Shown here piece after piece: positions 1 through 52,220 of a stretch of DNA of 52,220 nucleotides. The DNA lies in the NCBI GenBank assembly GCA_009694465.1, contig SHUW01000002.1:1-52220 (forward strand), in the 5' to 3' direction. Both the position numbers and the translations under genes were made by a program. This DNA is from Ilumatobacteraceae bacterium. GTDB lineage: Bacteria; Actinomycetota; Acidimicrobiia; Acidimicrobiales; Ilumatobacteraceae. The notes under the pieces were generated by a model. The model was given only the letters and a program-made list of their open reading frames with translations. It had not been told where the DNA came from and did no database searches. Each line of letters opens with the position of its first letter. Positions within the stretch are counted from its first letter, which is position 1.

Positions 1-142
1 CAAATGAATAACGCGACTGACCAACTAAGAGTGAGGCAACATCATTGCTCAATTGCGAATGCAAATATTTCCCAGCATCCGGTCCACTGACCGTGAACAC
101 CAAACGTTCAATATCACTGGCGACAATTTTTGTGACGGTCAT
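1..142 (-). CDS. YgfZ/GcvT-like folate-binding protein, N-terminal fragment (runs off left edge)
   Basis: Only the first 47 codons are in the window; the ORF track does not list it. The ATG at 142 overlaps the trpE stop as ATGA, so it is translationally coupled to trpE. The visible protein contains FTVSGPDAGKYLHSQLSND, which resembles the N-terminal segment of the YgfZ/IBA57/GcvT aminomethyltransferase-like fold (the usual pattern is SGPDA-x-x-FLQ-x-QLTND). Members of that family bind folate and support Fe-S cluster enzymes. Family membership is inferred from this one motif because the conserved cysteine region of YgfZ lies outside the window; a GcvT-type protein is the alternative. Confidence 0.6.
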   Translation of the reverse strand, partial: MTVTKIVASDIERLVFTVSGPDAGKYLHSQLSNDVASLLVGQSRYSF

Positions 143-1686
143 GCCTTTGTTCCACCTTCAATGCGACGCATCGACATCCGACGCGCCGCTGGTATTGCAG
201 CCAATAAGCCCGCTGCCTTATTACGACATTCTAAATCTTCATCATCGGGTTCACTGTCGGCCACAATCCCAGCACCAGCCTGCAAATATGCTGCCGATGG
301 ACCAATGAACATGGTCCGAATTGCTATCGCCGTGTCTAGGTTGCCGCTGAAATCGACGTAACCCACAACTCCTGCATAGGGGCCGCGCTTGACGGGTTCG
401 AGTTCGTCAATGATTTCCATAGCGCGTACTTTAGGGGCGCCACTCACAGTGCCCGCAGGCAGAGTGGCACGCAAAACATCAATCGCCGTTTTCCCAGGCA
501 GCAAATCACCACTGACCTGAGATGTCAGATGCATCACATGACTGTATTTTTCAAGGGTCATCAGTTCATCTACTTTGACCGTGCCAAAAGATGAGACACG
601 ACCGACATCGTTACGCGCGAGGTCAACGAGCATGATGTGTTCAGCAACCTCTTTCGGGTTTTCGCGAAGTTCGGCGGCCAAGCGACGATCATGCTCATCA
701 TTGGTGCCGCGTTTGCGAGTTCCCGCGATCGGCCGACTAATAACCCGACCTCCGAGCAACTGCACCATCGGTTCGGGAGAACTACCAACGATAGTGACAC
801 CTGGATGACGCAGGAAATACATGTACGGACTGGGATTCACTTGACGCAAAACGCGATACATATCAAAAGGATCAGCTTCAAGTTGCAGTTCATAACGCTG
901 CGATAACACCACTTGGAAAATGTCGCCAGCCTTGATGTATTCCTTGGCCACTTCCACGGCGCGCTGGTAAGCCCCATTGGGCATTGAACTAGTGGCCACG
1001 GGAAGAACATCATCTCGTTGAGGGGGCTCCACTGGGGTGTACGGCAAGGGACGGGCCAAATCTTCAACGGCGCGAAGCGCTCTTTGTGCCGCCTCGTCAT
1101 ACAAGACATCTAGTTCGGTGACACTCAGTGGCTGCGCATTGAGGGCCACAACGGGCACGCTCTCAATGAGATAGACCCGTTGACGCCAGTGGTCAAAAGC
1201 CGCCAATGAACCAATAACGCTCATCACGCCATCGGGTAAGTGCCGATCATCATGTGGAGTATTGGGCAGAGATTCAACTTCACGAACAATGTCGTAGCCG
1301 AGAAATCCCATCACTCCACCTTGCAAAGGCGGCAGATCAGGGATCACTGGACTGCGATATTCAAGCACAAGTGCTTCAATTGCTGCCAACATGCCTTGAT
1401 CGCGCGGTACCGATGCAGGGATGTCGCCCGTGACGCGCAGTTCACCATCAATGAGTTCCAAAGTCGCACGCGGATGACGCCCGACAAAACTAAACCGACT
1501 CCAACGTTCACCGTGCTCCACCGACTCAAGTAGGAAACCTGGCTCATCGCCCACCAATTTGGCGAAAGCGGCAACTGGTGTTTCCAAGTCTGCAAGAACT
1601 TCAACCCAAACTGGCACCACCGTGTACTGAGCCGCCAAAGAATGAAACTCTTCGCGCGTCGGATGTACTTCTAAAGGACTAGTCAC
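139..1686 (-). CDS. trpE: Anthranilate synthase component I
   Basis: Converts chorismate and glutamine-derived ammonia to anthranilate, the first step of tryptophan synthesis; the TrpG subunit is not in this window. The 515-residue length fits TrpE. The N-terminal LLESVEHGERWSRFSFVGR carries the LLES motif linked to tryptophan feedback inhibition. The C-terminal chorismate-binding half has IAGTRKRGTNDEHDRRLAAE, the PAGTVSGAPKVRAMEII block and GAGIVADSEP. The start overlaps the hisI stop by 4 nt (ATGA), so the two are coupled. A position just after hisI matches the mycobacterial his-trpE order. ADC synthase PabB is an alternative, but the LLES motif and the neighbours favour TrpE. Confidence 0.95.
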   Translation of the reverse strand: MTSPLEVHPTREEFHSLAAQYTVVPVWVEVLADLETPVAAFAKLVGDEPGFLLESVEHGERWSRFSFVGRHPRATLELIDGELRVTGDIPASVPRDQGMLAAIEALVLEYRSPVIPDLPPLQGGVMGFLGYDIVREVESLPNTPHDDRHLPDGVMSVIGSLAAFDHWRQRVYLIESVPVVALNAQPLSVTELDVLYDEAAQRALRAVEDLARPLPYTPVEPPQRDDVLPVATSSMPNGAYQRAVEVAKEYIKAGDIFQVVLSQRYELQLEADPFDMYRVLRQVNPSPYMYFLRHPGVTIVGSSPEPMVQLLGGRVISRPIAGTRKRGTNDEHDRRLAAELRENPKEVAEHIMLVDLARNDVGRVSSFGTVKVDELMTLEKYSHVMHLTSQVSGDLLPGKTAIDVLRATLPAGTVSGAPKVRAMEIIDELEPVKRGPYAGVVGYVDFSGNLDTAIAIRTMFIGPSAAYLQAGAGIVADSEPDDEDLECRNKAAGLLAAIPAARRMSMRRIEGGTKA

Positions 1687-2036
1687 GCAATGGTTCCAAA
1701 TCTAGAGAAGAAGCACGTGCGCGCACCGGTATGGCAGGCGCCATTTCCTTCTTGTTCAACTTTAAATAAAAGCGTGTCACCATCGCAGTCGTAATACGCT
1801 TCACGCACGAACTGTCGATCACCACTCGTATCGCCCTTACGCCACAACTCTTGACGACTGCGACTCCAATACACCATGCGACCCTCGGCAAATGTCATTG
1901 ACAAACTTTCCGCATTCATCCAGGCCATCATTAGGACATCACCGTTGATGATGTCCTGAGTCACGACGGGAACCAGACCATCGGAGTTGTACTTCACAGC
2001 GGCTAACTGTTCAGAGGTGGGAACAATCACATTCAT
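1683..2036 (-). CDS. hisI: Phosphoribosyl-AMP cyclohydrolase
   Basis: Third step of histidine synthesis: opens the adenine ring of phosphoribosyl-AMP, a zinc-dependent cytosolic reaction. The 117-residue form has the family signature YWSRSRQELWRKGDTSG and the zinc-binding cysteine region DCDGDTLLFKVEQEG followed by ACHTG and TCFF. The track starts 14 codons earlier, but the ATG at 2036 (MNVIVPTSEQ) fits the family length better. It is a stand-alone HisI without the HisE pyrophosphatase domain; hisE is not seen here. It lies 13 bp downstream of the GroES-like gene and overlaps trpE, so groES-like, hisI, trpE and ygfZ-like probably form one transcript. Confidence 0.95.
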   Translation of the reverse strand: MNVIVPTSEQLAAVKYNSDGLVPVVTQDIINGDVLMMAWMNAESLSMTFAEGRMVYWSRSRQELWRKGDTSGDRQFVREAYYDCDGDTLLFKVEQEGNGACHTGARTCFFSRFGTIA

Positions 2037-2049
2037 AACCCCTACCTTG

Positions 2050-2427
2050 TCAGAGATACAGCCCAGTATGGCCATCAATTCGACTGGCAGCCACAGCGTG
2101 AATGTCTCGCTCGCGCAACATGATGTAATCCACGCCTCCGACCTCGACCTCGTAGCGATCCTCAGGTCCGAAGAGAACTCGGTCCCCGACTTCGGCGCTG
2201 CGCACGTTTTGGCCCAAGGCCACGACCTCGGCCCACACCAGTCGCTTAGATATCTGAGCGGTGGCGGGTATCAAAATTCCCCCCATGCTGCGTCGTTCGG
2301 CATCCTTGTCTGGAATCTTGACCAATAACCGATCGTTCAACATCTGAATAGCCAATTTGTCCACCCCGACAGGCTCTTTAGCTACTTCAGTCTTGGTTGT
2401 TAATTTTTTGTCTTTTCCTTCAGCCAC
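2050..2427 (-). CDS. GroES-like co-chaperonin paralogue with N-terminal extension
   Basis: The core from IQMLNDRLLVKIP to the C-terminal GLYL has the GroES fold signature, including GGILIPATAQISKR, GDRVLFGPEDRYEVEVGG and YIMLRERDIHAV. Actinobacteria carry such a GroES-family protein apart from the groES-groEL operon, and no groEL is nearby. The track ORF begins at 2586, but that part overlaps the divergent hydrolase. I place the start at GTG 2427, which has TACCGT 7 nt upstream (leaderless type) and gives 125 residues with a charged extension of about 28 residues (EGKDKKLTTKTEV). ATG 2343 would give a classic GroES of about 97 residues and cannot be excluded. It heads the hisI-trpE transcript. 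Confidence 0.8.
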   Translation of the reverse strand: MAEGKDKKLTTKTEVAKEPVGVDKLAIQMLNDRLLVKIPDKDAERRSMGGILIPATAQISKRLVWAEVVALGQNVRSAEVGDRVLFGPEDRYEVEVGGVDYIMLRERDIHAVAASRIDGHTGLYL

Positions 2428-2434
2428 AACGGGC

Positions 2435-2444
2435 ACGGTACCGT
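2435..2444. promoter_or_regulatory. Palindromic shared -10 element for two divergent leaderless genes
   Basis: ACGGTACCGT is a perfect 10-bp palindrome. Read on either strand it supplies TACCGT exactly 7 nt before a GTG: 2452 on plus (hydrolase) and 2427 on minus (GroES-like). Both starts lie 12.5 nt from the palindrome centre. Neither gene has a clear Shine-Dalgarno. The promoter role is inferred from this geometry. Confidence 0.45.
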
Positions 2445-2451
2445 CAAGAGT

Positions 2452-3108
2452 GTGCCAAACGAAACCGAATCCACTCCCTCTTCGATCACCTTGACCACTA
2501 TTGATGGGGTGCAGTTGGTCGGCGAGGTCATGACAGCGCATTCCAGCCAGCACATTCGCGGTGCGGTCGTTCTCGCGCATCCCCACCCGTTGTATGGCGG
2601 AGATCGGCTCAATCCCGTGATTGACGCCCTCTTTCGGACTTTACCGAAGCACGGATTTCACACTTTGCGCTTCGATTTTCGTGGGGCCGGCGCAAGTTTC
2701 GGGGAGCACGATCACGGTGACGCCGAACGTCTTGACATAGCCGCAGGAATCGACTTTTTAGCGCAGATGGACGATCGCGGCGTCTGGGTCTGCGGTTATT
2801 CATTTGGTTCTGTGGTCGGACTTAATGTCGTTGAACCGCGAGTCAATGGATGGATAGCGGTCGCTCCCCCACTCGCTGCGCTACCCAATCCCGCAAGAGT
2901 TTTAGCCAGTGGTGATCCTCGGCAAAAACTTTTACTCATTGCCGAATATGACCAATTCAGCACGCCTTCACAAATTGCACAAACCACCGGGGAGTGGATC
3001 AACTCTCATCAAGAAACAATCACCGGCGTGGATCACTTTTTATTGGGCCGCACACAGTGGGTCGCCGATCATGTAGCGCAGTGGCTTAAGAACGCAGAGC
3101 AGTCTTAA
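2452..3108 (+). CDS. Alpha/beta hydrolase (COG2945-like)
   Basis: A 218-residue cytosolic alpha/beta hydrolase. HPHPLYGGD near residue 45 supplies the oxyanion/HP motif, [16 protein letters not shown] follows, GYSFGS is the nucleophile elbow (G-x-S-x-G), and DHFLLGR near the C-terminus supplies the histidine. The substrate is unknown; relatives are small esterases or acylglycerol-type hydrolases. The GTG start at 2452 has a TACCGT box 7 nt upstream and no convincing ribosome site, so it is probably leaderless. The 3' end overlaps the convergent aldo/keto reductase by 23 bp. It interrupts the his/trp gene run on the other strand. Confidence 0.8.
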
Positions 3109-4093
3109 TTTGTCCCATTACCTCTGGGGTCAAAAGTTCAATCACATCAAGTGCTTTAAAATTCTCTACGACCTGCGAAGCCTTGCTGGCCCCGGTAATA
3201 ACCGTTGATACATTCGGATTCTTTGTGCACCAGGCAAGAGCCATCTGCGCCAAAGTGCATCCAAGTCCCTCAGCAATAGGCATCAGTTTCTTGACAGTGC
3301 TTTGCGCTTTTTCGGCAGTCAGGCGTTCGGCAAGCCATGAGTATCCAGGTAACGCCGCACGTGAGTCTTCGGGAACTCCATCAAGATATTTGCCCGTCAA
3401 AACCCCTGAGGCTAAGGGACTCCAAATAGTCGTTCCGAGTCCGATGTCTTCATAAAGACGCTTGTACTCAACCTCCACGCGCTTGCGCTCAAGCATGTTG
3501 TATTGCGGTTGTTCCATAACCGGCTTATGCAGATGATGACGATCTGCTATATCCCAGGCCGCGCGAATTTCGTCGGCCGTCCATTCGCTAGTTCCCCAAT
3601 AGAGAACTTTTCCTTGATCAATGAGATCGCTCATCGCCCACACAGTTTCTTCAATCGGCGTATTCGGGTCGGCGCGGTGACAGAACAATAAGTCGACGAA
3701 ATCAACTTGCAAGCGATCTAAGCAACCCTCAATAGCGTGATGTACATATTTGCGATTCAGGGTGTTCCCCATATTGGGCACACCACCCTCAATGCCCCAA
3801 AAGATCTTGGTGGACAACACGTAATCTTGGCGACGCCAACCTAAATCTTTGATGACGCGACCCATGATCGCTTCACTCTCGCCGCCAGCATAGGCCTCGG
3901 CATTATCAAAAAAGTTGCATCCGGCATCCCATGCATTCGCCATGCAATCGCGTGCCATGTCATCGTTCAGTTGGGTATCAAAAGTCACCCAACTTCCAAA
4001 AGATAAAACCGAAACCTTCAGCCCACTGCGACCGAGTCGGCGATATTCCATCTTCGGATTGGGCGTGAACTTGGCAACAGGTGAAGTGTTCAT
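3086..4093 (-). CDS. Aldo/keto reductase (Kv-beta/YghZ-like)
   Basis: An NADPH-dependent reductase of the AKR superfamily, 335 residues. The catalytic tetrad is visible: Asp and Tyr in [14 protein letters not shown], Lys in VLSTKIFWG and His in LLFCHRAD. The substrate is not predictable; the subfamily resembles voltage-gated potassium channel beta subunits and YghZ. The track begins at a TTG (4102), but ATG 4093 (MNTSPVAKF) has AAGG upstream and is preferred. It lies 22 bp downstream of the mmuM-like gene, so it is likely the last gene of the hisC-to-mmuM transcript. The stop lies inside the end of the convergent hydrolase gene. Confidence 0.88.
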
Positions 4094-4115
4094 AAGCGCC
4101 AACCTTAGGTGTTAA

Positions 4116-5021
4116 TCAGTTCAAGTGACGAGAGCGGCGCGCTAATTCGGCAATCTCATCGGGCCCCACACCACAACAACCGCCGATGAACTTTGCACCA
4201 AGTTGCACCCACCGCGTGAGTTCTGCAGTTGAAGGAATCGACTCGCCGCTACCGATCCAACAACGCCCTTTGGCGTCCCATGCGCGGCCGTGATTGGGAT
4301 AAACCACAAAGGCTGTGGCGGGGGCAAGTTCTCCCATGGCCAACAAAAGTCCTTCAACATAGATGGGGTGAGTGCAATTGATTCCTAAACCGATCAGGTT
4401 GTCATAACCCACGACACTCATCACCGCTGCTGCCACTGTGTCTCCTCCATAAGTCAGAGCGCTGTCAGCGAAACCGAAACTGAACCATGCGGGCGGAGAT
4501 CCACACTCCTGCAAAATCTCGGCGATGAGCCTGGCTTCATCAGCCAACGGAATTGTTTCCACGGCAATTAGGTCTGCCCCAGAGTCAATGAGAATGTTCA
4601 TTTTATTACGGTGATAGTCCTCAATGTCGCACCACTCAATGTCATAACGGCCGGTGTACTCGCTGCCGTCAGCCAAGCACGCCCCAAATGGTCCAACAGA
4701 TGCAGCGACCAATGTGTTCGTCCCAGCCACAGCACGTCGAGCAATCAAAGTTGTGTCGAGTAACGCTTGACGAGATTGCCCTGGAGTCAAACCACAGGAT
4801 TCAAATTGGCTCTGTCCACATTGGTAACTAGCAGTGGCGATGATCTGTGCACCCGCTTCAACGAAAGAGCGATGCGCGCGCTCCAAAAGCGCGGGGTCAT
4901 CGACGACAGTCTGTGCTGTCCACAACGACCCAGACACATCGGCCCCCAGCAATTCAAGCGCTGTTGAGAGTCCCCCATCAATCACCGTAAACGGCTCATG
5001 AGTGAATGGAGGCTGAGTCAA
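4116..5021 (-). CDS. mmuM: Homocysteine S-methyltransferase family protein
   Basis: Likely transfers a methyl group from S-methylmethionine or SAM to homocysteine, giving methionine; cytosolic and zinc-dependent. The 301-residue length and the three zinc cysteines fit MmuM: one in GLGINCTHP and two in [12 protein letters not shown]. The N-terminal [16 protein letters not shown] is the family start motif. It overlaps the hisF stop by 4 nt (ATGA), so methionine recycling is coupled to histidine synthesis, an unusual partner. The methyl donor is not provable from sequence. Confidence 0.88.
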
Positions 5022-5788
5022 TGTGCTGGCCGAACGATGATTCCAGCATCAAGCATTCTTTGTTTCGCTTGAGCCACAGTGAACTCACCAAAGTGAAAAA
5101 TAGAAGCAGCCAAAACTGCATCAGCACCGCCGATGACAATGCCGTCGACAAGATGTTCGAGTGTTCCCACTCCCCCAGAGGCGATGACAGGAACTCCCAC
5201 GGCATCACTCACGCGGCGCGTGATCTCAAGATCAAATCCCTCTTTGGTGCCATCACGGTCCATCGAGGTCAAGAGTATTTCTCCCGCTCCCAGAGCGCAA
5301 GCGCGCGTGACCCATTCGACGACGTCAATCCCAGTGGGTGTTCGCCCACCGTGCAAAAACACTTCATAGCCCACCGAACCATCGGACCGACTCTTGGCAT
5401 CAACCGCACAGACCACGCACTGTGAACCAAATTCACCGGCGATTTCGGTAATCAACTGCGGGTTCTCGACCGCAGAGGTATTGACACTTACTTTGTCCGC
5501 ACCGGCACGCAACATTCGTCGGGCATCTTCAACACTGCGGATACCACCACCAACAGTGAAGGGAATAAAAACCTGTTCGGCAGTTCGCGAAATCACATCG
5601 ACCATGGTTGCGCGACCATCGCTTGACGCTGTGATGTCGAGAAAGACAAGTTCATCAGCACCTTCGGCGTCATACTGCGCAGCTAATTCGACGGGGTCCC
5701 CAGCATCGCGCAGATTGACGAAATTGGTTCCCTTCACGACGCGACCGTTCGTCACATCGAGACAAGGAATAACGCGCGCCACCTTCAT
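5018..5788 (-). CDS. hisF: Imidazole glycerol phosphate synthase cyclase subunit
   Basis: Takes ammonia delivered by HisH and PRFAR to imidazole glycerol phosphate plus AICAR. The (beta/alpha)8 barrel of 256 residues begins [20 protein letters not shown], where the first catalytic Asp sits; the second is in VVCAVDAKS. The phosphate-binding [10 protein letters not shown] and [11 protein letters not shown] motifs are present. It is coupled by ATGA to both hisA upstream and the mmuM-like gene downstream. All family landmarks are intact. Confidence 0.97.
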
Positions 5789-6519
5789 GACATTCCGTTC
5801 ACATGACGCAGCACTGACACGGCTTCTGCGACGCTAAAGCGACCTTCATACAAGGCCTTGCCAGTAATGATCCCCGCCAAAGTTTGAATGTCGCCCAATG
5901 CCCGAACATCGTCAAGTGAAGCCACACCACCACTAGCAATCACGGGAATGGTGGTAGCCAAGGCGGCAGCACGCAGTCCGTCCACATCGGGACCCTGCAA
6001 CATGCCATCACGCGAGATATCGGTAATCACGAAAGCCGATGCTGATGGAAACCACGACAGTGCGTCGTTGAGTTGCACGCCAGAGTCCTGCGTCCAACCG
6101 TGAACCGCAATCTCGCCGCCACGGTGATCGAGACCTACTGCCACGGCAACGATCTTTGCTGCCTCTTCAACCAAGGTCGGATCAGCGACGGCCGCCGAAC
6201 CCATCACCACACGCGCTACACCAGCATCACATAAGGCCTGAGCGTCACTTAAAGAGCGCACCCCTCCGCCGGTTTGTACTGCCGCACGATCACCCACCGC
6301 CCGCGCCACGGCTGCCACGACGCGACGATTGATGGCTTCACCCGTTCGCGCTGCATCAAGGTCAACAATATGAATCCAAGTCGCTCCGGCCTCAACGAAA
6401 GATAGCGCCACAGCAACGGGATCATCCCCGTACACAGTTTCTTGGGCATAGTCGCCTTGTAAAAGTCGCACGACCTTTCCGCCGCGAAGATCAATCGCCG
6501 GGTACAACTCGACAGTCAT
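5785..6519 (-). CDS. hisA: ProFAR isomerase HisA (possibly PriA-type)
   Basis: Opens the ribose of ProFAR to PRFAR in histidine synthesis. The 244-residue barrel has the catalytic Asp in [20 protein letters not shown] and the second Asp in [14 protein letters not shown], with [10 protein letters not shown] and [11 protein letters not shown] phosphate sites. In many actinobacteria the same gene (priA) also performs the TrpF step. No trpF is seen in this window, but most trp genes are also outside it, so bifunctionality is open. It overlaps hisH and hisF by 4 nt each. Confidence 0.95.
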
Positions 6520-7157
6520 GACTTGCCCACGGCTTTCACAAAGTTGTCCAACAACGCAAGACCGCTGGCGCCAGATTTCTCGGGATGAAATTGCGTGGCG
6601 AAAACATTGCCGAGTCGAAACGCAGCATTTAGCGTGCCGCTGTATTCACAGGTAGCGGCAATCACCTTGTCATCATTGGGGACACCGTGCAACGAGTGCA
6701 CAAAATAGACCCATGAACCATCGGCAGATTCTGAGAGCAACGGGCCTGCGAACATTGGATCTTTTGGATGTTCAAAATTCAACTTGTTCCATTGCATCTG
6801 TGGTCGCTTGACTCCGGGTGGAATCCATGTGACCATGCCAGAAATGATGTCTAAGCCACGTGCCTCAAGATTCTCTTCACTCCCTGTAAAGAGCATCTGC
6901 ATACCAACACAAATGCCGAGGAAAGGGCGACCAGAATCAACGGCTTGGTGCACGACTTTTTCCAGCCCTGCAGCTCGCAATGCAGCCATACATGCTCCGA
7001 AAGCACCCACTCCTGGTAGCACGACGGCGTCCGCAGTCGCCACGAAGTCGGGATCACGGGTCAGACGCGCATCAGCTCCGACTTTTTGCAGAGCTTTTTC
7101 TGCAGAACGCAGATTGCCAATGCCGTAATCCAATACAGCAATAACAGGTGCCGTCAC
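6516..7157 (-). CDS. hisH: Imidazole glycerol phosphate synthase glutaminase subunit
   Basis: Class I glutamine amidotransferase that hydrolyses glutamine and channels ammonia to HisF. The 213-residue protein has the nucleophile elbow FLGICVGMQMLF with the catalytic Cys, and ATQFHPEKSG holding the catalytic His and Glu. The N-terminus VIAVLDYGIGNLRS is typical of the family. It is coupled by ATGA to hisB upstream and hisA downstream, as expected for subunits made in fixed ratio. Confidence 0.97.
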   Translation of the reverse strand: MTAPVIAVLDYGIGNLRSAEKALQKVGADARLTRDPDFVATADAVVLPGVGAFGACMAALRAAGLEKVVHQAVDSGRPFLGICVGMQMLFTGSEENLEARGLDIISGMVTWIPPGVKRPQMQWNKLNFEHPKDPMFAGPLLSESADGSWVYFVHSLHGVPNDDKVIAATCEYSGTLNAAFRLGNVFATQFHPEKSGASGLALLDNFVKAVGKS

Positions 7158-7744
7158 AGAACGCCTTTCGTTGATGGCACTTCAGATCCCTCAATACGTA
7201 CCGCATCGCGCAAGCAGCGACCAAGACCTTTGAACGCTGCCTCAATGATGTGATGCACATTGTGGCCATGCTTCAAAGTGACGTGCAATGTCACTGCGGC
7301 AGACATGGCCAGCGAACTGATGGCATGCTCCGCCAATTGTGGATCAAACGCAGGATTCCCAAGTGGCAAGCACTCTGGAAGAGGCACATCCCAGACGACA
7401 AATGGACGCCCAGAGAGATCCAAAGCGATTTCAACAAGAGCTTCGTCGAGTGGATAGAGACCACTTGCAAAACGGCGTACGCCGGTCTTGTCACCAAGAG
7501 CCTCGCGTATCGCTTCGCCCAAGGTAATCGCTACATCTTCGATGGTGTGGTGAGTATCAATATGTAGATCACCCTTGGCTGCAATACGCAGATCAAATCC
7601 GCCGTGTTTGCCGACTTGAGACAACATGTGGTCATAAAACGGAATGCCAGTACTGACATCGCACTGCCCCGAGCCATCAAGATTGACTGATAACTCGATT
7701 GATGTTTCCGCCGTTGTTCGCGAACGAGTGGCAATTCGACTCAT
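7154..7744 (-). CDS. hisB: Imidazoleglycerol-phosphate dehydratase
   Basis: Dehydrates imidazole glycerol phosphate, a manganese enzyme. The metal-binding histidine clusters are visible: HMLSQVGKHGGFDL, HIDTHHTIEDVA and HHIIEAAFKGLGRCLRDAV. This is the monofunctional form without the phosphatase domain, 196 residues. The track start at 7816 is too early; ATG 7744 (MSRIATRSRTTAETS) overlaps the hisC stop as ATGA and fits the family length. The histidinol-phosphatase step is not encoded nearby. Confidence 0.97.
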   Translation of the reverse strand: MSRIATRSRTTAETSIELSVNLDGSGQCDVSTGIPFYDHMLSQVGKHGGFDLRIAAKGDLHIDTHHTIEDVAITLGEAIREALGDKTGVRRFASGLYPLDEALVEIALDLSGRPFVVWDVPLPECLPLGNPAFDPQLAEHAISSLAMSAAVTLHVTLKHGHNVHHIIEAAFKGLGRCLRDAVRIEGSEVPSTKGVL

Positions 7745-8862
7745 GATAAAACCTCCGTTAGGGCATTGAGAAAAATATCGTCTTGTTCTTGCGTCCCAAT
7801 GGTGACTCGCAGGCAATCAGCAAGTCTGGGCCAACTTGAGCAATCTCTAATTAAAACACTTCGGTCAAGCAAACCTTGCCACACTGTTCGACCACTTTTT
7901 GATCGTGGACGCATCAAAATAAAGTTTGCTCCACTTTCAAAAACATCCACGTCAAGCGACGCTAGAGCATTCACCAGACGTTGACGTTCTGCCACGATTA
8001 TTCGCACTCGTTCTTCCATATCGCCCTGAAATTGCACCGCCAGAGTGCCAGCAATCTGCTTCGCTGTATCAAGGTGATACGGCAAGACAACTTTGTCAAG
8101 TTCGGCCACCAACCAACGCGGACCAATTAAATACCCCAGACGCGCCGCGGCCATACTCCATGTCTTAGAGAATGTGCGCGTCACGACGAGTGGTGTCTCT
8201 TCGTTGATCAGTTCTAAGGCACTCCATGGGGCAAATTGCCCGTAGGCCTCGTCGACGACAACTAGCCCTGTGCTCAATGCCAAGACCTCAGCAACCAGTT
8301 CAGGTGAGTCGACCCCTCCAGTTGGATTATTTGGGGAACACAAAAATGTCACATGCGGCTGAAACTCATTGATCACACGACGAACTTCGTTGACATCAAG
8401 TGAAAAGTCAGTACTACGTTCACCTTCAATGACGGTTGCACCAGTGATCCGCGCAATGTGACTATGCAGTTGGTAAGTCGGCTCAAATGTGGCCACCGTG
8501 CGCCCAGGACCAGCGAATGTTAAGAGCACTGTTTGTAAGACCTCGTTGCTGCCGTTGGCGACAAACACCATCTCTGGAGACACGCCATGCAGATCGGCAA
8601 TCGCAGCACGCAATCCAGATGCCGCCCGATCGGGATAGCGATGCCACTCAATGTCAGAAATGGCTGCGGCGTAGGCCTCGCGGAAGGCTTGTGGCGGAGC
8701 AACTGGCGCTTCATTGGTGTTGAGACGCACACGGACCTCCACTTGGGGCGAGTGGTAGCCCTCGAGGGCAGATAAATCGTCTCGTACAGGCACTCGGGTC
8801 ACAGGACTCAAGGCTACCCAAGTCGGTAGTTCAGTATTGGGTAGGTTTCCGCTGAGCACCAT
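7741..8862 (-). CDS. hisC: Histidinol-phosphate aminotransferase
   Basis: PLP-dependent class I/II aminotransferase that makes histidinol phosphate, 373 residues. RLNTNEAPVAPPQAF near the start, NGSNEVLQTVLLTFAGPG, SPNNPTGG, VVVDEAYGQF and the Schiff-base lysine in TRTFSKTWSMAAARLGY are all present. It is the first gene of the minus-strand his operon; hisG and hisD, often located upstream, are absent here. The ATG at 8862 lies 21 bp from the likely start of the divergent small ORF. A closely related aromatic aminotransferase is excluded mainly by the operon context. Confidence 0.95.
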   Translation of the reverse strand: MVLSGNLPNTELPTWVALSPVTRVPVRDDLSALEGYHSPQVEVRVRLNTNEAPVAPPQAFREAYAAAISDIEWHRYPDRAASGLRAAIADLHGVSPEMVFVANGSNEVLQTVLLTFAGPGRTVATFEPTYQLHSHIARITGATVIEGERSTDFSLDVNEVRRVINEFQPHVTFLCSPNNPTGGVDSPELVAEVLALSTGLVVVDEAYGQFAPWSALELINEETPLVVTRTFSKTWSMAAARLGYLIGPRWLVAELDKVVLPYHLDTAKQIAGTLAVQFQGDMEERVRIIVAERQRLVNALASLDVDVFESGANFILMRPRSKSGRTVWQGLLDRSVLIRDCSSWPRLADCLRVTIGTQEQDDIFLNALTEVLS

Positions 8863-8871
8863 GGTGTGACA

Positions 8872-8877
8872 TATGGT
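8872..8877 (+). promoter_or_regulatory. Putative -10 box for the small ORF at 8884
   Basis: TATGGT ends 6 nt before GTG 8884, the spacing seen at other starts in this window that lack a Shine-Dalgarno. It overlaps the palindrome CATATG, which may also serve the divergent hisC. Inference by eye. Confidence 0.3.
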
Positions 8878-8883
8878 GACGGG

Positions 8884-9090
8884 GTGACCACTGCAGACTT
8901 GTCAACTATCGCCGCCGAATTAGCTGTTATCGCTGAAGGCACCGACCGCTACCGCCAGCGTGTCGCCGACTTAGGTCAGGCCAACCTGGGTGGTAAGCAC
9001 GATGACCTGCTGGCCGCCATTCACGAGGCCGACAGATCCTTACGATCGGCTCAACGTGCGTTACTTCGCGCTTCACGTATCGCCAAATAG
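8884..9090 (+). CDS. Small hypothetical protein (68 aa)
   Basis: I do not recognise this protein. It begins VTTADLSTIAAELAVIAEG and is predicted almost entirely helical and charged, ending RSAQRALLRASRIAK; no signal peptide, transmembrane segment or cysteine. The track uses GTG 8866, but GTG 8884 has a TATGGT box 6 nt upstream. The stop TAG lies within TAGGAT, 10 nt before the ATG of the following aldo/keto reductase, so the two are probably cotranscribed. The coding call rests on the tight packing and on sensible amino-acid composition. Confidence 0.5.
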   Translation: MTTADLSTIAAELAVIAEGTDRYRQRVADLGQANLGGKHDDLLAAIHEADRSLRSAQRALLRASRIAK

Positions 9091-9100
9091 GATTCTCAAA

Positions 9101-10003
9101 ATGAACGAGGCCCGTGAACCGTCAACTCCCCGCACACTCGGATCACTCGGTCAAGTAGGACCCCTCTCTTTTGGTTGCTGGCGACTGACGGGTTCTGATT
9201 CTGCCAACTCTCGGGTCATTTCAGCGGCTATTGATACCGGCATGAACCTCGTTGACAACGCCGATGTGTATGGGCTTGATTGGGGTGGCACCCACTTTGG
9301 CGCATGTGAAGAGGCCCTTGGTCGGGTTCTTGCTGCGATGCCTGGACTGCGCAACAAAATTGTTCTGGCGACCAAAGGTGGAATCATTCCCGGGGTCCCA
9401 TATGACTCATCTTCGCGGTATTTGATTAAGGCTTGCGAAGCATCGCTATCGCGCTTAGGAGTGGATCATGTGGATCTCTATCAAATTCATCGACCTGACC
9501 ACTACGCCCATCCACAAGAAATAGCGACAGCATTTGAATCACTTCGCTCCCGCGGTTTGGTACGCGAATTCGGTGTCTCCAATTACACCCCTTCACAAAT
9601 ATCAGCGCTGAACAGTTTCATGGAACAGGGCTTGGTATCAGTTCAGCCACAATTCTCAGCCAATCATCTTGACCCAATGCGAGATGGAACATTTGATCTG
9701 TGCCAGGAATCTTCTCTCACGCCCCTCGCTTGGAGTCCCCTTGCTGGCGGAGCACTAGCAACTGGGGTGGGAATCCGATCAGAATTGATAGCTATTCTCG
9801 ATGACTTAGCGATACGCGAAAGTGTGACTCGGTCTGCTGTTGCTATCGCTTTTGTTCTCGCTCATCCAGCGCAACCTGTGGCGATCATTGGAACTCAAAA
9901 TGTCACGCGCATTGGTGAACTCTCCCGCTCAACAAAGATTTCACTATCTCGCACGGATCTTTACAACATTATTCAGGCAAGTGATGGTGGACCTTTGCCA
10001 TGA
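9101..10003 (+). CDS. Aldo/keto reductase
   Basis: Predicted NADPH-dependent oxidoreductase, 300 residues. The AKR tetrad is present: Asp and Tyr in LVDNADVYGLDWGG, Lys in VLATKGGIIPG and His in LYQIHRPDHYA. The C-terminal AIIGTQN is the usual cofactor-binding end. The track ORF begins at 8990 inside the preceding gene; ATG 9101 (MNEAREPSTPRTLG) is chosen because the AKR fold starts directly after it and AGGA or TAGGAT lies just upstream. The stop overlaps the next start as ATGA, linking it to a luciferase-like monooxygenase. Substrate unknown. Confidence 0.87.
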   Translation: MNEAREPSTPRTLGSLGQVGPLSFGCWRLTGSDSANSRVISAAIDTGMNLVDNADVYGLDWGGTHFGACEEALGRVLAAMPGLRNKIVLATKGGIIPGVPYDSSSRYLIKACEASLSRLGVDHVDLYQIHRPDHYAHPQEIATAFESLRSRGLVREFGVSNYTPSQISALNSFMEQGLVSVQPQFSANHLDPMRDGTFDLCQESSLTPLAWSPLAGGALATGVGIRSELIAILDDLAIRESVTRSAVAIAFVLAHPAQPVAIIGTQNVTRIGELSRSTKISLSRTDLYNIIQASDGGPLP

Positions 10004-11049
10004 GTGAAATCAGTTGGTTCGGCGCGCTGTGTGATGATGACTACGAACAACTTGGAGTTGTTCAGCCAAATTTGCGCAGTAGTTGGAAGCACTGTTCAGA
10101 CATTGTGCGCACAGTGCATTACTCGGGTTTTGACAACATTCTTCTTCCTTCTGGGTATGACCTCGGCATTGACACACTCGCGTTTGCATCCGCTATTGCT
10201 CCAAGTATCACAAATATGAAACTTCTCACCGCTGTGCGTTGCGGAGAAGTTTGGTTACCGCAACTTGCCAGACAACTGGCCACAATTAACCAGATTCTCA
10301 ACGGACGGCTGTCAATCAATATCATTTCCTCGGAAATGCCAGGTGAATCCCTTGATGGGCCCCAGCGTTACGCCCGCACCATTGAGACCATGAGCGCTCT
10401 ACGCACTCTGATGAGTGGCGAGCGCTTGGACATCGATGGTCAGTTTTTTTCCCTCCATCTAGATGCACCAAGAATTTGTCGGGAGACTCCAACAACTCCC
10501 CTATTTTATTTTGGAGGTCTCAGCAGTGAGGCACGCGATGCCGCTGCAGCAGGAGCGGATGTATATCTGATGTGGCCAGACACGCAGGATGTTATCGCCG
10601 ATACCATCGCCGATCTTCGAAGCCGAGCCGCCGCTCACGGTCGCTCCTTAAAATTCGGATACCGCGTTCATGTCGTTGTCCGTGAGACACAGGCCGAAGC
10701 GCGCGATGCAGCCGCACACCTGATTTACGCAGTTGATGCGGCAACTGGGGCGGCAATTCGCTCTCGTTCACTTGACAGCCACAGCATTGGCGTAAGGCGT
10801 CAAGCCGAACTTCGCGAGGCATCGGGGTCGGACGGATTCATTGAGCAGTATCTTTGGACCGGTATAGGCAAAGCGCGCAGCGGATGCGGAGCAGCAATTG
10901 TCGGTACGCCTTCTCAAGTGATTGATAAAATCCACCAGTATCAAGCCCTCGGTATTGAGGCATTTATTTTTTCTGGGTATCCGCACAAAGAAGAAGCACA
11001 ACGCTTTGCAGATTTAGTCTTACCCCACCTTGAGCATCGGGGGCTCTAA
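10000..11049 (+). CDS. LLM-class flavin-dependent monooxygenase (SsuD-like)
   Basis: Luciferase-like (beta/alpha)8-barrel oxidoreductase of 349 residues. It resembles the alkanesulfonate monooxygenase SsuD branch: ILLPSGYDLGIDTLAFASAI, then LKLL-type TAVRCGEVWLPQLARQ, LNGRLSINIISSE and FYFGGLSSEARDAAA. Typical members use FMNH2 supplied by a reductase; no ssuE-like reductase or sulfonate transporter is adjacent. It is coupled by ATGA to an aldo/keto reductase, so the pair may act in sequence on one substrate. Whether it uses FMN or F420 cannot be settled by eye. Confidence 0.82.
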   Translation: MSEISWFGALCDDDYEQLGVVQPNLRSSWKHCSDIVRTVHYSGFDNILLPSGYDLGIDTLAFASAIAPSITNMKLLTAVRCGEVWLPQLARQLATINQILNGRLSINIISSEMPGESLDGPQRYARTIETMSALRTLMSGERLDIDGQFFSLHLDAPRICRETPTTPLFYFGGLSSEARDAAAAGADVYLMWPDTQDVIADTIADLRSRAAAHGRSLKFGYRVHVVVRETQAEARDAAAHLIYAVDAATGAAIRSRSLDSHSIGVRRQAELREASGSDGFIEQYLWTGIGKARSGCGAAIVGTPSQVIDKIHQYQALGIEAFIFSGYPHKEEAQRFADLVLPHLEHRGL

Positions 11050-11128
11050 CTTTTGGACGACGATAAGGAGAGTCACTCGCCTCAACTTATTCAAGATGTT
11101 GCATGTAGACCACGAGAGTGAATTGTGC

Positions 11129-11156
11129 CATAATGACTGACACAACTTGTCAGGAG
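11129..11156 (+). promoter_or_regulatory. Promoter-like box and hairpin overlapping the ribosome site of the 11163 gene
   Basis: CATAAT at 11129-11134 resembles a -10 box. It is followed by the inverted repeat CTGACA / TGTCAG (11137-11153, 5-nt loop). The right arm overlaps the first two bases of the Shine-Dalgarno AGGAG (11152-11156), which sits 6 nt before ATG 11163. Folding could partly hide the ribosome site. Seen by eye only. Confidence 0.3.
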
Positions 11157-11162
11157 TCCGAA

Positions 11163-11855
11163 ATGAATATGCCTAGGTACGGAAAACCGAATCTCTCCTA
11201 TGTCAGTACCTGGTTTGCTGATCCACATGACAAACCAATGTGGGCTCTCAATCTCATGAAGTATCGCCCGATCGCTGATTATCAAGATGGACGCGATCTG
11301 TCTATCAGCGGTGCTGATGCCGACTTCTTGTATAACCCCACTGGTCCCCTAGCCGACGTTGGTGGACGGGTATTTTTCGTATCCGACGTCATACATCAAA
11401 TTTCGGGAGACGCAATTTCTTGGGATCGTGTGGCAGTCGCCTTTTATCCGAAGCGCATGGCCATGATGGAGATGCAGCAACTTCCAGAATTCATTGAGTT
11501 ACATGACCATAAAGATGCCGCTATGGAATTCACTATTGTGATGGCCACAATGCCGACAGATGATTCCCCCCAGCCTCCCGACTGGTCAATGCTCAACGAA
11601 GGTGATCTGGTACTCGTACAAGTCAGCAACGAGCAACCCTCAACTGACTTTGCCACTCTTGTTTCGGCGCGGCGCGTCGGCACCTACGCCGTTGAAGGAG
11701 TGATCGTCGGCGACGAACGAACTTGGACGACGGCCACATGGGACATCATCACCCAGGCTGACGCAGACGTACTTGTGGCCGCCAGCGCGAATCTCGCAAA
11801 CCCGACGCGATACGCAATGATTCTTCAACCGCTTCTTGACATGATGCGCAACTAA
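11163..11855 (+). CDS. DUF1330/EthD-type dimeric alpha-beta barrel protein (putative)
   Basis: I do not recognise a precise function. The 230-residue protein starts MNMPRYGKPNLSYVSTWF and has two halves; MWALNLMKYRPIADY near the start resembles the MxNLLKF-like opening of DUF1330 proteins, and LPEFIELHDHKDAAMEFTIVMAT in the middle resembles a repeat of the ferredoxin-like fold. ATG 11163 is chosen over the track start because AGGAG lies 6 nt upstream. It is followed 14 bp later by an F420-type oxidoreductase, so it may assist that enzyme. No signal peptide. Confidence 0.6.
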   Translation: MNMPRYGKPNLSYVSTWFADPHDKPMWALNLMKYRPIADYQDGRDLSISGADADFLYNPTGPLADVGGRVFFVSDVIHQISGDAISWDRVAVAFYPKRMAMMEMQQLPEFIELHDHKDAAMEFTIVMATMPTDDSPQPPDWSMLNEGDLVLVQVSNEQPSTDFATLVSARRVGTYAVEGVIVGDERTWTTATWDIITQADADVLVAASANLANPTRYAMILQPLLDMMRN

Positions 11856-11869
11856 CTAGGAGCCACTTC

Positions 11870-12742
11870 GTGAAATTCGCTATTGCCTTTTCCAATACTG
11901 GCCCCTTCAGCAATCCCGACAAAGCCATTGTCATGGCACAAGCAGCCGAGGCTGCCGGCTTTGAATCATTATGGACCGTTGAACATGTCGTGGTTCCATC
12001 TAACTATGACTCGCCTTATCCCTACGATGCGTCGGGCAAAATGCCCGGTGGAGAAGAGTCACCTATCCCAGACCCGCTGATCTGGTTGTCCTTTGTGGCC
12101 GCGGCTACTCGGACAATCAAATTGGCAACAGGAATTTTGATTTTGCCCCAACGCAATCCAGTTGTCTTAGCTAAAGAGATCGCAACCCTTGATCATCTTT
12201 CCAAAGGCCGTATGTTGCTCGGCGTCGGAGTCGGTTGGCTCGAAGAGGAATTTGACGCTATTGGCGTGCCATTCGCCGATCGCGGTAAGCGCAACGACGA
12301 TTACATCGCTGCCATGCGTGCTCTGTGGACCCAAGAAAAAGCCAGCCACCATAGTGAGTACACCAACTTTGATGAGTGCATCATGCGCCCTCAACCAGTC
12401 AACGGCATGATTCCCATTCATATTGGCGGACATACCGACATCGCAGCTCGACGTGCAGGGCGCTTGGGCGATGGTTTCTTCCCCGGCAAGGGAACGCACG
12501 AACAATTGTCGCGTTCGTTTGATATCGCCCGCGATACAGCGCGTCAATGTGGCCGTGATCCCGACGCAATTGAAATGACGACGGGCGGCAATGGAGCTAT
12601 TGGCCCGAATGCACTCAACGAAGTTAAGGGTTTAACTGATATCGGCGTCGCGCGAGTGATTGTGCCCTCGTTCTTGTTCTACCGCGATACTGCTGATGCG
12701 CTAGCGCGCTACGGCGACGAAGTCATCAGCAAAGTCAACTGA
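11870..12742 (+). CDS. LLM-class F420-dependent oxidoreductase
   Basis: Luciferase-like oxidoreductase of 290 residues, close to the TIGR03619-type F420 family. FAIAFSNTGPFSNPDKAI, GFESLWTVEHVVVP, IKLATGILILPQRNPVVLAKE, LSKGRMLLGVGVGWLEEEFDA and IPIHIGGHTDIAARRAGRLG follow the order typical of the family. The GTG start at 11870 has AGGAG 7 nt upstream. FbiC, needed for F420, is encoded at the other end of the window. The hydride acceptor is unknown. Confidence 0.85.
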   Translation: MKFAIAFSNTGPFSNPDKAIVMAQAAEAAGFESLWTVEHVVVPSNYDSPYPYDASGKMPGGEESPIPDPLIWLSFVAAATRTIKLATGILILPQRNPVVLAKEIATLDHLSKGRMLLGVGVGWLEEEFDAIGVPFADRGKRNDDYIAAMRALWTQEKASHHSEYTNFDECIMRPQPVNGMIPIHIGGHTDIAARRAGRLGDGFFPGKGTHEQLSRSFDIARDTARQCGRDPDAIEMTTGGNGAIGPNALNEVKGLTDIGVARVIVPSFLFYRDTADALARYGDEVISKVN

Positions 12743-12794
12743 TTCTCCTTTTGAGACGCCACTCCCGCTAACAGGGTTCTAGTGTCTCTATGTC

Positions 12795-14033
12795 ATGTTG
12801 AAAATGCTTCGCACTAATCCAGATCTCCGCCGCATATTTATTGCCCAGGTGATTTCATACCTTGGCGACTGGTTTAGTTTCGTTGCTTTGGTGGGTCTCG
12901 TCGATGATCTCACGGGCTCAAGTTTTCTTGTCTCGCTGGTCATTGTCTCTTTTTCCTTACCGTCATTTTTAGCCTCGCCCATCGCTGGCTCTATGGCCGA
13001 CCGCTTTGATCGACGACGTATCTTGATCTTTGTCTCCTGCATCCAGGCGATCGCCGCTCTCGGATTGGTGTTTGTTGGCAGTCACACGGTGTGGATGGCT
13101 TTTCTTTTTCAGAGCACGGTGTCGGCATTGGCCGCGGTCGTCAAACCATCCACCGAGGCAGCAATACCAAACCTCGTACGCGACGATGCTGAACTTGCCA
13201 AGGCAAACTCGTTATTTGGTTCAACATGGGGCGTCATGCTGGCTGTCGGAGCAGCGATCGGTGGAGTTTTCGCCTCAGTCTTTGGTCGCGACGCCGCCTT
13301 CATCGCCAATGCCATTTCATTTGCATTGGCTGCGATCATGTTTGCTTCAGTACGTCAACCAATGCAGATGACGCGCGAGAAATCAGCAATCAATCAGCGC
13401 ATCAGACCGATCGCCGATATGCGTGAGGCACTAGTCCATGCTCGTCGTGACCCAGTTTTATTGGCCCTCATCTTCTCTAAGACAACCTTCGCCATCGGAG
13501 CCGGAGTCGTCAGCCAACTCGCTGTTTTAGCTTCCGATGTTTTCAAGGGAGGAGATTCCTCGCGCGGACTATTGATCGCCGCCCGTGGAGTCGGAGCTGG
13601 GCTCGGTCCACTGTTAGCAGCGCGCTATACGGGTGGCGATATCAATAAAGTGCTCAAAGTTTGCGGCATTTCGAGTTTGATTTTTAGCGGCTGCTATTTA
13701 ATCGGCGCATGGATGCCCGCATTAATCCTGACAGCAGTCTTCATCACCATTGCCCACCTCGGCGGAGGCGCCCAATGGACGCTCAGCACCTACGGTTTAC
13801 AACTCCGCTCCCCCGACCATGTGCGCGGTCGCATCCTTGCTGGTGACTTTGCACTCGTCACGCTCACGCTCTCTGTGACAAGTGCTCTCGCCGGAATCGC
13901 TTCTGAGTTGCTCGGCGTACGCCAAGCCATTTCTGTCTTCGCTATCGCCGCAGCATTAGCAAGCGTTGTCTACATCAAAGCGATACAGCGTCTGCGCAAC
14001 CTACCGCAGCCTCAGATAAACGCTGAGCCCTGA
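12795..14033 (+). CDS. MFS transporter (EntS-like DHA3 group)
   Basis: A 412-residue inner-membrane protein with about 12 hydrophobic helices. FIAQVISYLGDWFSFVALVG opens helix 1, and AGSMADRFDRRRILIF is the MFS motif between helices 2 and 3. PNLVRDDAELAKANSL follows a later helix. The general pattern matches proton-driven drug or siderophore exporters of the EntS group; the substrate is unknown. It could also start at ATG 12804. The last 59 bp overlap the convergent serine hydrolase gene, so the C-terminal tail codes on both strands. Confidence 0.88.
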   Translation: MLKMLRTNPDLRRIFIAQVISYLGDWFSFVALVGLVDDLTGSSFLVSLVIVSFSLPSFLASPIAGSMADRFDRRRILIFVSCIQAIAALGLVFVGSHTVWMAFLFQSTVSALAAVVKPSTEAAIPNLVRDDAELAKANSLFGSTWGVMLAVGAAIGGVFASVFGRDAAFIANAISFALAAIMFASVRQPMQMTREKSAINQRIRPIADMREALVHARRDPVLLALIFSKTTFAIGAGVVSQLAVLASDVFKGGDSSRGLLIAARGVGAGLGPLLAARYTGGDINKVLKVCGISSLIFSGCYLIGAWMPALILTAVFITIAHLGGGAQWTLSTYGLQLRSPDHVRGRILAGDFALVTLTLSVTSALAGIASELLGVRQAISVFAIAAALASVVYIKAIQRLRNLPQPQINAEP

Positions 14034-15162
14034 CATCATTGGCCAGATTGGTGGCCATCTTGTTCATGACATAGGCGAAACCAATTTCCTTTTCAGGAAG
14101 TGCAAACGCAACTGATCCACCAGCACCCGGATGGCCGAATGAGCCAGGACCACCGAACAATGAGAACGGACCGTGCACCATAAAGCCCATGCCGAAAGTG
14201 GTTGGCATAATCAGACATGCATCGGGTTCATTTTCAGGTGTCACCAATGTGCGAGCCGTTTCAACGGTCGCCGATGCCAACAATCTCACTCCATCTACAT
14301 CGCCAATAGTTGCTGCGTAAATACGAGCCAATGAAGGAGCGTTTGTGATGCAGTTAGCTGCAGGGATCTCAGCAGCGTGAACGTCACGACGATTAAATGC
14401 TCCATCGACTCCAAAAGCACCGTTCAGGCTCAGTGCTAGTCCACCTGGCGAGTTCGGTCCCATGAATTGTTCCATCATTGCTTTGATGGCCGGATCCATA
14501 TCTTCAGGGACTGAGTTGAGTCCACCGATCATCGGCGACACACGCGACTCTTGTGCTTCAGGCAATCCAATCCACAATTCTCCACCGACCCTGCCCACGA
14601 TTTCTTGCTGGACGAAAGTTCCCAAACTGCGATGTTGTGGATCAACTCGACGTACCAGTTCTCCAGCAAGCCAACCGTAGGTCAGTGCGTGATAGCCGTG
14701 ATTTGTGCCGATCTCCCAACGAGGCTTGGTAGCGGCAAGTCGTGAAGTAATTGTTGACCAATCCAAAGCTTCCGCCAAAGAGATGTCACCGTCAACGGTG
14801 TACAAACCACACTGATGCGACAACAATTGCGCAACCGTGGCGTCACCTTTACCAGCTTGCGCAAATTCGGGCCAGTAGGTGCTGACCTTTTCATCGTAAG
14901 ACAACAGGCCGCGCTCAACGCAGATCGCAACGGCGATAGCAGTGATGCCTTTGGTCGTGGAGAAAACTAGCTGCAGTGTGTCTTGGGTATACGGCTGGGA
15001 AGCGGATTCGTCAAAGGCTCCACCCCATAAATCAACAACCTTCTGACCACGGTGATACACCGCTACGCCTGCTCCAACTTCTTCAGTGTTTTCTAAGTTC
15101 TCAACAAAGGCTTGGCGAACCTTTTCCCAACCCGGAGCAACGGTTCCCCCAAAAATGGCCAT
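13975..15162 (-). CDS. Beta-lactamase-fold serine hydrolase (class C / EstB family)
   Basis: A 395-residue penicillin-binding-protein-like hydrolase, probably an esterase rather than a resistance enzyme. The nucleophile motif SxxK is STTKGITA near residue 90. A Tyr region is NHGYHALTYGWLAGELVRR, and the third motif is GHPGAGGS near the C-terminus. There is no signal peptide, so it is predicted cytosolic. The start overlaps the stop of the LLM oxidoreductase gene by one base (TGATG), so they are cotranscribed. The 3' end overlaps the MFS gene by 59 bp. Confidence 0.88.
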   Translation of the reverse strand: MAIFGGTVAPGWEKVRQAFVENLENTEEVGAGVAVYHRGQKVVDLWGGAFDESASQPYTQDTLQLVFSTTKGITAIAVAICVERGLLSYDEKVSTYWPEFAQAGKGDATVAQLLSHQCGLYTVDGDISLAEALDWSTITSRLAATKPRWEIGTNHGYHALTYGWLAGELVRRVDPQHRSLGTFVQQEIVGRVGGELWIGLPEAQESRVSPMIGGLNSVPEDMDPAIKAMMEQFMGPNSPGGLALSLNGAFGVDGAFNRRDVHAAEIPAANCITNAPSLARIYAATIGDVDGVRLLASATVETARTLVTPENEPDACLIMPTTFGMGFMVHGPFSLFGGPGSFGHPGAGGSVAFALPEKEIGFAYVMNKMATNLANDVRAQRLSEAAVGCADAVSL

Positions 15163-16217
15163 CAGCCGATCATCTCTTTCAGAGTCTCAATGTTCGCAAT
15201 TGCGTTTGGACCGACAGGGTTGATTGACAACATGGTGACCCCAGCCTCCTTGAATGAAGCAATACGTTCCTTGATAAAGCTCTTTGGTCCGACCAGATTG
15301 GAGTTCATCAGCATCTCACCAGGGACAGCGGCTGCAGCTTCTTCCTTCTTACCCGAGAGATACAAATCCTGGATCTCAATGGCTTCTTTTTCGTAGCCGT
15401 ATTTCTTGCAAATCGTGTTATAAAAGTTTTTGTCACGAGCGCCCATGCCACCGATATATAAGGCAGCATTTGGACGGCTGTAATCAAGAATTTTCTTTTG
15501 CGCGTCACCTGTTAACGATTCGTCAATGGCCAGCATTCCGCCAGCAGAAATTTCTAGACGTGGCATAGATGGATCTCGCTTGGCAAGACCTTTTTTCAGG
15601 TCAGCGCCCCACACCTGCTGATATTTATCAGGATCAAAGAAGATTGGCATCCAGCCATCGGCTACTTCTGCAGTTGCTGACACGCTTAAGCCCATCAGGC
15701 TGGCCCACCAAATGGGAATGTCTTTGCGAATGGCTTGGCCAGGCTTGATGATTTTCAGAGCACGACCAAGACCAGTGCCTTGACCCGCCGGCAAAGGAAC
15801 CTTGACAGTTTCACCATCCATGTGAAAAGGCTCCTCACGCGCCCAAATCATGCGACAGGCTTGAATGTATTCTTTGATCCGCATCATTGGCTTTTCATAT
15901 GGCATGCCGTGAAAACCTTCAATGACCTGAGGCCCACTTGCACCGAGACCGAGAATGAAGCGACCGTTGCTGACATAGTCACAACCAGCAGCCGTCATCG
16001 CCATCAACGCAGGTGTACGGCTATACACATTGAGGATGCCGGTACCGATCTGTACTTTGCTGGTCTTGGCAGCCAAGTACCCGACCTGACTGATGGCATC
16101 GGCACTGTAGGCCTCGGCGATCCAGACCGTATCCAGTCCCGCTTTTTCGTATTCGACAACTGTGTCCACTGCGGCGTGAAAGCCACCGGCATAATTCAGC
16201 ATCATTGACAGTTTCAT
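15162..16217 (-). CDS. LLM-class F420-dependent oxidoreductase
   Basis: A luciferase-like oxidoreductase, 351 residues, of the F420 (Mer/mycobacterial LLM) type. MKLSMMLNYAGGFHAAVDTV opens the barrel; GLDTVWIAEAYSADAISQVG and NGRFILGLGASGPQVIEGFHG are typical F420 LLM segments, followed by IPIWWASLMGLSVSATAEVADG. The ATG at 16217 has AAGGAG 5 nt upstream. It is cotranscribed with the downstream serine hydrolase. The substrate is unknown; relatives act on alcohols, hydroxy acids or unsaturated cofactors. Confidence 0.86.
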   Translation of the reverse strand: MKLSMMLNYAGGFHAAVDTVVEYEKAGLDTVWIAEAYSADAISQVGYLAAKTSKVQIGTGILNVYSRTPALMAMTAAGCDYVSNGRFILGLGASGPQVIEGFHGMPYEKPMMRIKEYIQACRMIWAREEPFHMDGETVKVPLPAGQGTGLGRALKIIKPGQAIRKDIPIWWASLMGLSVSATAEVADGWMPIFFDPDKYQQVWGADLKKGLAKRDPSMPRLEISAGGMLAIDESLTGDAQKKILDYSRPNAALYIGGMGARDKNFYNTICKKYGYEKEAIEIQDLYLSGKKEEAAAAVPGEMLMNSNLVGPKSFIKERIASFKEAGVTMLSINPVGPNAIANIETLKEMIG

Positions 16218-16281
16218 AGTTTCTCCTTGAATGCACGGACAATCGCCCTGGTCCTAAAACCCTCAGCCAACCTTACGAGTG

Positions 16282-17202
16282 TCAGTGCGCGCTGGACGAA
16301 CTGTCTGCGATCGCTCCATTGAGATTTCCAGAGCGAAAGCCCTCAAGATCGAGAGTGACATAGCGATACCCGGCATCCTTGACAGCCTCAATAATCGCCA
16401 CCCGATTGGCTATCGCCTGATCGAGAACACTTTGCTCAACTTCAATACGCGCTGTCTCGCCATAATGACGCACCCGAACCTGGCGAAATCCCAAACCGTG
16501 CAGAGCCGATTCGGCACGATCAACTCTGCTCAAAATATCCACACTGACTGGAGTGCCATACGGAACTCGACTTGCCAAACAGGCGGCGGCCGGCTTATCC
16601 CATGTACGAAGCCCCATAGCCAGAGATGCACGCCGAACGTCTTTCTTTGTGAAACCAGCCTGAACCAAGGGGAAGACTGCCCCACGCTCAAGAGCCGCAC
16701 GCTGACCTGGTCGATGATCCGCCAAATCGTCAACATTGACCCCTAACACCACTGTCGCCCGCTCAAGTTCGGCAATCGGACCGACAACGTCCATGAGTTC
16801 GGCCTTGCAGTGATAACAGCGATCAACATCGTTAGCGCGATAGGCGGCGCGTTCCATTTCAGCGGTCTGGACCGGAGTCCAACGCAATCCCCACTCCTCA
16901 GCTAAACGTCGGCAATCAGTTTCCTCTTCACCAGCCAGGCTGGGAGATACGGCTGTCACAGCGTGGGCGTGTTCAGTACCTAAAAGCCGATGAGCCATAG
17001 CGGCCACAAAAGCAGAGTCCGCTCCGCCGCTAAACGCCACGACAACATGATTGAGATCAAGGATGATTTCTTCGAGACGCGCAATTTTGGCTACTAAGTC
17101 GTCATCTCCCGTGGCACCTGAGACAGGGTCAAAATCTTTCACACTCCTATCGTGCCACGCCAAGGAACCCAATTGCTTGCCCTTGACTCTCTCATTAGTC
17201 AC
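16282..17202 (-). CDS. larE: LarE-type ATP-dependent sacrificial sulfur transferase
   Basis: LarE adenylates the nickel-pincer nucleotide precursor and donates sulfur from its own cysteine to make the lactate racemase cofactor. The PP-loop SGGADS spans residues 58-63, RCYHCK holds a CxxC at 129-132, and ACLASR holds Cys208 in the position of the sacrificial cysteine. The length of 306 fits. The GTG at 17202 gives about 25 more N-terminal residues than usual; GTG 17142 is an alternative. No larA, larB or larC is visible, so the sulfur acceptor is unproven. It is followed 64 bp later by the LLM oxidoreductase. Confidence 0.85.
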   Translation of the reverse strand: MTNERVKGKQLGSLAWHDRSVKDFDPVSGATGDDDLVAKIARLEEIILDLNHVVVAFSGGADSAFVAAMAHRLLGTEHAHAVTAVSPSLAGEEETDCRRLAEEWGLRWTPVQTAEMERAAYRANDVDRCYHCKAELMDVVGPIAELERATVVLGVNVDDLADHRPGQRAALERGAVFPLVQAGFTKKDVRRASLAMGLRTWDKPAAACLASRVPYGTPVSVDILSRVDRAESALHGLGFRQVRVRHYGETARIEVEQSVLDQAIANRVAIIEAVKDAGYRYVTLDLEGFRSGNLNGAIADSSSSAH

Positions 17203-17227
17203 TCACAGGAGGCAGACTAAACAAGAT

Positions 17228-18121
17228 ATGTCATTAACCCCCGAGCGATTCCCCGTCAAGCATGCCACCGAGTTGAAGATTCGCGTGGCTCCTGATGTCA
17301 ACATGCGGGTTTTACGCCGCGGACCCACGACGACCCCGCACCCGATATTTTTGCTCATCCATGGTCTGGCCTCCAACGCTCGAATGTGGGATGGAGTTGG
17401 TGACGCCCTCGCTTCGCAGGGATTTGCCAGCGTGGCAGTTGACCTGCGCGGTCACGGTCACAGCGACAAGCCTGATACTGGGTACGACTTCGACACGATG
17501 TGCCACGACCTCTGCGCCCTACTTGACGAACTGCACATTGAGCGTGCGATTTTCGTGGGCCAGTCATGGGGCGGCAACATTGTTGTCCACGCCGCACATC
17601 AGCATCCAGATCGCGTTCTTGCCTGCGTACCCGTTGACGGTGGAGTCATCGAAATCGGTCAACTGTTCAGCAAGTGGGAAGATTGCGCCGAGCGAATGAA
17701 ACCCCCACGATTGGCCGGCATGCGCAGCGGACGATTGGAAAGTGCAATTCGTGCCACCAGCTCCGACTGGCCGGAATCAGGAATCATCGGTTCGCTCAGC
17801 AATTTTGCCTTTCATGATGATGGCACGATTAGCCCGTGGCTGACTTTTGAACGACACATGATGATTCTCAAAGAATTGTGGTTACATCAACCATCTCAGA
17901 TGTTTCCTGATATTTCCCGACCAGTTCTTTTCATGCCCGCTGATTCGGGTGATGTGAATTGGACATCAAATAAAGAGCAAGCAATAAACTTTGCTCTTGA
18001 GCAACTGCCGAATGGACGTGTCCATTGGTTCAGACCCGCGCATCACGACCTCCACGCACAATTCCCTGACCGTTGCGCAGAAGTTTTAGTCACTCACATT
18101 CAGAATGGTTTCTTCTCATGA
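17228..18121 (+). CDS. Alpha/beta hydrolase
   Basis: A 297-residue alpha/beta hydrolase. HGLASNARMW is the HG oxyanion motif, DLRGHGHSDKP follows, VGQSWGGN is the nucleophile elbow with Ser, and RPAHHDLHAQFPD supplies the C-terminal His. The track start (17051) lies in the divergent larE gene; ATG 17228 is the first sensible start. An AGGAGG lies upstream but 15 nt away, unusually far. The stop overlaps the next start as ATGA. Substrate unknown; ester or C-C bond hydrolysis are both possible. Confidence 0.83.
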   Translation: MSLTPERFPVKHATELKIRVAPDVNMRVLRRGPTTTPHPIFLLIHGLASNARMWDGVGDALASQGFASVAVDLRGHGHSDKPDTGYDFDTMCHDLCALLDELHIERAIFVGQSWGGNIVVHAAHQHPDRVLACVPVDGGVIEIGQLFSKWEDCAERMKPPRLAGMRSGRLESAIRATSSDWPESGIIGSLSNFAFHDDGTISPWLTFERHMMILKELWLHQPSQMFPDISRPVLFMPADSGDVNWTSNKEQAINFALEQLPNGRVHWFRPAHHDLHAQFPDRCAEVLVTHIQNGFFS

Positions 18122-19374
18122 CATCCCCGCCACGCCTTCTGACAATCATGGGTTCAGGTGAAACAGCACCGACGATGATGAAGCATCATCGAGAACTCAT
18201 TGCTCGGTTTCCAGGCACACCCAAGGCGGTCGTTCTTGACACGCCGTACGGTTTCCAAGAAAATGCGCCGGAACTTGCGGCCAAGGCAGTTGAGTATTTC
18301 CGTAAGAGCGTGGGCTACAACATTGAAATCGCTGGGCTGACACAGATCCATGGGGCCGACACGCTTGTGGTTGAGCAAGGTTTGAGTCGTATTCGTCAGG
18401 CAGATTATGTTTTCGCTGGACCAGGAAGTCCCACCTACGCCTTGCGTCAATGGACTGGGACCACAGTTCCCGAAATCATGCGCTCGAAAATGCGCACTGG
18501 TGGAGCGGTGACCTTTGCTTCTGCCGCAGCGCTCACTTTGGGACGCTACACAGTTCCCGTCTACGAGATTTACAAAGTCGGAAGTGAGCCAAGTTGGTTT
18601 GAGGGTCTCGACGTCCTCGGCGAGTTGGGACTCAATGTGGCTGTCATCCCACACTACGACAATGCCGAAGGTGGACACCATGACACGCGTTTTTGCTATT
18701 TAGGCGAGCGACGTTTATCCATGCTTGAAAATCAACTCCCTGATGATGCTCATGTCATCGGCGTTGACGAACATACTGGTGTCATCTTTGATCTTGATGC
18801 TGACACTGCAACCGTCATTGGGAATAGCACAATAACCATCCGTATCAAAGGTAAGTCTGTCGTTCACCAAACTGGCGCGGTCCTGCCAATTGATGCCTTG
18901 CGCGATCCAACGAGAGGCGCAGTCAACGTCGCCATCGACTTAGCCCCACGGGCGTTAGTAAACGAAACTATTGCACCAGAAAGTTTGTCCCTTGCCGCTG
19001 AAGTCAAGGACGCTGAGCAAGCCTTTGACATCGCGCTGGCATCTGGTGATGCCGCCGGTGCAGCACGGGCCACTCTAGAACTTGAGTTATCAATCCATAA
19101 TTGGTCAGCGGACACTTTGCAAAGCCGCGAAATGGATATTGCACACGCTGCCTTGCGCTCAATGATCGTCCGCTTAGGTGATGCTGCTATTGGAGGTCTC
19201 GTTGATCCTCGAGTCACCCTTGAACCTTTGATGAATGTTCTACTTGACTTACGTAGCGCAGTTCGTGCCGACAAGCGTTACGACTTATCGGATCTCATCC
19301 GAGATCGATTAGCAGCGAACGATATTGAAGTGCGTGACACGCCTGACGGTGTTGAATGGGTCATCAATCACTAG
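18118..19374 (+). CDS. Peptidase S51/cyanophycinase-like protein with CysRS-like C-terminal domain
   Basis: A 418-residue two-part protein. Residues about 1-270 resemble the class I glutamine-amidotransferase-like fold of cyanophycinase/peptidase E: TIMGSGETAPTM, FAGPGSPTYALRQW, then TFASAAALTLG where a nucleophilic Ser is expected, IPHYDNAEGGHHDTRF and GVDEHTGVIFD. The last 120 residues are helical and end DLSDLIRDRLAANDIEVRDTPDGVEW, very like the C-terminal end of cysteinyl-tRNA synthetase. No catalytic CysRS core (HIGH, KMSKS) is present. The start ATG 18118 overlaps the hydrolase stop as ATGA. The combined function is unknown. Confidence 0.72.
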   Translation: MTSPPRLLTIMGSGETAPTMMKHHRELIARFPGTPKAVVLDTPYGFQENAPELAAKAVEYFRKSVGYNIEIAGLTQIHGADTLVVEQGLSRIRQADYVFAGPGSPTYALRQWTGTTVPEIMRSKMRTGGAVTFASAAALTLGRYTVPVYEIYKVGSEPSWFEGLDVLGELGLNVAVIPHYDNAEGGHHDTRFCYLGERRLSMLENQLPDDAHVIGVDEHTGVIFDLDADTATVIGNSTITIRIKGKSVVHQTGAVLPIDALRDPTRGAVNVAIDLAPRALVNETIAPESLSLAAEVKDAEQAFDIALASGDAAGAARATLELELSIHNWSADTLQSREMDIAHAALRSMIVRLGDAAIGGLVDPRVTLEPLMNVLLDLRSAVRADKRYDLSDLIRDRLAANDIEVRDTPDGVEWVINH

Positions 19375-19375
19375 A

Positions 19376-20248
19376 TCATGCGGTTCGCAATGACGGACTG
19401 TGATGATCCATCCCTGCCACCCGCCCGCGGCGCCGAACACCGACAGCGCTGTAGACAACGATAAATACCAAAGTGCCAGCCAAAATGATCACTGCCCCGC
19501 TCGGAACATCGGCGTACCAACTCACGTACATTCCCACTCCCCCAAAGATTGCTCCGAGGACTGGCGAAAGCCACAACATGCGACCAAATGAATTGGTGAG
19601 CAGGCGAGCGGTGACCGCTGGCAAAACTAGCAACGCCGAAATCAGCAAAACTCCAATGACTCGAACCGTTACCAAAATAGTCGCCGACAAAAGAACCATC
19701 AATATTGCTTCCATACCTGGCACATTGACGCCACTCACTCCAGCGACTTCGGGATCAAAAGTGGCGAACAACAGCCTGCGGTACAAGGTCACAACAACAA
19801 CCACACTCAAGATTCCCACTCCGGCTACTGCCAATATGTCACCGGTGAAAACACCGAGCACATTGCCGAACAATACAGCGTCAATACTGCGTTTGGCTTG
19901 ACCAAACCTAGCTTGCAACGCTAGACCCATGGCGAATGACGCCGTCGTTATTACTCCAATTGCTGCATCTGCACCGATGATGCGCTTACGCGCTACTCGC
20001 CCAATCATTAAGCCTGATGCCAACCCCCACAAACCGGCACCGAGAAAATAACTCATGTTCAGGACTGCAGCTAAGGCGGCTCCACCAAATACTGCATGGC
20101 TCAATCCATGTCCGATGTAGCTCATTCCTCGTAAGACAACGAATACTCCAATCAGTCCACAGAGTGCTCCCGCAAGAGTCGCAATCAGCAAACCATTGCG
20201 AAAGAACTCGTACGTGAAAGGTTGCCAAAAGTTGACGGCGAAAATCAT
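19376..20248 (-). CDS. Zinc/manganese ABC transporter permease
   Basis: Membrane subunit of a high-affinity metal importer of the ZnuB/TroC class, 290 residues with about 8-9 hydrophobic helices. FFRNGLLIATLAGALCGLIGVFVVLRGMSYIGHGLSHAVFGG near the start is diagnostic, and VRVIGVLLISALLVLPAVTARLL is the conserved later block. The short tail RRRGRVAGMDHHSPSL is cytosolic. It is last in an SBP-ATPase-permease operon and overlaps the ATPase stop as ATGA. The metal cannot be told from the permease. Confidence 0.92.
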   Translation of the reverse strand: MIFAVNFWQPFTYEFFRNGLLIATLAGALCGLIGVFVVLRGMSYIGHGLSHAVFGGAALAAVLNMSYFLGAGLWGLASGLMIGRVARKRIIGADAAIGVITTASFAMGLALQARFGQAKRSIDAVLFGNVLGVFTGDILAVAGVGILSVVVVVTLYRRLLFATFDPEVAGVSGVNVPGMEAILMVLLSATILVTVRVIGVLLISALLVLPAVTARLLTNSFGRMLWLSPVLGAIFGGVGMYVSWYADVPSGAVIILAGTLVFIVVYSAVGVRRRGRVAGMDHHSPSLRTA

Positions 20249-21078
20249 GACGCGCCTTTACGACTCAGTCGAAGACGCAGTTCGCCGCCGCCCTGCTCAA
20301 GAACGACTGGCATTCCACCATGTTGTAGCACTTCCATAGGCGCGCCAAAAGTTCGCTCCAGAAAATACGGTTGAAGGACTTCACTGGGGGTTCCATCGGC
20401 AATCACAGTTCGGTTAAAGCACACCAGTCGTGGCAAGTGGGCTGCCAAGCCATTGAGGTCGTGAGTCGTCAAGACAATCGCAATCCCGTCGCCTTGAGGT
20501 GGACCTTCATTGAGATCTGCCAAGACATGAAGTATTTCGTGGCGGGTCGTCACATCAATTCCTGCAGTGGGTTCGTCCAAAATCAAAACATCGGGCTTTT
20601 GTATCAATGCACGAGCCAAGAAGACACGTTGTTGTTGACCACCCGATAATTCGCGAATATGTCGATGTATTAAGCCCCCAAGTCGAAGTCTTTCAAGAAC
20701 TTCTTCAATTGCCTGGCGTTCAGATGGTGATGAACCGGGCCACCAAGACTTTTGTGGACGACTCATTCCAACTACTTCACCGACCGTCACCGGGAAGTTC
20801 CAATCCACCGTCTCTAACTGGGGAACATAAGCGAAACGCAATCCTGCTGAACGGGTGACACTGCCATGGGAGGCTTTGATAGAACCCAACATTGCTTTTA
20901 AGAGCGTGGTTTTACCCGAACCAGATGGCCCGACAATTCCGACAAACTCACCAGCGTGAACTCGCAGGTCAACTCCCTCAATGACCGTGCCGTTGCCATA
21001 AGTGCACGACAGATGCTCGCAAGTAAGCAAAGGTGCTGGAAAAGTATTCCCAGAACTATTCATGGCGCTTGGCTTCAT
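20245..21078 (-). CDS. Zinc/manganese ABC transporter ATP-binding protein
   Basis: Cytosolic ATPase that drives the adjacent metal permease, 277 residues. Walker A is GPSGSGKTT, the Q-loop lies in YVPQLETVDWNFPVTV, the signature is LSGGQQQRVFLARAL, Walker B is VLILDEPTAGID, and the switch His is in TTHDLNG. WNFPVTV is typical of the ZnuC/MntB group. It overlaps the binding-protein gene by ATGA and the permease by ATGA. Confidence 0.95.
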   Translation of the reverse strand: MKPSAMNSSGNTFPAPLLTCEHLSCTYGNGTVIEGVDLRVHAGEFVGIVGPSGSGKTTLLKAMLGSIKASHGSVTRSAGLRFAYVPQLETVDWNFPVTVGEVVGMSRPQKSWWPGSSPSERQAIEEVLERLRLGGLIHRHIRELSGGQQQRVFLARALIQKPDVLILDEPTAGIDVTTRHEILHVLADLNEGPPQGDGIAIVLTTHDLNGLAAHLPRLVCFNRTVIADGTPSEVLQPYFLERTFGAPMEVLQHGGMPVVLEQGGGELRLRLSRKGAS

Positions 21079-22148
21079 TGTGGGTAATCAGCCGAATCTA
21101 GTCCAACATCAGTGACATCCAATGCCTCCAAAGCCGAAGCGTCCCCACCAAGAGCGTCAACCATTGTCAGGTAGTCAAAACGCATCAGCGCAAGCCATGA
21201 GTGCTCTGGATCGCCGGGCGCGCCGATCAAATCATCATCGCGCAGAACATCTACATAACGAACCCCTGCTTCATTGCCGATTTGTTCAAGCACAGTAGAT
21301 GGGAAAACCTCGCTCCCAAAGATTGCACTGACTCCGACCTCTTTAACTTGATCAATCAAATCAGCGACCTCTCGCGGCGTGGGCTCTTCAAATGATGATA
21401 ACTGAATGGCACCTATGACCGTCCAACCGTATGTCCTGGCGAAATAGGCATAGGCATCGTGATAGGTCAGTAACTGTCTCTGTGAACTTTCAATAGTCGC
21501 AGTCGCGGTGATGATGGCCTGATCAAGCGCGTCAACCTTGATCGCCAAGGCTTGATAGTTGGTTTCATAAATATCGCTGTGTGCTGGATCGGCAGCGACT
21601 AGCGAATCACGAATTAAAGCTGCATAGTCTTTTGCCATAGGGGGGTTGGTCCACACATGAGGATTTGGCTTGCCCCCATCCCGCGGAAATGAGAAATCAT
21701 AGATCCACTGATCGCTGGGCAGAATCGCCGTACCTAACTCACAAATAACGGATCCCTCCTGAGCGTTTGCCCGAGCAAGTGATCTCGTCGGCTCCTCGAG
21801 ACCCAATCCATTGACGAAAACTATGTCAGCATTCTCCAAAGTGGCAGCCACACTTGGTGGAGGCTCGTAGGTGTGGCTATTTGTGCCCTCAGGAACAATG
21901 CCGTGAATCACCGTGCCGCTTCCTGCAGCGATGTTGGCGACCAAACTTGTAATCGGCGCAACGGTGGCGACAATCACTAAAGGACGCCCAGTGACGGCAG
22001 TTCGAGTGGGACAAGAAGACGTCGGATAAGGCGCCGAGGAGCCTTCCACCGCTTGGTCATCGGAAGCACAAGCCACGATGTTGACGCATCCCACGACGAG
22101 AAAAAACACCAGAAGGGCAGCCTTTAAGCGACCAAATGGGGACGACAC
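21075..22148 (-). CDS. Metal ABC transporter substrate-binding lipoprotein (ZnuA/TroA family)
   Basis: Captures Zn2+ or Mn2+ outside the membrane, 357 residues. The N-terminal LLVFFLVVGCVNIVACASDD is a lipoprotein signal with a possible lipobox ending in either Cys. Three metal-ligand histidines are visible: in NSHTYEPPPS, NPHVWTNPP and LTYHDAYAYFARTYGW; SEVFPSTV holds the fourth, acidic site. There is no His-rich loop, which neither proves nor excludes zinc. The GTG start has TAACAT 6 nt upstream. It is the first gene of the operon. Confidence 0.92.
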   Translation of the reverse strand: MSSPFGRLKAALLVFFLVVGCVNIVACASDDQAVEGSSAPYPTSSCPTRTAVTGRPLVIVATVAPITSLVANIAAGSGTVIHGIVPEGTNSHTYEPPPSVAATLENADIVFVNGLGLEEPTRSLARANAQEGSVICELGTAILPSDQWIYDFSFPRDGGKPNPHVWTNPPMAKDYAALIRDSLVAADPAHSDIYETNYQALAIKVDALDQAIITATATIESSQRQLLTYHDAYAYFARTYGWTVIGAIQLSSFEEPTPREVADLIDQVKEVGVSAIFGSEVFPSTVLEQIGNEAGVRYVDVLRDDDLIGAPGDPEHSWLALMRFDYLTMVDALGGDASALEALDVTDVGLDSADYPQ

Positions 22149-22154
22149 GGTCAG

Positions 22155-22160
22155 ATGTTA
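22155..22160 (-). promoter_or_regulatory. Putative -10 box of the metal importer operon
   Basis: On the minus strand TAACAT ends 6 nt before GTG 22148, matching the leaderless pattern seen elsewhere in the window. No clear -35 was found. No recognisable Zur or DtxR box was identified by eye. Confidence 0.35.
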
Positions 22161-22207
22161 CTAGCACTCAACGAAGGACCGCCCACTTGTGCTCTATAGT
22201 TCGGCTA

Positions 22208-22228
22208 CGAATCGGTCACGCCGATTCG
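22208..22228. promoter_or_regulatory. Perfect 8-bp inverted repeat upstream of the lipase-like gene
   Basis: CGAATCGG and CCGATTCG are exact reverse complements with a 5-nt spacer, 23 nt before ATG 22252. A TATAGT at 22195-22200 could be the -10 box, which would put this repeat at the transcription start. It could be an operator or an mRNA hairpin just upstream of the GAGGGGG ribosome site. Confidence 0.5.
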
Positions 22229-22251
22229 CGTGCGCCTGAGGGGGAAATAAC

Positions 22252-24315
22252 ATGAACATTCGTCGACTTTCAATATGGACTGCTGCCATCATTTTTGCTG
22301 GTGGCGCTTGCTCAAGCAGCGATTCGGCTTTGACCGATACCCAAGCCCCGACCAGCTCTACCACACCAGCAAGTCAGACCCTCAGCGCCGAGTTGCGTTT
22401 GGCCGTTGAAGAGGCACTGACCCTCAGTCCCGTCGGCTGTGATGAACTTGATGCCTCTCAATGCCTCTTGCCTTTCCCCAGCAATCGCTATGCAATTGCC
22501 GATGAATCGACTCCAACTGGCTTGCGCGTGAACATCCCTGATTCTTCCATGCCGGCTAATGCATCGGGTGTTGCCATTGATGCCACCGATTGGAATACCA
22601 ACGATGGATTCAGCCCAAACAGTTCAATCCTCACGCACATAGAAGATCTAGACGCTGTTGCCTCGGCCTTGCCTTCGTGGACCGATCTTGAATCATCACT
22701 CGCCGACAGCGCTTCGGTGGTCATGATTGACATGGAGTCAGGGGACAGAGTCCCGTTATGGGCAGAACTCGACGCCATTGTTGATGGCGAACAACCCTTG
22801 CTGATGATTCATCCGGCCGTCGCCCTCAGCGACGGTCACACCTACATTGTGGCCTTACGTGATCTCAAGACAAGCGCTGGCTCAGATGTCATTCCATCAC
22901 CGATATTCCAGTATTACCGCGACGCTTACGAATCAGATATTGAACAATTAAACACCCGCACTGCCGAGATGGAAAAAATGTTCAGCGCGTTGCAGGGCGC
23001 CAAGATTGATCGCTCCACACTCCAACTGGCGTGGGATTTCACGGTGGCATCCACAGAGAATCTGACGGGTCGCATCTTGAAAGTACGCGACAACACTCTT
23101 GACTGGCTGTCGTTGGCGAGAAATCCCCAGTTTACAATCACCGAGGTTGTCCCCGCTTCGCAAGAAAATGTTGCGGTACAAGTTGCGGGCACTTTCAAAC
23201 TGCCCACTCATCTCACAGGCGATGGTTCACCAGGTCAGGCATTCAATTATGCGCCTTCTGATACGGGAGCGAATCGATTACCGATCATGGGCACAATCGT
23301 TGATGTCCCTTTCTTGTGCCAAGTCCCCAAAATGGCCGCCGATGACCCATCTGTGGTTTTACACCCTGGTCTTTATGGTCACGGATTACTGGGTAGCGAA
23401 TATGAAATTGATTACGGTGGCGATGTACGTGCTCTTGCTCAAGAAGCCGGCGTGCTGTTCTGCGCCACCAAGTGGGCCGGCATGAGTGAAGACGATGTTG
23501 GCAATGCCGTACTTTCACTGCAAGATTTGTCCAACTTTCCCACTGTGGCCGACCGCCTACAACAAGGCATCGTCAACATGATCGCTCTCGGTCGTTTAAT
23601 GACGGTCGATAACGGCATCCTGTCCGACCCCGCATTCAACAACGTCAAGGTTGATGGAGACTTGATCTACTACGGAAATAGCCAAGGCGGAATCATGGGT
23701 TCGGCGATTACCGCCGTCTCACCCGATATCAGTCGCGCTGTCCTTGGCGTACCTGGCATCAACTACAGCATCTTGCTTCTGCGATCTATTGACTTCACCG
23801 ACTACGAGGCTGTCATGATCCCGGCCTATCCGTCACGGCGAGATCGCACGCTGAGCATTTCTCTGATGCAGATGTTGTGGGACCGCGGCGAAGGAGGCGG
23901 GTACATCAACCACATCACTCGTGATCCACTACCCGGCACTCAAGCAAACAAGGCAGTCCTGATGCACGTTGCTTGGGGAGATCATCAGGTCAGCGAACTC
24001 ACTTCTTTCATTGAGGCGCGATCTCTCGGGGCCAAGATCTATCGACCCATGGTCGCCGAAGGTCGGTCACATGAAGTGACCCCCGGTTGGGGACTAGAAG
24101 ATGTGGCCGAAGGCGATACGGGATCCGTGATCGTTATTTGGGACTCTGGTGCCGAGATGATTCCCGTTGAAGTCCTGCCCCCATCAGTCGGACGCGACCC
24201 TCATGAGGACCCGCGCGATAACCAAGTCGCGCGTAGTCAGATGGCTCAATTCCTATTTGGTGGAACCTTCACAGATGTCTGTGGCGGCCAACCCTGCACT
24301 GCGCAACAAAGTTAG
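22252..24315 (+). CDS. Large secreted lipase-like lipoprotein (alpha/beta hydrolase)
   Basis: A 687-residue predicted lipoprotein: MNIRRLSIWTAAIIFAGGAC ends at lipobox Cys20, followed by a Ser/Thr-rich linker. The N-terminal half carries CDELDASQCLLPFPSNRYA, a motif of poorly described outer-surface hydrolases in Acidimicrobiia and Myxococcota. The hydrolase part has LHPGLYGHGLLGS (oxyanion region) and YYGNSQGG with nucleophile Ser477. Late HEVTPGWG may hold the His. GAGGGGG is the ribosome site. Substrate unknown; it resembles the extracellular lipase type with an N-terminal beta domain. It abuts the convergent acyl-CoA dehydrogenase by 3 bp. Confidence 0.72.
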   Translation: MNIRRLSIWTAAIIFAGGACSSSDSALTDTQAPTSSTTPASQTLSAELRLAVEEALTLSPVGCDELDASQCLLPFPSNRYAIADESTPTGLRVNIPDSSMPANASGVAIDATDWNTNDGFSPNSSILTHIEDLDAVASALPSWTDLESSLADSASVVMIDMESGDRVPLWAELDAIVDGEQPLLMIHPAVALSDGHTYIVALRDLKTSAGSDVIPSPIFQYYRDAYESDIEQLNTRTAEMEKMFSALQGAKIDRSTLQLAWDFTVASTENLTGRILKVRDNTLDWLSLARNPQFTITEVVPASQENVAVQVAGTFKLPTHLTGDGSPGQAFNYAPSDTGANRLPIMGTIVDVPFLCQVPKMAADDPSVVLHPGLYGHGLLGSEYEIDYGGDVRALAQEAGVLFCATKWAGMSEDDVGNAVLSLQDLSNFPTVADRLQQGIVNMIALGRLMTVDNGILSDPAFNNVKVDGDLIYYGNSQGGIMGSAITAVSPDISRAVLGVPGINYSILLLRSIDFTDYEAVMIPAYPSRRDRTLSISLMQMLWDRGEGGGYINHITRDPLPGTQANKAVLMHVAWGDHQVSELTSFIEARSLGAKIYRPMVAEGRSHEVTPGWGLEDVAEGDTGSVIVIWDSGAEMIPVEVLPPSVGRDPHEDPRDNQVARSQMAQFLFGGTFTDVCGGQPCTAQQS

Positions 24316-24318
24316 GTC

Positions 24319-25533
24319 TTACACCTTGCGCTGAGTTTGCGCCCACGTCATTCCCTGAAGTGCATCGCTGTCATGAGGTAACCCGAGGACGCGTTCAGCC
24401 ACGATATTTCGTTGCACTTCACCAGTGCCACCACCGATTGTGAGCGAACGCGCAAACATATAACCGTCAAACCAACCAGGATGTTCAAGCGCCCGCAAAC
24501 CGACGCCACCGCCGCCACCAAGCCCATTATGAGATCCGCCCTCACTACTCTCGGCAACGCCGCGCAACATTGCTTGCGCTCCCAAAAGATCGCGTGCAAC
24601 TTCCATCACATTTTGTCCATGCTCGTCGGCAAGAATCTTGCGAATGCTGGCCTCTGCTCCTGGTTGCTCGCCCCGCAAACGTGCCGAGAGCGTACGCATC
24701 CGAATCAAATCCAAAAGAACATGCTCTGTGTAAATAACTGCAAGTCGCTGGCGCATCACAGGGTCGGTGATTGTTCCGCGCAGACGCACAGCATCCAACA
24801 TTTCCAAAGCCGTTGGACCGCTCCCCCACAGCACTCCACCAGTTGATAATGAGACACGTTCATTACCCAAAGTGACCTTCGCTAAACGCCAACCTTCGTC
24901 TTGTTCACCGACCAGATTGGCAGCGGGAAGACGAACGTCTGTGAAAAAAACTTCGTTAAATGTGCTGGCTCCCGTCATCTCGCGAATCGGGCGAATCTCA
25001 ATACCAGGAAGATCCATTGGGCAAATGAAATACGAGACTCCCTTGTGTTTGGGAGCGTCAGGGTTTGTGCGAGCGATCAAGATGCCGTACTTGGCGTATT
25101 GCGCTCCACTTGTCCAAATCTTTTGCCCATTGATGATGTACTCGTCCCCATCACGAACTGCCCGTGTACCCAAATTCGCCAAATCACTTCCGCTACCTGG
25201 CTCGCTAAAAAGTTGACACCAAAAATCTTCGCCCGATAGTAAGCGGGGAATGTATTTTTTCTTTTGCTCCTCAGTCCCAGCAAAAACAATTGTCGGCCCA
25301 GCCCAACCAATGCCGATTGGGTTTGACGGTCGACGGATACCAGCCTTACTCAACTCATCATCAATGATGATTTGATGCACAGGATCAGCTCCTAGTCCAA
25401 ATGGTGTCGGCCAATGGGGAGCCACGTAGCCAGCATCAGCCAAGACCCGTCCACTGGGGTGCGGGTTATGAGCGATCCACTCGCGCACCACAACACGACG
25501 CGGGTCATCGCTGGCGGGAAGTTCAAAGTCCAT
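24319..25533 (-). CDS. Acyl-CoA dehydrogenase
   Basis: FAD enzyme that introduces an alpha-beta double bond in an acyl-CoA, 404 residues. WCQLFSEPGSGSDLANLGT is the FAD-binding block, IINGQKIWTSGAQYA follows, and SLTIGGGTGEVQRNIVAERVLGLP is the C-terminal signature. The start is ATG 25533 with AAGG 7 nt upstream; the track uses a TTG two codons earlier. The glycine-rich GGGGGVGL insert is of the actinobacterial FadE type used for sterol or branched substrates. It is divergent from an acyl-CoA ligase, so both likely serve one pathway. Confidence 0.9.
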   Translation of the reverse strand: MDFELPASDDPRRVVVREWIAHNPHPSGRVLADAGYVAPHWPTPFGLGADPVHQIIIDDELSKAGIRRPSNPIGIGWAGPTIVFAGTEEQKKKYIPRLLSGEDFWCQLFSEPGSGSDLANLGTRAVRDGDEYIINGQKIWTSGAQYAKYGILIARTNPDAPKHKGVSYFICPMDLPGIEIRPIREMTGASTFNEVFFTDVRLPAANLVGEQDEGWRLAKVTLGNERVSLSTGGVLWGSGPTALEMLDAVRLRGTITDPVMRQRLAVIYTEHVLLDLIRMRTLSARLRGEQPGAEASIRKILADEHGQNVMEVARDLLGAQAMLRGVAESSEGGSHNGLGGGGGVGLRALEHPGWFDGYMFARSLTIGGGTGEVQRNIVAERVLGLPHDSDALQGMTWAQTQRKV

Positions 25534-25581
25534 TGCCAAACCTTAGTTTGAGCCAATACTGGAGCAGCACACGCAAACGCC

Positions 25582-25587
25582 TACGAT
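25582..25587 (+). promoter_or_regulatory. Putative -10 box of the acyl-CoA ligase gene
   Basis: TACGAT ends 8 nt before GTG 25596, slightly longer than the 6-7 nt spacing at other genes here. There is no Shine-Dalgarno before the GTG. Confidence 0.3.
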
Positions 25588-25595
25588 TAGCGATT

Positions 25596-27212
25596 GTGTC
25601 ATTAACTCGTGCATGGAACTTCGCTGATGCCTGGGAATCAGTCGCCGCCCGACTACAAGATGCCCCCGCCCAACAACAACAAGATCAGATTTTTACATGG
25701 TCTGTTTTCAATCGGCGCGCCAACGGTGTCGCTGTGGCATTGCTTCAGGCGGGTGCCCGGCAACAGGACAAAGTTGCCCAATACATGTACAACTGTCCAC
25801 AATATCTTGAAAGCATTTTTGCAACCTTCAAGGCTGGCCTAGTGCCAGTCAATACCAATTACCGCTACACCGACGATGAGTTGGTATACATCTGGGACAA
25901 CGCCGACGTCGTAGCAGTCGTGTTTCATGGCGTCTTTGCAGAAACAATTGAGCGGCTACGACACCGAGTGCCAGGCGTCATCGTTTGGCTATGGGTCGGT
26001 GACGGTAGTGGTCCATGTCCGATGTGGGCAACTGACTACGAAGTCTGCGCCGAGCAAGACACTGAGACGAATGTTCAAGGCCCGTGGGGTCGAAGCGGTG
26101 ACGATCTTTTATTGCTCTACACCGGCGGAACGACTGGCATGCCCAAGGGTGTGATGTGGCGCCAGGAAGACTTGTTTTTAACGTTAGATAGCACTAACAA
26201 AAAGCGCCTCCCTCCTACGCCGCAAGGAGATCCCATTGGCGAACGCTCGCTACGGCCTGGTCCGCGCAATCTGCCTGCCGCGCCTTTGATGCATGGCACG
26301 GGTCTATTCAATGCGATGAGCAATCTGACTGTGGCGGGATGCATCATCACTATGGCTGGGCGCAAATTTGATCCTGCCGAATTACTTGACACCATTGAAA
26401 AATATCATGTGAACTCAATGTCAATCGTTGGAGACGCTTTCGCTAAACCAATTTTGCGGGCCCTTGACAGTGAACCGCAGCGATGGGATATCTCCAGCCT
26501 GCGGGTCATCGTCTCAAGTGGCGTGATGTTCGCTGCCGAAACGAAACAGGGTTTACTCCGACATAGTGAGCGACTGATCATGGTTGATGCTTTAGGTTCA
26601 TCTGAAGCAATCGGCATGGCGCAAAGTACAACATCAGCAGCTGGGGAGTCAAAGACTGCATCTTTTGAACTTGGCCCGAACACCAAGATCCTCACTGAAG
26701 ACGGTCGAGAAGTTCAACCAGGGAGCAGCGAAATTGGTCGCGTGGCGTTGAAAGGCAACACCCCCATTGGCTACTACAAAGATCCCGAAAAGTCTGCCAA
26801 GACATTTCAAATCATCAACGGGGTGCGCTGGTCGATTCCTGGCGACTGGGCCAGCATTGATATCGATGGCACAGTGCACCTTCTCGGACGAGGTAGTCAG
26901 TGCATTAATACCGGTGGCGAAAAGGTTTACCCCGAAGAAGTTGAGGAAGCCTTGAAGTTACATCCGAGTGTGGCCGATGCGGCCGTCGTCGGTGTACCTG
27001 ATGAACGCTTTGGGCAAGCCATCACCGCGCTCGTTGAGGCATTGCCCGGCCAGAACATTGTTGAAGCCGACCTGATCGCCTTTATCAAGCAGTATTACGC
27101 GGCCTATAAAGCCCCCAAGCGAGTCATCGCGGTGGCCACGGTTGGGCGAGCCAGCAATGGCAAACTTGATTACAAGGCTCTGACCGAGATTGCCTTGGCA
27201 ACACTCACATAA
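25596..27212 (+). CDS. Acyl-CoA synthetase (FadD-like)
   Basis: ATP-dependent activation of a carboxylic acid to its CoA thioester, 538 residues. LLYTGGTTGMPKGVMW is the AMP-binding P-loop; ALGSSEAIG is the A5-type motif; GDWASIDIDGTVHLLGRGSQCINTGGEKVYPEEVEEAL covers the A7-A8 hinge; ASNGKLDYK near the end holds the catalytic Lys. The track start lies inside the divergent dehydrogenase gene; GTG 25596 (VSLTRAWNFAD) is where family similarity begins. Sequence style is like mycobacterial FadD19/FadD3 ligases of sterol catabolism; the substrate is unproven. Confidence 0.9.
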   Translation: MSLTRAWNFADAWESVAARLQDAPAQQQQDQIFTWSVFNRRANGVAVALLQAGARQQDKVAQYMYNCPQYLESIFATFKAGLVPVNTNYRYTDDELVYIWDNADVVAVVFHGVFAETIERLRHRVPGVIVWLWVGDGSGPCPMWATDYEVCAEQDTETNVQGPWGRSGDDLLLLYTGGTTGMPKGVMWRQEDLFLTLDSTNKKRLPPTPQGDPIGERSLRPGPRNLPAAPLMHGTGLFNAMSNLTVAGCIITMAGRKFDPAELLDTIEKYHVNSMSIVGDAFAKPILRALDSEPQRWDISSLRVIVSSGVMFAAETKQGLLRHSERLIMVDALGSSEAIGMAQSTTSAAGESKTASFELGPNTKILTEDGREVQPGSSEIGRVALKGNTPIGYYKDPEKSAKTFQIINGVRWSIPGDWASIDIDGTVHLLGRGSQCINTGGEKVYPEEVEEALKLHPSVADAAVVGVPDERFGQAITALVEALPGQNIVEADLIAFIKQYYAAYKAPKRVIAVATVGRASNGKLDYKALTEIALATLT

Positions 27213-27258
27213 CATTCCAGACGAACATCAATCCCCCACAACAATGTAGGAGCACATC

Positions 27259-28152
27259 ATGTCAGCGCTCGGATACGACGGAAAAGTAGCGATTATCACC
27301 GGAGCAGGTGGCGGTCTTGGTCGCCAGCACGCCTTGATGATGGCCAAGCGTGGAGCATTGATCGTTGTCAACGACCTCGGCGGATCAATTGACGGGGTTG
27401 GTTCTAACGCCTCGGCTGCACAAATAGTTGTTGATGAAATCAAAGCCATCGGTGGAGAAGCGGTTGCTGATCACAACACCGTTGCCACTCCCGAAGGTGG
27501 ACAAGCAATCGTTCAGACCGCTATCGATACCTATGGTCGCGTAGACATTGTGATTAACAATGCCGGCATCTTGCGCGATAAGGCGTTCCACAACATGACC
27601 CCCGATCTGTTGAATCCGGTACTTGATGTTCACTTGAAAGGCGCCTTCTATGTCACGCAACCTGCTTTTGTGCATATGCGTGAACAGGGCTACGGACGCA
27701 TCATTTCTACTTCATCGGCCGCAGGAGTTTTCGGCAACTTTGGTCAGACAAATTATGGCGCTGCCAAAATGGGCCTCGTTGGTTTCACCCGCGTACTCGG
27801 CGTTGAAGGTGCCCGTTTCAATATTAAGGCCAATGCCATTGCCCCATTAGCAATGACTCGCATGACCGAAGATATTTTGGGTGCACTCAAAGACAAACTT
27901 GCTCCCGAGTTAGTTTCGCCACTGGTGGCTTTCTTGGCACATGAAGAATGTCCAGTGAGCGGACAACTATTTTCTGTGGGTGGTGGACGCGTGGCTCATG
28001 TTTTCTTGGGAGAAACCAATGGCTATTACTCGCCAACTTTGACTCCAGAAGATGTGCAGAATAATTGGGAGACCATTACTGCTCGCGACAACTTTTCTGT
28101 GCCGAACAATTTAGGCGAAGAAACTGCCATGTTTCTTTCGTTTTTTAAGTAA
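27259..28152 (+). CDS. SDR dehydrogenase of the MFE-2 / 17-beta-HSD4 type
   Basis: Probably a (3R)-hydroxyacyl-CoA dehydrogenase, 297 residues. VAIITGAGGGLGRQHALMMAKRG is the NAD-binding glycine motif, NNAGILRDKAF follows, and the catalytic Ser-Tyr-Lys are in STSSAAGVFGNFGQTNYGAAKMGLVG. NDLGGSIDGVGSNASAA marks the peroxisomal multifunctional-enzyme-2 branch, here without hydratase or SCP2 domains. The ATG has AGGAG 6 nt upstream. It lies between an acyl-CoA ligase and an acyl-CoA dehydrogenase in a beta-oxidation-like order. Confidence 0.9.
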   Translation: MSALGYDGKVAIITGAGGGLGRQHALMMAKRGALIVVNDLGGSIDGVGSNASAAQIVVDEIKAIGGEAVADHNTVATPEGGQAIVQTAIDTYGRVDIVINNAGILRDKAFHNMTPDLLNPVLDVHLKGAFYVTQPAFVHMREQGYGRIISTSSAAGVFGNFGQTNYGAAKMGLVGFTRVLGVEGARFNIKANAIAPLAMTRMTEDILGALKDKLAPELVSPLVAFLAHEECPVSGQLFSVGGGRVAHVFLGETNGYYSPTLTPEDVQNNWETITARDNFSVPNNLGEETAMFLSFFK

Positions 28153-28176
28153 TCAATCTATGAATTGAGGTTTCTC

Positions 28177-29322
28177 ATGATCACTGTGGATGAGTTTGGT
28201 GCCCAAGCAAAGCAATGGTTGGCTGAAAATAAACATCTTGCTCCACGTGATTACGGAGCTATTTGCCCACCCGACATGGTGCAAGCTGGGCTGAGTTGGC
28301 AACAACATCTCTTTGCTCATGGTAAGGCTGGAATCCATTGGCCCATTGAGGTCGGTGGTCAAGGTCTGACTGCCGCCCATCAAGGTCAATGGCTCTACGA
28401 GTGCGCTCTCGCAGGTGTACCGGGCGTATTCAATATGGTGGGACTAGTCCTCGCAGGTGGATCAATACAAAAGTTCGGAACTCCCGAGCAACAGAGCATG
28501 CATCTCAACGCAACTCTGCGCGCCGATCATGTGTGGTGTCAACTGTTTAGCGAACCTGGCGCTGGTAGCGACCTTGGTTCACTGAGCACTAAGGCCGAAC
28601 GTGATGGTGATCGTTTCATCATCAACGGTCAAAAAGTTTGGTGTTCTGGCGGGAGATACAGCAACTGGGGAATTCTGATGGCGCGCACCAATCAAGATGC
28701 ACCCAAACATGAAGGCATCAGTTTCTTCCTTTTGGACATGAGTTTGCCCGGTATTGACATTCGCCCGCTCAAACAGATGACTGGGGAATCCGAATTTGAC
28801 GAAGTCTTCTTCACCGATGTCGAGATGCCCGCTGAAGCGTTACTCGGTCCGTTGCACGGGGGGTGGGGTGTCGGCATGGCCGTGCTCACTTCCGAACGCG
28901 GTCATATCGGCACGAGTGTGATTTCGCTGGAACGGCGATTGGATTCGATTTCACGCCTCGCCGAAGGTCGGCAATTATCTGCCACCGAAAAACAAAAACT
29001 CGCCAAACTTCTCTCCCAAGGAATGGCGTACAAAGCCATGGCTCAACGTCAGGGACCCGTGGCATCGACGGCCGCCTCGCTGATGAAATTGGGTATCACT
29101 GAAATGATGTTTGAAACCTCGATGTTGCGCGCCGAAATCTCAGGTATGGACTCTCTGCTTGATGGCCCCGACGCCTTCGGTGTTTTATCGGCGCCTGGTG
29201 GTCGTATTGCTGGTGGCACTAGTCAGGTGCAGCGCAACATCATTGGAGAGCGTTTGCTCGGACTCCCCCGCGAACCATCCATAAAAAAGCCCGAAACTCT
29301 TCCCCCAAGCAAGGAGTCATGA
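28177..29322 (+). CDS. Acyl-CoA dehydrogenase
   Basis: FAD-dependent acyl-CoA dehydrogenase, 381 residues. VWCQLFSEPGAGSDLGSLST and INGQKVWCSGGRYSNWG form the FAD and substrate core; IAGGTSQVQRNIIGERLLGLPRE is the C-terminal signature. The start is ATG 28177 (MITVDEFGAQ) with GAGG 6 nt upstream, not the TTG in the track. It is the third gene of the ligase-SDR-dehydrogenase transcript and overlaps the LapA-like gene by ATGA. It may pair with the divergent dehydrogenase at 24319 as a heteromeric FadE, which is speculation. Confidence 0.9.
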   Translation: MITVDEFGAQAKQWLAENKHLAPRDYGAICPPDMVQAGLSWQQHLFAHGKAGIHWPIEVGGQGLTAAHQGQWLYECALAGVPGVFNMVGLVLAGGSIQKFGTPEQQSMHLNATLRADHVWCQLFSEPGAGSDLGSLSTKAERDGDRFIINGQKVWCSGGRYSNWGILMARTNQDAPKHEGISFFLLDMSLPGIDIRPLKQMTGESEFDEVFFTDVEMPAEALLGPLHGGWGVGMAVLTSERGHIGTSVISLERRLDSISRLAEGRQLSATEKQKLAKLLSQGMAYKAMAQRQGPVASTAASLMKLGITEMMFETSMLRAEISGMDSLLDGPDAFGVLSAPGGRIAGGTSQVQRNIIGERLLGLPREPSIKKPETLPPSKES

Positions 29323-29579
29323 GCGTGAACGATCCTGACAAAAGCCCTGTCCGATCCCGCAATTCAAGGGAAATACCTTGGCCCATACTGAGTTTCCTCG
29401 CGTTCTGTGTCGTAGTTGCTGTCTTTGTCCTGCAGAACCGGGACCGAATGCCCGTAAACTTCCTGAACTTCGAAATTAACAGCAGGCAATGGGTCAACCT
29501 CATCGTCGCCGTTGTGCTTGGAGTTTGCTTGGACCGATTATTCATCGGTTGGAGGAGACTCCGTCGCAAAGACGATTGA
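29319..29579 (+). CDS. LapA/DUF1049-like small membrane protein
   Basis: An 86-residue protein with a charged N-terminus, two hydrophobic segments (IPWPILSFLAFCVVVAVFVLQN and WVNLIVAVVLGVCLDRLFIGW) and a basic tail RRLRRKDD. The pattern VFVLQN-x-x-x-x-PVNFLNFE is the LapA (DUF1049) signature, where the sentence VxFLxxxxxx connects the two helices. In Gram-negatives LapA relates to LPS assembly; its role in actinobacteria is unknown. It overlaps the dehydrogenase stop by ATGA. Confidence 0.75.
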   Translation: MSVNDPDKSPVRSRNSREIPWPILSFLAFCVVVAVFVLQNRDRMPVNFLNFEINSRQWVNLIVAVVLGVCLDRLFIGWRRLRRKDD

Positions 29580-29614
29580 TATCACCCTGAGCCAGAGACA
29601 GTGAGAAACTCATC

Positions 29615-30457
29615 GTGAAAGTTACATCCACCAATGGCGTCAAGGTTGAAATGTATGACCTCGGTGGCTCAGGTCCAAATATGCTCCTGTCGCATGCCAA
29701 TGGCTTTCACGGTCTCTGCTGGAAACCAGTCGCTGAACATCTGATCAAACATTTTCACTGTCATTCCTTCGATCATCGTGGTCATGGCGACACCCCTGCA
29801 CCAAAGGATTGGACCGTCGCCTGGGCTGGTTACGCCGCTGATGCCAGTGCTGCAGCGAAGTCAATCGCCGAACCAAAGGGCATTATTGGTGTCGGTCATT
29901 CAATGGGCGGAGCCACATTGCTCATGGCTGCAATCAAGGATCCGACGCTTTTTCGTGGACTGCTGCTTTACGAACCAATCGTCAAACCCGATGATGTACG
30001 CATGCCCGCCAATCGTCCAAATGCCTTGGCCGAAGGTGCTGCTCGTCGTAAAAGAACCTTCAAGTCTTACGAAGAAGCGATCACTAATTACTCCAACAAA
30101 ATGCCGATGACGCACTTCACCCCTGAATCTCTTGACGCTTATGTCCGCGGCGGTTTTCGCAAAGGTGAAGATGGTTTGGTGCACTTGAAGTGCGAACCCG
30201 AACTCGAGTCAGCTAATTTTCGCAATCCAGAGATACCAAACTTGTGGAAGAAGCTCCCCGAACTCAATATTCCAGTGTGGGTTCTCAGTGGTCATCCCGA
30301 ACCATTCCAGCCCTCTGGCTTTGCCGAGGCCATTGCTGATCGACTGCCCAAGGGCAACCATATTGAGTACAGCGATCTTGATCACTTCGGACCCTTCGTT
30401 GATCCCTCGCGAGTAGCGCGCATTATCGACACGTTTGCTGACACTTTGGAATCCTGA
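29615..30457 (+). CDS. Alpha/beta hydrolase
   Basis: A 280-residue alpha/beta hydrolase. SHANGFHGLCW is the oxyanion region, FDHRGHGDTPAP follows, GVGHSMGGATL is the nucleophile elbow, and DLDHFGPFVDP carries the C-terminal His. The GTG start lacks a clear ribosome site. The stop shares a base with the next start (TGATG), so it is coupled to the PAP2 phosphatase. The substrate is unknown; relatives include epoxide-hydrolase and haloperoxidase-like enzymes. Confidence 0.83.
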   Translation: MKVTSTNGVKVEMYDLGGSGPNMLLSHANGFHGLCWKPVAEHLIKHFHCHSFDHRGHGDTPAPKDWTVAWAGYAADASAAAKSIAEPKGIIGVGHSMGGATLLMAAIKDPTLFRGLLLYEPIVKPDDVRMPANRPNALAEGAARRKRTFKSYEEAITNYSNKMPMTHFTPESLDAYVRGGFRKGEDGLVHLKCEPELESANFRNPEIPNLWKKLPELNIPVWVLSGHPEPFQPSGFAEAIADRLPKGNHIEYSDLDHFGPFVDPSRVARIIDTFADTLES

Positions 30458-31029
30458 TGTCGTTTGTCGGCGAAGAGCCAACACCGGGTGGCGGACTTTT
30501 TGGGCCATCTGTTGACGCCTTTGATCAACGAGCAGAACAACTTTTAGAAATCATCAGATCATCCAAAGTTGCCGGACGCGTTTTTCTCGCTGCTAGTCAT
30601 CTCGGTGATTTCAGTGTTGTCTGGCATCTGATTGCTGTGGCCCGTGGGACAACAAGTAACAAGCGTGCCGCTCAGGCATTTGCACTTTCGGCTTTGCTCG
30701 GCGCCGAATCGCTGATCGTCAATCAGGGAGTCAAGCGAATCTTCAAGCGCGAGCGTCCCACCACAAGCGGGGATGATCGATTTGCAGTGCGGACGCCATC
30801 CACGAGCAGTTTCCCCAGTGGGCACGCCAGCGCGGCGATATTTGCCGCCACGGTACTCACCACACTTGATGGCAAGAAGTCAGCACCGTTGTGGTTTGGA
30901 CTTGCGGCTGTTGTTGGCACCAGTCGCGCCTTTGTGCGCATACACCACGCATCTGATGTGATCGGTGGCGCATTAGTCGGTTTGTTATTGGGCCTTGCTG
31001 TGCGCCCCATCGTCAAACTTCTGCGCTAA
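30457..31029 (+). CDS. PAP2-family phosphatase (membrane)
   Basis: A 190-residue lipid-phosphate phosphatase. All three catalytic motifs are present: KRIFKRERP (KX6RP), FPSGHASAA (PSGH) and SRAFVRIHHASDVIGG (SRX5HX3D). About four hydrophobic stretches suggest insertion in the inner membrane with the active site facing outward. It could act on undecaprenyl pyrophosphate or phosphatidic acid; family members cannot be separated by motif. It overlaps the convergent metzincin-like gene by 4 bp. Confidence 0.87.
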   Translation: MSFVGEEPTPGGGLFGPSVDAFDQRAEQLLEIIRSSKVAGRVFLAASHLGDFSVVWHLIAVARGTTSNKRAAQAFALSALLGAESLIVNQGVKRIFKRERPTTSGDDRFAVRTPSTSSFPSGHASAAIFAATVLTTLDGKKSAPLWFGLAAVVGTSRAFVRIHHASDVIGGALVGLLLGLAVRPIVKLLR

Positions 31030-32183
31030 CCGATGACTGAATTTCTTTCCACGGATCTGATGTTGATCTCCGCTTCGATTTGCCCATCAACCGATGTAAT
31101 CGACAAAACATCAACATTTAAGCCATCTTTTGTCCATTCATCGCCGTCTTGCATATCACCATCAATGACTATCTGTTGACGATCAACCCCTGAGGTTCCT
31201 GCCACCGTTATTCGGTGGATCGCCACGGCGTCAAACTTGAGATGAGCATTGTCACCGCGCGCTGCTATCAGTTCTACTGTCAAGAAACTATTTACTCCAT
31301 CAACGATCACAACAAAACGTGTACCCATGATTGATAAATCTGTGTCCGTCGCTAGCAACTGAACCTTTGTGTTCACACGACGCGACCTATCAAGAATCTG
31401 CAGATGTTCATCGTCAAACCAACGCGCTGCATACAAGTTGATGGCTAATGTCCCTGGGCCATGACGCTTCGTAGAAATAAGCATTCGTGGTGCCGAACTG
31501 TCACTCATCAGATCAAGCGCGTTGTCATAAAGTTCTTGACCCGAATTGCTCGCCGAGGTCGTGCTGTGCGGCCAGTCAAGGGCATGGCCGATTTCATGCT
31601 CAACAAGATCAAGAGGAGAGTCTCCATTCCAATAGTCCATAAAGTCTCCCCCTCCCGCATAGACAGACCGACGAGTCTTGCGCGCCGAGCATGACACAGT
31701 GCAACCAACTCCGGGCGTCCCCCACCCACCAAACTCGTCGGCACCATGTTCAGCATCGGCGACGACTATTACCCCCCGCACCTCGGGTCCGCTCTGATCA
31801 AGGGCGCGTTCGACGCAGTCGTCTGATGTCTCGGTGTCTGAGATTGTGACATCTTGCCCTGCGCTGAATACTGGCTGATAGCGACCGTATGAATGACGCT
31901 TGAAGTATGACACCACGGGAGTAAAGCGCTTGACGATTTCGGCACTACTCAACGTCATCCGTTCCAACGTTGGCTCAAAAATCTCATCACTTGTGAAGAT
32001 TGGGATGTGACACACCACGACTTCCCAGGGATCAACACCCAAAGTCATCTCACCATAGGAATCGGCAATGTTATGAATCTTCAGCAAAGCCGCGACGTCT
32101 GCAGCACCCAGACTTAAAGATGACTCTCCACATGCAGGGGCGACAAACAACAGAGCGAGCAGCACATATCTTTTGTGCTTCAC
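31026..32183 (-). CDS. Predicted secreted metzincin-like metalloprotease lipoprotein
   Basis: A 385-residue predicted lipoprotein: KHKRYVLLALLFVAPAC ends at lipobox Cys18. Zinc motif HEIGHALDWPH (residues 196-206) follows HExxHxxxxxH, with Asp where most metzincins have Gly; YDNALDLMSDSS about 20 residues later fits a Met-turn. Cysteines at 161 and 165 near the domain entry may pair. The C-terminal 120 residues look beta-rich. Known families with this shape are M6, M11 and M43; I cannot assign one. The GTG start is 26 bp after a small gene on the same strand, so both may be cotranscribed. Confidence 0.7.
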   Translation of the reverse strand: MKHKRYVLLALLFVAPACGESSLSLGAADVAALLKIHNIADSYGEMTLGVDPWEVVVCHIPIFTSDEIFEPTLERMTLSSAEIVKRFTPVVSYFKRHSYGRYQPVFSAGQDVTISDTETSDDCVERALDQSGPEVRGVIVVADAEHGADEFGGWGTPGVGCTVSCSARKTRRSVYAGGGDFMDYWNGDSPLDLVEHEIGHALDWPHSTTSASNSGQELYDNALDLMSDSSAPRMLISTKRHGPGTLAINLYAARWFDDEHLQILDRSRRVNTKVQLLATDTDLSIMGTRFVVIVDGVNSFLTVELIAARGDNAHLKFDAVAIHRITVAGTSGVDRQQIVIDGDMQDGDEWTKDGLNVDVLSITSVDGQIEAEINIRSVERNSVIG

Positions 32184-32209
32184 ATATGTCGCAAACTGCG
32201 CCAGAAAAC

Positions 32210-32416
32210 TTAGCTACGAACTGCCGCTGTCAATAAATTGCGGACATCAAGCAACAAGTCACTGACCTCACTCGTCGAAACCAATTCACGCTTTACCATT
32301 TGCGACAGTGCTGCATCAATGATGCTCAGGGCATCACTGATGACATCAACCGAGATGACCTTGATGTCATCGAGAGCGCTGTCGGTCATCACATCAGATA
32401 TCTGTAGATCGGTCAT
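32210..32416 (-). CDS. Small acidic hypothetical protein (68 aa)
   Basis: I do not recognise it. It has one of the best ribosome sites in the window: AAGGAG 6 nt before ATG 32416, which supports it as a real gene. It begins MTDLQISDVMTDSALDDIKV, is acidic, has no cysteine, no signal peptide, and its amphipathic pattern (VISDALSIIDAALSQMV; SEVSDLLLDVRNLLTAAV) suggests two helices. It lies directly upstream of the metzincin-like lipoprotein gene. A regulator, inhibitor or peptide substrate are all possible; none is shown. Confidence 0.6.
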   Translation of the reverse strand: MTDLQISDVMTDSALDDIKVISVDVISDALSIIDAALSQMVKRELVSTSEVSDLLLDVRNLLTAAVRS

Positions 32417-32422
32417 CGCGTT

Positions 32423-32428
32423 CTCCTT
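32423..32428 (-). promoter_or_regulatory. Strong ribosome binding site of the 68-aa gene
   Basis: AAGGAG on the minus strand, 6 nt before ATG 32416. It settles that this small ORF is translated from this start. The rest of the gap 32417-32597 shows only this leader and the putative -10 box of the divergent SDR. Confidence 0.6.
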
Positions 32429-32585
32429 GTTTGGTTTAAGACTAACTATGACGGGATTGTCGGATCGCTCCTCTTCTCCCTGTTATGAAAGTAACGCATG
32501 GAAGCGCTGAATATGTGCATCGTATCCCGATGATTTTTGCGAGATCGGTCACCCCTAAGCGTCGTCAGACACACCACCGACCATC

Positions 32586-32591
32586 TACGAT
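32586..32591 (+). promoter_or_regulatory. Putative leaderless -10 box of the SDR at 32598
   Basis: TACGAT ends 6 nt before ATG 32598. No Shine-Dalgarno is present. This matches the TANNNT-N6-start pattern of the window. Confidence 0.4.
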
Positions 32592-32597
32592 CAAGAT

Positions 32598-33425
32598 ATG
32601 GAATTTCTTGGAGCTGGAACGGTCGTCACTGGAGCCTCTGGGGGCATCGGAGATGCCCTATCTAGGCGCTTTCACGCTCTCGGAGCGCGGGTCGTGGTCA
32701 GTGATGTGGAAGCCTCGGGTATCAGCGCACTAGCCACTGAACTCAATGCCGCACGCCCGAATTCAGTGTTGGCAGTCGTGGCCGATGTTGCATCCGAACA
32801 GGGCAACAAGGAACTAGTGGCAAGCGCCCGACAGTTCCTTTCGCAAGATGGTCACTCAGGTATCGATCTTTTTTTCGCCAATGCAGGTGTCGGTAGCGGA
32901 ACTCTTCTTGAAACAACTCCCGAAGCAGACTGGGATCTTGCTTTCAATGTTAATGTCCACGCTCATCGATGGGCAGCAAAATATCTTCTCGAGGATTGGC
33001 TGACTGCCGGTCAAGGATATTTCTGTTCCACAGCATCTGCCGCTGGTCTTCTGAGTCAAATCGGATCAATCCCGTACTCGGTCACCAAGAGCGCGGCGGT
33101 GGCCTTTGCTGAATCACTTTCAATCACTTACGGGGATCGCGGAGTGCGCGTTAGTTGTTTGTGCCCCCAAGGTGTCAACACAAATATGTTGCGCCAGGGA
33201 GACTCACCCGGCGTGGGGATTGCCAGCAATGTTGTGCGCGCCGCGGGCGTTGTCCTTGAGCCCGAAGATGTCGCCCTTTTTGTTTCAGATGCAATTGAGG
33301 CCGAACGCTTTCTCATTCTCCCGCATCCGCAGGTGGCCGAGTTTGAACAACGTAAAGCAGCCGACCGCGATCGCTGGTTGACGGGGATGCGCAAGTTACA
33401 GGCGCGGGTATTCGGGAACTCATAA
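32598..33425 (+). CDS. SDR family oxidoreductase
   Basis: A 275-residue short-chain dehydrogenase. TVVTGASGGIGDALSRRFHALG is the Rossmann motif, FFANAGVGSGTLLETT the NAG motif, and the catalytic Ser-Tyr-Lys lie in STASAAGLLSQIGSIPYSVTKSAAVAF. DVEASGI after strand 2 suggests NAD(H) rather than NADP(H) preference. It is followed 2 bp later by a 109-residue unknown gene, so the two form a transcript. Substrate unknown. Confidence 0.88.
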   Translation: MEFLGAGTVVTGASGGIGDALSRRFHALGARVVVSDVEASGISALATELNAARPNSVLAVVADVASEQGNKELVASARQFLSQDGHSGIDLFFANAGVGSGTLLETTPEADWDLAFNVNVHAHRWAAKYLLEDWLTAGQGYFCSTASAAGLLSQIGSIPYSVTKSAAVAFAESLSITYGDRGVRVSCLCPQGVNTNMLRQGDSPGVGIASNVVRAAGVVLEPEDVALFVSDAIEAERFLILPHPQVAEFEQRKAADRDRWLTGMRKLQARVFGNS

Positions 33426-33427
33426 GC

Positions 33428-33757
33428 ATGCCCCCCAAAGCATCTGCCCCTAAATCCGCTGCCGCCAAGGCGGCGGCACAGAAGTCCGGCGATGAACAAT
33501 CCGCCGTTTTGCGAAGTATCGGCTTATCAGCCGGTGAAGAGGTGCGATTTCGCCGGGCGGACAGGGGACGCTGGCAACTTGGTCGTATTTCTTGTGTAGA
33601 GCGCGACGGCAGCATCACAGTGCACGACGCCCATGGGGCGGCACGCTCACTACGGCCGGATCGCCTCGAAGTCAGGCGACCTGGCAAGCGACGCAAACTC
33701 ACCTGGCAGGTCGTGACTGATGTGGCGGTCACCTGGGAGCAACTGACGCTGTTCTGA
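33428..33757 (+). CDS. Hypothetical basic protein with Lys/Ala-rich N-terminus (109 aa)
   Basis: I do not recognise the family. The first 22 residues (PKASAPKSAAAKAAAQKSG) form a disordered, basic, alanine-rich tail. Residues about 30-85 (GEEVRFRRADRGRWQLGRIS, then DGSITVHDAHGAARSLRPDRL) look like a small beta-barrel of SH3 or Tudor type. The C-terminus ends WEQLTLF. The composition suggests nucleic-acid or ribosome binding, which is inference. It is 2 bp downstream of the SDR and 17 bp upstream of the next gene. Confidence 0.65.
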   Translation: MPPKASAPKSAAAKAAAQKSGDEQSAVLRSIGLSAGEEVRFRRADRGRWQLGRISCVERDGSITVHDAHGAARSLRPDRLEVRRPGKRRKLTWQVVTDVAVTWEQLTLF

Positions 33758-33762
33758 ACGAC

Positions 33763-33768
33763 TACGGT
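33763..33768 (+). promoter_or_regulatory. Putative leaderless -10 box of the 33775 gene
   Basis: TACGGT ends 6 nt before ATG 33775. No ribosome site is visible. If used, the gene has its own promoter despite following a same-strand gene by 17 bp. Confidence 0.35.
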
Positions 33769-33774
33769 AAAAAT

Positions 33775-34800
33775 ATGGCTATACGACTAGATCCCGCTGA
33801 CGAATACATGCACGAACTCGGCCCCGAGTCGAACTTCAACGAAAGCATGTACATTAACTGTTTTGATCCGGTGAACAAGGTGGGTGGATGGTTCCGGATG
33901 GGCAACCGTGCCAATGAGGGCACTGCCGAGATGACAGTGTGCTTGTATCTCCCTGATGGTTCTGTGGGCTTCATGTTTAAGCGCCCAGCCATTGAGAATA
34001 ACGATCAACTCGACGCTGGTGGACTGACGTGGACGATGGTCACTCCCTTTGAAGAACTCCGTATCGATTTCACTGGCAAGGTGCTGGTCTTAGCAGAGCC
34101 CAAACAAATGGTTGATCCAAAAACTGCTTTCAAAAATAATCCTTACGCCGAATGCGAAGCGCACATCACTTTTACGGGACTCGGTCGCTCAAGTATGTTC
34201 GGCGGCGAACCTGATGTACCGCATGAAGCACCTGGTGAAGAATTCGCCCGCGGTCATTACGAACAATTGATCAAAGCCCGAGGCACTATTCGCGTCGGAG
34301 ATCAAGAATGGGAAATCAACGGCTTCGGTTTACGAGACCATTCATGGGGTCCTCGTTACTGGCAGGCCCCGTGGTACTACCGCTGGTTGACGGCCAACTT
34401 TGATGAGAACTTGGGCTTCATGATGTCGCGCGTTGCCAAGAAGGACGGACCTGGAAGCCGCGGCGGATTTGTCTGGGAAGACGGTCAGATGCATTATTGC
34501 GATCACGCCGAACTCAGCACAGTATTTGAAGGTGACGATACGTATCACAGCCACATTGAAGCGGTGTTGAGATCAAGTCGCAGCGAACGTGAATGGCGTT
34601 TCAAGGGCGATGTCATGAATTTGATTCCACTACGTAATCGTCGTCAGTCACCTGATGGTGAGTGGTTAACCACCCGCATTAGTGAGGGAATGACGCGCTG
34701 GGAAATGCTTTCCGATGAGCACAAGGGCAAAGTCGGTTACGGACTGTCTGAATATCTTGACCAAATCATCGACGGAACGCCCGTCGGCACTGCCGAATAA
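33775..34800 (+). CDS. AttH/CrtC-like (lipocalin-fold) protein, DUF7064/7065-type (putative)
   Basis: A 341-residue soluble protein of the kind annotated as hypothetical in mycobacteria and Acidimicrobiia. SMYINCFDPVNKVGGWFRMGNRANEG and the later GLRDHSWGPRYWQ, with WYYRWLTANFDENLGFMMSR, resemble the two lipocalin-like domains of the AttH/hydroxyneurosporene hydratase superfamily. The family often sits beside lipid or terpenoid genes, but no reaction is established for this subgroup. No signal peptide. Residues HSWG and the paired tryptophans are candidate pocket residues. The assignment is from memory of motif style. Confidence 0.55.
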   Translation: MAIRLDPADEYMHELGPESNFNESMYINCFDPVNKVGGWFRMGNRANEGTAEMTVCLYLPDGSVGFMFKRPAIENNDQLDAGGLTWTMVTPFEELRIDFTGKVLVLAEPKQMVDPKTAFKNNPYAECEAHITFTGLGRSSMFGGEPDVPHEAPGEEFARGHYEQLIKARGTIRVGDQEWEINGFGLRDHSWGPRYWQAPWYYRWLTANFDENLGFMMSRVAKKDGPGSRGGFVWEDGQMHYCDHAELSTVFEGDDTYHSHIEAVLRSSRSEREWRFKGDVMNLIPLRNRRQSPDGEWLTTRISEGMTRWEMLSDEHKGKVGYGLSEYLDQIIDGTPVGTAE

Positions 34801-34813
34801 TCTTGTTGGGCCG

Positions 34814-36415
34814 TTAGAGGATGGCCGCAAGGGCGGCCAATAGGGATTGCAAAATTTCTGCTTCCACATCCACTGCTTCGCCGTATAACTTGACCTTTGG
34901 TTCGGTTCCACTTGGACGCACCTGTAGTCGCACACCCTCTCCACCAACTTCATCAAGCCACAGTCGCAACAAATTGGCTTCTTTGAAATCTTCCACCTTG
35001 ACCACAACTCGTCCGGCAATAGTTACTGGTGGAGAAGAACGCAGACGATCCACCGCTAATAATCCATCACTCGGATTCATCTTGACGCTCAACTCCCCCG
35101 TCACATGCCGTCCGTATTGCTCTGCGATCTGATTGAGGCGACCTTGCAAAGTCGTCCCTTCGGCTACGGCCAATGCCGCCACCTCAGTCATCAACACTGC
35201 TGCGGCGATTCCGTCCTTATCAAGTGGACGATCAGCCACTAAATATCCCAAAGCTTGTTCGTAGGCGAAGACCAAACGCTTGTCGCTGTGTCGCAGTGCC
35301 GCATCTGCGATCCACTTGAAGCCAGTAAATGTCTCCTCGTAGGCAACCCCATGCGAAGTAGCCATTTTTCCTAACAGCGACGACGAAACCAAAGTTGTCA
35401 CGACCAAACGATCATCACCTTGGGTGTGGCGCAACACGTGATCACCGAGCAACCAGCCGATTTCATCGCCACGCAACAAGCGCCATGCGGTGCCCATGGG
35501 TATCGCAACTCCAAGTCGATCAGCGTCGGGGTCATTAGCTAATGCCAGTGCCGCTCCCGATATCCGCGCCACCTCAATGACTCGGTCCATCGCTCCAGGC
35601 TCTTCAGGGTTTGGGAAGACCACTGTCGGAAACATCGCATCTGGTTGTTGTTGTTCAATAACTACAATCGGTTCTGACAACCCGGCCACTTCAAAAGCCC
35701 GAAGAGCGGTCGCTCCTCCGACTCCATGCATCGCCGTATAAGCCACCTTGATCGCTGGCACAGAATGACATAAGCGCACCGATGGGATCCACTGCAGATA
35801 ATTCTCGACGCAGGAATCATCCAAGGTGTGAATCAGAGAGGAATCAATGGCGGCTACTTCAATATTTGTGGGGTCGAAGAAGGCTATTGCATCAGAAATC
35901 GCCACATCATGAGGTGGAACGATCTGAGCACCCGAACCCAAATAGACCTTGTAGCCATTGTCCTCACGAGGATTGTGGCTTGCGGTCACCATGACACCCG
36001 CACAGGCACCAAGAGCCGTGATATTCCAAGCCAACACTGGAGTCGGCAAAACAGTGGGCAACAACATGGCCTTCATTCCACGCGCCGCGGCAACCCGCGC
36101 CGTGTCCACTGCGAAGTCATGGCTTTTATGACGCGCATCGAAGCCAATCAACACACCAGATTCAGATGCCCCTTGTACTGTCCGCAACAGATAATCCACT
36201 AAGCCTGCGGCTGTTTGACGTACAACCAAACGATTCATCCCGAGAGGCCCAGCCATAATCGGGGCGCGTAGTCCGGCTGTTCCGAACATCAACCGACCGC
36301 TGAAGTGGCCTTCAAGTTGCGATTCGTCACCTGCCAGCAATTCTCGCAACTGCAGGCGCATATCTTCGTCAGGTTCGGCCTCTAACCATTTCTGTGCCTC
36401 TTCACGACTCATCAT
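34814..36415 (-). CDS. Phosphoglucomutase/phosphomannomutase (phosphohexomutase)
   Basis: Interconverts hexose 1- and 6-phosphates, 533 residues, alpha-D-phosphohexomutase family (PGM2/PmmB-like). The phosphoserine loop is VTASHNPREDNGYKVY, the Mg site DPDADRLGVA, the sugar loop FAYEQALGYLV, and the phosphate loop VRPSGTEPKVKLY near the C-terminus. LMFGTAGLRAPIMAGPLGMN near residue 50 is typical of this long form. It lies 6 bp after the PfkB kinase and is likely cotranscribed with it; a nucleoside-salvage role via ribose phosphate is a reasonable alternative to glucose/mannose. Confidence 0.92.
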   Translation of the reverse strand: MMSREEAQKWLEAEPDEDMRLQLRELLAGDESQLEGHFSGRLMFGTAGLRAPIMAGPLGMNRLVVRQTAAGLVDYLLRTVQGASESGVLIGFDARHKSHDFAVDTARVAAARGMKAMLLPTVLPTPVLAWNITALGACAGVMVTASHNPREDNGYKVYLGSGAQIVPPHDVAISDAIAFFDPTNIEVAAIDSSLIHTLDDSCVENYLQWIPSVRLCHSVPAIKVAYTAMHGVGGATALRAFEVAGLSEPIVVIEQQQPDAMFPTVVFPNPEEPGAMDRVIEVARISGAALALANDPDADRLGVAIPMGTAWRLLRGDEIGWLLGDHVLRHTQGDDRLVVTTLVSSSLLGKMATSHGVAYEETFTGFKWIADAALRHSDKRLVFAYEQALGYLVADRPLDKDGIAAAVLMTEVAALAVAEGTTLQGRLNQIAEQYGRHVTGELSVKMNPSDGLLAVDRLRSSPPVTIAGRVVVKVEDFKEANLLRLWLDEVGGEGVRLQVRPSGTEPKVKLYGEAVDVEAEILQSLLAALAAIL

Positions 36416-36421
36416 GCATCC

Positions 36422-37423
36422 TTAGAACTGTGGCAACAGCGTACGCAACTCCACTAGTGGACGCGGACCGACATGGGAAATGACCTCCCCAGCCGCTATT
36501 GAACCCAAAATCGCAGAATTCTCAAGGGAGTATCCGTTGGTGTAACCAAAGAGAAATCCTGCGGCAAAAAGATCCCCCGCACCAGTGGTATCAATGACAC
36601 GGGGAACATCTTGCGCGGGCACATCAAGCACCTCGTCGCGAGTAATGATTGATGCTCCGCGCGGTCCACGCGTGATCACCGCCAGAGAACTATCCCGTCG
36701 AACGGCATCTACTGCATCTTGAAAACTCTGCAGTTGATACAGCGATAACAACTCCTGTTCATTTCCGAACAAAATATCAACCTCATCAGTCACCAACGCT
36801 CGGAAATCCTCGCGGTGACGATCCACGCAAAAACTATCCGAGAGACTCAACGACACTTCCCTGCCGGCCGCATGGGCGACTCGAGCGGCATGGCGAAAAG
36901 CAGCCTTGGCATCGTCGCGATCAAAAAGATAGCCCTCCATATAGAGCACTTTTCCGGCAGCCACAACGTCAACATCAACATCAGCAGGTTCCATGAAAGA
37001 CGACACTCCCAAAAAGGTATTCATCGTGCGCTGGGCATCAGGGGTCACCACGATGATGCAGCGTCCGGTAGCAATCCCATCAAGCGGCTGTCCTGGGCTG
37101 AAATGCACTCCGACAGCCAGCAGATCATGCCCGAAGACTTGTCCCAAATCATCTTCACTCACTTTGCCAATGTAGGCAGCCTTGCCTCCAAAACTGGCGA
37201 CTCCGCAAACCGTGTTGGCGGCTGAACCACCACTCATCTCGACGGCGGTCCCTATGGCTCGATAGAGATGGTGCGCACGATCGCTGTCAATCAAAGTCAT
37301 CGAACCTTTGACCAAAGATTGTGCAGTAATGAAGGCGTCATCAGCCTCACCAATGACGTCAACTAAGGCATTACCAATACCCACGACATCGTAGATCGGA
37401 GCATTTTCAGACTGTGTGGACAC
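36422..37423 (-). CDS. PfkB-family kinase, adenosine-kinase-like
   Basis: Likely phosphorylates adenosine or a related nucleoside or sugar, 333 residues. VVGIGNALVDVIGEAD is the N-terminal motif, MSGGSAANTVCGVASFGGKAAYIGKV the PfkB signature 1, and DTTGAGDLFAAGFLFGYTNG signature 2 with the catalytic Asp. The closest remembered homologues are annotated adenosine kinase, but ribokinase-like specificity is possible. The GTG start at 37423 overlaps the extended upstream ORF of the divergent pepN, which itself starts at 37506. TAGCGT lies 8 nt before the GTG. Confidence 0.88.
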   Translation of the reverse strand: MSTQSENAPIYDVVGIGNALVDVIGEADDAFITAQSLVKGSMTLIDSDRAHHLYRAIGTAVEMSGGSAANTVCGVASFGGKAAYIGKVSEDDLGQVFGHDLLAVGVHFSPGQPLDGIATGRCIIVVTPDAQRTMNTFLGVSSFMEPADVDVDVVAAGKVLYMEGYLFDRDDAKAAFRHAARVAHAAGREVSLSLSDSFCVDRHREDFRALVTDEVDILFGNEQELLSLYQLQSFQDAVDAVRRDSSLAVITRGPRGASIITRDEVLDVPAQDVPRVIDTTGAGDLFAAGFLFGYTNGYSLENSAILGSIAAGEVISHVGPRPLVELRTLLPQF

Positions 37424-37493
37424 GAGATTCTACGCTACTCGGCGAAGTAGCCCCGAAGAAGGTTTCGCATACTCTTGGTGCATCATTCAACGC

Positions 37494-37499
37494 TACGCT
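37494..37499 (+). promoter_or_regulatory. Putative leaderless -10 box of pepN
   Basis: TACGCT ends 6 nt before ATG 37506. There is no Shine-Dalgarno. It supports starting PepN here and not at 37416. Confidence 0.4.
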
Positions 37500-37505
37500 C
37501 AAGCG

Positions 37506-40091
37506 ATGAGTAGTAATTCCCCCAAAGTCTCTGGTCATGAAGATCAACTGGATCCCTATCGGTTACCACGACATATTGTTCCTCATCGCTACGAGATTGA
37601 ACTTGAACCTCAATTAGCAGAGGCAACCTTTACTGGTCAGGTCACTATCACCGCTGAAGTTATGTCGTCAACCCGAATGATTGTCCTCAATTCCAAGGAC
37701 CTAGAGATCATCTCCGTTTTTGTTGATGGTCTCCCCTCACCATTCCGACTGGACCCAGAATCTGACCGCCTACTCATCGGTCTGCTCGAAGATTTACTTC
37801 CTGGCACAGCGATGATTGATATCACTTTCACGGGAATCCTCAATGACAAGTTGCGCGGCTTCTACCGCAGTACCTATACCGATGAAGACGGCATTACTCA
37901 GGTCATCGCTGCGTCGCAGATGCAATCCACTGATTGTCGTCGGGCATTTCCTTGCTTTGATGAACCCGATTTCAAGGCTGTGTTCTCGATAACTCTCATG
38001 ACCGATGCTGAGCATATGGCGATCAGTAATGGTCCAGAGATCTCCCGAACTCAACTTGAAGGCTCAGGTAATCAGAAAAAAGTTGCCGTGAAATTTGCGG
38101 ACACGATGTCAATGAGCACCTACCTCGTTGCCTTTATTGTCGGAAAACTTGAGGCGACGCAGGCCATAGATGTTGATGGTGTACCTCTGCGTGTTATTCA
38201 CGTACCCGGAAAAAGTCACCTCACCGATTTCGCCTTAGACGTTGGCGCTAAGAGTCTGCGCTGGTTCGTTGACTATTACGGCATTCCGTATCCCGATGCC
38301 AAAATTGACATGGTCGCGTTACCTGACTTTGCTGCCGGAGCGATGGAGAATGTTGGCTGCATCACTTACCGCGAAAGTTTGCTACTTGTTGATCCAGTGA
38401 CCAGCACGCAAGCTGAACGACAAAACGTGGCTGATGTCGTGAGCCACGAATTGGCGCACATGTGGTTTGGCGATCTGGTCACAATGACATGGTGGAACGG
38501 CATTTGGTTGAACGAAGCTTTCGCTACTTTTATGGAAGTTGCAGCTGTCAATTCTTTTAAACCATCCTGGGAACGCTGGACAAGCTTTTCACTTTCACGA
38601 TCCGCCGCCTTCGAGGTGGACTCATTGGTCAACACTCGGTCTGTGGAATTTGAAGTACGTTCACCGCAGGATTGCGAGGGCATGTTTGATGTCCTGACAT
38701 ATGAAAAGGGCGGCTCACTACTGCGCATGCTTGAGCAGTTTCTTGGCGAGGATCGCTTCCGTGAAGGAGTGCGCCACTATCTCCATAAACATTCCTACGC
38801 CAACACCGAGACCAGTGACCTTTGGGATTCCATTGAACATGCCGCCGCTCAACACGGTAGCGAACCAGTGCGCGAGTTGATGGATTCATGGATTTGGCAG
38901 CCGGGTTATCCTCTGATCACCGCCGAACTCAATTCGGCTGGCAATGCCCTGACCTTGCGTCAACAACGATTTTCTTTTGACCACGATTCGCATGCGCTCA
39001 CCCAAACATGGCTCGTCCCGATCCACATCCGCATCAATGATCAGGTCAGCAAGCATCTACTGATCGGTGATTCACTTGAGATCGCGATCGCTGATTCGCA
39101 TGCCACTATCGTGGTTAATGCTGGAGGTCACGGCTATTACCGTGTCGCTTATGCCCCCGAACTGCTCGGTCGCCTGAAGGGTTCCGAGATTGCATCTCTG
39201 GCGACGATCGAGCGTTACAGTTTGGTTGACGATGCTTGGAATGCCGTCGTTGCCGGACGATTACAGGCCATTGAATTTATCTCACTAGTTGAAGAATTTT
39301 CTTCCGAGCGTGATCTCGCAGTTTGGCAAGCAATTGCCATAGGTCTTCGCAGTTGCGCCCGTCTGATGAGCAACACAGAATTACCGAAACTGGAAAGTCG
39401 TATTCGCTCACTGGTCGCTCCAGCGCTTACTGATATTGGCTGGGAGCAAGGGGCTAACGAAGATGATCTGCGCGGCAAATTACGCGGACTTCTCGTCACC
39501 CTGCTGGCGATCAATGGAAATGATCTCACTGCTCAAGAGCGTTGTCGCTCCATCGAGTTCCGCCATGAAGGTAATGACCAGACCATTCATCCGGACTTGC
39601 TTTCGGCAGCGACAACTGTCGTGGCCAGTAGTGGCAATGAGGAAGATTACGAATATATGTTGAGCAAATTTCAAAGTGCTGAGAATCCGCAAGAACAACT
39701 GCGATATCTCTACGCATTGGCCGAGTTTGATGATCCACAACTACTTCTTCGTACTTGCAATTTCGCCGTGAGTGGAGAAGTAAAAAACCAGAACGCACCC
39801 TTTGTATTGGCACAATGCATGAAGGCGCGAATCAACGGACACCTAGCGTGGGATTTCGTCCAACATTTCTGGGATCAAGCTCAAGAACTTTTCCCGATCA
39901 ACACCATCGTGCGCATGGTGGGTACCGTGCAATTTCTCAATACTCCTGAGGTCGCGAACACTGTCCAGTCATTCTTTAGCGAACACGATATTGCACAGTC
40001 AGCCAAAGGCTTGCAACAAATCTTGGAGCGTCAAAGAGTTAATACTGCTCTGCGCTCGCGCGAGGAATCTCGCCTGAGCGCGCAGCTGTAA
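37506..40091 (+). CDS. pepN: Aminopeptidase N (M1 family)
   Basis: Zinc aminopeptidase that removes N-terminal residues from peptides in the cytosol, 861 residues. The exopeptidase motif is GAMEN (278-282) and the zinc site HELAH (314-318) with the third ligand Glu337 in WLNEAF. RLPRHIVPHRYEIELEPQL opens the N-terminal beta-saddle; the C-terminal 330 residues form the ERAP1-like helical domain. The track adds 30 residues upstream that overlap the divergent kinase; ATG 37506 has TACGCT 6 nt upstream. No signal peptide. Confidence 0.95.
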   Translation: MSSNSPKVSGHEDQLDPYRLPRHIVPHRYEIELEPQLAEATFTGQVTITAEVMSSTRMIVLNSKDLEIISVFVDGLPSPFRLDPESDRLLIGLLEDLLPGTAMIDITFTGILNDKLRGFYRSTYTDEDGITQVIAASQMQSTDCRRAFPCFDEPDFKAVFSITLMTDAEHMAISNGPEISRTQLEGSGNQKKVAVKFADTMSMSTYLVAFIVGKLEATQAIDVDGVPLRVIHVPGKSHLTDFALDVGAKSLRWFVDYYGIPYPDAKIDMVALPDFAAGAMENVGCITYRESLLLVDPVTSTQAERQNVADVVSHELAHMWFGDLVTMTWWNGIWLNEAFATFMEVAAVNSFKPSWERWTSFSLSRSAAFEVDSLVNTRSVEFEVRSPQDCEGMFDVLTYEKGGSLLRMLEQFLGEDRFREGVRHYLHKHSYANTETSDLWDSIEHAAAQHGSEPVRELMDSWIWQPGYPLITAELNSAGNALTLRQQRFSFDHDSHALTQTWLVPIHIRINDQVSKHLLIGDSLEIAIADSHATIVVNAGGHGYYRVAYAPELLGRLKGSEIASLATIERYSLVDDAWNAVVAGRLQAIEFISLVEEFSSERDLAVWQAIAIGLRSCARLMSNTELPKLESRIRSLVAPALTDIGWEQGANEDDLRGKLRGLLVTLLAINGNDLTAQERCRSIEFRHEGNDQTIHPDLLSAATTVVASSGNEEDYEYMLSKFQSAENPQEQLRYLYALAEFDDPQLLLRTCNFAVSGEVKNQNAPFVLAQCMKARINGHLAWDFVQHFWDQAQELFPINTIVRMVGTVQFLNTPEVANTVQSFFSEHDIAQSAKGLQQILERQRVNTALRSREESRLSAQL

Positions 40092-40140
40092 CGAGCGTTC
40101 CATCTGATCTAACCCCGAGGGCAGAATACCCTTCAAGACA

Positions 40141-40257
40141 GTGCGCTCACCGCATACCGTGTTTGCCGATGCAGTGAATCGTCATCATGGCGTTGTTTTC
40201 GCCGCTAATGCCGAAGATGGTGGAGCCATTGTTGCTTTCAATGTGCCCGAACCATAA
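40141..40257 (+). pseudogene. Short ORF resembling a decayed class III adenylyl cyclase fragment
   Basis: GTG 40141 opens 38 codons: HTVFADAVNRHHGVVFAANA then EDGGAIVAFNVPEP. The order resembles the cyclase catalytic stretch H-x-x-x-x-x-A-x-x-x-H-G-G-V-V-F-x-x-x-GD-x-x-x-x-AF. The frame is open only from 40108, and no ribosome site or rest of a cyclase is visible, so it looks like a relic in the 238-bp gap between pepN and the thiolase. It could equally be a chance ORF. Confidence 0.25.
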
Positions 40258-40268
40258 ATCTTCGCCAA

Positions 40269-40322
40269 AAACCGACTACGGTTTGTAGTGCTTTAGCGGA
40301 TTTTTCCGCCAATACGAAGGAG
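40269..40322 (+). promoter_or_regulatory. Thiolase leader: two short hairpins and ribosome site
   Basis: AAACCG / CGGTTT (40269-40284, 4-nt loop) and GCGGA / TCCGC (40296-40309, TTTT loop) are two consecutive perfect inverted repeats. AAGGAG (40317-40322) lies 7 nt before ATG 40330. TACGGT at 40277-40282, inside the first repeat, could be a -10 box, giving a leader of about 40 nt that holds the second hairpin. A terminator for pepN is the alternative for the first repeat. Confidence 0.3.
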
Positions 40323-40329
40323 ATAGACC

Positions 40330-41559
40330 ATGTCCGAAGCTTGGATCATTGATGGAGTTCGTAGCCCGCGCGGACGAGGCAAGGCAACAGGTTCGCTTCA
40401 TCATATTCACCCCCAAGAACTCTTGGCGCAGGTTCTCAATGCGCTTCAGAAGCGCGTCGGCTTTGATACTGCTGACGTAGACGATGTAATCATCGGTAAC
40501 GGCAACAGCGTGGGCGATCATGGGGCGTGTATCGGTCGTATGGCAGTGCTCGCTGCCGGATGGCCAGTCACTGCACCTGGCGTCACCATCAACCGCTTTT
40601 GTGGTTCTGGCCAGCAGGCGGTGACCTGGGCGGCAATGGGAGTTCAGGCTGGACACCAAGACCTCGTCATCGCTGGTGGAGTCGAGTCAATGTCGCGTTG
40701 GCCCGCACCAGACGGCGCACCAGACTTCACCTCAGGAAACGCTGCTCTCCGAGAAATGTTTCCCATGGTCCCGCAAGGTATTTCTGCGGACTTGATCGCC
40801 ACCATCGGTGGTTTTACGCGCGCTGATGTCGACGAGTTGGCTTTCATCAGCCAACAACGCGCCGCAATTGCTCAGGCGGAAGGCCGTTTTGATCGCAGCA
40901 TTATTCCAATCCTCAATCCTGATGGAACCGTTGCATTAGCCAAAGATGAACACCTGCGCCCTGAGACCACAAGGGAATCTCTAGCCGGTCTCTCAGCCTC
41001 ATTTGAGCGCCTCGGTGCGCACAAGTTTGCCGAGTTTGACAGCACATTTGATGAGATGTGCCGACAGGTCTATCCCGAAATCAGTTCTGTTGATCATGTT
41101 CATCATGCCGGCAACTCCTCAGGTGTCGTTGATGGCGCTGGAGCGATCATGATCACTAGTCCCGAATATGCCAAGGCTCACGGACTCAAGCCGCGCGCAA
41201 GAATCATCATGTCAGCAGTTGCTGGAGCAGAACCAGTGATCATGCTCACCGCACCAGCGCCAGCGTCAAAGAAATGTCTTGAGCGTGCCCGAATGACTAC
41301 CAAGGATATTGACCTGTGGGAAATCAATGAAGCCTTTGCAGCGATCCCACTACGCGCCATGCGCGAACTGGGAATCACCAATGAGAATGTCAATGTCAAT
41401 GGCGGTGCTATCGCTCTTGGTCACCCGATTGGTGGCAGTGGCGCAATGCTGATGCAGACCGCACTGGACGAACTTGAGCGTCAAGATAAGCAGACCGCAC
41501 TCATCACGATGTGCACCGGTGGCGGCATGGGAACAGCCACCATTATTGAACGCATGTAG
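40330..41559 (+). CDS. Acetyl-CoA acetyltransferase (thiolase)
   Basis: Thiolytic cleavage or condensation of acyl-CoA, 409 residues. [19 protein letters not shown] holds the nucleophilic Cys, [15 protein letters not shown] the NEAFA motif, [18 protein letters not shown] the GHP histidine, and [14 protein letters not shown] the second active Cys. The ribosome site AAGGAG is 7 nt upstream. It sits at the edge of a catabolic block with acyl-CoA dehydrogenase and SDR genes, so degradation is more likely than synthesis. Confidence 0.95.
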
Positions 41560-41565
41560 TAGCAA

Positions 41566-42735
41566 CTATTCGCGCGGCAAGCCAAGAACTCTTTCGCCAA
41601 CAATGTTTCGTTGAATTTCTGTTGAACCCGCATAAATCGTATGTGCTCGGCTGAATAAGAAGGTGTGCTGGAAATCGTGCACTATTGAGCCTTCATCATG
41701 CATGATCAAAGCATTTGCCCCAAGTAAGTCAACTTCTAATTCACCGAGGCGTTGATGCCATTTCGACCAAAACAATTTGCCGATGGAGCCTTCAGGACCT
41801 GGCTGTCCCCCGTGCATAAAACGCGTCACGTTTCGCAAACCTGACCAACGCATAATTTCCAGTTCGCCGTAAGCGCGTGCAAGTCGTTGTCGCACCTCAA
41901 GATCATCGGCGAGACCCTGTTGCACGGCCAAGGCACGCACATTTTCAAATTCTTTAGCGAAACGTAATTGCTGGGCCATAAACGCAGTACCGCGTTCAAA
42001 GCCAAGGGTCCCCATTGCGGTCTTCCAGCCATTACCGCGTCCACCCACGACCATGTCCGCAGTCGTCGTGGCACCAGTAAAGAAAACTTCACAGAAATGA
42101 TCATTGCCCGAGAGATCTTTTAACGGCCGAACCTCAACCCCTGGCTGATCAATCGGCACCAGCAAATACGACAATGCTTTGTGGGCTTTTTCTTCAAGTT
42201 CGGTGCGACACAAAACAAAAATCCATTGCGCAAATTGGGCTTGGCTGGTCCACACCTTTTGACCGTCAATCCGCCATGTGTCGCCATCGAGAACTGCTGT
42301 GGTGCGAACTCCCGCTAAATCCGAGCCAGCACCAGGCTCGCTGAATCCCTGGCACCAATATTCGTCGCCACGCAAAATGGGAGGCAAGAACCTGGCTTGC
42401 TGTTCGGGCGAACCAAAGGTGATCAGAGTCGGTCCAAGCAAACCTTCGCCAAAGAATCCAGCTCTTTGAGGACCATTGGCCAAGGTGTACTCCTGGGCGA
42501 AAACCAACTCTTCGGCAACAGAGGCTTCTCTTCCTCCAAAAGCCTTGGGCCATGTCAAACCCAACCAGCCAGCGCGACCGAGTTCTTGCTCCCATGCCAC
42601 CCGCACATGCCAGTCGTGCGCACCCATTTCCGCCGAGGTACCAAGGCGGCGATAGTCGCCCACGAGGGTGCGGTTCAACCACTCGCGTACTTCATGGCGA
42701 AATTGGCTCGCCTCGGCCGACTCAGAAAACTCCAT
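41566..42735 (-). CDS. Acyl-CoA dehydrogenase
   Basis: FAD-dependent acyl-CoA dehydrogenase of 389 residues. WCQGFSEPGAGSDLAGVRTT and RIDGQKVWTSQAQFAQW form the core; RAHTIYAGSTEIQRNIVGERVLGLPRE is the C-terminal signature. FWSKWHQRLGELEVDLLG is like mycobacterial FadE enzymes. The start is ATG 42735, one codon after the GTG in the track. It ends 6 bp from the convergent thiolase and is divergent from an SDR, so it is the lone gene of its transcript. Confidence 0.92.
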   Translation of the reverse strand: MEFSESAEASQFRHEVREWLNRTLVGDYRRLGTSAEMGAHDWHVRVAWEQELGRAGWLGLTWPKAFGGREASVAEELVFAQEYTLANGPQRAGFFGEGLLGPTLITFGSPEQQARFLPPILRGDEYWCQGFSEPGAGSDLAGVRTTAVLDGDTWRIDGQKVWTSQAQFAQWIFVLCRTELEEKAHKALSYLLVPIDQPGVEVRPLKDLSGNDHFCEVFFTGATTTADMVVGGRGNGWKTAMGTLGFERGTAFMAQQLRFAKEFENVRALAVQQGLADDLEVRQRLARAYGELEIMRWSGLRNVTRFMHGGQPGPEGSIGKLFWSKWHQRLGELEVDLLGANALIMHDEGSIVHDFQHTFLFSRAHTIYAGSTEIQRNIVGERVLGLPRE

Positions 42736-42786
42736 CACTTAGTTTCGCCTGAAAGGTCCCTGTCGGTGAAATCGGGGCTTGAGGTC

Positions 42787-42792
42787 TAGGGT
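42787..42792 (+). promoter_or_regulatory. Putative leaderless -10 box of the SDR at 42800
   Basis: TAGGGT ends 7 nt before ATG 42800 and no ribosome site is present. It fits the TANNNT pattern and supports ATG 42800 over the track start. Confidence 0.35.
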
Positions 42793-42799
42793 CATTGAT

Positions 42800-43585
42800 A
42801 TGGCGTCACCCAATTCCCCAGATTTATTTGATCTCACTGGTCGTACCGCTCTCATCACAGGTGGAAGTCGTGGGCTGGGTAAAGAGATGGCGCTCGCCTT
42901 CGCCCGCCAAGGCGCAGAGATCATGATCGCCAGTCGATCCATCGAGTCCTGCCAAGAAACAGCCGCCGAGGTCTTTCAAGAAACAGGTCGCCGTTGTATT
43001 CCATACGCCTGCCATGTGGGCCGCTGGGACGAACTTGAAGGTTTAGCAGATGCTGTTTGGAATGAATTTGGAGGCCTTGACATCCTCGTCAATAATGCTG
43101 GCAAATCTCCGTTGTACGACAAGGTCGTCAATGTCAACGAGCAGATGTGGGATTCGGTCATTGGTATCAATCTCAAGGGACCCTTTCGTCTCACAGCGTT
43201 ACTTGGGACGCGGATGAGCGAACGGGCCATGCACCTAGGACGCAGTGCTTCAATCATCAATATCTCAAGCGTCGCCGCAATTCACCCAACGCCAGATGTC
43301 ATTCCCTACACCGCCGCCAAGGCAGGGCTCAATGCCATGACGATCGGATTTGCTCAGACATTAGGACCTCATGTCCGCGTCAACTGCATCATGCCGGGCT
43401 CGTTTCGCACCGACATTAGTAAGGCATGGAACTGGGACCTCGTTGATCAAGGAATGAAACGCATCGCCATGAAACGCGTTGGTGAACCCCACGAAATTGT
43501 CGGTGCTGCATTATTCTTAGCCAGCGATGCCAGCAGTTATATGACGGGTTCCGTTTTCACCGTTGATGGTGGTATTCCTACATGA
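42800..43585 (+). CDS. SDR family oxidoreductase
   Basis: A 261-residue classical short-chain dehydrogenase. TALITGGSRGLGKEMALAFARQG is the cofactor motif, NNAGKSPLYDKVV follows, the catalytic Ser is in NISSVAAIHPTPD and the Tyr-Lys in PYTAAKAGLNAM; the C-terminus MTGSVFTVDGGIP is typical. The Ser-Arg after GG suggests NADP preference. The track adds seven upstream codons. It is followed 31 bp later by an NTF2-like gene with its own ribosome site. Confidence 0.9.
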   Translation: MASPNSPDLFDLTGRTALITGGSRGLGKEMALAFARQGAEIMIASRSIESCQETAAEVFQETGRRCIPYACHVGRWDELEGLADAVWNEFGGLDILVNNAGKSPLYDKVVNVNEQMWDSVIGINLKGPFRLTALLGTRMSERAMHLGRSASIINISSVAAIHPTPDVIPYTAAKAGLNAMTIGFAQTLGPHVRVNCIMPGSFRTDISKAWNWDLVDQGMKRIAMKRVGEPHEIVGAALFLASDASSYMTGSVFTVDGGIPT

Positions 43586-43616
43586 TTTGTTTGAACTCCG
43601 ACAAAAGGACAGTGCC

Positions 43617-44000
43617 ATGGCTCTGACGCCCGAAGAAAAACTTGACCATCAACGGCGCTTCGCCGAAGCAACGAATACAAGCCGACCAGATATCACTATG
43701 GCGATGTGTGTTCCCGGTGCATTGGTGTGGCATAACTTTGATGACAAATCCATCCCCTACGAGGACACTGGCAAGACCTTGACACGGATGCACGCGATGA
43801 TTCCCGATTTACGTTGGGAAACACGCAGCGTTGTGATCACCAGTGACGGCTGGATCTGGCAAGCGGCAATCATGGGAACAGCACCTGGCGGTCAATTATG
43901 TGCCCATTCCTGCATGGTCGTGACTCTGAACGATGACGGACTGATCACCAAACTGGATGAATACCTCGACCCAGCGCAAATGGCACCGCTGCGCAGTTAA
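43617..44000 (+). CDS. NTF2-like / SnoaL-type protein
   Basis: A 127-residue protein of the cone-shaped NTF2 fold. VPGALVWHNFDDKSIPYED, then LTRMHAMIPDLRWETRSVVI, GQLCAHSCMVVTLNDDGLITKLDEYLDPAQM have the usual SnoaL order. Members are isomerases, cyclases, dehydratases or simple binding proteins, often with His/Asp in the pocket. ATG 43617 has AAAGGA upstream. It is cotranscribed with the SDR and ends 3 bp from the convergent hydroxylase gene, so it may take part in the same catabolic block. Confidence 0.8.
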   Translation: MALTPEEKLDHQRRFAEATNTSRPDITMAMCVPGALVWHNFDDKSIPYEDTGKTLTRMHAMIPDLRWETRSVVITSDGWIWQAAIMGTAPGGQLCAHSCMVVTLNDDGLITKLDEYLDPAQMAPLRS

Positions 44001-44003
44001 CCG

Positions 44004-45155
44004 CTACTTGTCAGCGAGTAAAACTGCTCCATAACGGTCAAGTGATTGATTCGACGCCACGAGATGTTGTGCGGAGCCTTGCGCATCTCTCAAGCATCGT
44101 TGCAACGGACTTGAGTTAAACAATGCGCCAGCGCCTGCAAAACTCATCAGGCGGGAAATTGCAGAGACTGCAGTCTCGGTGCAATACGCAGTCATGGCAG
44201 CGACCGCTGCTTCATCTCTAGCGGTGAATTCATTGCCATTTTCCATGGCATCGTCAACCGTTGCAAGAGTTGCGAGTGCATGAGCTTGCACGGCCTGTAG
44301 TTGTTGTGAACTCTTCCCGAGTTCATATTGAAAGGCGCCGCGATCTGCAAGCCGCCCGTCAAAACCTCGCGATTTACCGCGCGCATAGACAACAAGTTCA
44401 TCGATGAATCGGTTGCACACACCAAAGGTAAAACCAAGATTCTCGCCAGCAACAAAGATTGTGTAATTCAAGCCATAGATTGCCCCACCACGTTTTGCTG
44501 GTTCCATCGGGTCCACTGTTAATGCTGTCGGAACAAAGACGTCTTTCGCAGTGATTGACACGCTCCCGGTTCCCTTGAGTGCCATCACATTCCAGTCACC
44601 ATGCACCGTCGCATCTGCTGTACGAATAACTGCGAGAGTGACGGTGGGTTGCTCGACAGCTTCAATTGCAGTCAACATGGCCCAGTCGGCGTGGCGAACC
44701 CCACTCGCATAATTCCATGTGCCATTCATCAACACCCCGCCGTCGACACGAGTAAAGGTTCCTGTCGGTAGCGCCACAGCAGCTAGGAAAGGCGACGGGT
44801 CAGAACCAAACAGCAAGTCAATCCCCTCATCGCTGAGACGTGACCCCGCTGCAGCTGCCGCACCTGCATGGTTAAATCCAGTCCATGCTGCCGTCGGATT
44901 TGAATAACTCAAGGCGGTGAAATAGCGACATTGATCGGCCAACAACAGGCGATCGCCACCGACTTCAAGTGGCGCCTTAATCATCGGCACGCGTATCTGC
45001 CGCATGAGATCTACTAACGCTTGTGGAGCATCACCCAGTTCTTCGGACTCCGCTGCAGTGGCATCAAACTGCGAATGCAGGGCAGAAATTTCATCAACTA
45101 ATTGTTCAATTGATCGAGCCGCCTCATGTGCAACCCGTGTTGTCATCGTTGTCAT
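44004..45155 (-). CDS. HsaA-like flavin-dependent monooxygenase (acyl-CoA dehydrogenase fold)
   Basis: Probable oxygenase component of a two-component aromatic hydroxylase, 383 residues. Unlike true acyl-CoA dehydrogenases it has MNGTWNYASGVRHADWAML, WNVMALKGTGSVSITAKDVFVP and a C-terminal SRLMSFAGAGALFNSSPLQRCLRDAQGSAQH, the pattern of HsaA and related group D hydroxylases. The enzyme would need reduced flavin from a reductase such as HsaB, which is not in the window. ATG 45155 has AAGGAG 7 nt upstream and shares a base with the SDR stop (TAATG). Last gene of the ring-cleavage operon. Confidence 0.82.
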   Translation of the reverse strand: MTTMTTRVAHEAARSIEQLVDEISALHSQFDATAAESEELGDAPQALVDLMRQIRVPMIKAPLEVGGDRLLLADQCRYFTALSYSNPTAAWTGFNHAGAAAAAGSRLSDEGIDLLFGSDPSPFLAAVALPTGTFTRVDGGVLMNGTWNYASGVRHADWAMLTAIEAVEQPTVTLAVIRTADATVHGDWNVMALKGTGSVSITAKDVFVPTALTVDPMEPAKRGGAIYGLNYTIFVAGENLGFTFGVCNRFIDELVVYARGKSRGFDGRLADRGAFQYELGKSSQQLQAVQAHALATLATVDDAMENGNEFTARDEAAVAAMTAYCTETAVSAISRLMSFAGAGALFNSSPLQRCLRDAQGSAQHLVASNQSLDRYGAVLLADK

Positions 45156-45934
45156 TAGAACACTCCTTCGTAACTGCCACCATCAAGTTGCAGATTTTGA
45201 CCACTGATATATCCCGCTTGAGCAGCACACAGAAATGCAAAAGCATCACCAAATTCCTCGGGGCGACCGAGTCGTCCGGCCTTGATTGAGGCAATTTGTT
45301 GGGCTCGGGCTTCTTCGTAGGTGATGCCTAAAATCTTCATTGCCACATGTGCCATTTGTTCTTGACGAGCGGTGTCAAATCTCTCGGGCAAAAGTTGGTT
45401 AACGGTGACGTTGTATTTGGCAAGATCCTTAGAGAGTCCCTTGAGCACGCCAGTCAAGCCAAGACGGGTTCCGTGCGACAGACTCATCAGCGAGTTGGGT
45501 GATTTCACCATCGCCGAACTCACCGCCACGATACGACCGAAACCGCGATCTCTCATGCCAGGGACAACACGTTGCAGAAGTGCTAGCGGCCCCGTCAGCG
45601 CTTGACGCACGGCACTATCCCAGTCTTCGCTTTCGATGTCAAGAAAGGCTTTAGGAGATGGTCCTTGGCCATTCAACAAAACAATGTCTGGTTCAGGGCA
45701 GGCAGACATGAGTTCATCTTGCACACTCGCCATCGCCGAATCACCCACAACTCCACGCGCCTCAACGCGATAAAGAGACGTGAGTTGCGCGACTGCTTCG
45801 TCAACGTCTGCGCTTGTACGACCATTGATGACAACGTTGGCTCCTTCGCGAGCAATGCTTTGCGCACACGCCCACCCGAGCCCACGACTTGAGCCAGACA
45901 AGATAGCCCAACGACCTTTTATTCCCAGGTCCAT
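45155..45934 (-). CDS. SDR family oxidoreductase (catabolic operon)
   Basis: A 259-residue short-chain dehydrogenase. WAILSGSSRGLGWACAQSIAREG is the cofactor motif, VVINGRTSADV suggests NADP binding, VLLNGQGPSP replaces the common NNAG with LNGQG, the Ser is in VAVSSAMVKSPN, and the normal catalytic Tyr position reads SLSHGTRLGL, where no Tyr-x-x-x-Lys is apparent. That makes it an atypical SDR, perhaps with altered chemistry. GYISGQNLQLDGGSYEGVF is the usual C-terminus. It is the third gene of the operon. Confidence 0.85.
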   Translation of the reverse strand: MDLGIKGRWAILSGSSRGLGWACAQSIAREGANVVINGRTSADVDEAVAQLTSLYRVEARGVVGDSAMASVQDELMSACPEPDIVLLNGQGPSPKAFLDIESEDWDSAVRQALTGPLALLQRVVPGMRDRGFGRIVAVSSAMVKSPNSLMSLSHGTRLGLTGVLKGLSKDLAKYNVTVNQLLPERFDTARQEQMAHVAMKILGITYEEARAQQIASIKAGRLGRPEEFGDAFAFLCAAQAGYISGQNLQLDGGSYEGVF

Positions 45935-45941
45935 CGCCGTG

Positions 45942-46898
45942 TTACTTCAGTCCGCTTGCTTGGCGACCAGCCACAATTGCTGGAATATCAGATGGCGCGA
46001 AGAACTCTTCTGGCGGATCTTTTGGACCCCATACCGAAAAACCAGCAGGTCCATCTTCACCTTCCCAATCGAGACGGCAATGATCGCGGTCCCAACCTTT
46101 TTCATCAATGATCTGATCCATATCAGAGAAAAATTCAAACATATTGCCCGAAGGATCGCGTAAGTACCAAAACACATTCGCCCCAAGATTGTGACGGCCA
46201 ACACCGATAATGCTGGAAACTCTTTCGTCTTTCAATGCGGATGTTCCCGCTAATCCCACGGCATCAATGTCGTCAACTTCAACTGCATAATGATTGAGAT
46301 ATGAGGTGGGGCCAGGTTGAATCATCAAGTTGTGGTGATCCGACTCAACGCGCATGAAAGTCGCAAAACCTTTCATGATTTGGTCAGAGACACGGTAGCC
46401 CAGAACATTTAAGTAAAAGTCCGTCGCTTCGACAAGATGGGGTGTACCGAGAACAACGTGACCGATCCGGCGCACAATGGGAGATTCAGTATGTAACACC
46501 GCATCTGCACGAGTATCAATACGATTTTGTTGGCCAGGACCATTGAATGCCCTGGACTGTGTCGGCGTGAGCGGATGCGGTGAACCAACATCAATGACAA
46601 TCGCGTGGCCGAAGATTGGGTCAACGCATCGCAATGTTGTGCTGTCGAAAGTGGATGTGACTCCAGCATCTGTCAGGCGCTTTGCGATCGCAGCGATGTC
46701 CGACTCATTCTCACAACTGAGATGCATGGAAGAAAGATGGCGATACGGCGCCTCTGCGAGATTCATTTGCACTGGTCGATCGGGTGTGCCAAGGACACCA
46801 TCAGCCGTCGCGTTCATTCCATGCTGCAACCAGAACTCAAAAAGTTCTTGCGGGTTCGGCACCGATATTTGAATATCCAATAATCCGTTGAGCGCCAT
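45942..46898 (-). CDS. Two-domain extradiol ring-cleavage dioxygenase (VOC superfamily)
   Basis: Predicted Fe(II) catechol-type dioxygenase, 318 residues with two VOC modules. The first is MALNGLLDIQISVPNPQELFE; the catalytic second module has metal ligands His in RRIGHVVLGTP, His in SYLNHYAVEVDD and Glu in GNMFEFFSDMD. These three match the type I extradiol facial triad. The ATG at 46898 lies 2 bp after the FAH-family stop; the track adds 13 codons inside it. Aromatic substrate unknown, with HsaC/BphC-like catechols the likeliest type. Confidence 0.87.
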   Translation of the reverse strand: MALNGLLDIQISVPNPQELFEFWLQHGMNATADGVLGTPDRPVQMNLAEAPYRHLSSMHLSCENESDIAAIAKRLTDAGVTSTFDSTTLRCVDPIFGHAIVIDVGSPHPLTPTQSRAFNGPGQQNRIDTRADAVLHTESPIVRRIGHVVLGTPHLVEATDFYLNVLGYRVSDQIMKGFATFMRVESDHHNLMIQPGPTSYLNHYAVEVDDIDAVGLAGTSALKDERVSSIIGVGRHNLGANVFWYLRDPSGNMFEFFSDMDQIIDEKGWDRDHCRLDWEGEDGPAGFSVWGPKDPPEEFFAPSDIPAIVAGRQASGLK

Positions 46899-46900
46899 GT

Positions 46901-47764
46901 TTATGCCCCTTTCGCATAGTCGCTGACACGGCGGCAATGATTGACCATTGTGCCGAGACCAGAGATTGTTGTTGTTATCACATCTCCATCTTTGAGAAAG
47001 TTTCCGGTTGCTGCGCCAACACCATCTGGCGTGCCAGTGAAGATGATGTCCCCCGGAGTCAGCGTGGTCACTTGCGACAAGTATGCAATCAGCGTCTCCA
47101 CATCAAAGATCAAGTTTCTTGTGCTGTCCTTCTGGCGAATTTCACCATTAATTTCAGTGACTAGGTGAAAATCATTGAGATCAGAGAAATGGTCGGTTGA
47201 GTAGATGAATGGCCCGATTGGTCCAAACGTATCGAAGGATTTTCCTAAGTCAAAGTGGGGAGGTTGGGCCGCGAACTGCACAATCCGATCTGAAATGTCT
47301 TGGCCGATCGTGACCCCAGCAACATGGTTCCAGGCATTGTCTTTCTTAATATCCTTGCCACCAACTCCGATCACGACCACCAGTTCAACTTCGTAGTCAA
47401 CACCATCAGATCGCATCTCAATATCTGAATGTGGGCCGACCAAGCAGGACGGAAACTTTGTAAATACCAAAGGGTTAGTGGGGAGTTGCATTTTTGATTC
47501 CTCGGCATGACTCTTGTAGTTCAGTCCGATGGCAAAACAATTTTTCGGCCGAGGAACTGCAGCGCCAATTGTTTCAGCAGCTACTCGTCCCGTCGGTGTC
47601 GCATCTTTTAGGAGACCAGAGAGTCGGTGCAGAAGATCGCAGTTTGCCAAAGCATCCATTGGGTCACTTGACAAAGCCCCATTGCTCAAGGTTTGCACAT
47701 CAAAGTAAAAATCCTCCAGAACCAAGACGGAGCGGTCGTTGATATTTCCGAGGATAAAGGTCAC
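46901..47764 (-). CDS. Fumarylacetoacetate hydrolase family protein
   Basis: Likely hydrolyses or decarboxylates the ring-opened product or isomerises a 2-oxo intermediate, 287 residues. The core is FAIGLNYKSHAEES, then DYEVELVVVIG holding the two metal-binding Glu residues, VAGVTIGQDISDRIVQF and DIIFTGTPDGVGAATGNFLKDGD. The GTG start has TAGTAT 6 nt upstream and TTGACA 18 nt further, a clear promoter. First gene of the ring-cleavage operon, divergent from marR. Oxaloacetate decarboxylase activity is a family alternative. Confidence 0.88.
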   Translation of the reverse strand: MTFILGNINDRSVLVLEDFYFDVQTLSNGALSSDPMDALANCDLLHRLSGLLKDATPTGRVAAETIGAAVPRPKNCFAIGLNYKSHAEESKMQLPTNPLVFTKFPSCLVGPHSDIEMRSDGVDYEVELVVVIGVGGKDIKKDNAWNHVAGVTIGQDISDRIVQFAAQPPHFDLGKSFDTFGPIGPFIYSTDHFSDLNDFHLVTEINGEIRQKDSTRNLIFDVETLIAYLSQVTTLTPGDIIFTGTPDGVGAATGNFLKDGDVITTTISGLGTMVNHCRRVSDYAKGA

Positions 47765-47770
47765 AAGAAG

Positions 47771-47800
47771 ATACTACGGTATCAAACTATTTGATGTCAA
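47771..47800 (-). promoter_or_regulatory. Strong promoter of the ring-cleavage operon (leaderless)
   Basis: On the minus strand TTGACA (47800-47795), an 18-nt spacer, TAGTAT (47776-47771) and 6 nt lead to GTG 47764. It is the closest match to a consensus sigma-70-type promoter in the window. Confidence 0.65.
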
Positions 47801-47802
47801 AT
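47781..47802. promoter_or_regulatory. MarR-type operator: two overlapping palindromes
   Basis: ATCAAACTATTTGAT (47781-47795) is a perfect palindrome with 6-bp arms around CTA. ATTTGATGTCAAAT (47789-47802) is a second, with a 2-nt centre, sharing the TTTGA half-site. The first fills the promoter spacer of the FAH operon; both precede marR. TTGA/TCAA half-sites are common for MarR proteins. Binding by the neighbouring MarR is inferred. Confidence 0.6.
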
Positions 47803-47809
47803 GATCTGT

Positions 47810-47815
47810 TAGTGT
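47810..47815 (+). promoter_or_regulatory. Putative -10 box of marR
   Basis: TAGTGT ends 6 nt before ATG 47822. Its -35 region would fall on the palindromes, so marR is probably autoregulated. Confidence 0.4.
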
Positions 47816-47821
47816 GAAGTT

Positions 47822-48316
47822 ATGGATATGTCGGAACTCGTTAAAGACACCATCAGGACCTGGACAGCGGAACGACCGGACCTTGATTTCACCGCTATGT
47901 CAACTGCCCTCAAACTCAATCTGCTGGTGGACAAGACATTCCAATCAATCAACAAGCACATGCTTGAACTGGGTCTCACTCTCGGCGAATTTGATGTCCT
48001 GGCGACCTTACGGCGACACGGCAAGAGTGGGGTCTTGATGCCGACCGAGATCGCTGGTTTCGCCATGATTTCGCCAAGTGGACTCACTAATCGGCTCACT
48101 CGGTTAGAGAAAATGGGCCACATCGATCGCCTCAGCGACCCCAATGATCGCAGGATCTCTCTCGCTCGACTCACCGCCAAAGGTCGCAAGGTTGCCGATT
48201 TGGGCATCAGTTTCGCTTCCTCTCACTCAACAGAAATGATGGGTCGCGTGGATCCCCGAGACCTAACAGTTTTCAATAAGGTCATCGAGCAGATGATGAG
48301 ATCCGTCGAAGAATGA
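47822..48316 (+). CDS. MarR-family transcriptional regulator
   Basis: A 164-residue winged-helix repressor, dimeric. LGLTLGEFDVLATLRRHGKSGVLMPTEIAGFAMISPSGLTNRLTRLEKMGHIDRLSDPNDRRISLARLTAKGRKV covers the helix-turn-helix and wing, including the DxRxxxxxLT motif (DPNDRRISLARLT). It lies head to head with the ring-cleavage operon, sharing a 57-bp intergenic region with a palindromic site, so the usual model is repression relieved by an aromatic ligand. The following 126 bp to the chorismate mutase gene has no convincing gene. Confidence 0.92.
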   Translation: MDMSELVKDTIRTWTAERPDLDFTAMSTALKLNLLVDKTFQSINKHMLELGLTLGEFDVLATLRRHGKSGVLMPTEIAGFAMISPSGLTNRLTRLEKMGHIDRLSDPNDRRISLARLTAKGRKVADLGISFASSHSTEMMGRVDPRDLTVFNKVIEQMMRSVEE

Positions 48317-48442
48317 CCCACACTGGGGCGGTCGCAGTCACGCGCATAGTGAGCCCACAAGGTGCTTCACGTCAGAGTCTCAGAAATCTCATACGGGAAA
48401 CAACAGACTCCAGTCAGGTCCGAGGCACTACCGTTAAGGGTG

Positions 48443-49261
48443 ATGTCCACGCCCGTCTCCCCCGGATCAACAAACCAGCCCTCGCCGGCCTTAGCGGCTC
48501 TGCGTCAGCGCATCGATGAACTTGATCGTCAACTACTAGACATTCTTGCTCAGCGTCTTGAAACCTGCCATGAGGTTGCACGCATCAAGGAACATAGCGA
48601 TACTCCGATTATTCAACCTGATCGAGTGCGCGAAGTTGTCACCAGTCGTCGTCAATACGCCATCGACAGATCAGTTGACCCAGACTTTGCGGAGGACATC
48701 ATGCGCGTCGTCCTCGCTGAAACTCACCGCATCGAAATCGCTGGTCGTCGCACCGATGCTGCTCCTGAGAAGAGCGCTTCACCTGAAGGAACAAGATCTG
48801 CGATCGACACAGTCTCCACTCGCGTCGACCATGTAGTCATCGCAGTGGAGAATTTGTCCACAGCAGTTGACACCTTCACCCAAAACCTCGGATTCCATCT
48901 TGAACATCCGTCCAATAGCCACCCGGGCATCGCTGTCATCGCCGCTGGTGGTGTCACCCTTGTTTTAGTTGGGCCCGAAGCGGGACCCCAAGTGGCCGCC
49001 CACATCGCCCATCACGGCAGTGGAATCCACCACATTGCCATTGAAGTGCTGAACGCTAGTTACACCCACGCCACATTAAATAGCACGAGTTCTGCGCTCT
49101 CGCCGATCGTCACCGATATTGTCACCGATGACCATGGGCACGAACAGTTCTTTACCCTGCGCGACCCCGCCTCGGGAGTTCAATTAGGTTTCATCGCTCG
49201 TACTGGGCATCGCGTGGGCGTGGCGACACAAAATATCCTTGAGGGCTTCAAAAGCTCGTAG
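48443..49261 (+). CDS. Chorismate mutase (AroQ) fused to a VOC domain
   Basis: A 272-residue fusion. Residues about 17-98 are an AroQ-type chorismate mutase: LRQRIDELDRQLLDILAQR, VARIKEHSDTPIIQPDRVREVV, with the expected Arg and Lys residues in place. After a 25-residue linker, residues 127-253 form a VOC module pair: VDHVVIAVENLSTAVDTF with His130 and GIHHIAIEVLNAS with His196/197. The third acidic ligand is missing: GVQLGFI has Gly where epimerase and HPPD-like proteins have Glu. ATG 48443 is chosen; AAGGG lies only 2 nt before GTGATG. Function of the fusion unknown. Confidence 0.78.
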   Translation: MSTPVSPGSTNQPSPALAALRQRIDELDRQLLDILAQRLETCHEVARIKEHSDTPIIQPDRVREVVTSRRQYAIDRSVDPDFAEDIMRVVLAETHRIEIAGRRTDAAPEKSASPEGTRSAIDTVSTRVDHVVIAVENLSTAVDTFTQNLGFHLEHPSNSHPGIAVIAAGGVTLVLVGPEAGPQVAAHIAHHGSGIHHIAIEVLNASYTHATLNSTSSALSPIVTDIVTDDHGHEQFFTLRDPASGVQLGFIARTGHRVGVATQNILEGFKSS

Positions 49262-49280
49262 CCCCGACTAGGCTCATTTA

Positions 49281-49339
49281 CGCACAACAAGTACCGAGAT
49301 TATGGGGCTCTCTAGCATCCGCATCATCTCCGTTGTGCG
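49281..49339 (+). promoter_or_regulatory. Long-range inverted repeat in the fbiC leader
   Basis: CGCACAAC (49281-49288) and GTTGTGCG (49332-49339) are exact reverse complements 43 nt apart, and AGCCCC / GGGGCT (49260-49265, 49304-49309) forms an alternative pairing. The 123-bp gap before fbiC may be a structured leader, but both could be chance. Confidence 0.2.
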
Positions 49340-49384
49340 CTGGCAAAAACTGAGTAGTTATTAGCTCCCAGAAGGGTCTTAGTT

Positions 49385-51880
49385 ATGACGCGCCAGCGCA
49401 TTGATGTCCAACTTGGTGATTTCGGTGATCCCCGAAATACCATCACCCAACCCAGTGATCTTCCAACTGATCTTCGTGATTTGATTGATACCCCGCTTGA
49501 CCAACTGATGGCACGCGCACGGGAGATACGAGATCAACGCCACGGCACACGCATCACCTTCTCCCCGAAAGTCTTTATTCCCTTGACCATGCTGTGTCGC
49601 GATAGTTGTGGCTATTGCACCTTTGCTCAGCCACCAGCACGTCTGGAAAGCCCATTTTTGTCGCCCGAACAAGTACTGAAAATAGCCAAGCAAGGAGCGC
49701 GTAACGGTTGCCACGAAGCGCTTTTTACTTTGGGCGAAGCCCCTGAAGAAAAATATCAAGTTGCGCGTGATTGGCTCACCGAGCATGGCTACGCATCAAC
49801 GATCGAATACCTCGTGGCAATGTGCAAGTTAGTACTTGAAGAAACTGGACTACTCCCCCACGCCAACGCTGGAGCATTGAGCAAAGAAGAACTTGCGAGT
49901 TTGCGACCCTTCTCGCCGAGCCAGGGAATGATGGTGGAAACATTGCGTCATGATTTGGCCTGTCATCGTGGCGCCCCCGACAAAGACCCAGAACGCCGTT
50001 TGGCAACGCTCAACTTTGCTGGAGAATTGCATATTCCGTTTACGACTGGGATTTTGGTCGGCATCGGCGAAACACGCGCCGATCGCATTGCTGCCCTCGT
50101 TGCGATTCGTGATTCACACCAAGCACACATGGTCAATGGGCGCGGGCATGTGCAAGAAGTGATCGTGCAAAACTTCTTACCTAAACCCCGCACCGGCATG
50201 CAACACGAAGACGCCTGCCCGACCGACGAGTTCTTATGGTCGATTGCCGTGGCGCGCATCATCTTGCCACCCGACATTCATCTTCAAGCCCCACCAAACC
50301 TCAGCGACGACTTCGCTCCCCTACTTGATGCCGGTATTGACGACTGGGGTGGGGTTTCGCCTGTGACCGCTGATCACGTCAACCCAGAACGCCCGTGGCC
50401 TGACCTTGATATTCTCCGAACCGTTACCGAGTCTCGGGGTCTAGTTTTGGCGCCGCGACTCACCCTGTACCCCGAGTACATCGTCAGTACGCCACACAGT
50501 CTCTCCCTTGACACGGCACGCCGTTTCAATCCTGCACAAAATCCATGGATTGATGTGAATCTGCGCTTTCCGATTCTCGATCGTTGCGACGCCGAAGGAC
50601 TGGGACGCGATGATCCTGGCGCCGTGTGGCCAGAGAAGGTGACTGCTGCTGACGTCGTTCTCGACGGTGCTGAAGTGGTACTTGTCGGTCATCGTTCGAC
50701 TCAGTGGTACAGCGGAAGCAATAACAAGCCGCCCTTAATCATTGGCGCAAGAAATGACACATCGCTGAACCCCAAATCGCGAGTTGGTGAAATTATTGCT
50801 GGTCATCGCTCCGGTCAAGAACTTGGCGAACAGGAGATCATTGACTTGTTTCGTGCCCGTGGGCCTGAGGTTTTGGCGATTGCTGAATACGCCGATTATC
50901 TCCGCGAGATGACGGTTGGCGATCAGGTCACGTGGGTACATAACCGCAATATCAATTACACCAATGTCTGCACCTTCAAATGTAAGTTTTGTGGATTCTC
51001 TAAGGGTCCACTATCGCTGAACTTGCGCGGTACGCCGTATCTCTTAACTCTTGATGACATTGCTCAACGAGCTGTTGAAGCATGGAACATGGGGGCTACT
51101 GAGGTCACCTTGCAAGGTGGAATTCACCCAGATTTTGATGGTGATTACTACTTGCATGTGACTCAAGCAGTCAAAGATGCAGTCCCTGAAATGCATGTCC
51201 ACGGATTCACGGCATTGGAAATTACCGAGGGTGCGAAGCGCAATGGTGAAGACTTACACACCTATCTGACCAAGATGAAGAAAGCGGGACTGGCATCGTT
51301 GCCTGGAACCGCTGCAGAAATTCTTGACGATGAGGCACGCGCCGTGCTGTGTCCCGACAAGGTCAATACCGAAGAGTGGCTTGAATGTCACCGTGTTGCC
51401 CACGAAATAGGCCTGCACTCCAACATCACCATCATGTACGGAAGTGTTGAGCATCCAGAACATTGGGCGCGACATATGATCCGTACCCGCGATTTGCAAA
51501 AGATCACCGGTGGATTCACTGAATTCATTCCTCTGCCGTTCGTGCACATGGCATCGCCGATCTATCTACAAAAGCGTTCACGGCGCGGACCGACCTTCCG
51601 TGAGACGATTTTGATGCATGCCATTGGCCGCATGGCCTACCACGGACTGATTGACAACGTTCAGGTCAGTTGGGTGAAAATTGGCGTCGAAGGTGCCCGC
51701 CAATTATTGCGCTCAGGCTGCAACGACATCGGTGGAACTTTGATGGATGAAAACATCAGCCGTGCTGCAGGGGCCAATCACGGTCAGAAGATGAGTGAAG
51801 ATAGTTTTCAGGCTTTGGTGGCACCACTCGGACGAAAACTCACCCAGCGAAATACTGCCTACGCTTTACTTACGCCCTAG
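49385..51880 (+). CDS. fbiC: F420 synthesis protein FbiC (fused CofG-CofH FO synthase)
   Basis: Makes FO (7,8-didemethyl-8-hydroxy-5-deazariboflavin) from tyrosine and a riboflavin precursor by two radical-SAM halves, 831 residues. The CofG half has CRDSCGYC (Cys71, 75, 78); the CofH half has CTFKCKFCGF (Cys529, 533, 536). Family landmarks include EALFTLGEAPE, VQNFLPKPRTGM and LQGGIHPDFDGDYY. The fused form is typical of actinobacteria; archaea and some others use separate proteins. ATG 49385 has AAGGG upstream. The 3' end overlaps the convergent ribF by 11 bp. Confidence 0.96.
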   Translation: MTRQRIDVQLGDFGDPRNTITQPSDLPTDLRDLIDTPLDQLMARAREIRDQRHGTRITFSPKVFIPLTMLCRDSCGYCTFAQPPARLESPFLSPEQVLKIAKQGARNGCHEALFTLGEAPEEKYQVARDWLTEHGYASTIEYLVAMCKLVLEETGLLPHANAGALSKEELASLRPFSPSQGMMVETLRHDLACHRGAPDKDPERRLATLNFAGELHIPFTTGILVGIGETRADRIAALVAIRDSHQAHMVNGRGHVQEVIVQNFLPKPRTGMQHEDACPTDEFLWSIAVARIILPPDIHLQAPPNLSDDFAPLLDAGIDDWGGVSPVTADHVNPERPWPDLDILRTVTESRGLVLAPRLTLYPEYIVSTPHSLSLDTARRFNPAQNPWIDVNLRFPILDRCDAEGLGRDDPGAVWPEKVTAADVVLDGAEVVLVGHRSTQWYSGSNNKPPLIIGARNDTSLNPKSRVGEIIAGHRSGQELGEQEIIDLFRARGPEVLAIAEYADYLREMTVGDQVTWVHNRNINYTNVCTFKCKFCGFSKGPLSLNLRGTPYLLTLDDIAQRAVEAWNMGATEVTLQGGIHPDFDGDYYLHVTQAVKDAVPEMHVHGFTALEITEGAKRNGEDLHTYLTKMKKAGLASLPGTAAEILDDEARAVLCPDKVNTEEWLECHRVAHEIGLHSNITIMYGSVEHPEHWARHMIRTRDLQKITGGFTEFIPLPFVHMASPIYLQKRSRRGPTFRETILMHAIGRMAYHGLIDNVQVSWVKIGVEGARQLLRSGCNDIGGTLMDENISRAAGANHGQKMSEDSFQALVAPLGRKLTQRNTAYALLTP

Positions 51881-52220
51881 ACAAAATCTCTGATGCGTTG
51901 GCAACATCGATCGCTAACTGGGTTTTCATTTCCTCAAGACCAGCAAACTTTTGCTCACCGCGTAAGCGAGTAACAAAGCGCAACATTGCGACCTCACCGT
52001 AGAGATCAAGATCAGTTTCGCCGATGATATGTGCCTCAATCAATGAAACCGGTGCATTTTCATAGAAGGTTGGTCGACGTCCAATATTGATGGCGCACGG
52101 ATACATCTCTTCTTTCCCAGCGACCAGACGCACATACCATGCGGCATACACCCCATCTGCAGGAACACACATCGTGACTGGTACCTCAACATTGGCTGTC
52201 GGAAAACCAATGGTTCGGCC
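51870..52220 (-). CDS. ribF: Riboflavin kinase/FAD synthetase RibF, C-terminal part (runs off right edge)
   Basis: Only the C-terminal riboflavin-kinase domain is inside the window; the frame is open to the edge at 52220. GRTIGFPTANVEVP is the RFK nucleotide-binding motif, PADGVYAAWYV follows, then NIGRRPTFYENAPVSLIEAHI and DLYGEVAMLRFVTRLRGEQKF. The enzyme makes FMN and FAD from riboflavin. The track starts at an internal ATG (52172). It faces fbiC, so deazaflavin and flavin synthesis genes lie together, though on opposite strands. Confidence 0.95.
   Translation of the reverse strand, partial: GRTIGFPTANVEVPVTMCVPADGVYAAWYVRLVAGKEEMYPCAINIGRRPTFYENAPVSLIEAHIIGETDLDLYGEVAMLRFVTRLRGEQKFAGLEEMKTQLAIDVANASEILSRA

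Follow-up and report, generated by a model that had tools for sequence, protein, structure and literature searches.

The gene at positions 18118..19374 of the window (the whole stretch analysed here, 52,220 nucleotides from an Ilumatobacteraceae bacterium) encodes a 418-aa protein in which a peptidase S51 domain of the PepE/cyanophycinase type is joined by a floppy linker to a tail of about 130 residues related to cysteinyl-tRNA synthetase (CysRS). The S51 half carries invariant residues of catalytic type, and the tail carries an invariant pocket for the anticodon base G34. Our best explanation, to which we assign a probability of roughly 0.45 from sequence and predicted structure, is that this fusion is a tRNA-Cys-directed serine hydrolase that would cleave an acyl or peptidyl group from tRNA-Cys.

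The open reading frame is intact and, like the alpha/beta hydrolase gene described below, lies on the forward strand. It starts with the ATG at 18118, which overlaps the stop codon of the preceding gene as ATGA. AlphaFold2, run with 69 homologs, gave a mean pLDDT of 85.5 and a layout consisting of an alpha/beta N-terminal half, a disordered linker at residues 267-289 (18916..18984; pLDDT <50), a helical bundle, and then a helix and a beta hairpin. When the whole model was compared to the PDB by Foldseek, S51 enzymes were the top matches and 1u0b, the structure of E. coli CysRS with tRNA-Cys, appeared further down with a probability of 1.00. An S51-like front joined to a CysRS-like tail had been proposed from the sequence, and Pfam, profile-profile comparison, and the predicted fold all agree with this. 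The synthetase core is absent, as had also been proposed; Pfam finds no core, and matches of the fusion to Pfam and NCBIfam comprise S51, cyanophycinase, and CysS only. A known editing domain (INS, AlaX, DTD, ThrRS-ED, or B3/4) was not found in the fusion by Pfam/NCBIfam. We found no family that has this architecture together with an assigned function, whether in annotations, in NCBIfam (no model of which spans the fusion protein), or in the literature, where our search found no paper on an S51 domain with a CysRS tail; this absence is not proof of novelty.

The S51-like domain covers residues ~1-262 (18118..18903) and is identified by both Pfam and Foldseek. Peptidase_S51 (PF03575) matches residues 9-223 with 26.3 bits against a cut-off of 23.9, and 28 of the 69 homologs match it at E<=0.01. 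The structural matches of this half are 6nqc (E=1.4e-12), PepE, and cyanophycinase. Enzymes of family S51 use a Ser-His-Glu/Asp triad (PMC11078827). The predicted nucleophile is Ser135 (18520..18522), the serine elbow of the original prediction, which lies in the motif FASAAAL and aligns with the SAGAM segment in the nucleophile region of 6nqc. The predicted catalytic histidine, His179 in IPHYDN (18652..18654), aligns with IPHF, and the predicted triad acid lies at Asp217-Glu218 in GVDEHT (18766..18771), aligned with GIDE. Ser135, His179, Asp217, and Glu218 are invariant in all 69 homologs and in 17/17 deep homologs. We infer that Glu218 rather than Asp217 is the triad acid, and the invariant triad points to hydrolase activity. 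Arg191 and Arg199 in the same half are nearly invariant; in cyanophycinase, arginines of this region presumably bind the substrate.

The second half of the protein ends in a CysS_C domain at residues 363-418 (19204..19371). The corresponding Pfam family (PF23493, CysRS anticodon binding) scores 21.0 bits for the whole protein and 23.8 bits for the tail alone, with a cut-off of 23, and 62 of 69 homologs match it. When each half was compared with CysRS by profile-profile alignment (hhalign), similarity was confined to the tail, with P=7e-12 for the last 56 residues and none for the S51 half. A search of the tail profile against all PDB sequences matched CysRS alone (8qhp, E=1e-10), with nearly the whole tail aligned. 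These two results rule out a chance match of the tail. Modelled alone, the tail also has 1u0b as its top Foldseek match, with a probability of 1.00 and an E of only 0.01; this E value and the large overall rmsd indicate that the relative placement of the two tail parts differs or is uncertain. The first of these parts is the helical bundle at residues ~292-362 (18991..19203), which resembles the DALR-like bundle of CysRS in its AlphaFold2 helices, in the Foldseek match to 1u0b, and in the alignment to 8qhp, whereas its own sequence profile is not significant and Pfam finds no DALR match for it. The original prediction had described the C-terminal 120 residues as CysRS-like. That is certain for residues ~363-418, and the bundle appears CysRS-like by fold, which is not provable from its sequence alone. 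Some lineages, among them two Acidimicrobiales families (L188, L190, and L195), have a shortened bundle but retain the CysS_C end, which therefore seems to be the essential part. All intact relatives inspected contain the tail, the apparent exceptions lying at contig ends; for one genome (G300, L196), a tail match was listed in one search and not recovered in another.

In the 1u0b complex, Arg427, Asp436, and Trp432 of CysRS contact G34 of the bound tRNA-Cys, and Arg423 reaches this base via water (PMC12684709). An ungapped alignment places Arg379, Arg383, Tyr388, and Asp392 of the fusion (19252..19293) at E. coli CysRS Arg423, Arg427, Trp432, and Asp436, respectively. Among the 69 homologs, Arg379 and Asp392 are kept in 69/69, position 388 is aromatic in 69/69, and Arg383 is kept in 68/69, with one R383K. 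The four positions, together with Arg395 and Asp407, are also kept in 17 of 17 distant homologs at 38-52% identity, which include Streptomyces and Nonomuraea. Within the tail, the pocket ranks with the best-conserved regions. The four contact positions fall within 8 invariant columns of 50, for which P is ~3e-4 if conservation fell at random. The pocket has been kept in the fusion although CysRS of the same family has changed at Arg423, Asp451, and Trp458; in 13/13 Ilumatobacteraceae sequences (L153, L156, L158-L161, L163, L164, L166-L169, and L140), three C-terminal residues that are otherwise conserved have been lost, with E. coli R423 replaced by L, D451 by T, and W458 by V or L. Part of the pocket conservation could reflect folding. 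Overall, the invariant contact residues make it quite probable that the tail binds tRNA. The earlier suggestion of a tRNA-Cys- or cysteine-related hydrolase is supported on its tRNA-Cys side by the invariant pocket, and its hydrolase side is suggested by conserved catalytic residues only.

In the GTDB species collection, 239 relatives were confirmed by tblastn, and the best 80 of them were kept. A match is present in 61 of 100 relatives, 4 of these being CysRS tails only. The carriers are Acidimicrobiales, other Actinomycetota (Phytohabitans, Streptomycetaceae, and Nonomuraea), and three Rokubacteria MAGs; two plasmid copies from Streptomycetaceae in RefSeq/GenBank are annotated as "hypothetical protein". 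In the family of the window, the fusion occurs in 37/42 genomes of <=2.8 Mb versus 4/19 larger ones, a difference confounded by shared ancestry. On a contig filed as Acidobacteriaceae (L073), the fusion adjoins an integrase-like gene that is also found on an actinomycete contig (L074), and L073 is probably misbinned or mobile. Relatives with the fusion also carry an ordinary full-length CysRS and a shorter, core-bearing MshC-like protein. The fusion is therefore not a broken or split synthetase; it is a separate paralogue. A replacement for an anticodon domain lost from the resident CysRS is likewise ruled out, because the CysRS of the relatives keeps its own tail and its changes at 423, 451, and 458 are also seen in a genome without the fusion (G035). 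The window's genome is 69% complete; no canonical CysRS with CysS_C was found in it, and its one strong synthetase-core match (G000:C85:3594-4472), in a 412-aa frame, is probably MshC.

Directly upstream of the fusion gene is an alpha/beta hydrolase gene (17228..18121; Pfam Abhydrolase), and the two are likely co-transcribed. A homolog of this gene is directly upstream in 60 of the 74 loci with >600 bp of upstream sequence, and in most of them it overlaps or abuts the fusion gene. The pairing holds in Rokubacteria and Phytohabitans, whose surroundings otherwise differ. The partner is missing in the other 14 loci, which counts against our best explanation. It is absent from a group of MAGs, mostly of Ilumatobacteraceae and Acidimicrobiaceae, in which the genes are arranged differently. 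Profile matches of the alpha/beta hydrolase are to general esterases and lactonases and give no substrate. In the window, the gene is divergent from one for a LarE-type ATP-dependent sulfur transferase (16282-17202; TIGR00268, 297 bits), with ~25 bp between the two starts. A complete Zn/Mn-type ABC transporter (permease, ATPase, and binding protein; 19376-22148) is convergent with the fusion gene. A functional link to LarE or to the transporter was rejected, as this synteny is local and in distant loci only the alpha/beta hydrolase remains. A role as a defence or phage gene was also rejected, since there was no PADLOC, PHROG, or phage match.

According to the proposed mechanism, the CysRS-derived tail would grip the anticodon of tRNA-Cys, and Arg379, Arg383, Asp392, and the stacking aromatic residue at 388 would hold G34. 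On its flexible tether, the S51 domain would then hydrolyse an ester or amide borne by the tRNA by means of Ser135-His179-Glu218, the simplest target being an aminoacyl or peptidyl group at the 3' end of the tRNA. The fusion would thus act in trans as a deacylase-like quality-control enzyme. Both cleavage at the 3' end and the nature of the substrate are guesses. To our knowledge, S51 enzymes are dipeptidases, cyanophycinases, and isoaspartyl-nucleotide hydrolases, and not tRNA deacylases, which counts against this proposal. The presence of the CysS_C module in Bacillus YqeB, which we take to have no known tRNA role, weighs in the same direction; a bPH_10 search of 120 actinobacterial genomes for a YqeB-type comparison found no copy.

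Other explanations of the same architecture place the substrate or the tail differently. The S51 domain may act on a small molecule or a peptide-nucleotide, as a detoxifier like MccG or as a dipeptidase; the tail would then sense tRNA or a nucleotide, or localise the protein, and would not present the substrate. This is consistent with the nearly invariant Arg191 and Arg199 and with the known chemistry of S51 enzymes, which cleave Asp-X dipeptides and, in the case of MccG, an isoaspartyl-nucleotide that poisons AspRS (PMC9239234). However, the neighbourhoods are mixed and contain no recurring biosynthetic cluster beside the fusion gene, and no S51 detoxifier with an aminoacyl-tRNA synthetase tail is known. 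We regard this explanation as unlikely.

Alternatively, the tail, though derived from CysRS, may no longer bind tRNA and may have a structural role or dock to other proteins. Reuse of synthetase appendages as scaffolds is common, and the tail scores weakly in the single-sequence Pfam search, but a role of this kind is hard to reconcile with a G34 pocket so strongly conserved within the tail, whose four contacts would rarely fall in invariant columns by chance; we consider it distinctly improbable. More doubtful still is a tRNA-dependent transferase, in which cysteine from Cys-tRNA-Cys would be moved to Ser135 and on to an acceptor, and the alpha/beta hydrolase would act on the product. Cyclodipeptide synthases do form an aminoacyl-enzyme on a serine from aminoacyl-tRNA, and the close association with another hydrolase gene would fit such a route. 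S51 enzymes are hydrolases, though, and the loci revealed no further biosynthetic gene that recurs.

A tRNA-Cys-directed hydrolase, if confirmed, could represent a new class in which a peptidase-fold serine hydrolase selects tRNA-Cys through the anticodon and clears it of an incorrect or modified acyl group, for instance a cysteine that is oxidised, persulfidated, or blocked, or else a peptide. We hold this extension to be somewhat unlikely. If true, it would be the first dedicated tRNA-Cys clearing enzyme known to us from a review of the field (PMC11295145), and hydrolysis guided by the anticodon would add a new means of policing or using charged tRNA. A conserved and unnamed protein family in Actinomycetota, including many small-genome freshwater bacteria, gains a sharp and testable prediction, namely that the fusion uses G34 to bind tRNA-Cys and hydrolyses something that this tRNA carries.

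The fusion shares features with several known systems. In common with PepE, cyanophycinase, and 6nqc (from an acI-B1 actinobacterium), it has the fold and the Ser-His-Glu positions, whereas its S51 half is ~13-19% identical to them and has its own subfamily motifs (MGSGETAPTM and HHDTRFCYLGERR) in addition to the synthetase tail. The last ~55 residues of the tail are homologous to the anticodon-binding end of CysRS (CysS) and retain the equivalents of Asp451, Gly455, and Trp458 and the G34-contact residues, and the preceding helical bundle is similar in predicted fold; unlike CysRS, the fusion has no HIGH/KMSKS catalytic core and carries a serine hydrolase in its place. MccG, an S51 peptidase of microcin C resistance (PMC9239234), resembles the fusion in its S51 triad and in a chemistry that touches aminoacyl-nucleotides, but by description it uses Ser-His-Asp and no anticodon-binding tail has been described. 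Stand-alone aminoacyl-tRNA deacylases such as YbaK, AlaX, ProXp, DTD, and CtdA (PMC11295145, PMC10018355) share the proposed principle of hydrolysing acylated tRNA in trans. Most of these are homologous to the editing domains of synthetases, whereas the fusion is an S51 protein that would choose its tRNA by the anticodon. The fusion of SepRS with a ThrRS-type tRNA-editing domain (PMC8762117) similarly joins a hydrolytic domain to a protein that recognises tRNA-Cys, although it retains the synthetase that the S51 fusion lacks. The stand-alone deacylases and the SepRS fusion show that comparable parts occur in nature, which we count in favour of a tRNA-Cys-directed hydrolase.

Follow-up and report, generated by a model that had tools for sequence, protein, structure and literature searches.

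Gene content and regulatory region

The window analyzed here (the whole 52,220-nucleotide stretch of contig SHUW01000002.1 from an Ilumatobacteraceae bacterium) contains four tightly packed genes coding for an FAH-superfamily hydrolase, an extradiol dioxygenase, an atypical SDR, and a flavin hydroxylase, with the gene for a MarR-family regulator diverging from them across a 57-nt intergenic region (Table 1). This layout had been proposed in an earlier note on the same DNA, and both the ORF coordinates (spacings of 2, 7, and -1 nt in the order FAH/dioxygenase/SDR/hydroxylase) and the Pfam matches bear it out. The dioxygenase-SDR-hydroxylase order recurs in many related genomes; the FAH gene is not adjacent in the closest operon types, B and C. 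Given this recurrence and the strong purifying selection on the operon genes (dN/dS 0.04–0.08), the sequences indicate that the arrangement is not a product of chance. A group of thiolase, acyl-CoA dehydrogenase, SDR, and NTF2-like genes (40330–44000) was considered for membership in the operon and excluded because its strands are mixed and two additional genes separate it from the operon in a near-identical relative.

Table 1. Genes and predicted regulatory features of the operon (positions within the window)
Feature	Position	Strand	Details
Group D flavin hydroxylase, oxygenase component (acyl-CoA-dehydrogenase fold)	44004–45155	-	383 aa; Acyl-CoA_dh_2 Pfam 75 bits
Atypical SDR	45155–45934	-	259 aa; adh_short_C2 Pfam 109 bits
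Two-domain type I (VOC) extradiol dioxygenase	45942–46898	-	ATG start, 318 aa; Glyoxalase/dioxygenase Pfam 62 bits
FAH-superfamily hydrolase	46901–47764	-	GTG start, 287 aa; Pfam PF01557 FAA_hydrolase 216 bits
Predicted promoter TTGACA-N18-TAGTAT	47771–47800	-	10/12 matches; conserved in 15 loci
Palindrome GACATCAAA-TAG-TTTGATACC, consensus GACATCAAANNNTTTGATGTC	47778–47798		Within promoter spacer
MarR-family regulator gene	47822–48316	+	164 aa; MarR Pfam 46.8 bits

The predicted promoter ends 6 nt before the start codon of the FAH gene, and the operon transcript is probably leaderless. The palindrome, which is conserved like the promoter and for which 0 occurrences are expected in shuffled sequences, is a single site in the genome even allowing up to two mismatches, and is probably the operator of the MarR protein. 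The latter, which is encoded divergently with unchanged orientation across operon types A–D, probably functions as a local repressor; it scores 23.5 bits against the HpaR equivalog model (cut-off 121).

Active sites and folds of the four enzymes

The metal-binding triad of the dioxygenase (H147/H203/E255), which the earlier note had described as intact, is invariant across 43 homologues, as are the second-shell residues H189, H236, and Y245. Its AlphaFold model (pLDDT 92) finds its best Foldseek matches in 3B59, AphC, HsaC, and BphC, and the two-domain fold with a 2-His-1-Glu site marks it as a type I (VOC) extradiol enzyme with predicted ring-cleavage activity. However, its scores against the equivalog models fall far below the cut-offs (HsaC: 51 bits vs 450; BphC: 62.5 vs 366; HpaD: 59.5 vs 321). 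Likewise, in a phylogenetic tree constructed without HcdB, IppB, FdeC, and IfcB, in which several long-branched proteobacterial dioxygenases are of uncertain placement, it belongs to an FAH-linked clade of its own, separate from HsaC/BphC (support 100/100) and from HpaD. MhpB has a different fold and is not placeable in this tree. The clade has 29 members and extends across freshwater Acidimicrobiia and cultured actinobacteria, usually with adjoining FAH and flavin-hydroxylase genes. Of 45 dioxygenase loci flanked by 3 kb or more of sequence on either side, which are not independent of each other, 36 have a flavin hydroxylase gene within 4 kb and 29 have an FAH gene in that range, the latter lying directly upstream in 24.

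The FAH protein displays the FAA_hydrolase domain, Glu/Glu/Asp metal site, and His/Glu lid dyad of its superfamily, with E125, E127, D156, K175, and the dyad H86/E89 conserved in 69–75 of 74–75 homologues. Its closest solved structure is 6V77 (annotated "putative HpcE"; 223 bits), and its score against the C-terminal HpaG equivalog model is 165 bits (cut-off 276). We predict that it is a C–C hydrolase or an isomerase/decarboxylase acting on a ring-cleavage product.

As with the dioxygenase, AlphaFold and Foldseek support the expected fold of the hydroxylase, whose model is best matched by XiaF, RHA1 2OR0, HsaA, Rv3094c, and C2-HpaH; structural modeling thus places it in the group D flavin monooxygenase type, nearest to HsaA/C2-HpaH/XiaF. 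The top NCBIfam matches are the HpaH oxygenase and HsaA, both under their equivalog cut-offs (HsaA: 99 bits vs 450). No flavin reductase gene lies within the operon; one PF01613 protein encoded elsewhere in the genome (G000:C72) is a candidate partner, and none was found in another hydroxylase-bearing genome (G023, 90% completeness). The hydroxylase is present in operon types A–C, whereas in the sister operons of type D its slot is occupied by class A FAD monooxygenases resembling the phenol hydroxylases MhpA/RdmE, on account of which we read the slot as one of ring hydroxylation.

The SDR (dN/dS 0.04; closest solved structures 5VPS/5IDX, 217 bits) retains the Gly-rich NAD(P) motif and a conserved LPERxDT motif, but in an alignment of 61 homologues the catalytic Tyr is replaced by Ser and the Lys by Arg (motif LSHGTR), each in 58 of the 61; the operon protein lacks the classical Ser-Tyr-Lys catalytic set. 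It belongs to a conserved, non-canonical SDR family whose genes recur in the vicinity of meta-cleavage genes. A literature search recovered no characterized homologue or reported reaction for the family.

Mosaic history of the operon

Phylogenetic trees point to different histories for the two parts of the operon. In the dioxygenase and SDR trees the window sequences group with type B (SH-aLRT 99), and grouping with a subset of type D is rejected (p=2e-74 and 1e-90, respectively). In the FAH and MarR trees they are nested inside type D (98 and 98), although for MarR a tree joining the window to type B is not rejected by the AU test (p=0.17). Relative to type B, the FAH gene sits exactly between the leader and the dioxygenase start. 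On this tree evidence the operon is a mosaic, in which the dioxygenase-SDR-hydroxylase part resembles an FAH-less type and the MarR and FAH genes another. It would have arisen by the joining of a MarR-FAH unit from one operon type to a dioxygenase-SDR-hydroxylase unit from another. Had the window lineage instead inherited FAH vertically, and types B and C lost it, its FAH and MarR proteins would be expected to fall outside type D; since both nest inside it, we favor recombination. As types B and C, the closest relatives, lack an adjacent FAH gene and have only distant FAH proteins elsewhere (45–54%), the core may be able to dispense with FAH.

A predicted phenolic ring-cleavage pathway and its relatives

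Very probably, the operon hydroxylates an aromatic compound, splits its ring, and hydrolyzes the product, as the earlier note had proposed; the conservation of the active sites, the predicted folds, and the exchange in the hydroxylase slot support this. We consider it reasonably probable that the operon as a whole serves the catabolism of a phenolic compound under MarR control, and agree with the note that the substrate is not inferable from the sequence. Under this scheme, the group D hydroxylase would place a hydroxyl on the phenolic ring using reduced flavin from a reductase encoded elsewhere, and the dioxygenase would then open the ring next to a hydroxyl. The FAH enzyme would cut (or isomerize/decarboxylate) the β-diketo-type cleavage product to yield small acids. 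The SDR-fold protein would probably process an intermediate of keto/enol type, and its activity may differ from that of classical dehydrogenases. MarR would probably bind the spacer palindrome and repress the operon until displaced by a compound of the pathway. Judging solely by the FAH enzyme, which stands where an HsaD/BphD-type hydrolase would be expected, the ring that is opened probably carries one more oxygen (a trihydroxylated ring, as for hcdABC); we infer this intermediate, the reaction order, the SDR role, and the repression by MarR. Speaking against the scheme are the lack of a flavin reductase gene in the operon, with no PF01613 protein in G023, and the lack of an adjacent FAH gene in types B and C.

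Pathways of this general type have been described before. The hcdABC operon of Pseudomonas mandelii 7HK4, for 7-hydroxycoumarin/dihydroxyphenylpropionate degradation, also combines a flavin hydroxylase, a type I extradiol dioxygenase, and an FAH-family hydrolase without an HsaD-type hydrolase, and its FAH is inactive on ordinary catechol cleavage products but active on a trihydroxylated-ring product (PMC6222606). The likeness is one of enzyme kinds: hcdABC has a class A hydroxylase (HcdA), another gene order, and no atypical SDR, and comes from another phylum. The ipp cluster of Rhodococcus sp. D-6, for 2-isopropylphenol degradation (PMC12442392), similarly unites an HsaA-like group D oxygenase, an extradiol dioxygenase, and an FAH gene in an actinobacterium; however, it has its own reductase, RibBA, and acetoacetyl-CoA synthetase, a smaller BphC2-like dioxygenase, and no atypical SDR. 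Given these two systems, the lack of an HsaD-type hydrolase is not without precedent. FAH-dioxygenase-hydroxylase clusters are in fact common in actinobacteria. Uncharacterized examples (RHA1 pRHL2, Pseudonocardia, Geodermatophilus, and Nocardia) carry a homologous FAH-dioxygenase pair (~40%, 31–37% identity) beside a flavin hydroxylase, but mostly lack the atypical SDR; often, a gene for a flavin reductase or a class A monooxygenase lies alongside. The Hpa (homoprotocatechuate) pathway likewise shares a MarR regulator, a type I extradiol dioxygenase, and an FAH enzyme, but the HpaD, HpaG, and HpaR models all score below cut-off and the window operon has no aldehyde dehydrogenase, hydratase, or aldolase gene. 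The earlier suggestion of an undescribed pathway is partly supported: our literature search found no previous study of this branch, no assay of any of its genes, and no work on its recombined make-up or its odd SDR; the enzyme combination itself is already known from hcdABC, with ipp similar in content.

The ipp system also suggests a different chemistry, which we consider unlikely here: hydroxylation para to the phenolic OH, opening of the resulting hydroquinone by the dioxygenase, and action of FAH further down. That cluster pairs its group D oxygenase and FAH gene with a dioxygenase that opens 2-isopropylhydroquinone (PMC12442392), and a Pseudonocardia cluster of the same dioxygenase clade as ours has ribB, a flavin reductase, a group D oxygenase, FAH, and an acetoacetate-CoA ligase in common with it; yet IppB reportedly has 211 aa and is closest to BphC2, as against the 318-aa two-domain enzyme of the window, whose operon is without reductase, RibB, and ligase genes. 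It is very unlikely that the hydroxylase, with XiaF as its best structural match, has an indole or a ring resembling hydroxypyridine as its substrate: other FAH-bearing clusters do degrade hydroxypyridines (kpi; PMC7356986), but the ring-opening enzyme of kpi is unrelated, identity to XiaF is only ~23%, and the MhpA/RdmE-like enzymes of type D point to phenolic substrates. Least probable of all is hydroxylation and cleavage of the phenolic ring of a steroid or other polycyclic substrate, for although the hydroxylase and the dioxygenase resemble HsaA and HsaC in fold, the equivalog scores (99/450 and 51/450 bits), the 100/100 split of the dioxygenase from HsaC/BphC, and the absence of HsaB and HsaD from the operon oppose it. 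Model scores and the tree likewise reject membership in the biphenyl (Bph) operon, in keeping with the earlier remark that gene order and partners differ from those of the Hsa and biphenyl pathways.

Returning to the favored phenolic scheme, the closest homologues of the operon come from lake-water Acidimicrobiia (acIV/Ilumatobacteraceae records), represented among the genomes examined by metagenome genomes only. The use of phenolic organic matter by this plankton is poorly known, and the operon offers a defined group of genes that could be expressed, a predicted promoter/operator, and hydroxylase modules that have clearly been exchanged. A further point of interest is the non-canonical SDR family, kept beside ring-cleavage genes in Myxococcota, Pseudomonadota, and Actinomycetota. 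As a speculative possibility, these SDRs might be conserved non-redox enzymes (tautomerases, isomerases, or hydratases) dedicated to cleavage products of oxygen-rich phenolics and common to unrelated dioxygenase lineages, with the operon class representing a so far undescribed way of processing phenolic organic matter in lake water. Members of the family (47–50% identity) lie beside VOC dioxygenases in a plasmid cluster of R. erythropolis BG43 and in Caballeronia and Bradyrhizobium clusters; unlike the window dioxygenase, those of BG43 and Bradyrhizobium are HpaD-like in the tree, so the SDR family partners with differing ring-cleavage lineages. FAH is also present in the BG43 and Caballeronia clusters, the former additionally having a group D hydroxylase with its reductase.

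The operon and its proteins

The four-gene operon is real and conserved, is probably functional, and is a variant of an already known kind of pathway. Profile models confirmed the families that the earlier note had assigned to its genes, which lie, together with the divergent MarR gene, where it had placed them, with gaps of 2 (FAH/dioxygenase), 7 (dioxygenase/SDR) and -1 nt (SDR/hydroxylase). The window is one entire contig of a 1.48 Mb, 69% complete genome; among named records, a bin labelled 'acIV' actinobacterium comes nearest (locus L050; dioxygenase identity 98%).

Operon genes and other annotated genes in the window
Feature	Position	Strand	Remarks
FAH	46901-47764	minus	family by profile models
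Dioxygenase	45942-46898	minus	family by profile models
SDR	45155-45934	minus	family by profile models
Hydroxylase	44004-45155	minus	family by profile models
MarR gene	starts 47822		divergent from operon
Chorismate mutase fusion	48362-49261	plus	beside MarR gene; chorismate mutase type II domain (aa 47-125) fused to VOC/methylmalonyl-CoA-epimerase-like domain (aa 154-275)
CofGH	49385-51880	plus	bifunctional FO synthase (coenzyme F420 biosynthesis); 983 bits, slightly below fused-model cut-off, above both domain cut-offs
DUF7064/DUF7065 protein	33775-34800	plus

Across 43 aligned homologues, the dioxygenase metal residues (H147, H203, E255) and second-shell residues (H189, H236, Y245) are invariant, and its predicted structure (pLDDT 92) matches 3B59, AphC, HsaC and BphC. 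The hydroxylase model (pLDDT 90) matches XiaF, 2OR0, HsaA, Rv3094c and C2-HpaH, which argues for a group D flavin monooxygenase over an acyl-CoA dehydrogenase. The FAH protein, closest among solved structures to 6V77, keeps its metal and lid residues in the homologue alignment. Against the related locus L052, dN/dS is 0.07 for the dioxygenase and 0.04 for the hydroxylase. The operon holds no flavin reductase gene; one lies elsewhere in the same genome (G000:C72), and none was found in G023, another hydroxylase-bearing genome. In the near-identical locus L022 (4883-8216), photolyase-FAD-domain and NDH2-like oxidoreductase genes stand between the hydroxylase and an NTF2-like gene; they are missing from that place in the window.

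Relation to known pathways and the atypical SDR

The earlier view that the operon departs from Hsa/Bph was borne out: NCBIfam equivalog scores fell far under their cut-offs (bits; HsaC 51/450, HsaA 99/450, BphC 62.5/366), as did those for HpaD (59.5/321), HpaG C-terminal (165/276) and HpaR (23.5/121). In a tree with HsaC, BphC, HpaD and XylE as references, the dioxygenase falls in its own 29-row clade (support 99/98), which joins an Achromobacter sequence (96/86) and is separate from HsaC/BphC (100/100) and HpaD (100/98). The scores and the separate clade reject Hsa, Bph and Hpa identities for the operon. Clade members from cultured actinobacteria adjoin FAH and assorted flavin hydroxylase genes; within 4 kb of the dioxygenase, a flavin hydroxylase occurs at 36, FAH at 29 and the atypical SDR at 18 of 45 non-independent loci with sufficient flank.

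The pathway would probably run from hydroxylation through extradiol cleavage to FAH action. The same three enzyme kinds recur in the 7-hydroxycoumarin operon hcdABC of Pseudomonas mandelii 7HK4 (PMC6222606): its flavin hydroxylase produces a ring with three hydroxyl groups, which is opened by a type I extradiol enzyme, and the resulting compound is hydrolysed by an FAH-family enzyme that showed no activity on the ordinary products of catechol cleavage. The 2-isopropylphenol (ipp) cluster of Rhodococcus sp. D-6, routed via hydroquinone, is a second analogue (PMC12442392). An HsaD-type hydrolase is indeed absent, as first remarked; these two analogues account for its absence, which is thus no anomaly.

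The SDR retains the Gly-rich motif, while its catalytic Tyr is replaced by Ser and Lys by Arg, each substitution being shared by 58 of the 61 homologues aligned, which come from several phyla. Together with a conserved LPERxDT motif in the same alignment, these changes mark an established non-canonical family and not a decayed gene; dN/dS against L052 is 0.04. In Caballeronia, Bradyrhizobium, Rhodococcus BG43 and Caulobacter the family lies beside genes for a dioxygenase or FAH, and in Thioclava close to an hpaD gene; in BG43 and Bradyrhizobium the tree shows its partner dioxygenase to be HpaD-like. The SDR therefore tracks the pathway and not a single dioxygenase lineage. The R. erythropolis BG43 plasmid pRLCBG43 (L044, 6295-14259) carries flavin reductase, group D hydroxylase, atypical SDR, HpaD-like VOC, two FAH and MhpA-like hydroxylase genes; our literature search found no publication on this cluster.

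Operon types, mosaic structure and control region

Homologous loci fall into four types with divergent arrangements: MarR with FAH-dioxygenase-SDR-hydroxylase (A; window, L050); MarR with dioxygenase-SDR-hydroxylase-class A FMO, lacking FAH (B; L051-L063); MarR accompanied by an FMO and a PEP-utiliser-domain protein, divergent from dioxygenase-SDR-hydroxylase, some with MFS (C; L064-L073); and MarR with FAH-dioxygenase-SDR-class A FMO (D; most of L074-L087). The class A FAD monooxygenase of type D (PF01494; MhpA/RdmE-like) takes the slot held elsewhere by the hydroxylase, and this exchange is the best evidence that the latter would carry out ring hydroxylation. The type C protein beside MarR and the FAD monooxygenase (555-557 aa; L064:1867-3537, L025:12727-14400, L031:7386-9053) has a C-terminal PEP-utiliser mobile domain as its sole recognised domain; on Rhodococcus plasmid pLW3 a PEP-utilizing enzyme is encoded next to a group D hydroxylase-like gene.

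Identity to type B is 81-91% for the dioxygenase, SDR and hydroxylase of the window but only 42-49% for its MarR; against type D loci L082, L083 and L086, MarR reaches about 70% and FAH 76-78%. Correspondingly, in the gene trees dioxygenase and SDR group with type B (support 99), and FAH and MarR lie inside type D (98 each). Constraining the window to the D subset was rejected for dioxygenase (p 2e-74) and SDR (p 1e-90); constraining MarR to type B was not (p 0.17). At the DNA level, L052 matches unbroken from dioxygenase start to hydroxylase end (80%) and along the 44-nt leader (86%), so the FAH gene sits exactly between leader and dioxygenase start. Type B genomes hold only a 45-47% identical FAH, elsewhere in the genome. 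Recombination with a junction at the FAH/dioxygenase boundary would be the simplest account of this mosaic.

An intergenic block is common to 15 loci (consensus TTTGACATCAAATAGTTTGATGTCGTACTAT). In the window it contains a probable promoter, TTGACA-18-TAGTAT, and since the -10 box of this promoter ends 6 nt upstream of the GTG start, the transcript is probably leaderless. A palindrome with 9-bp arms overlaps the promoter spacer, and MarR would probably repress the operon by binding there; the window's copy, 2 mismatches from a perfect palindrome, is the single site in the genome assembly when searched at <=2 mismatches.
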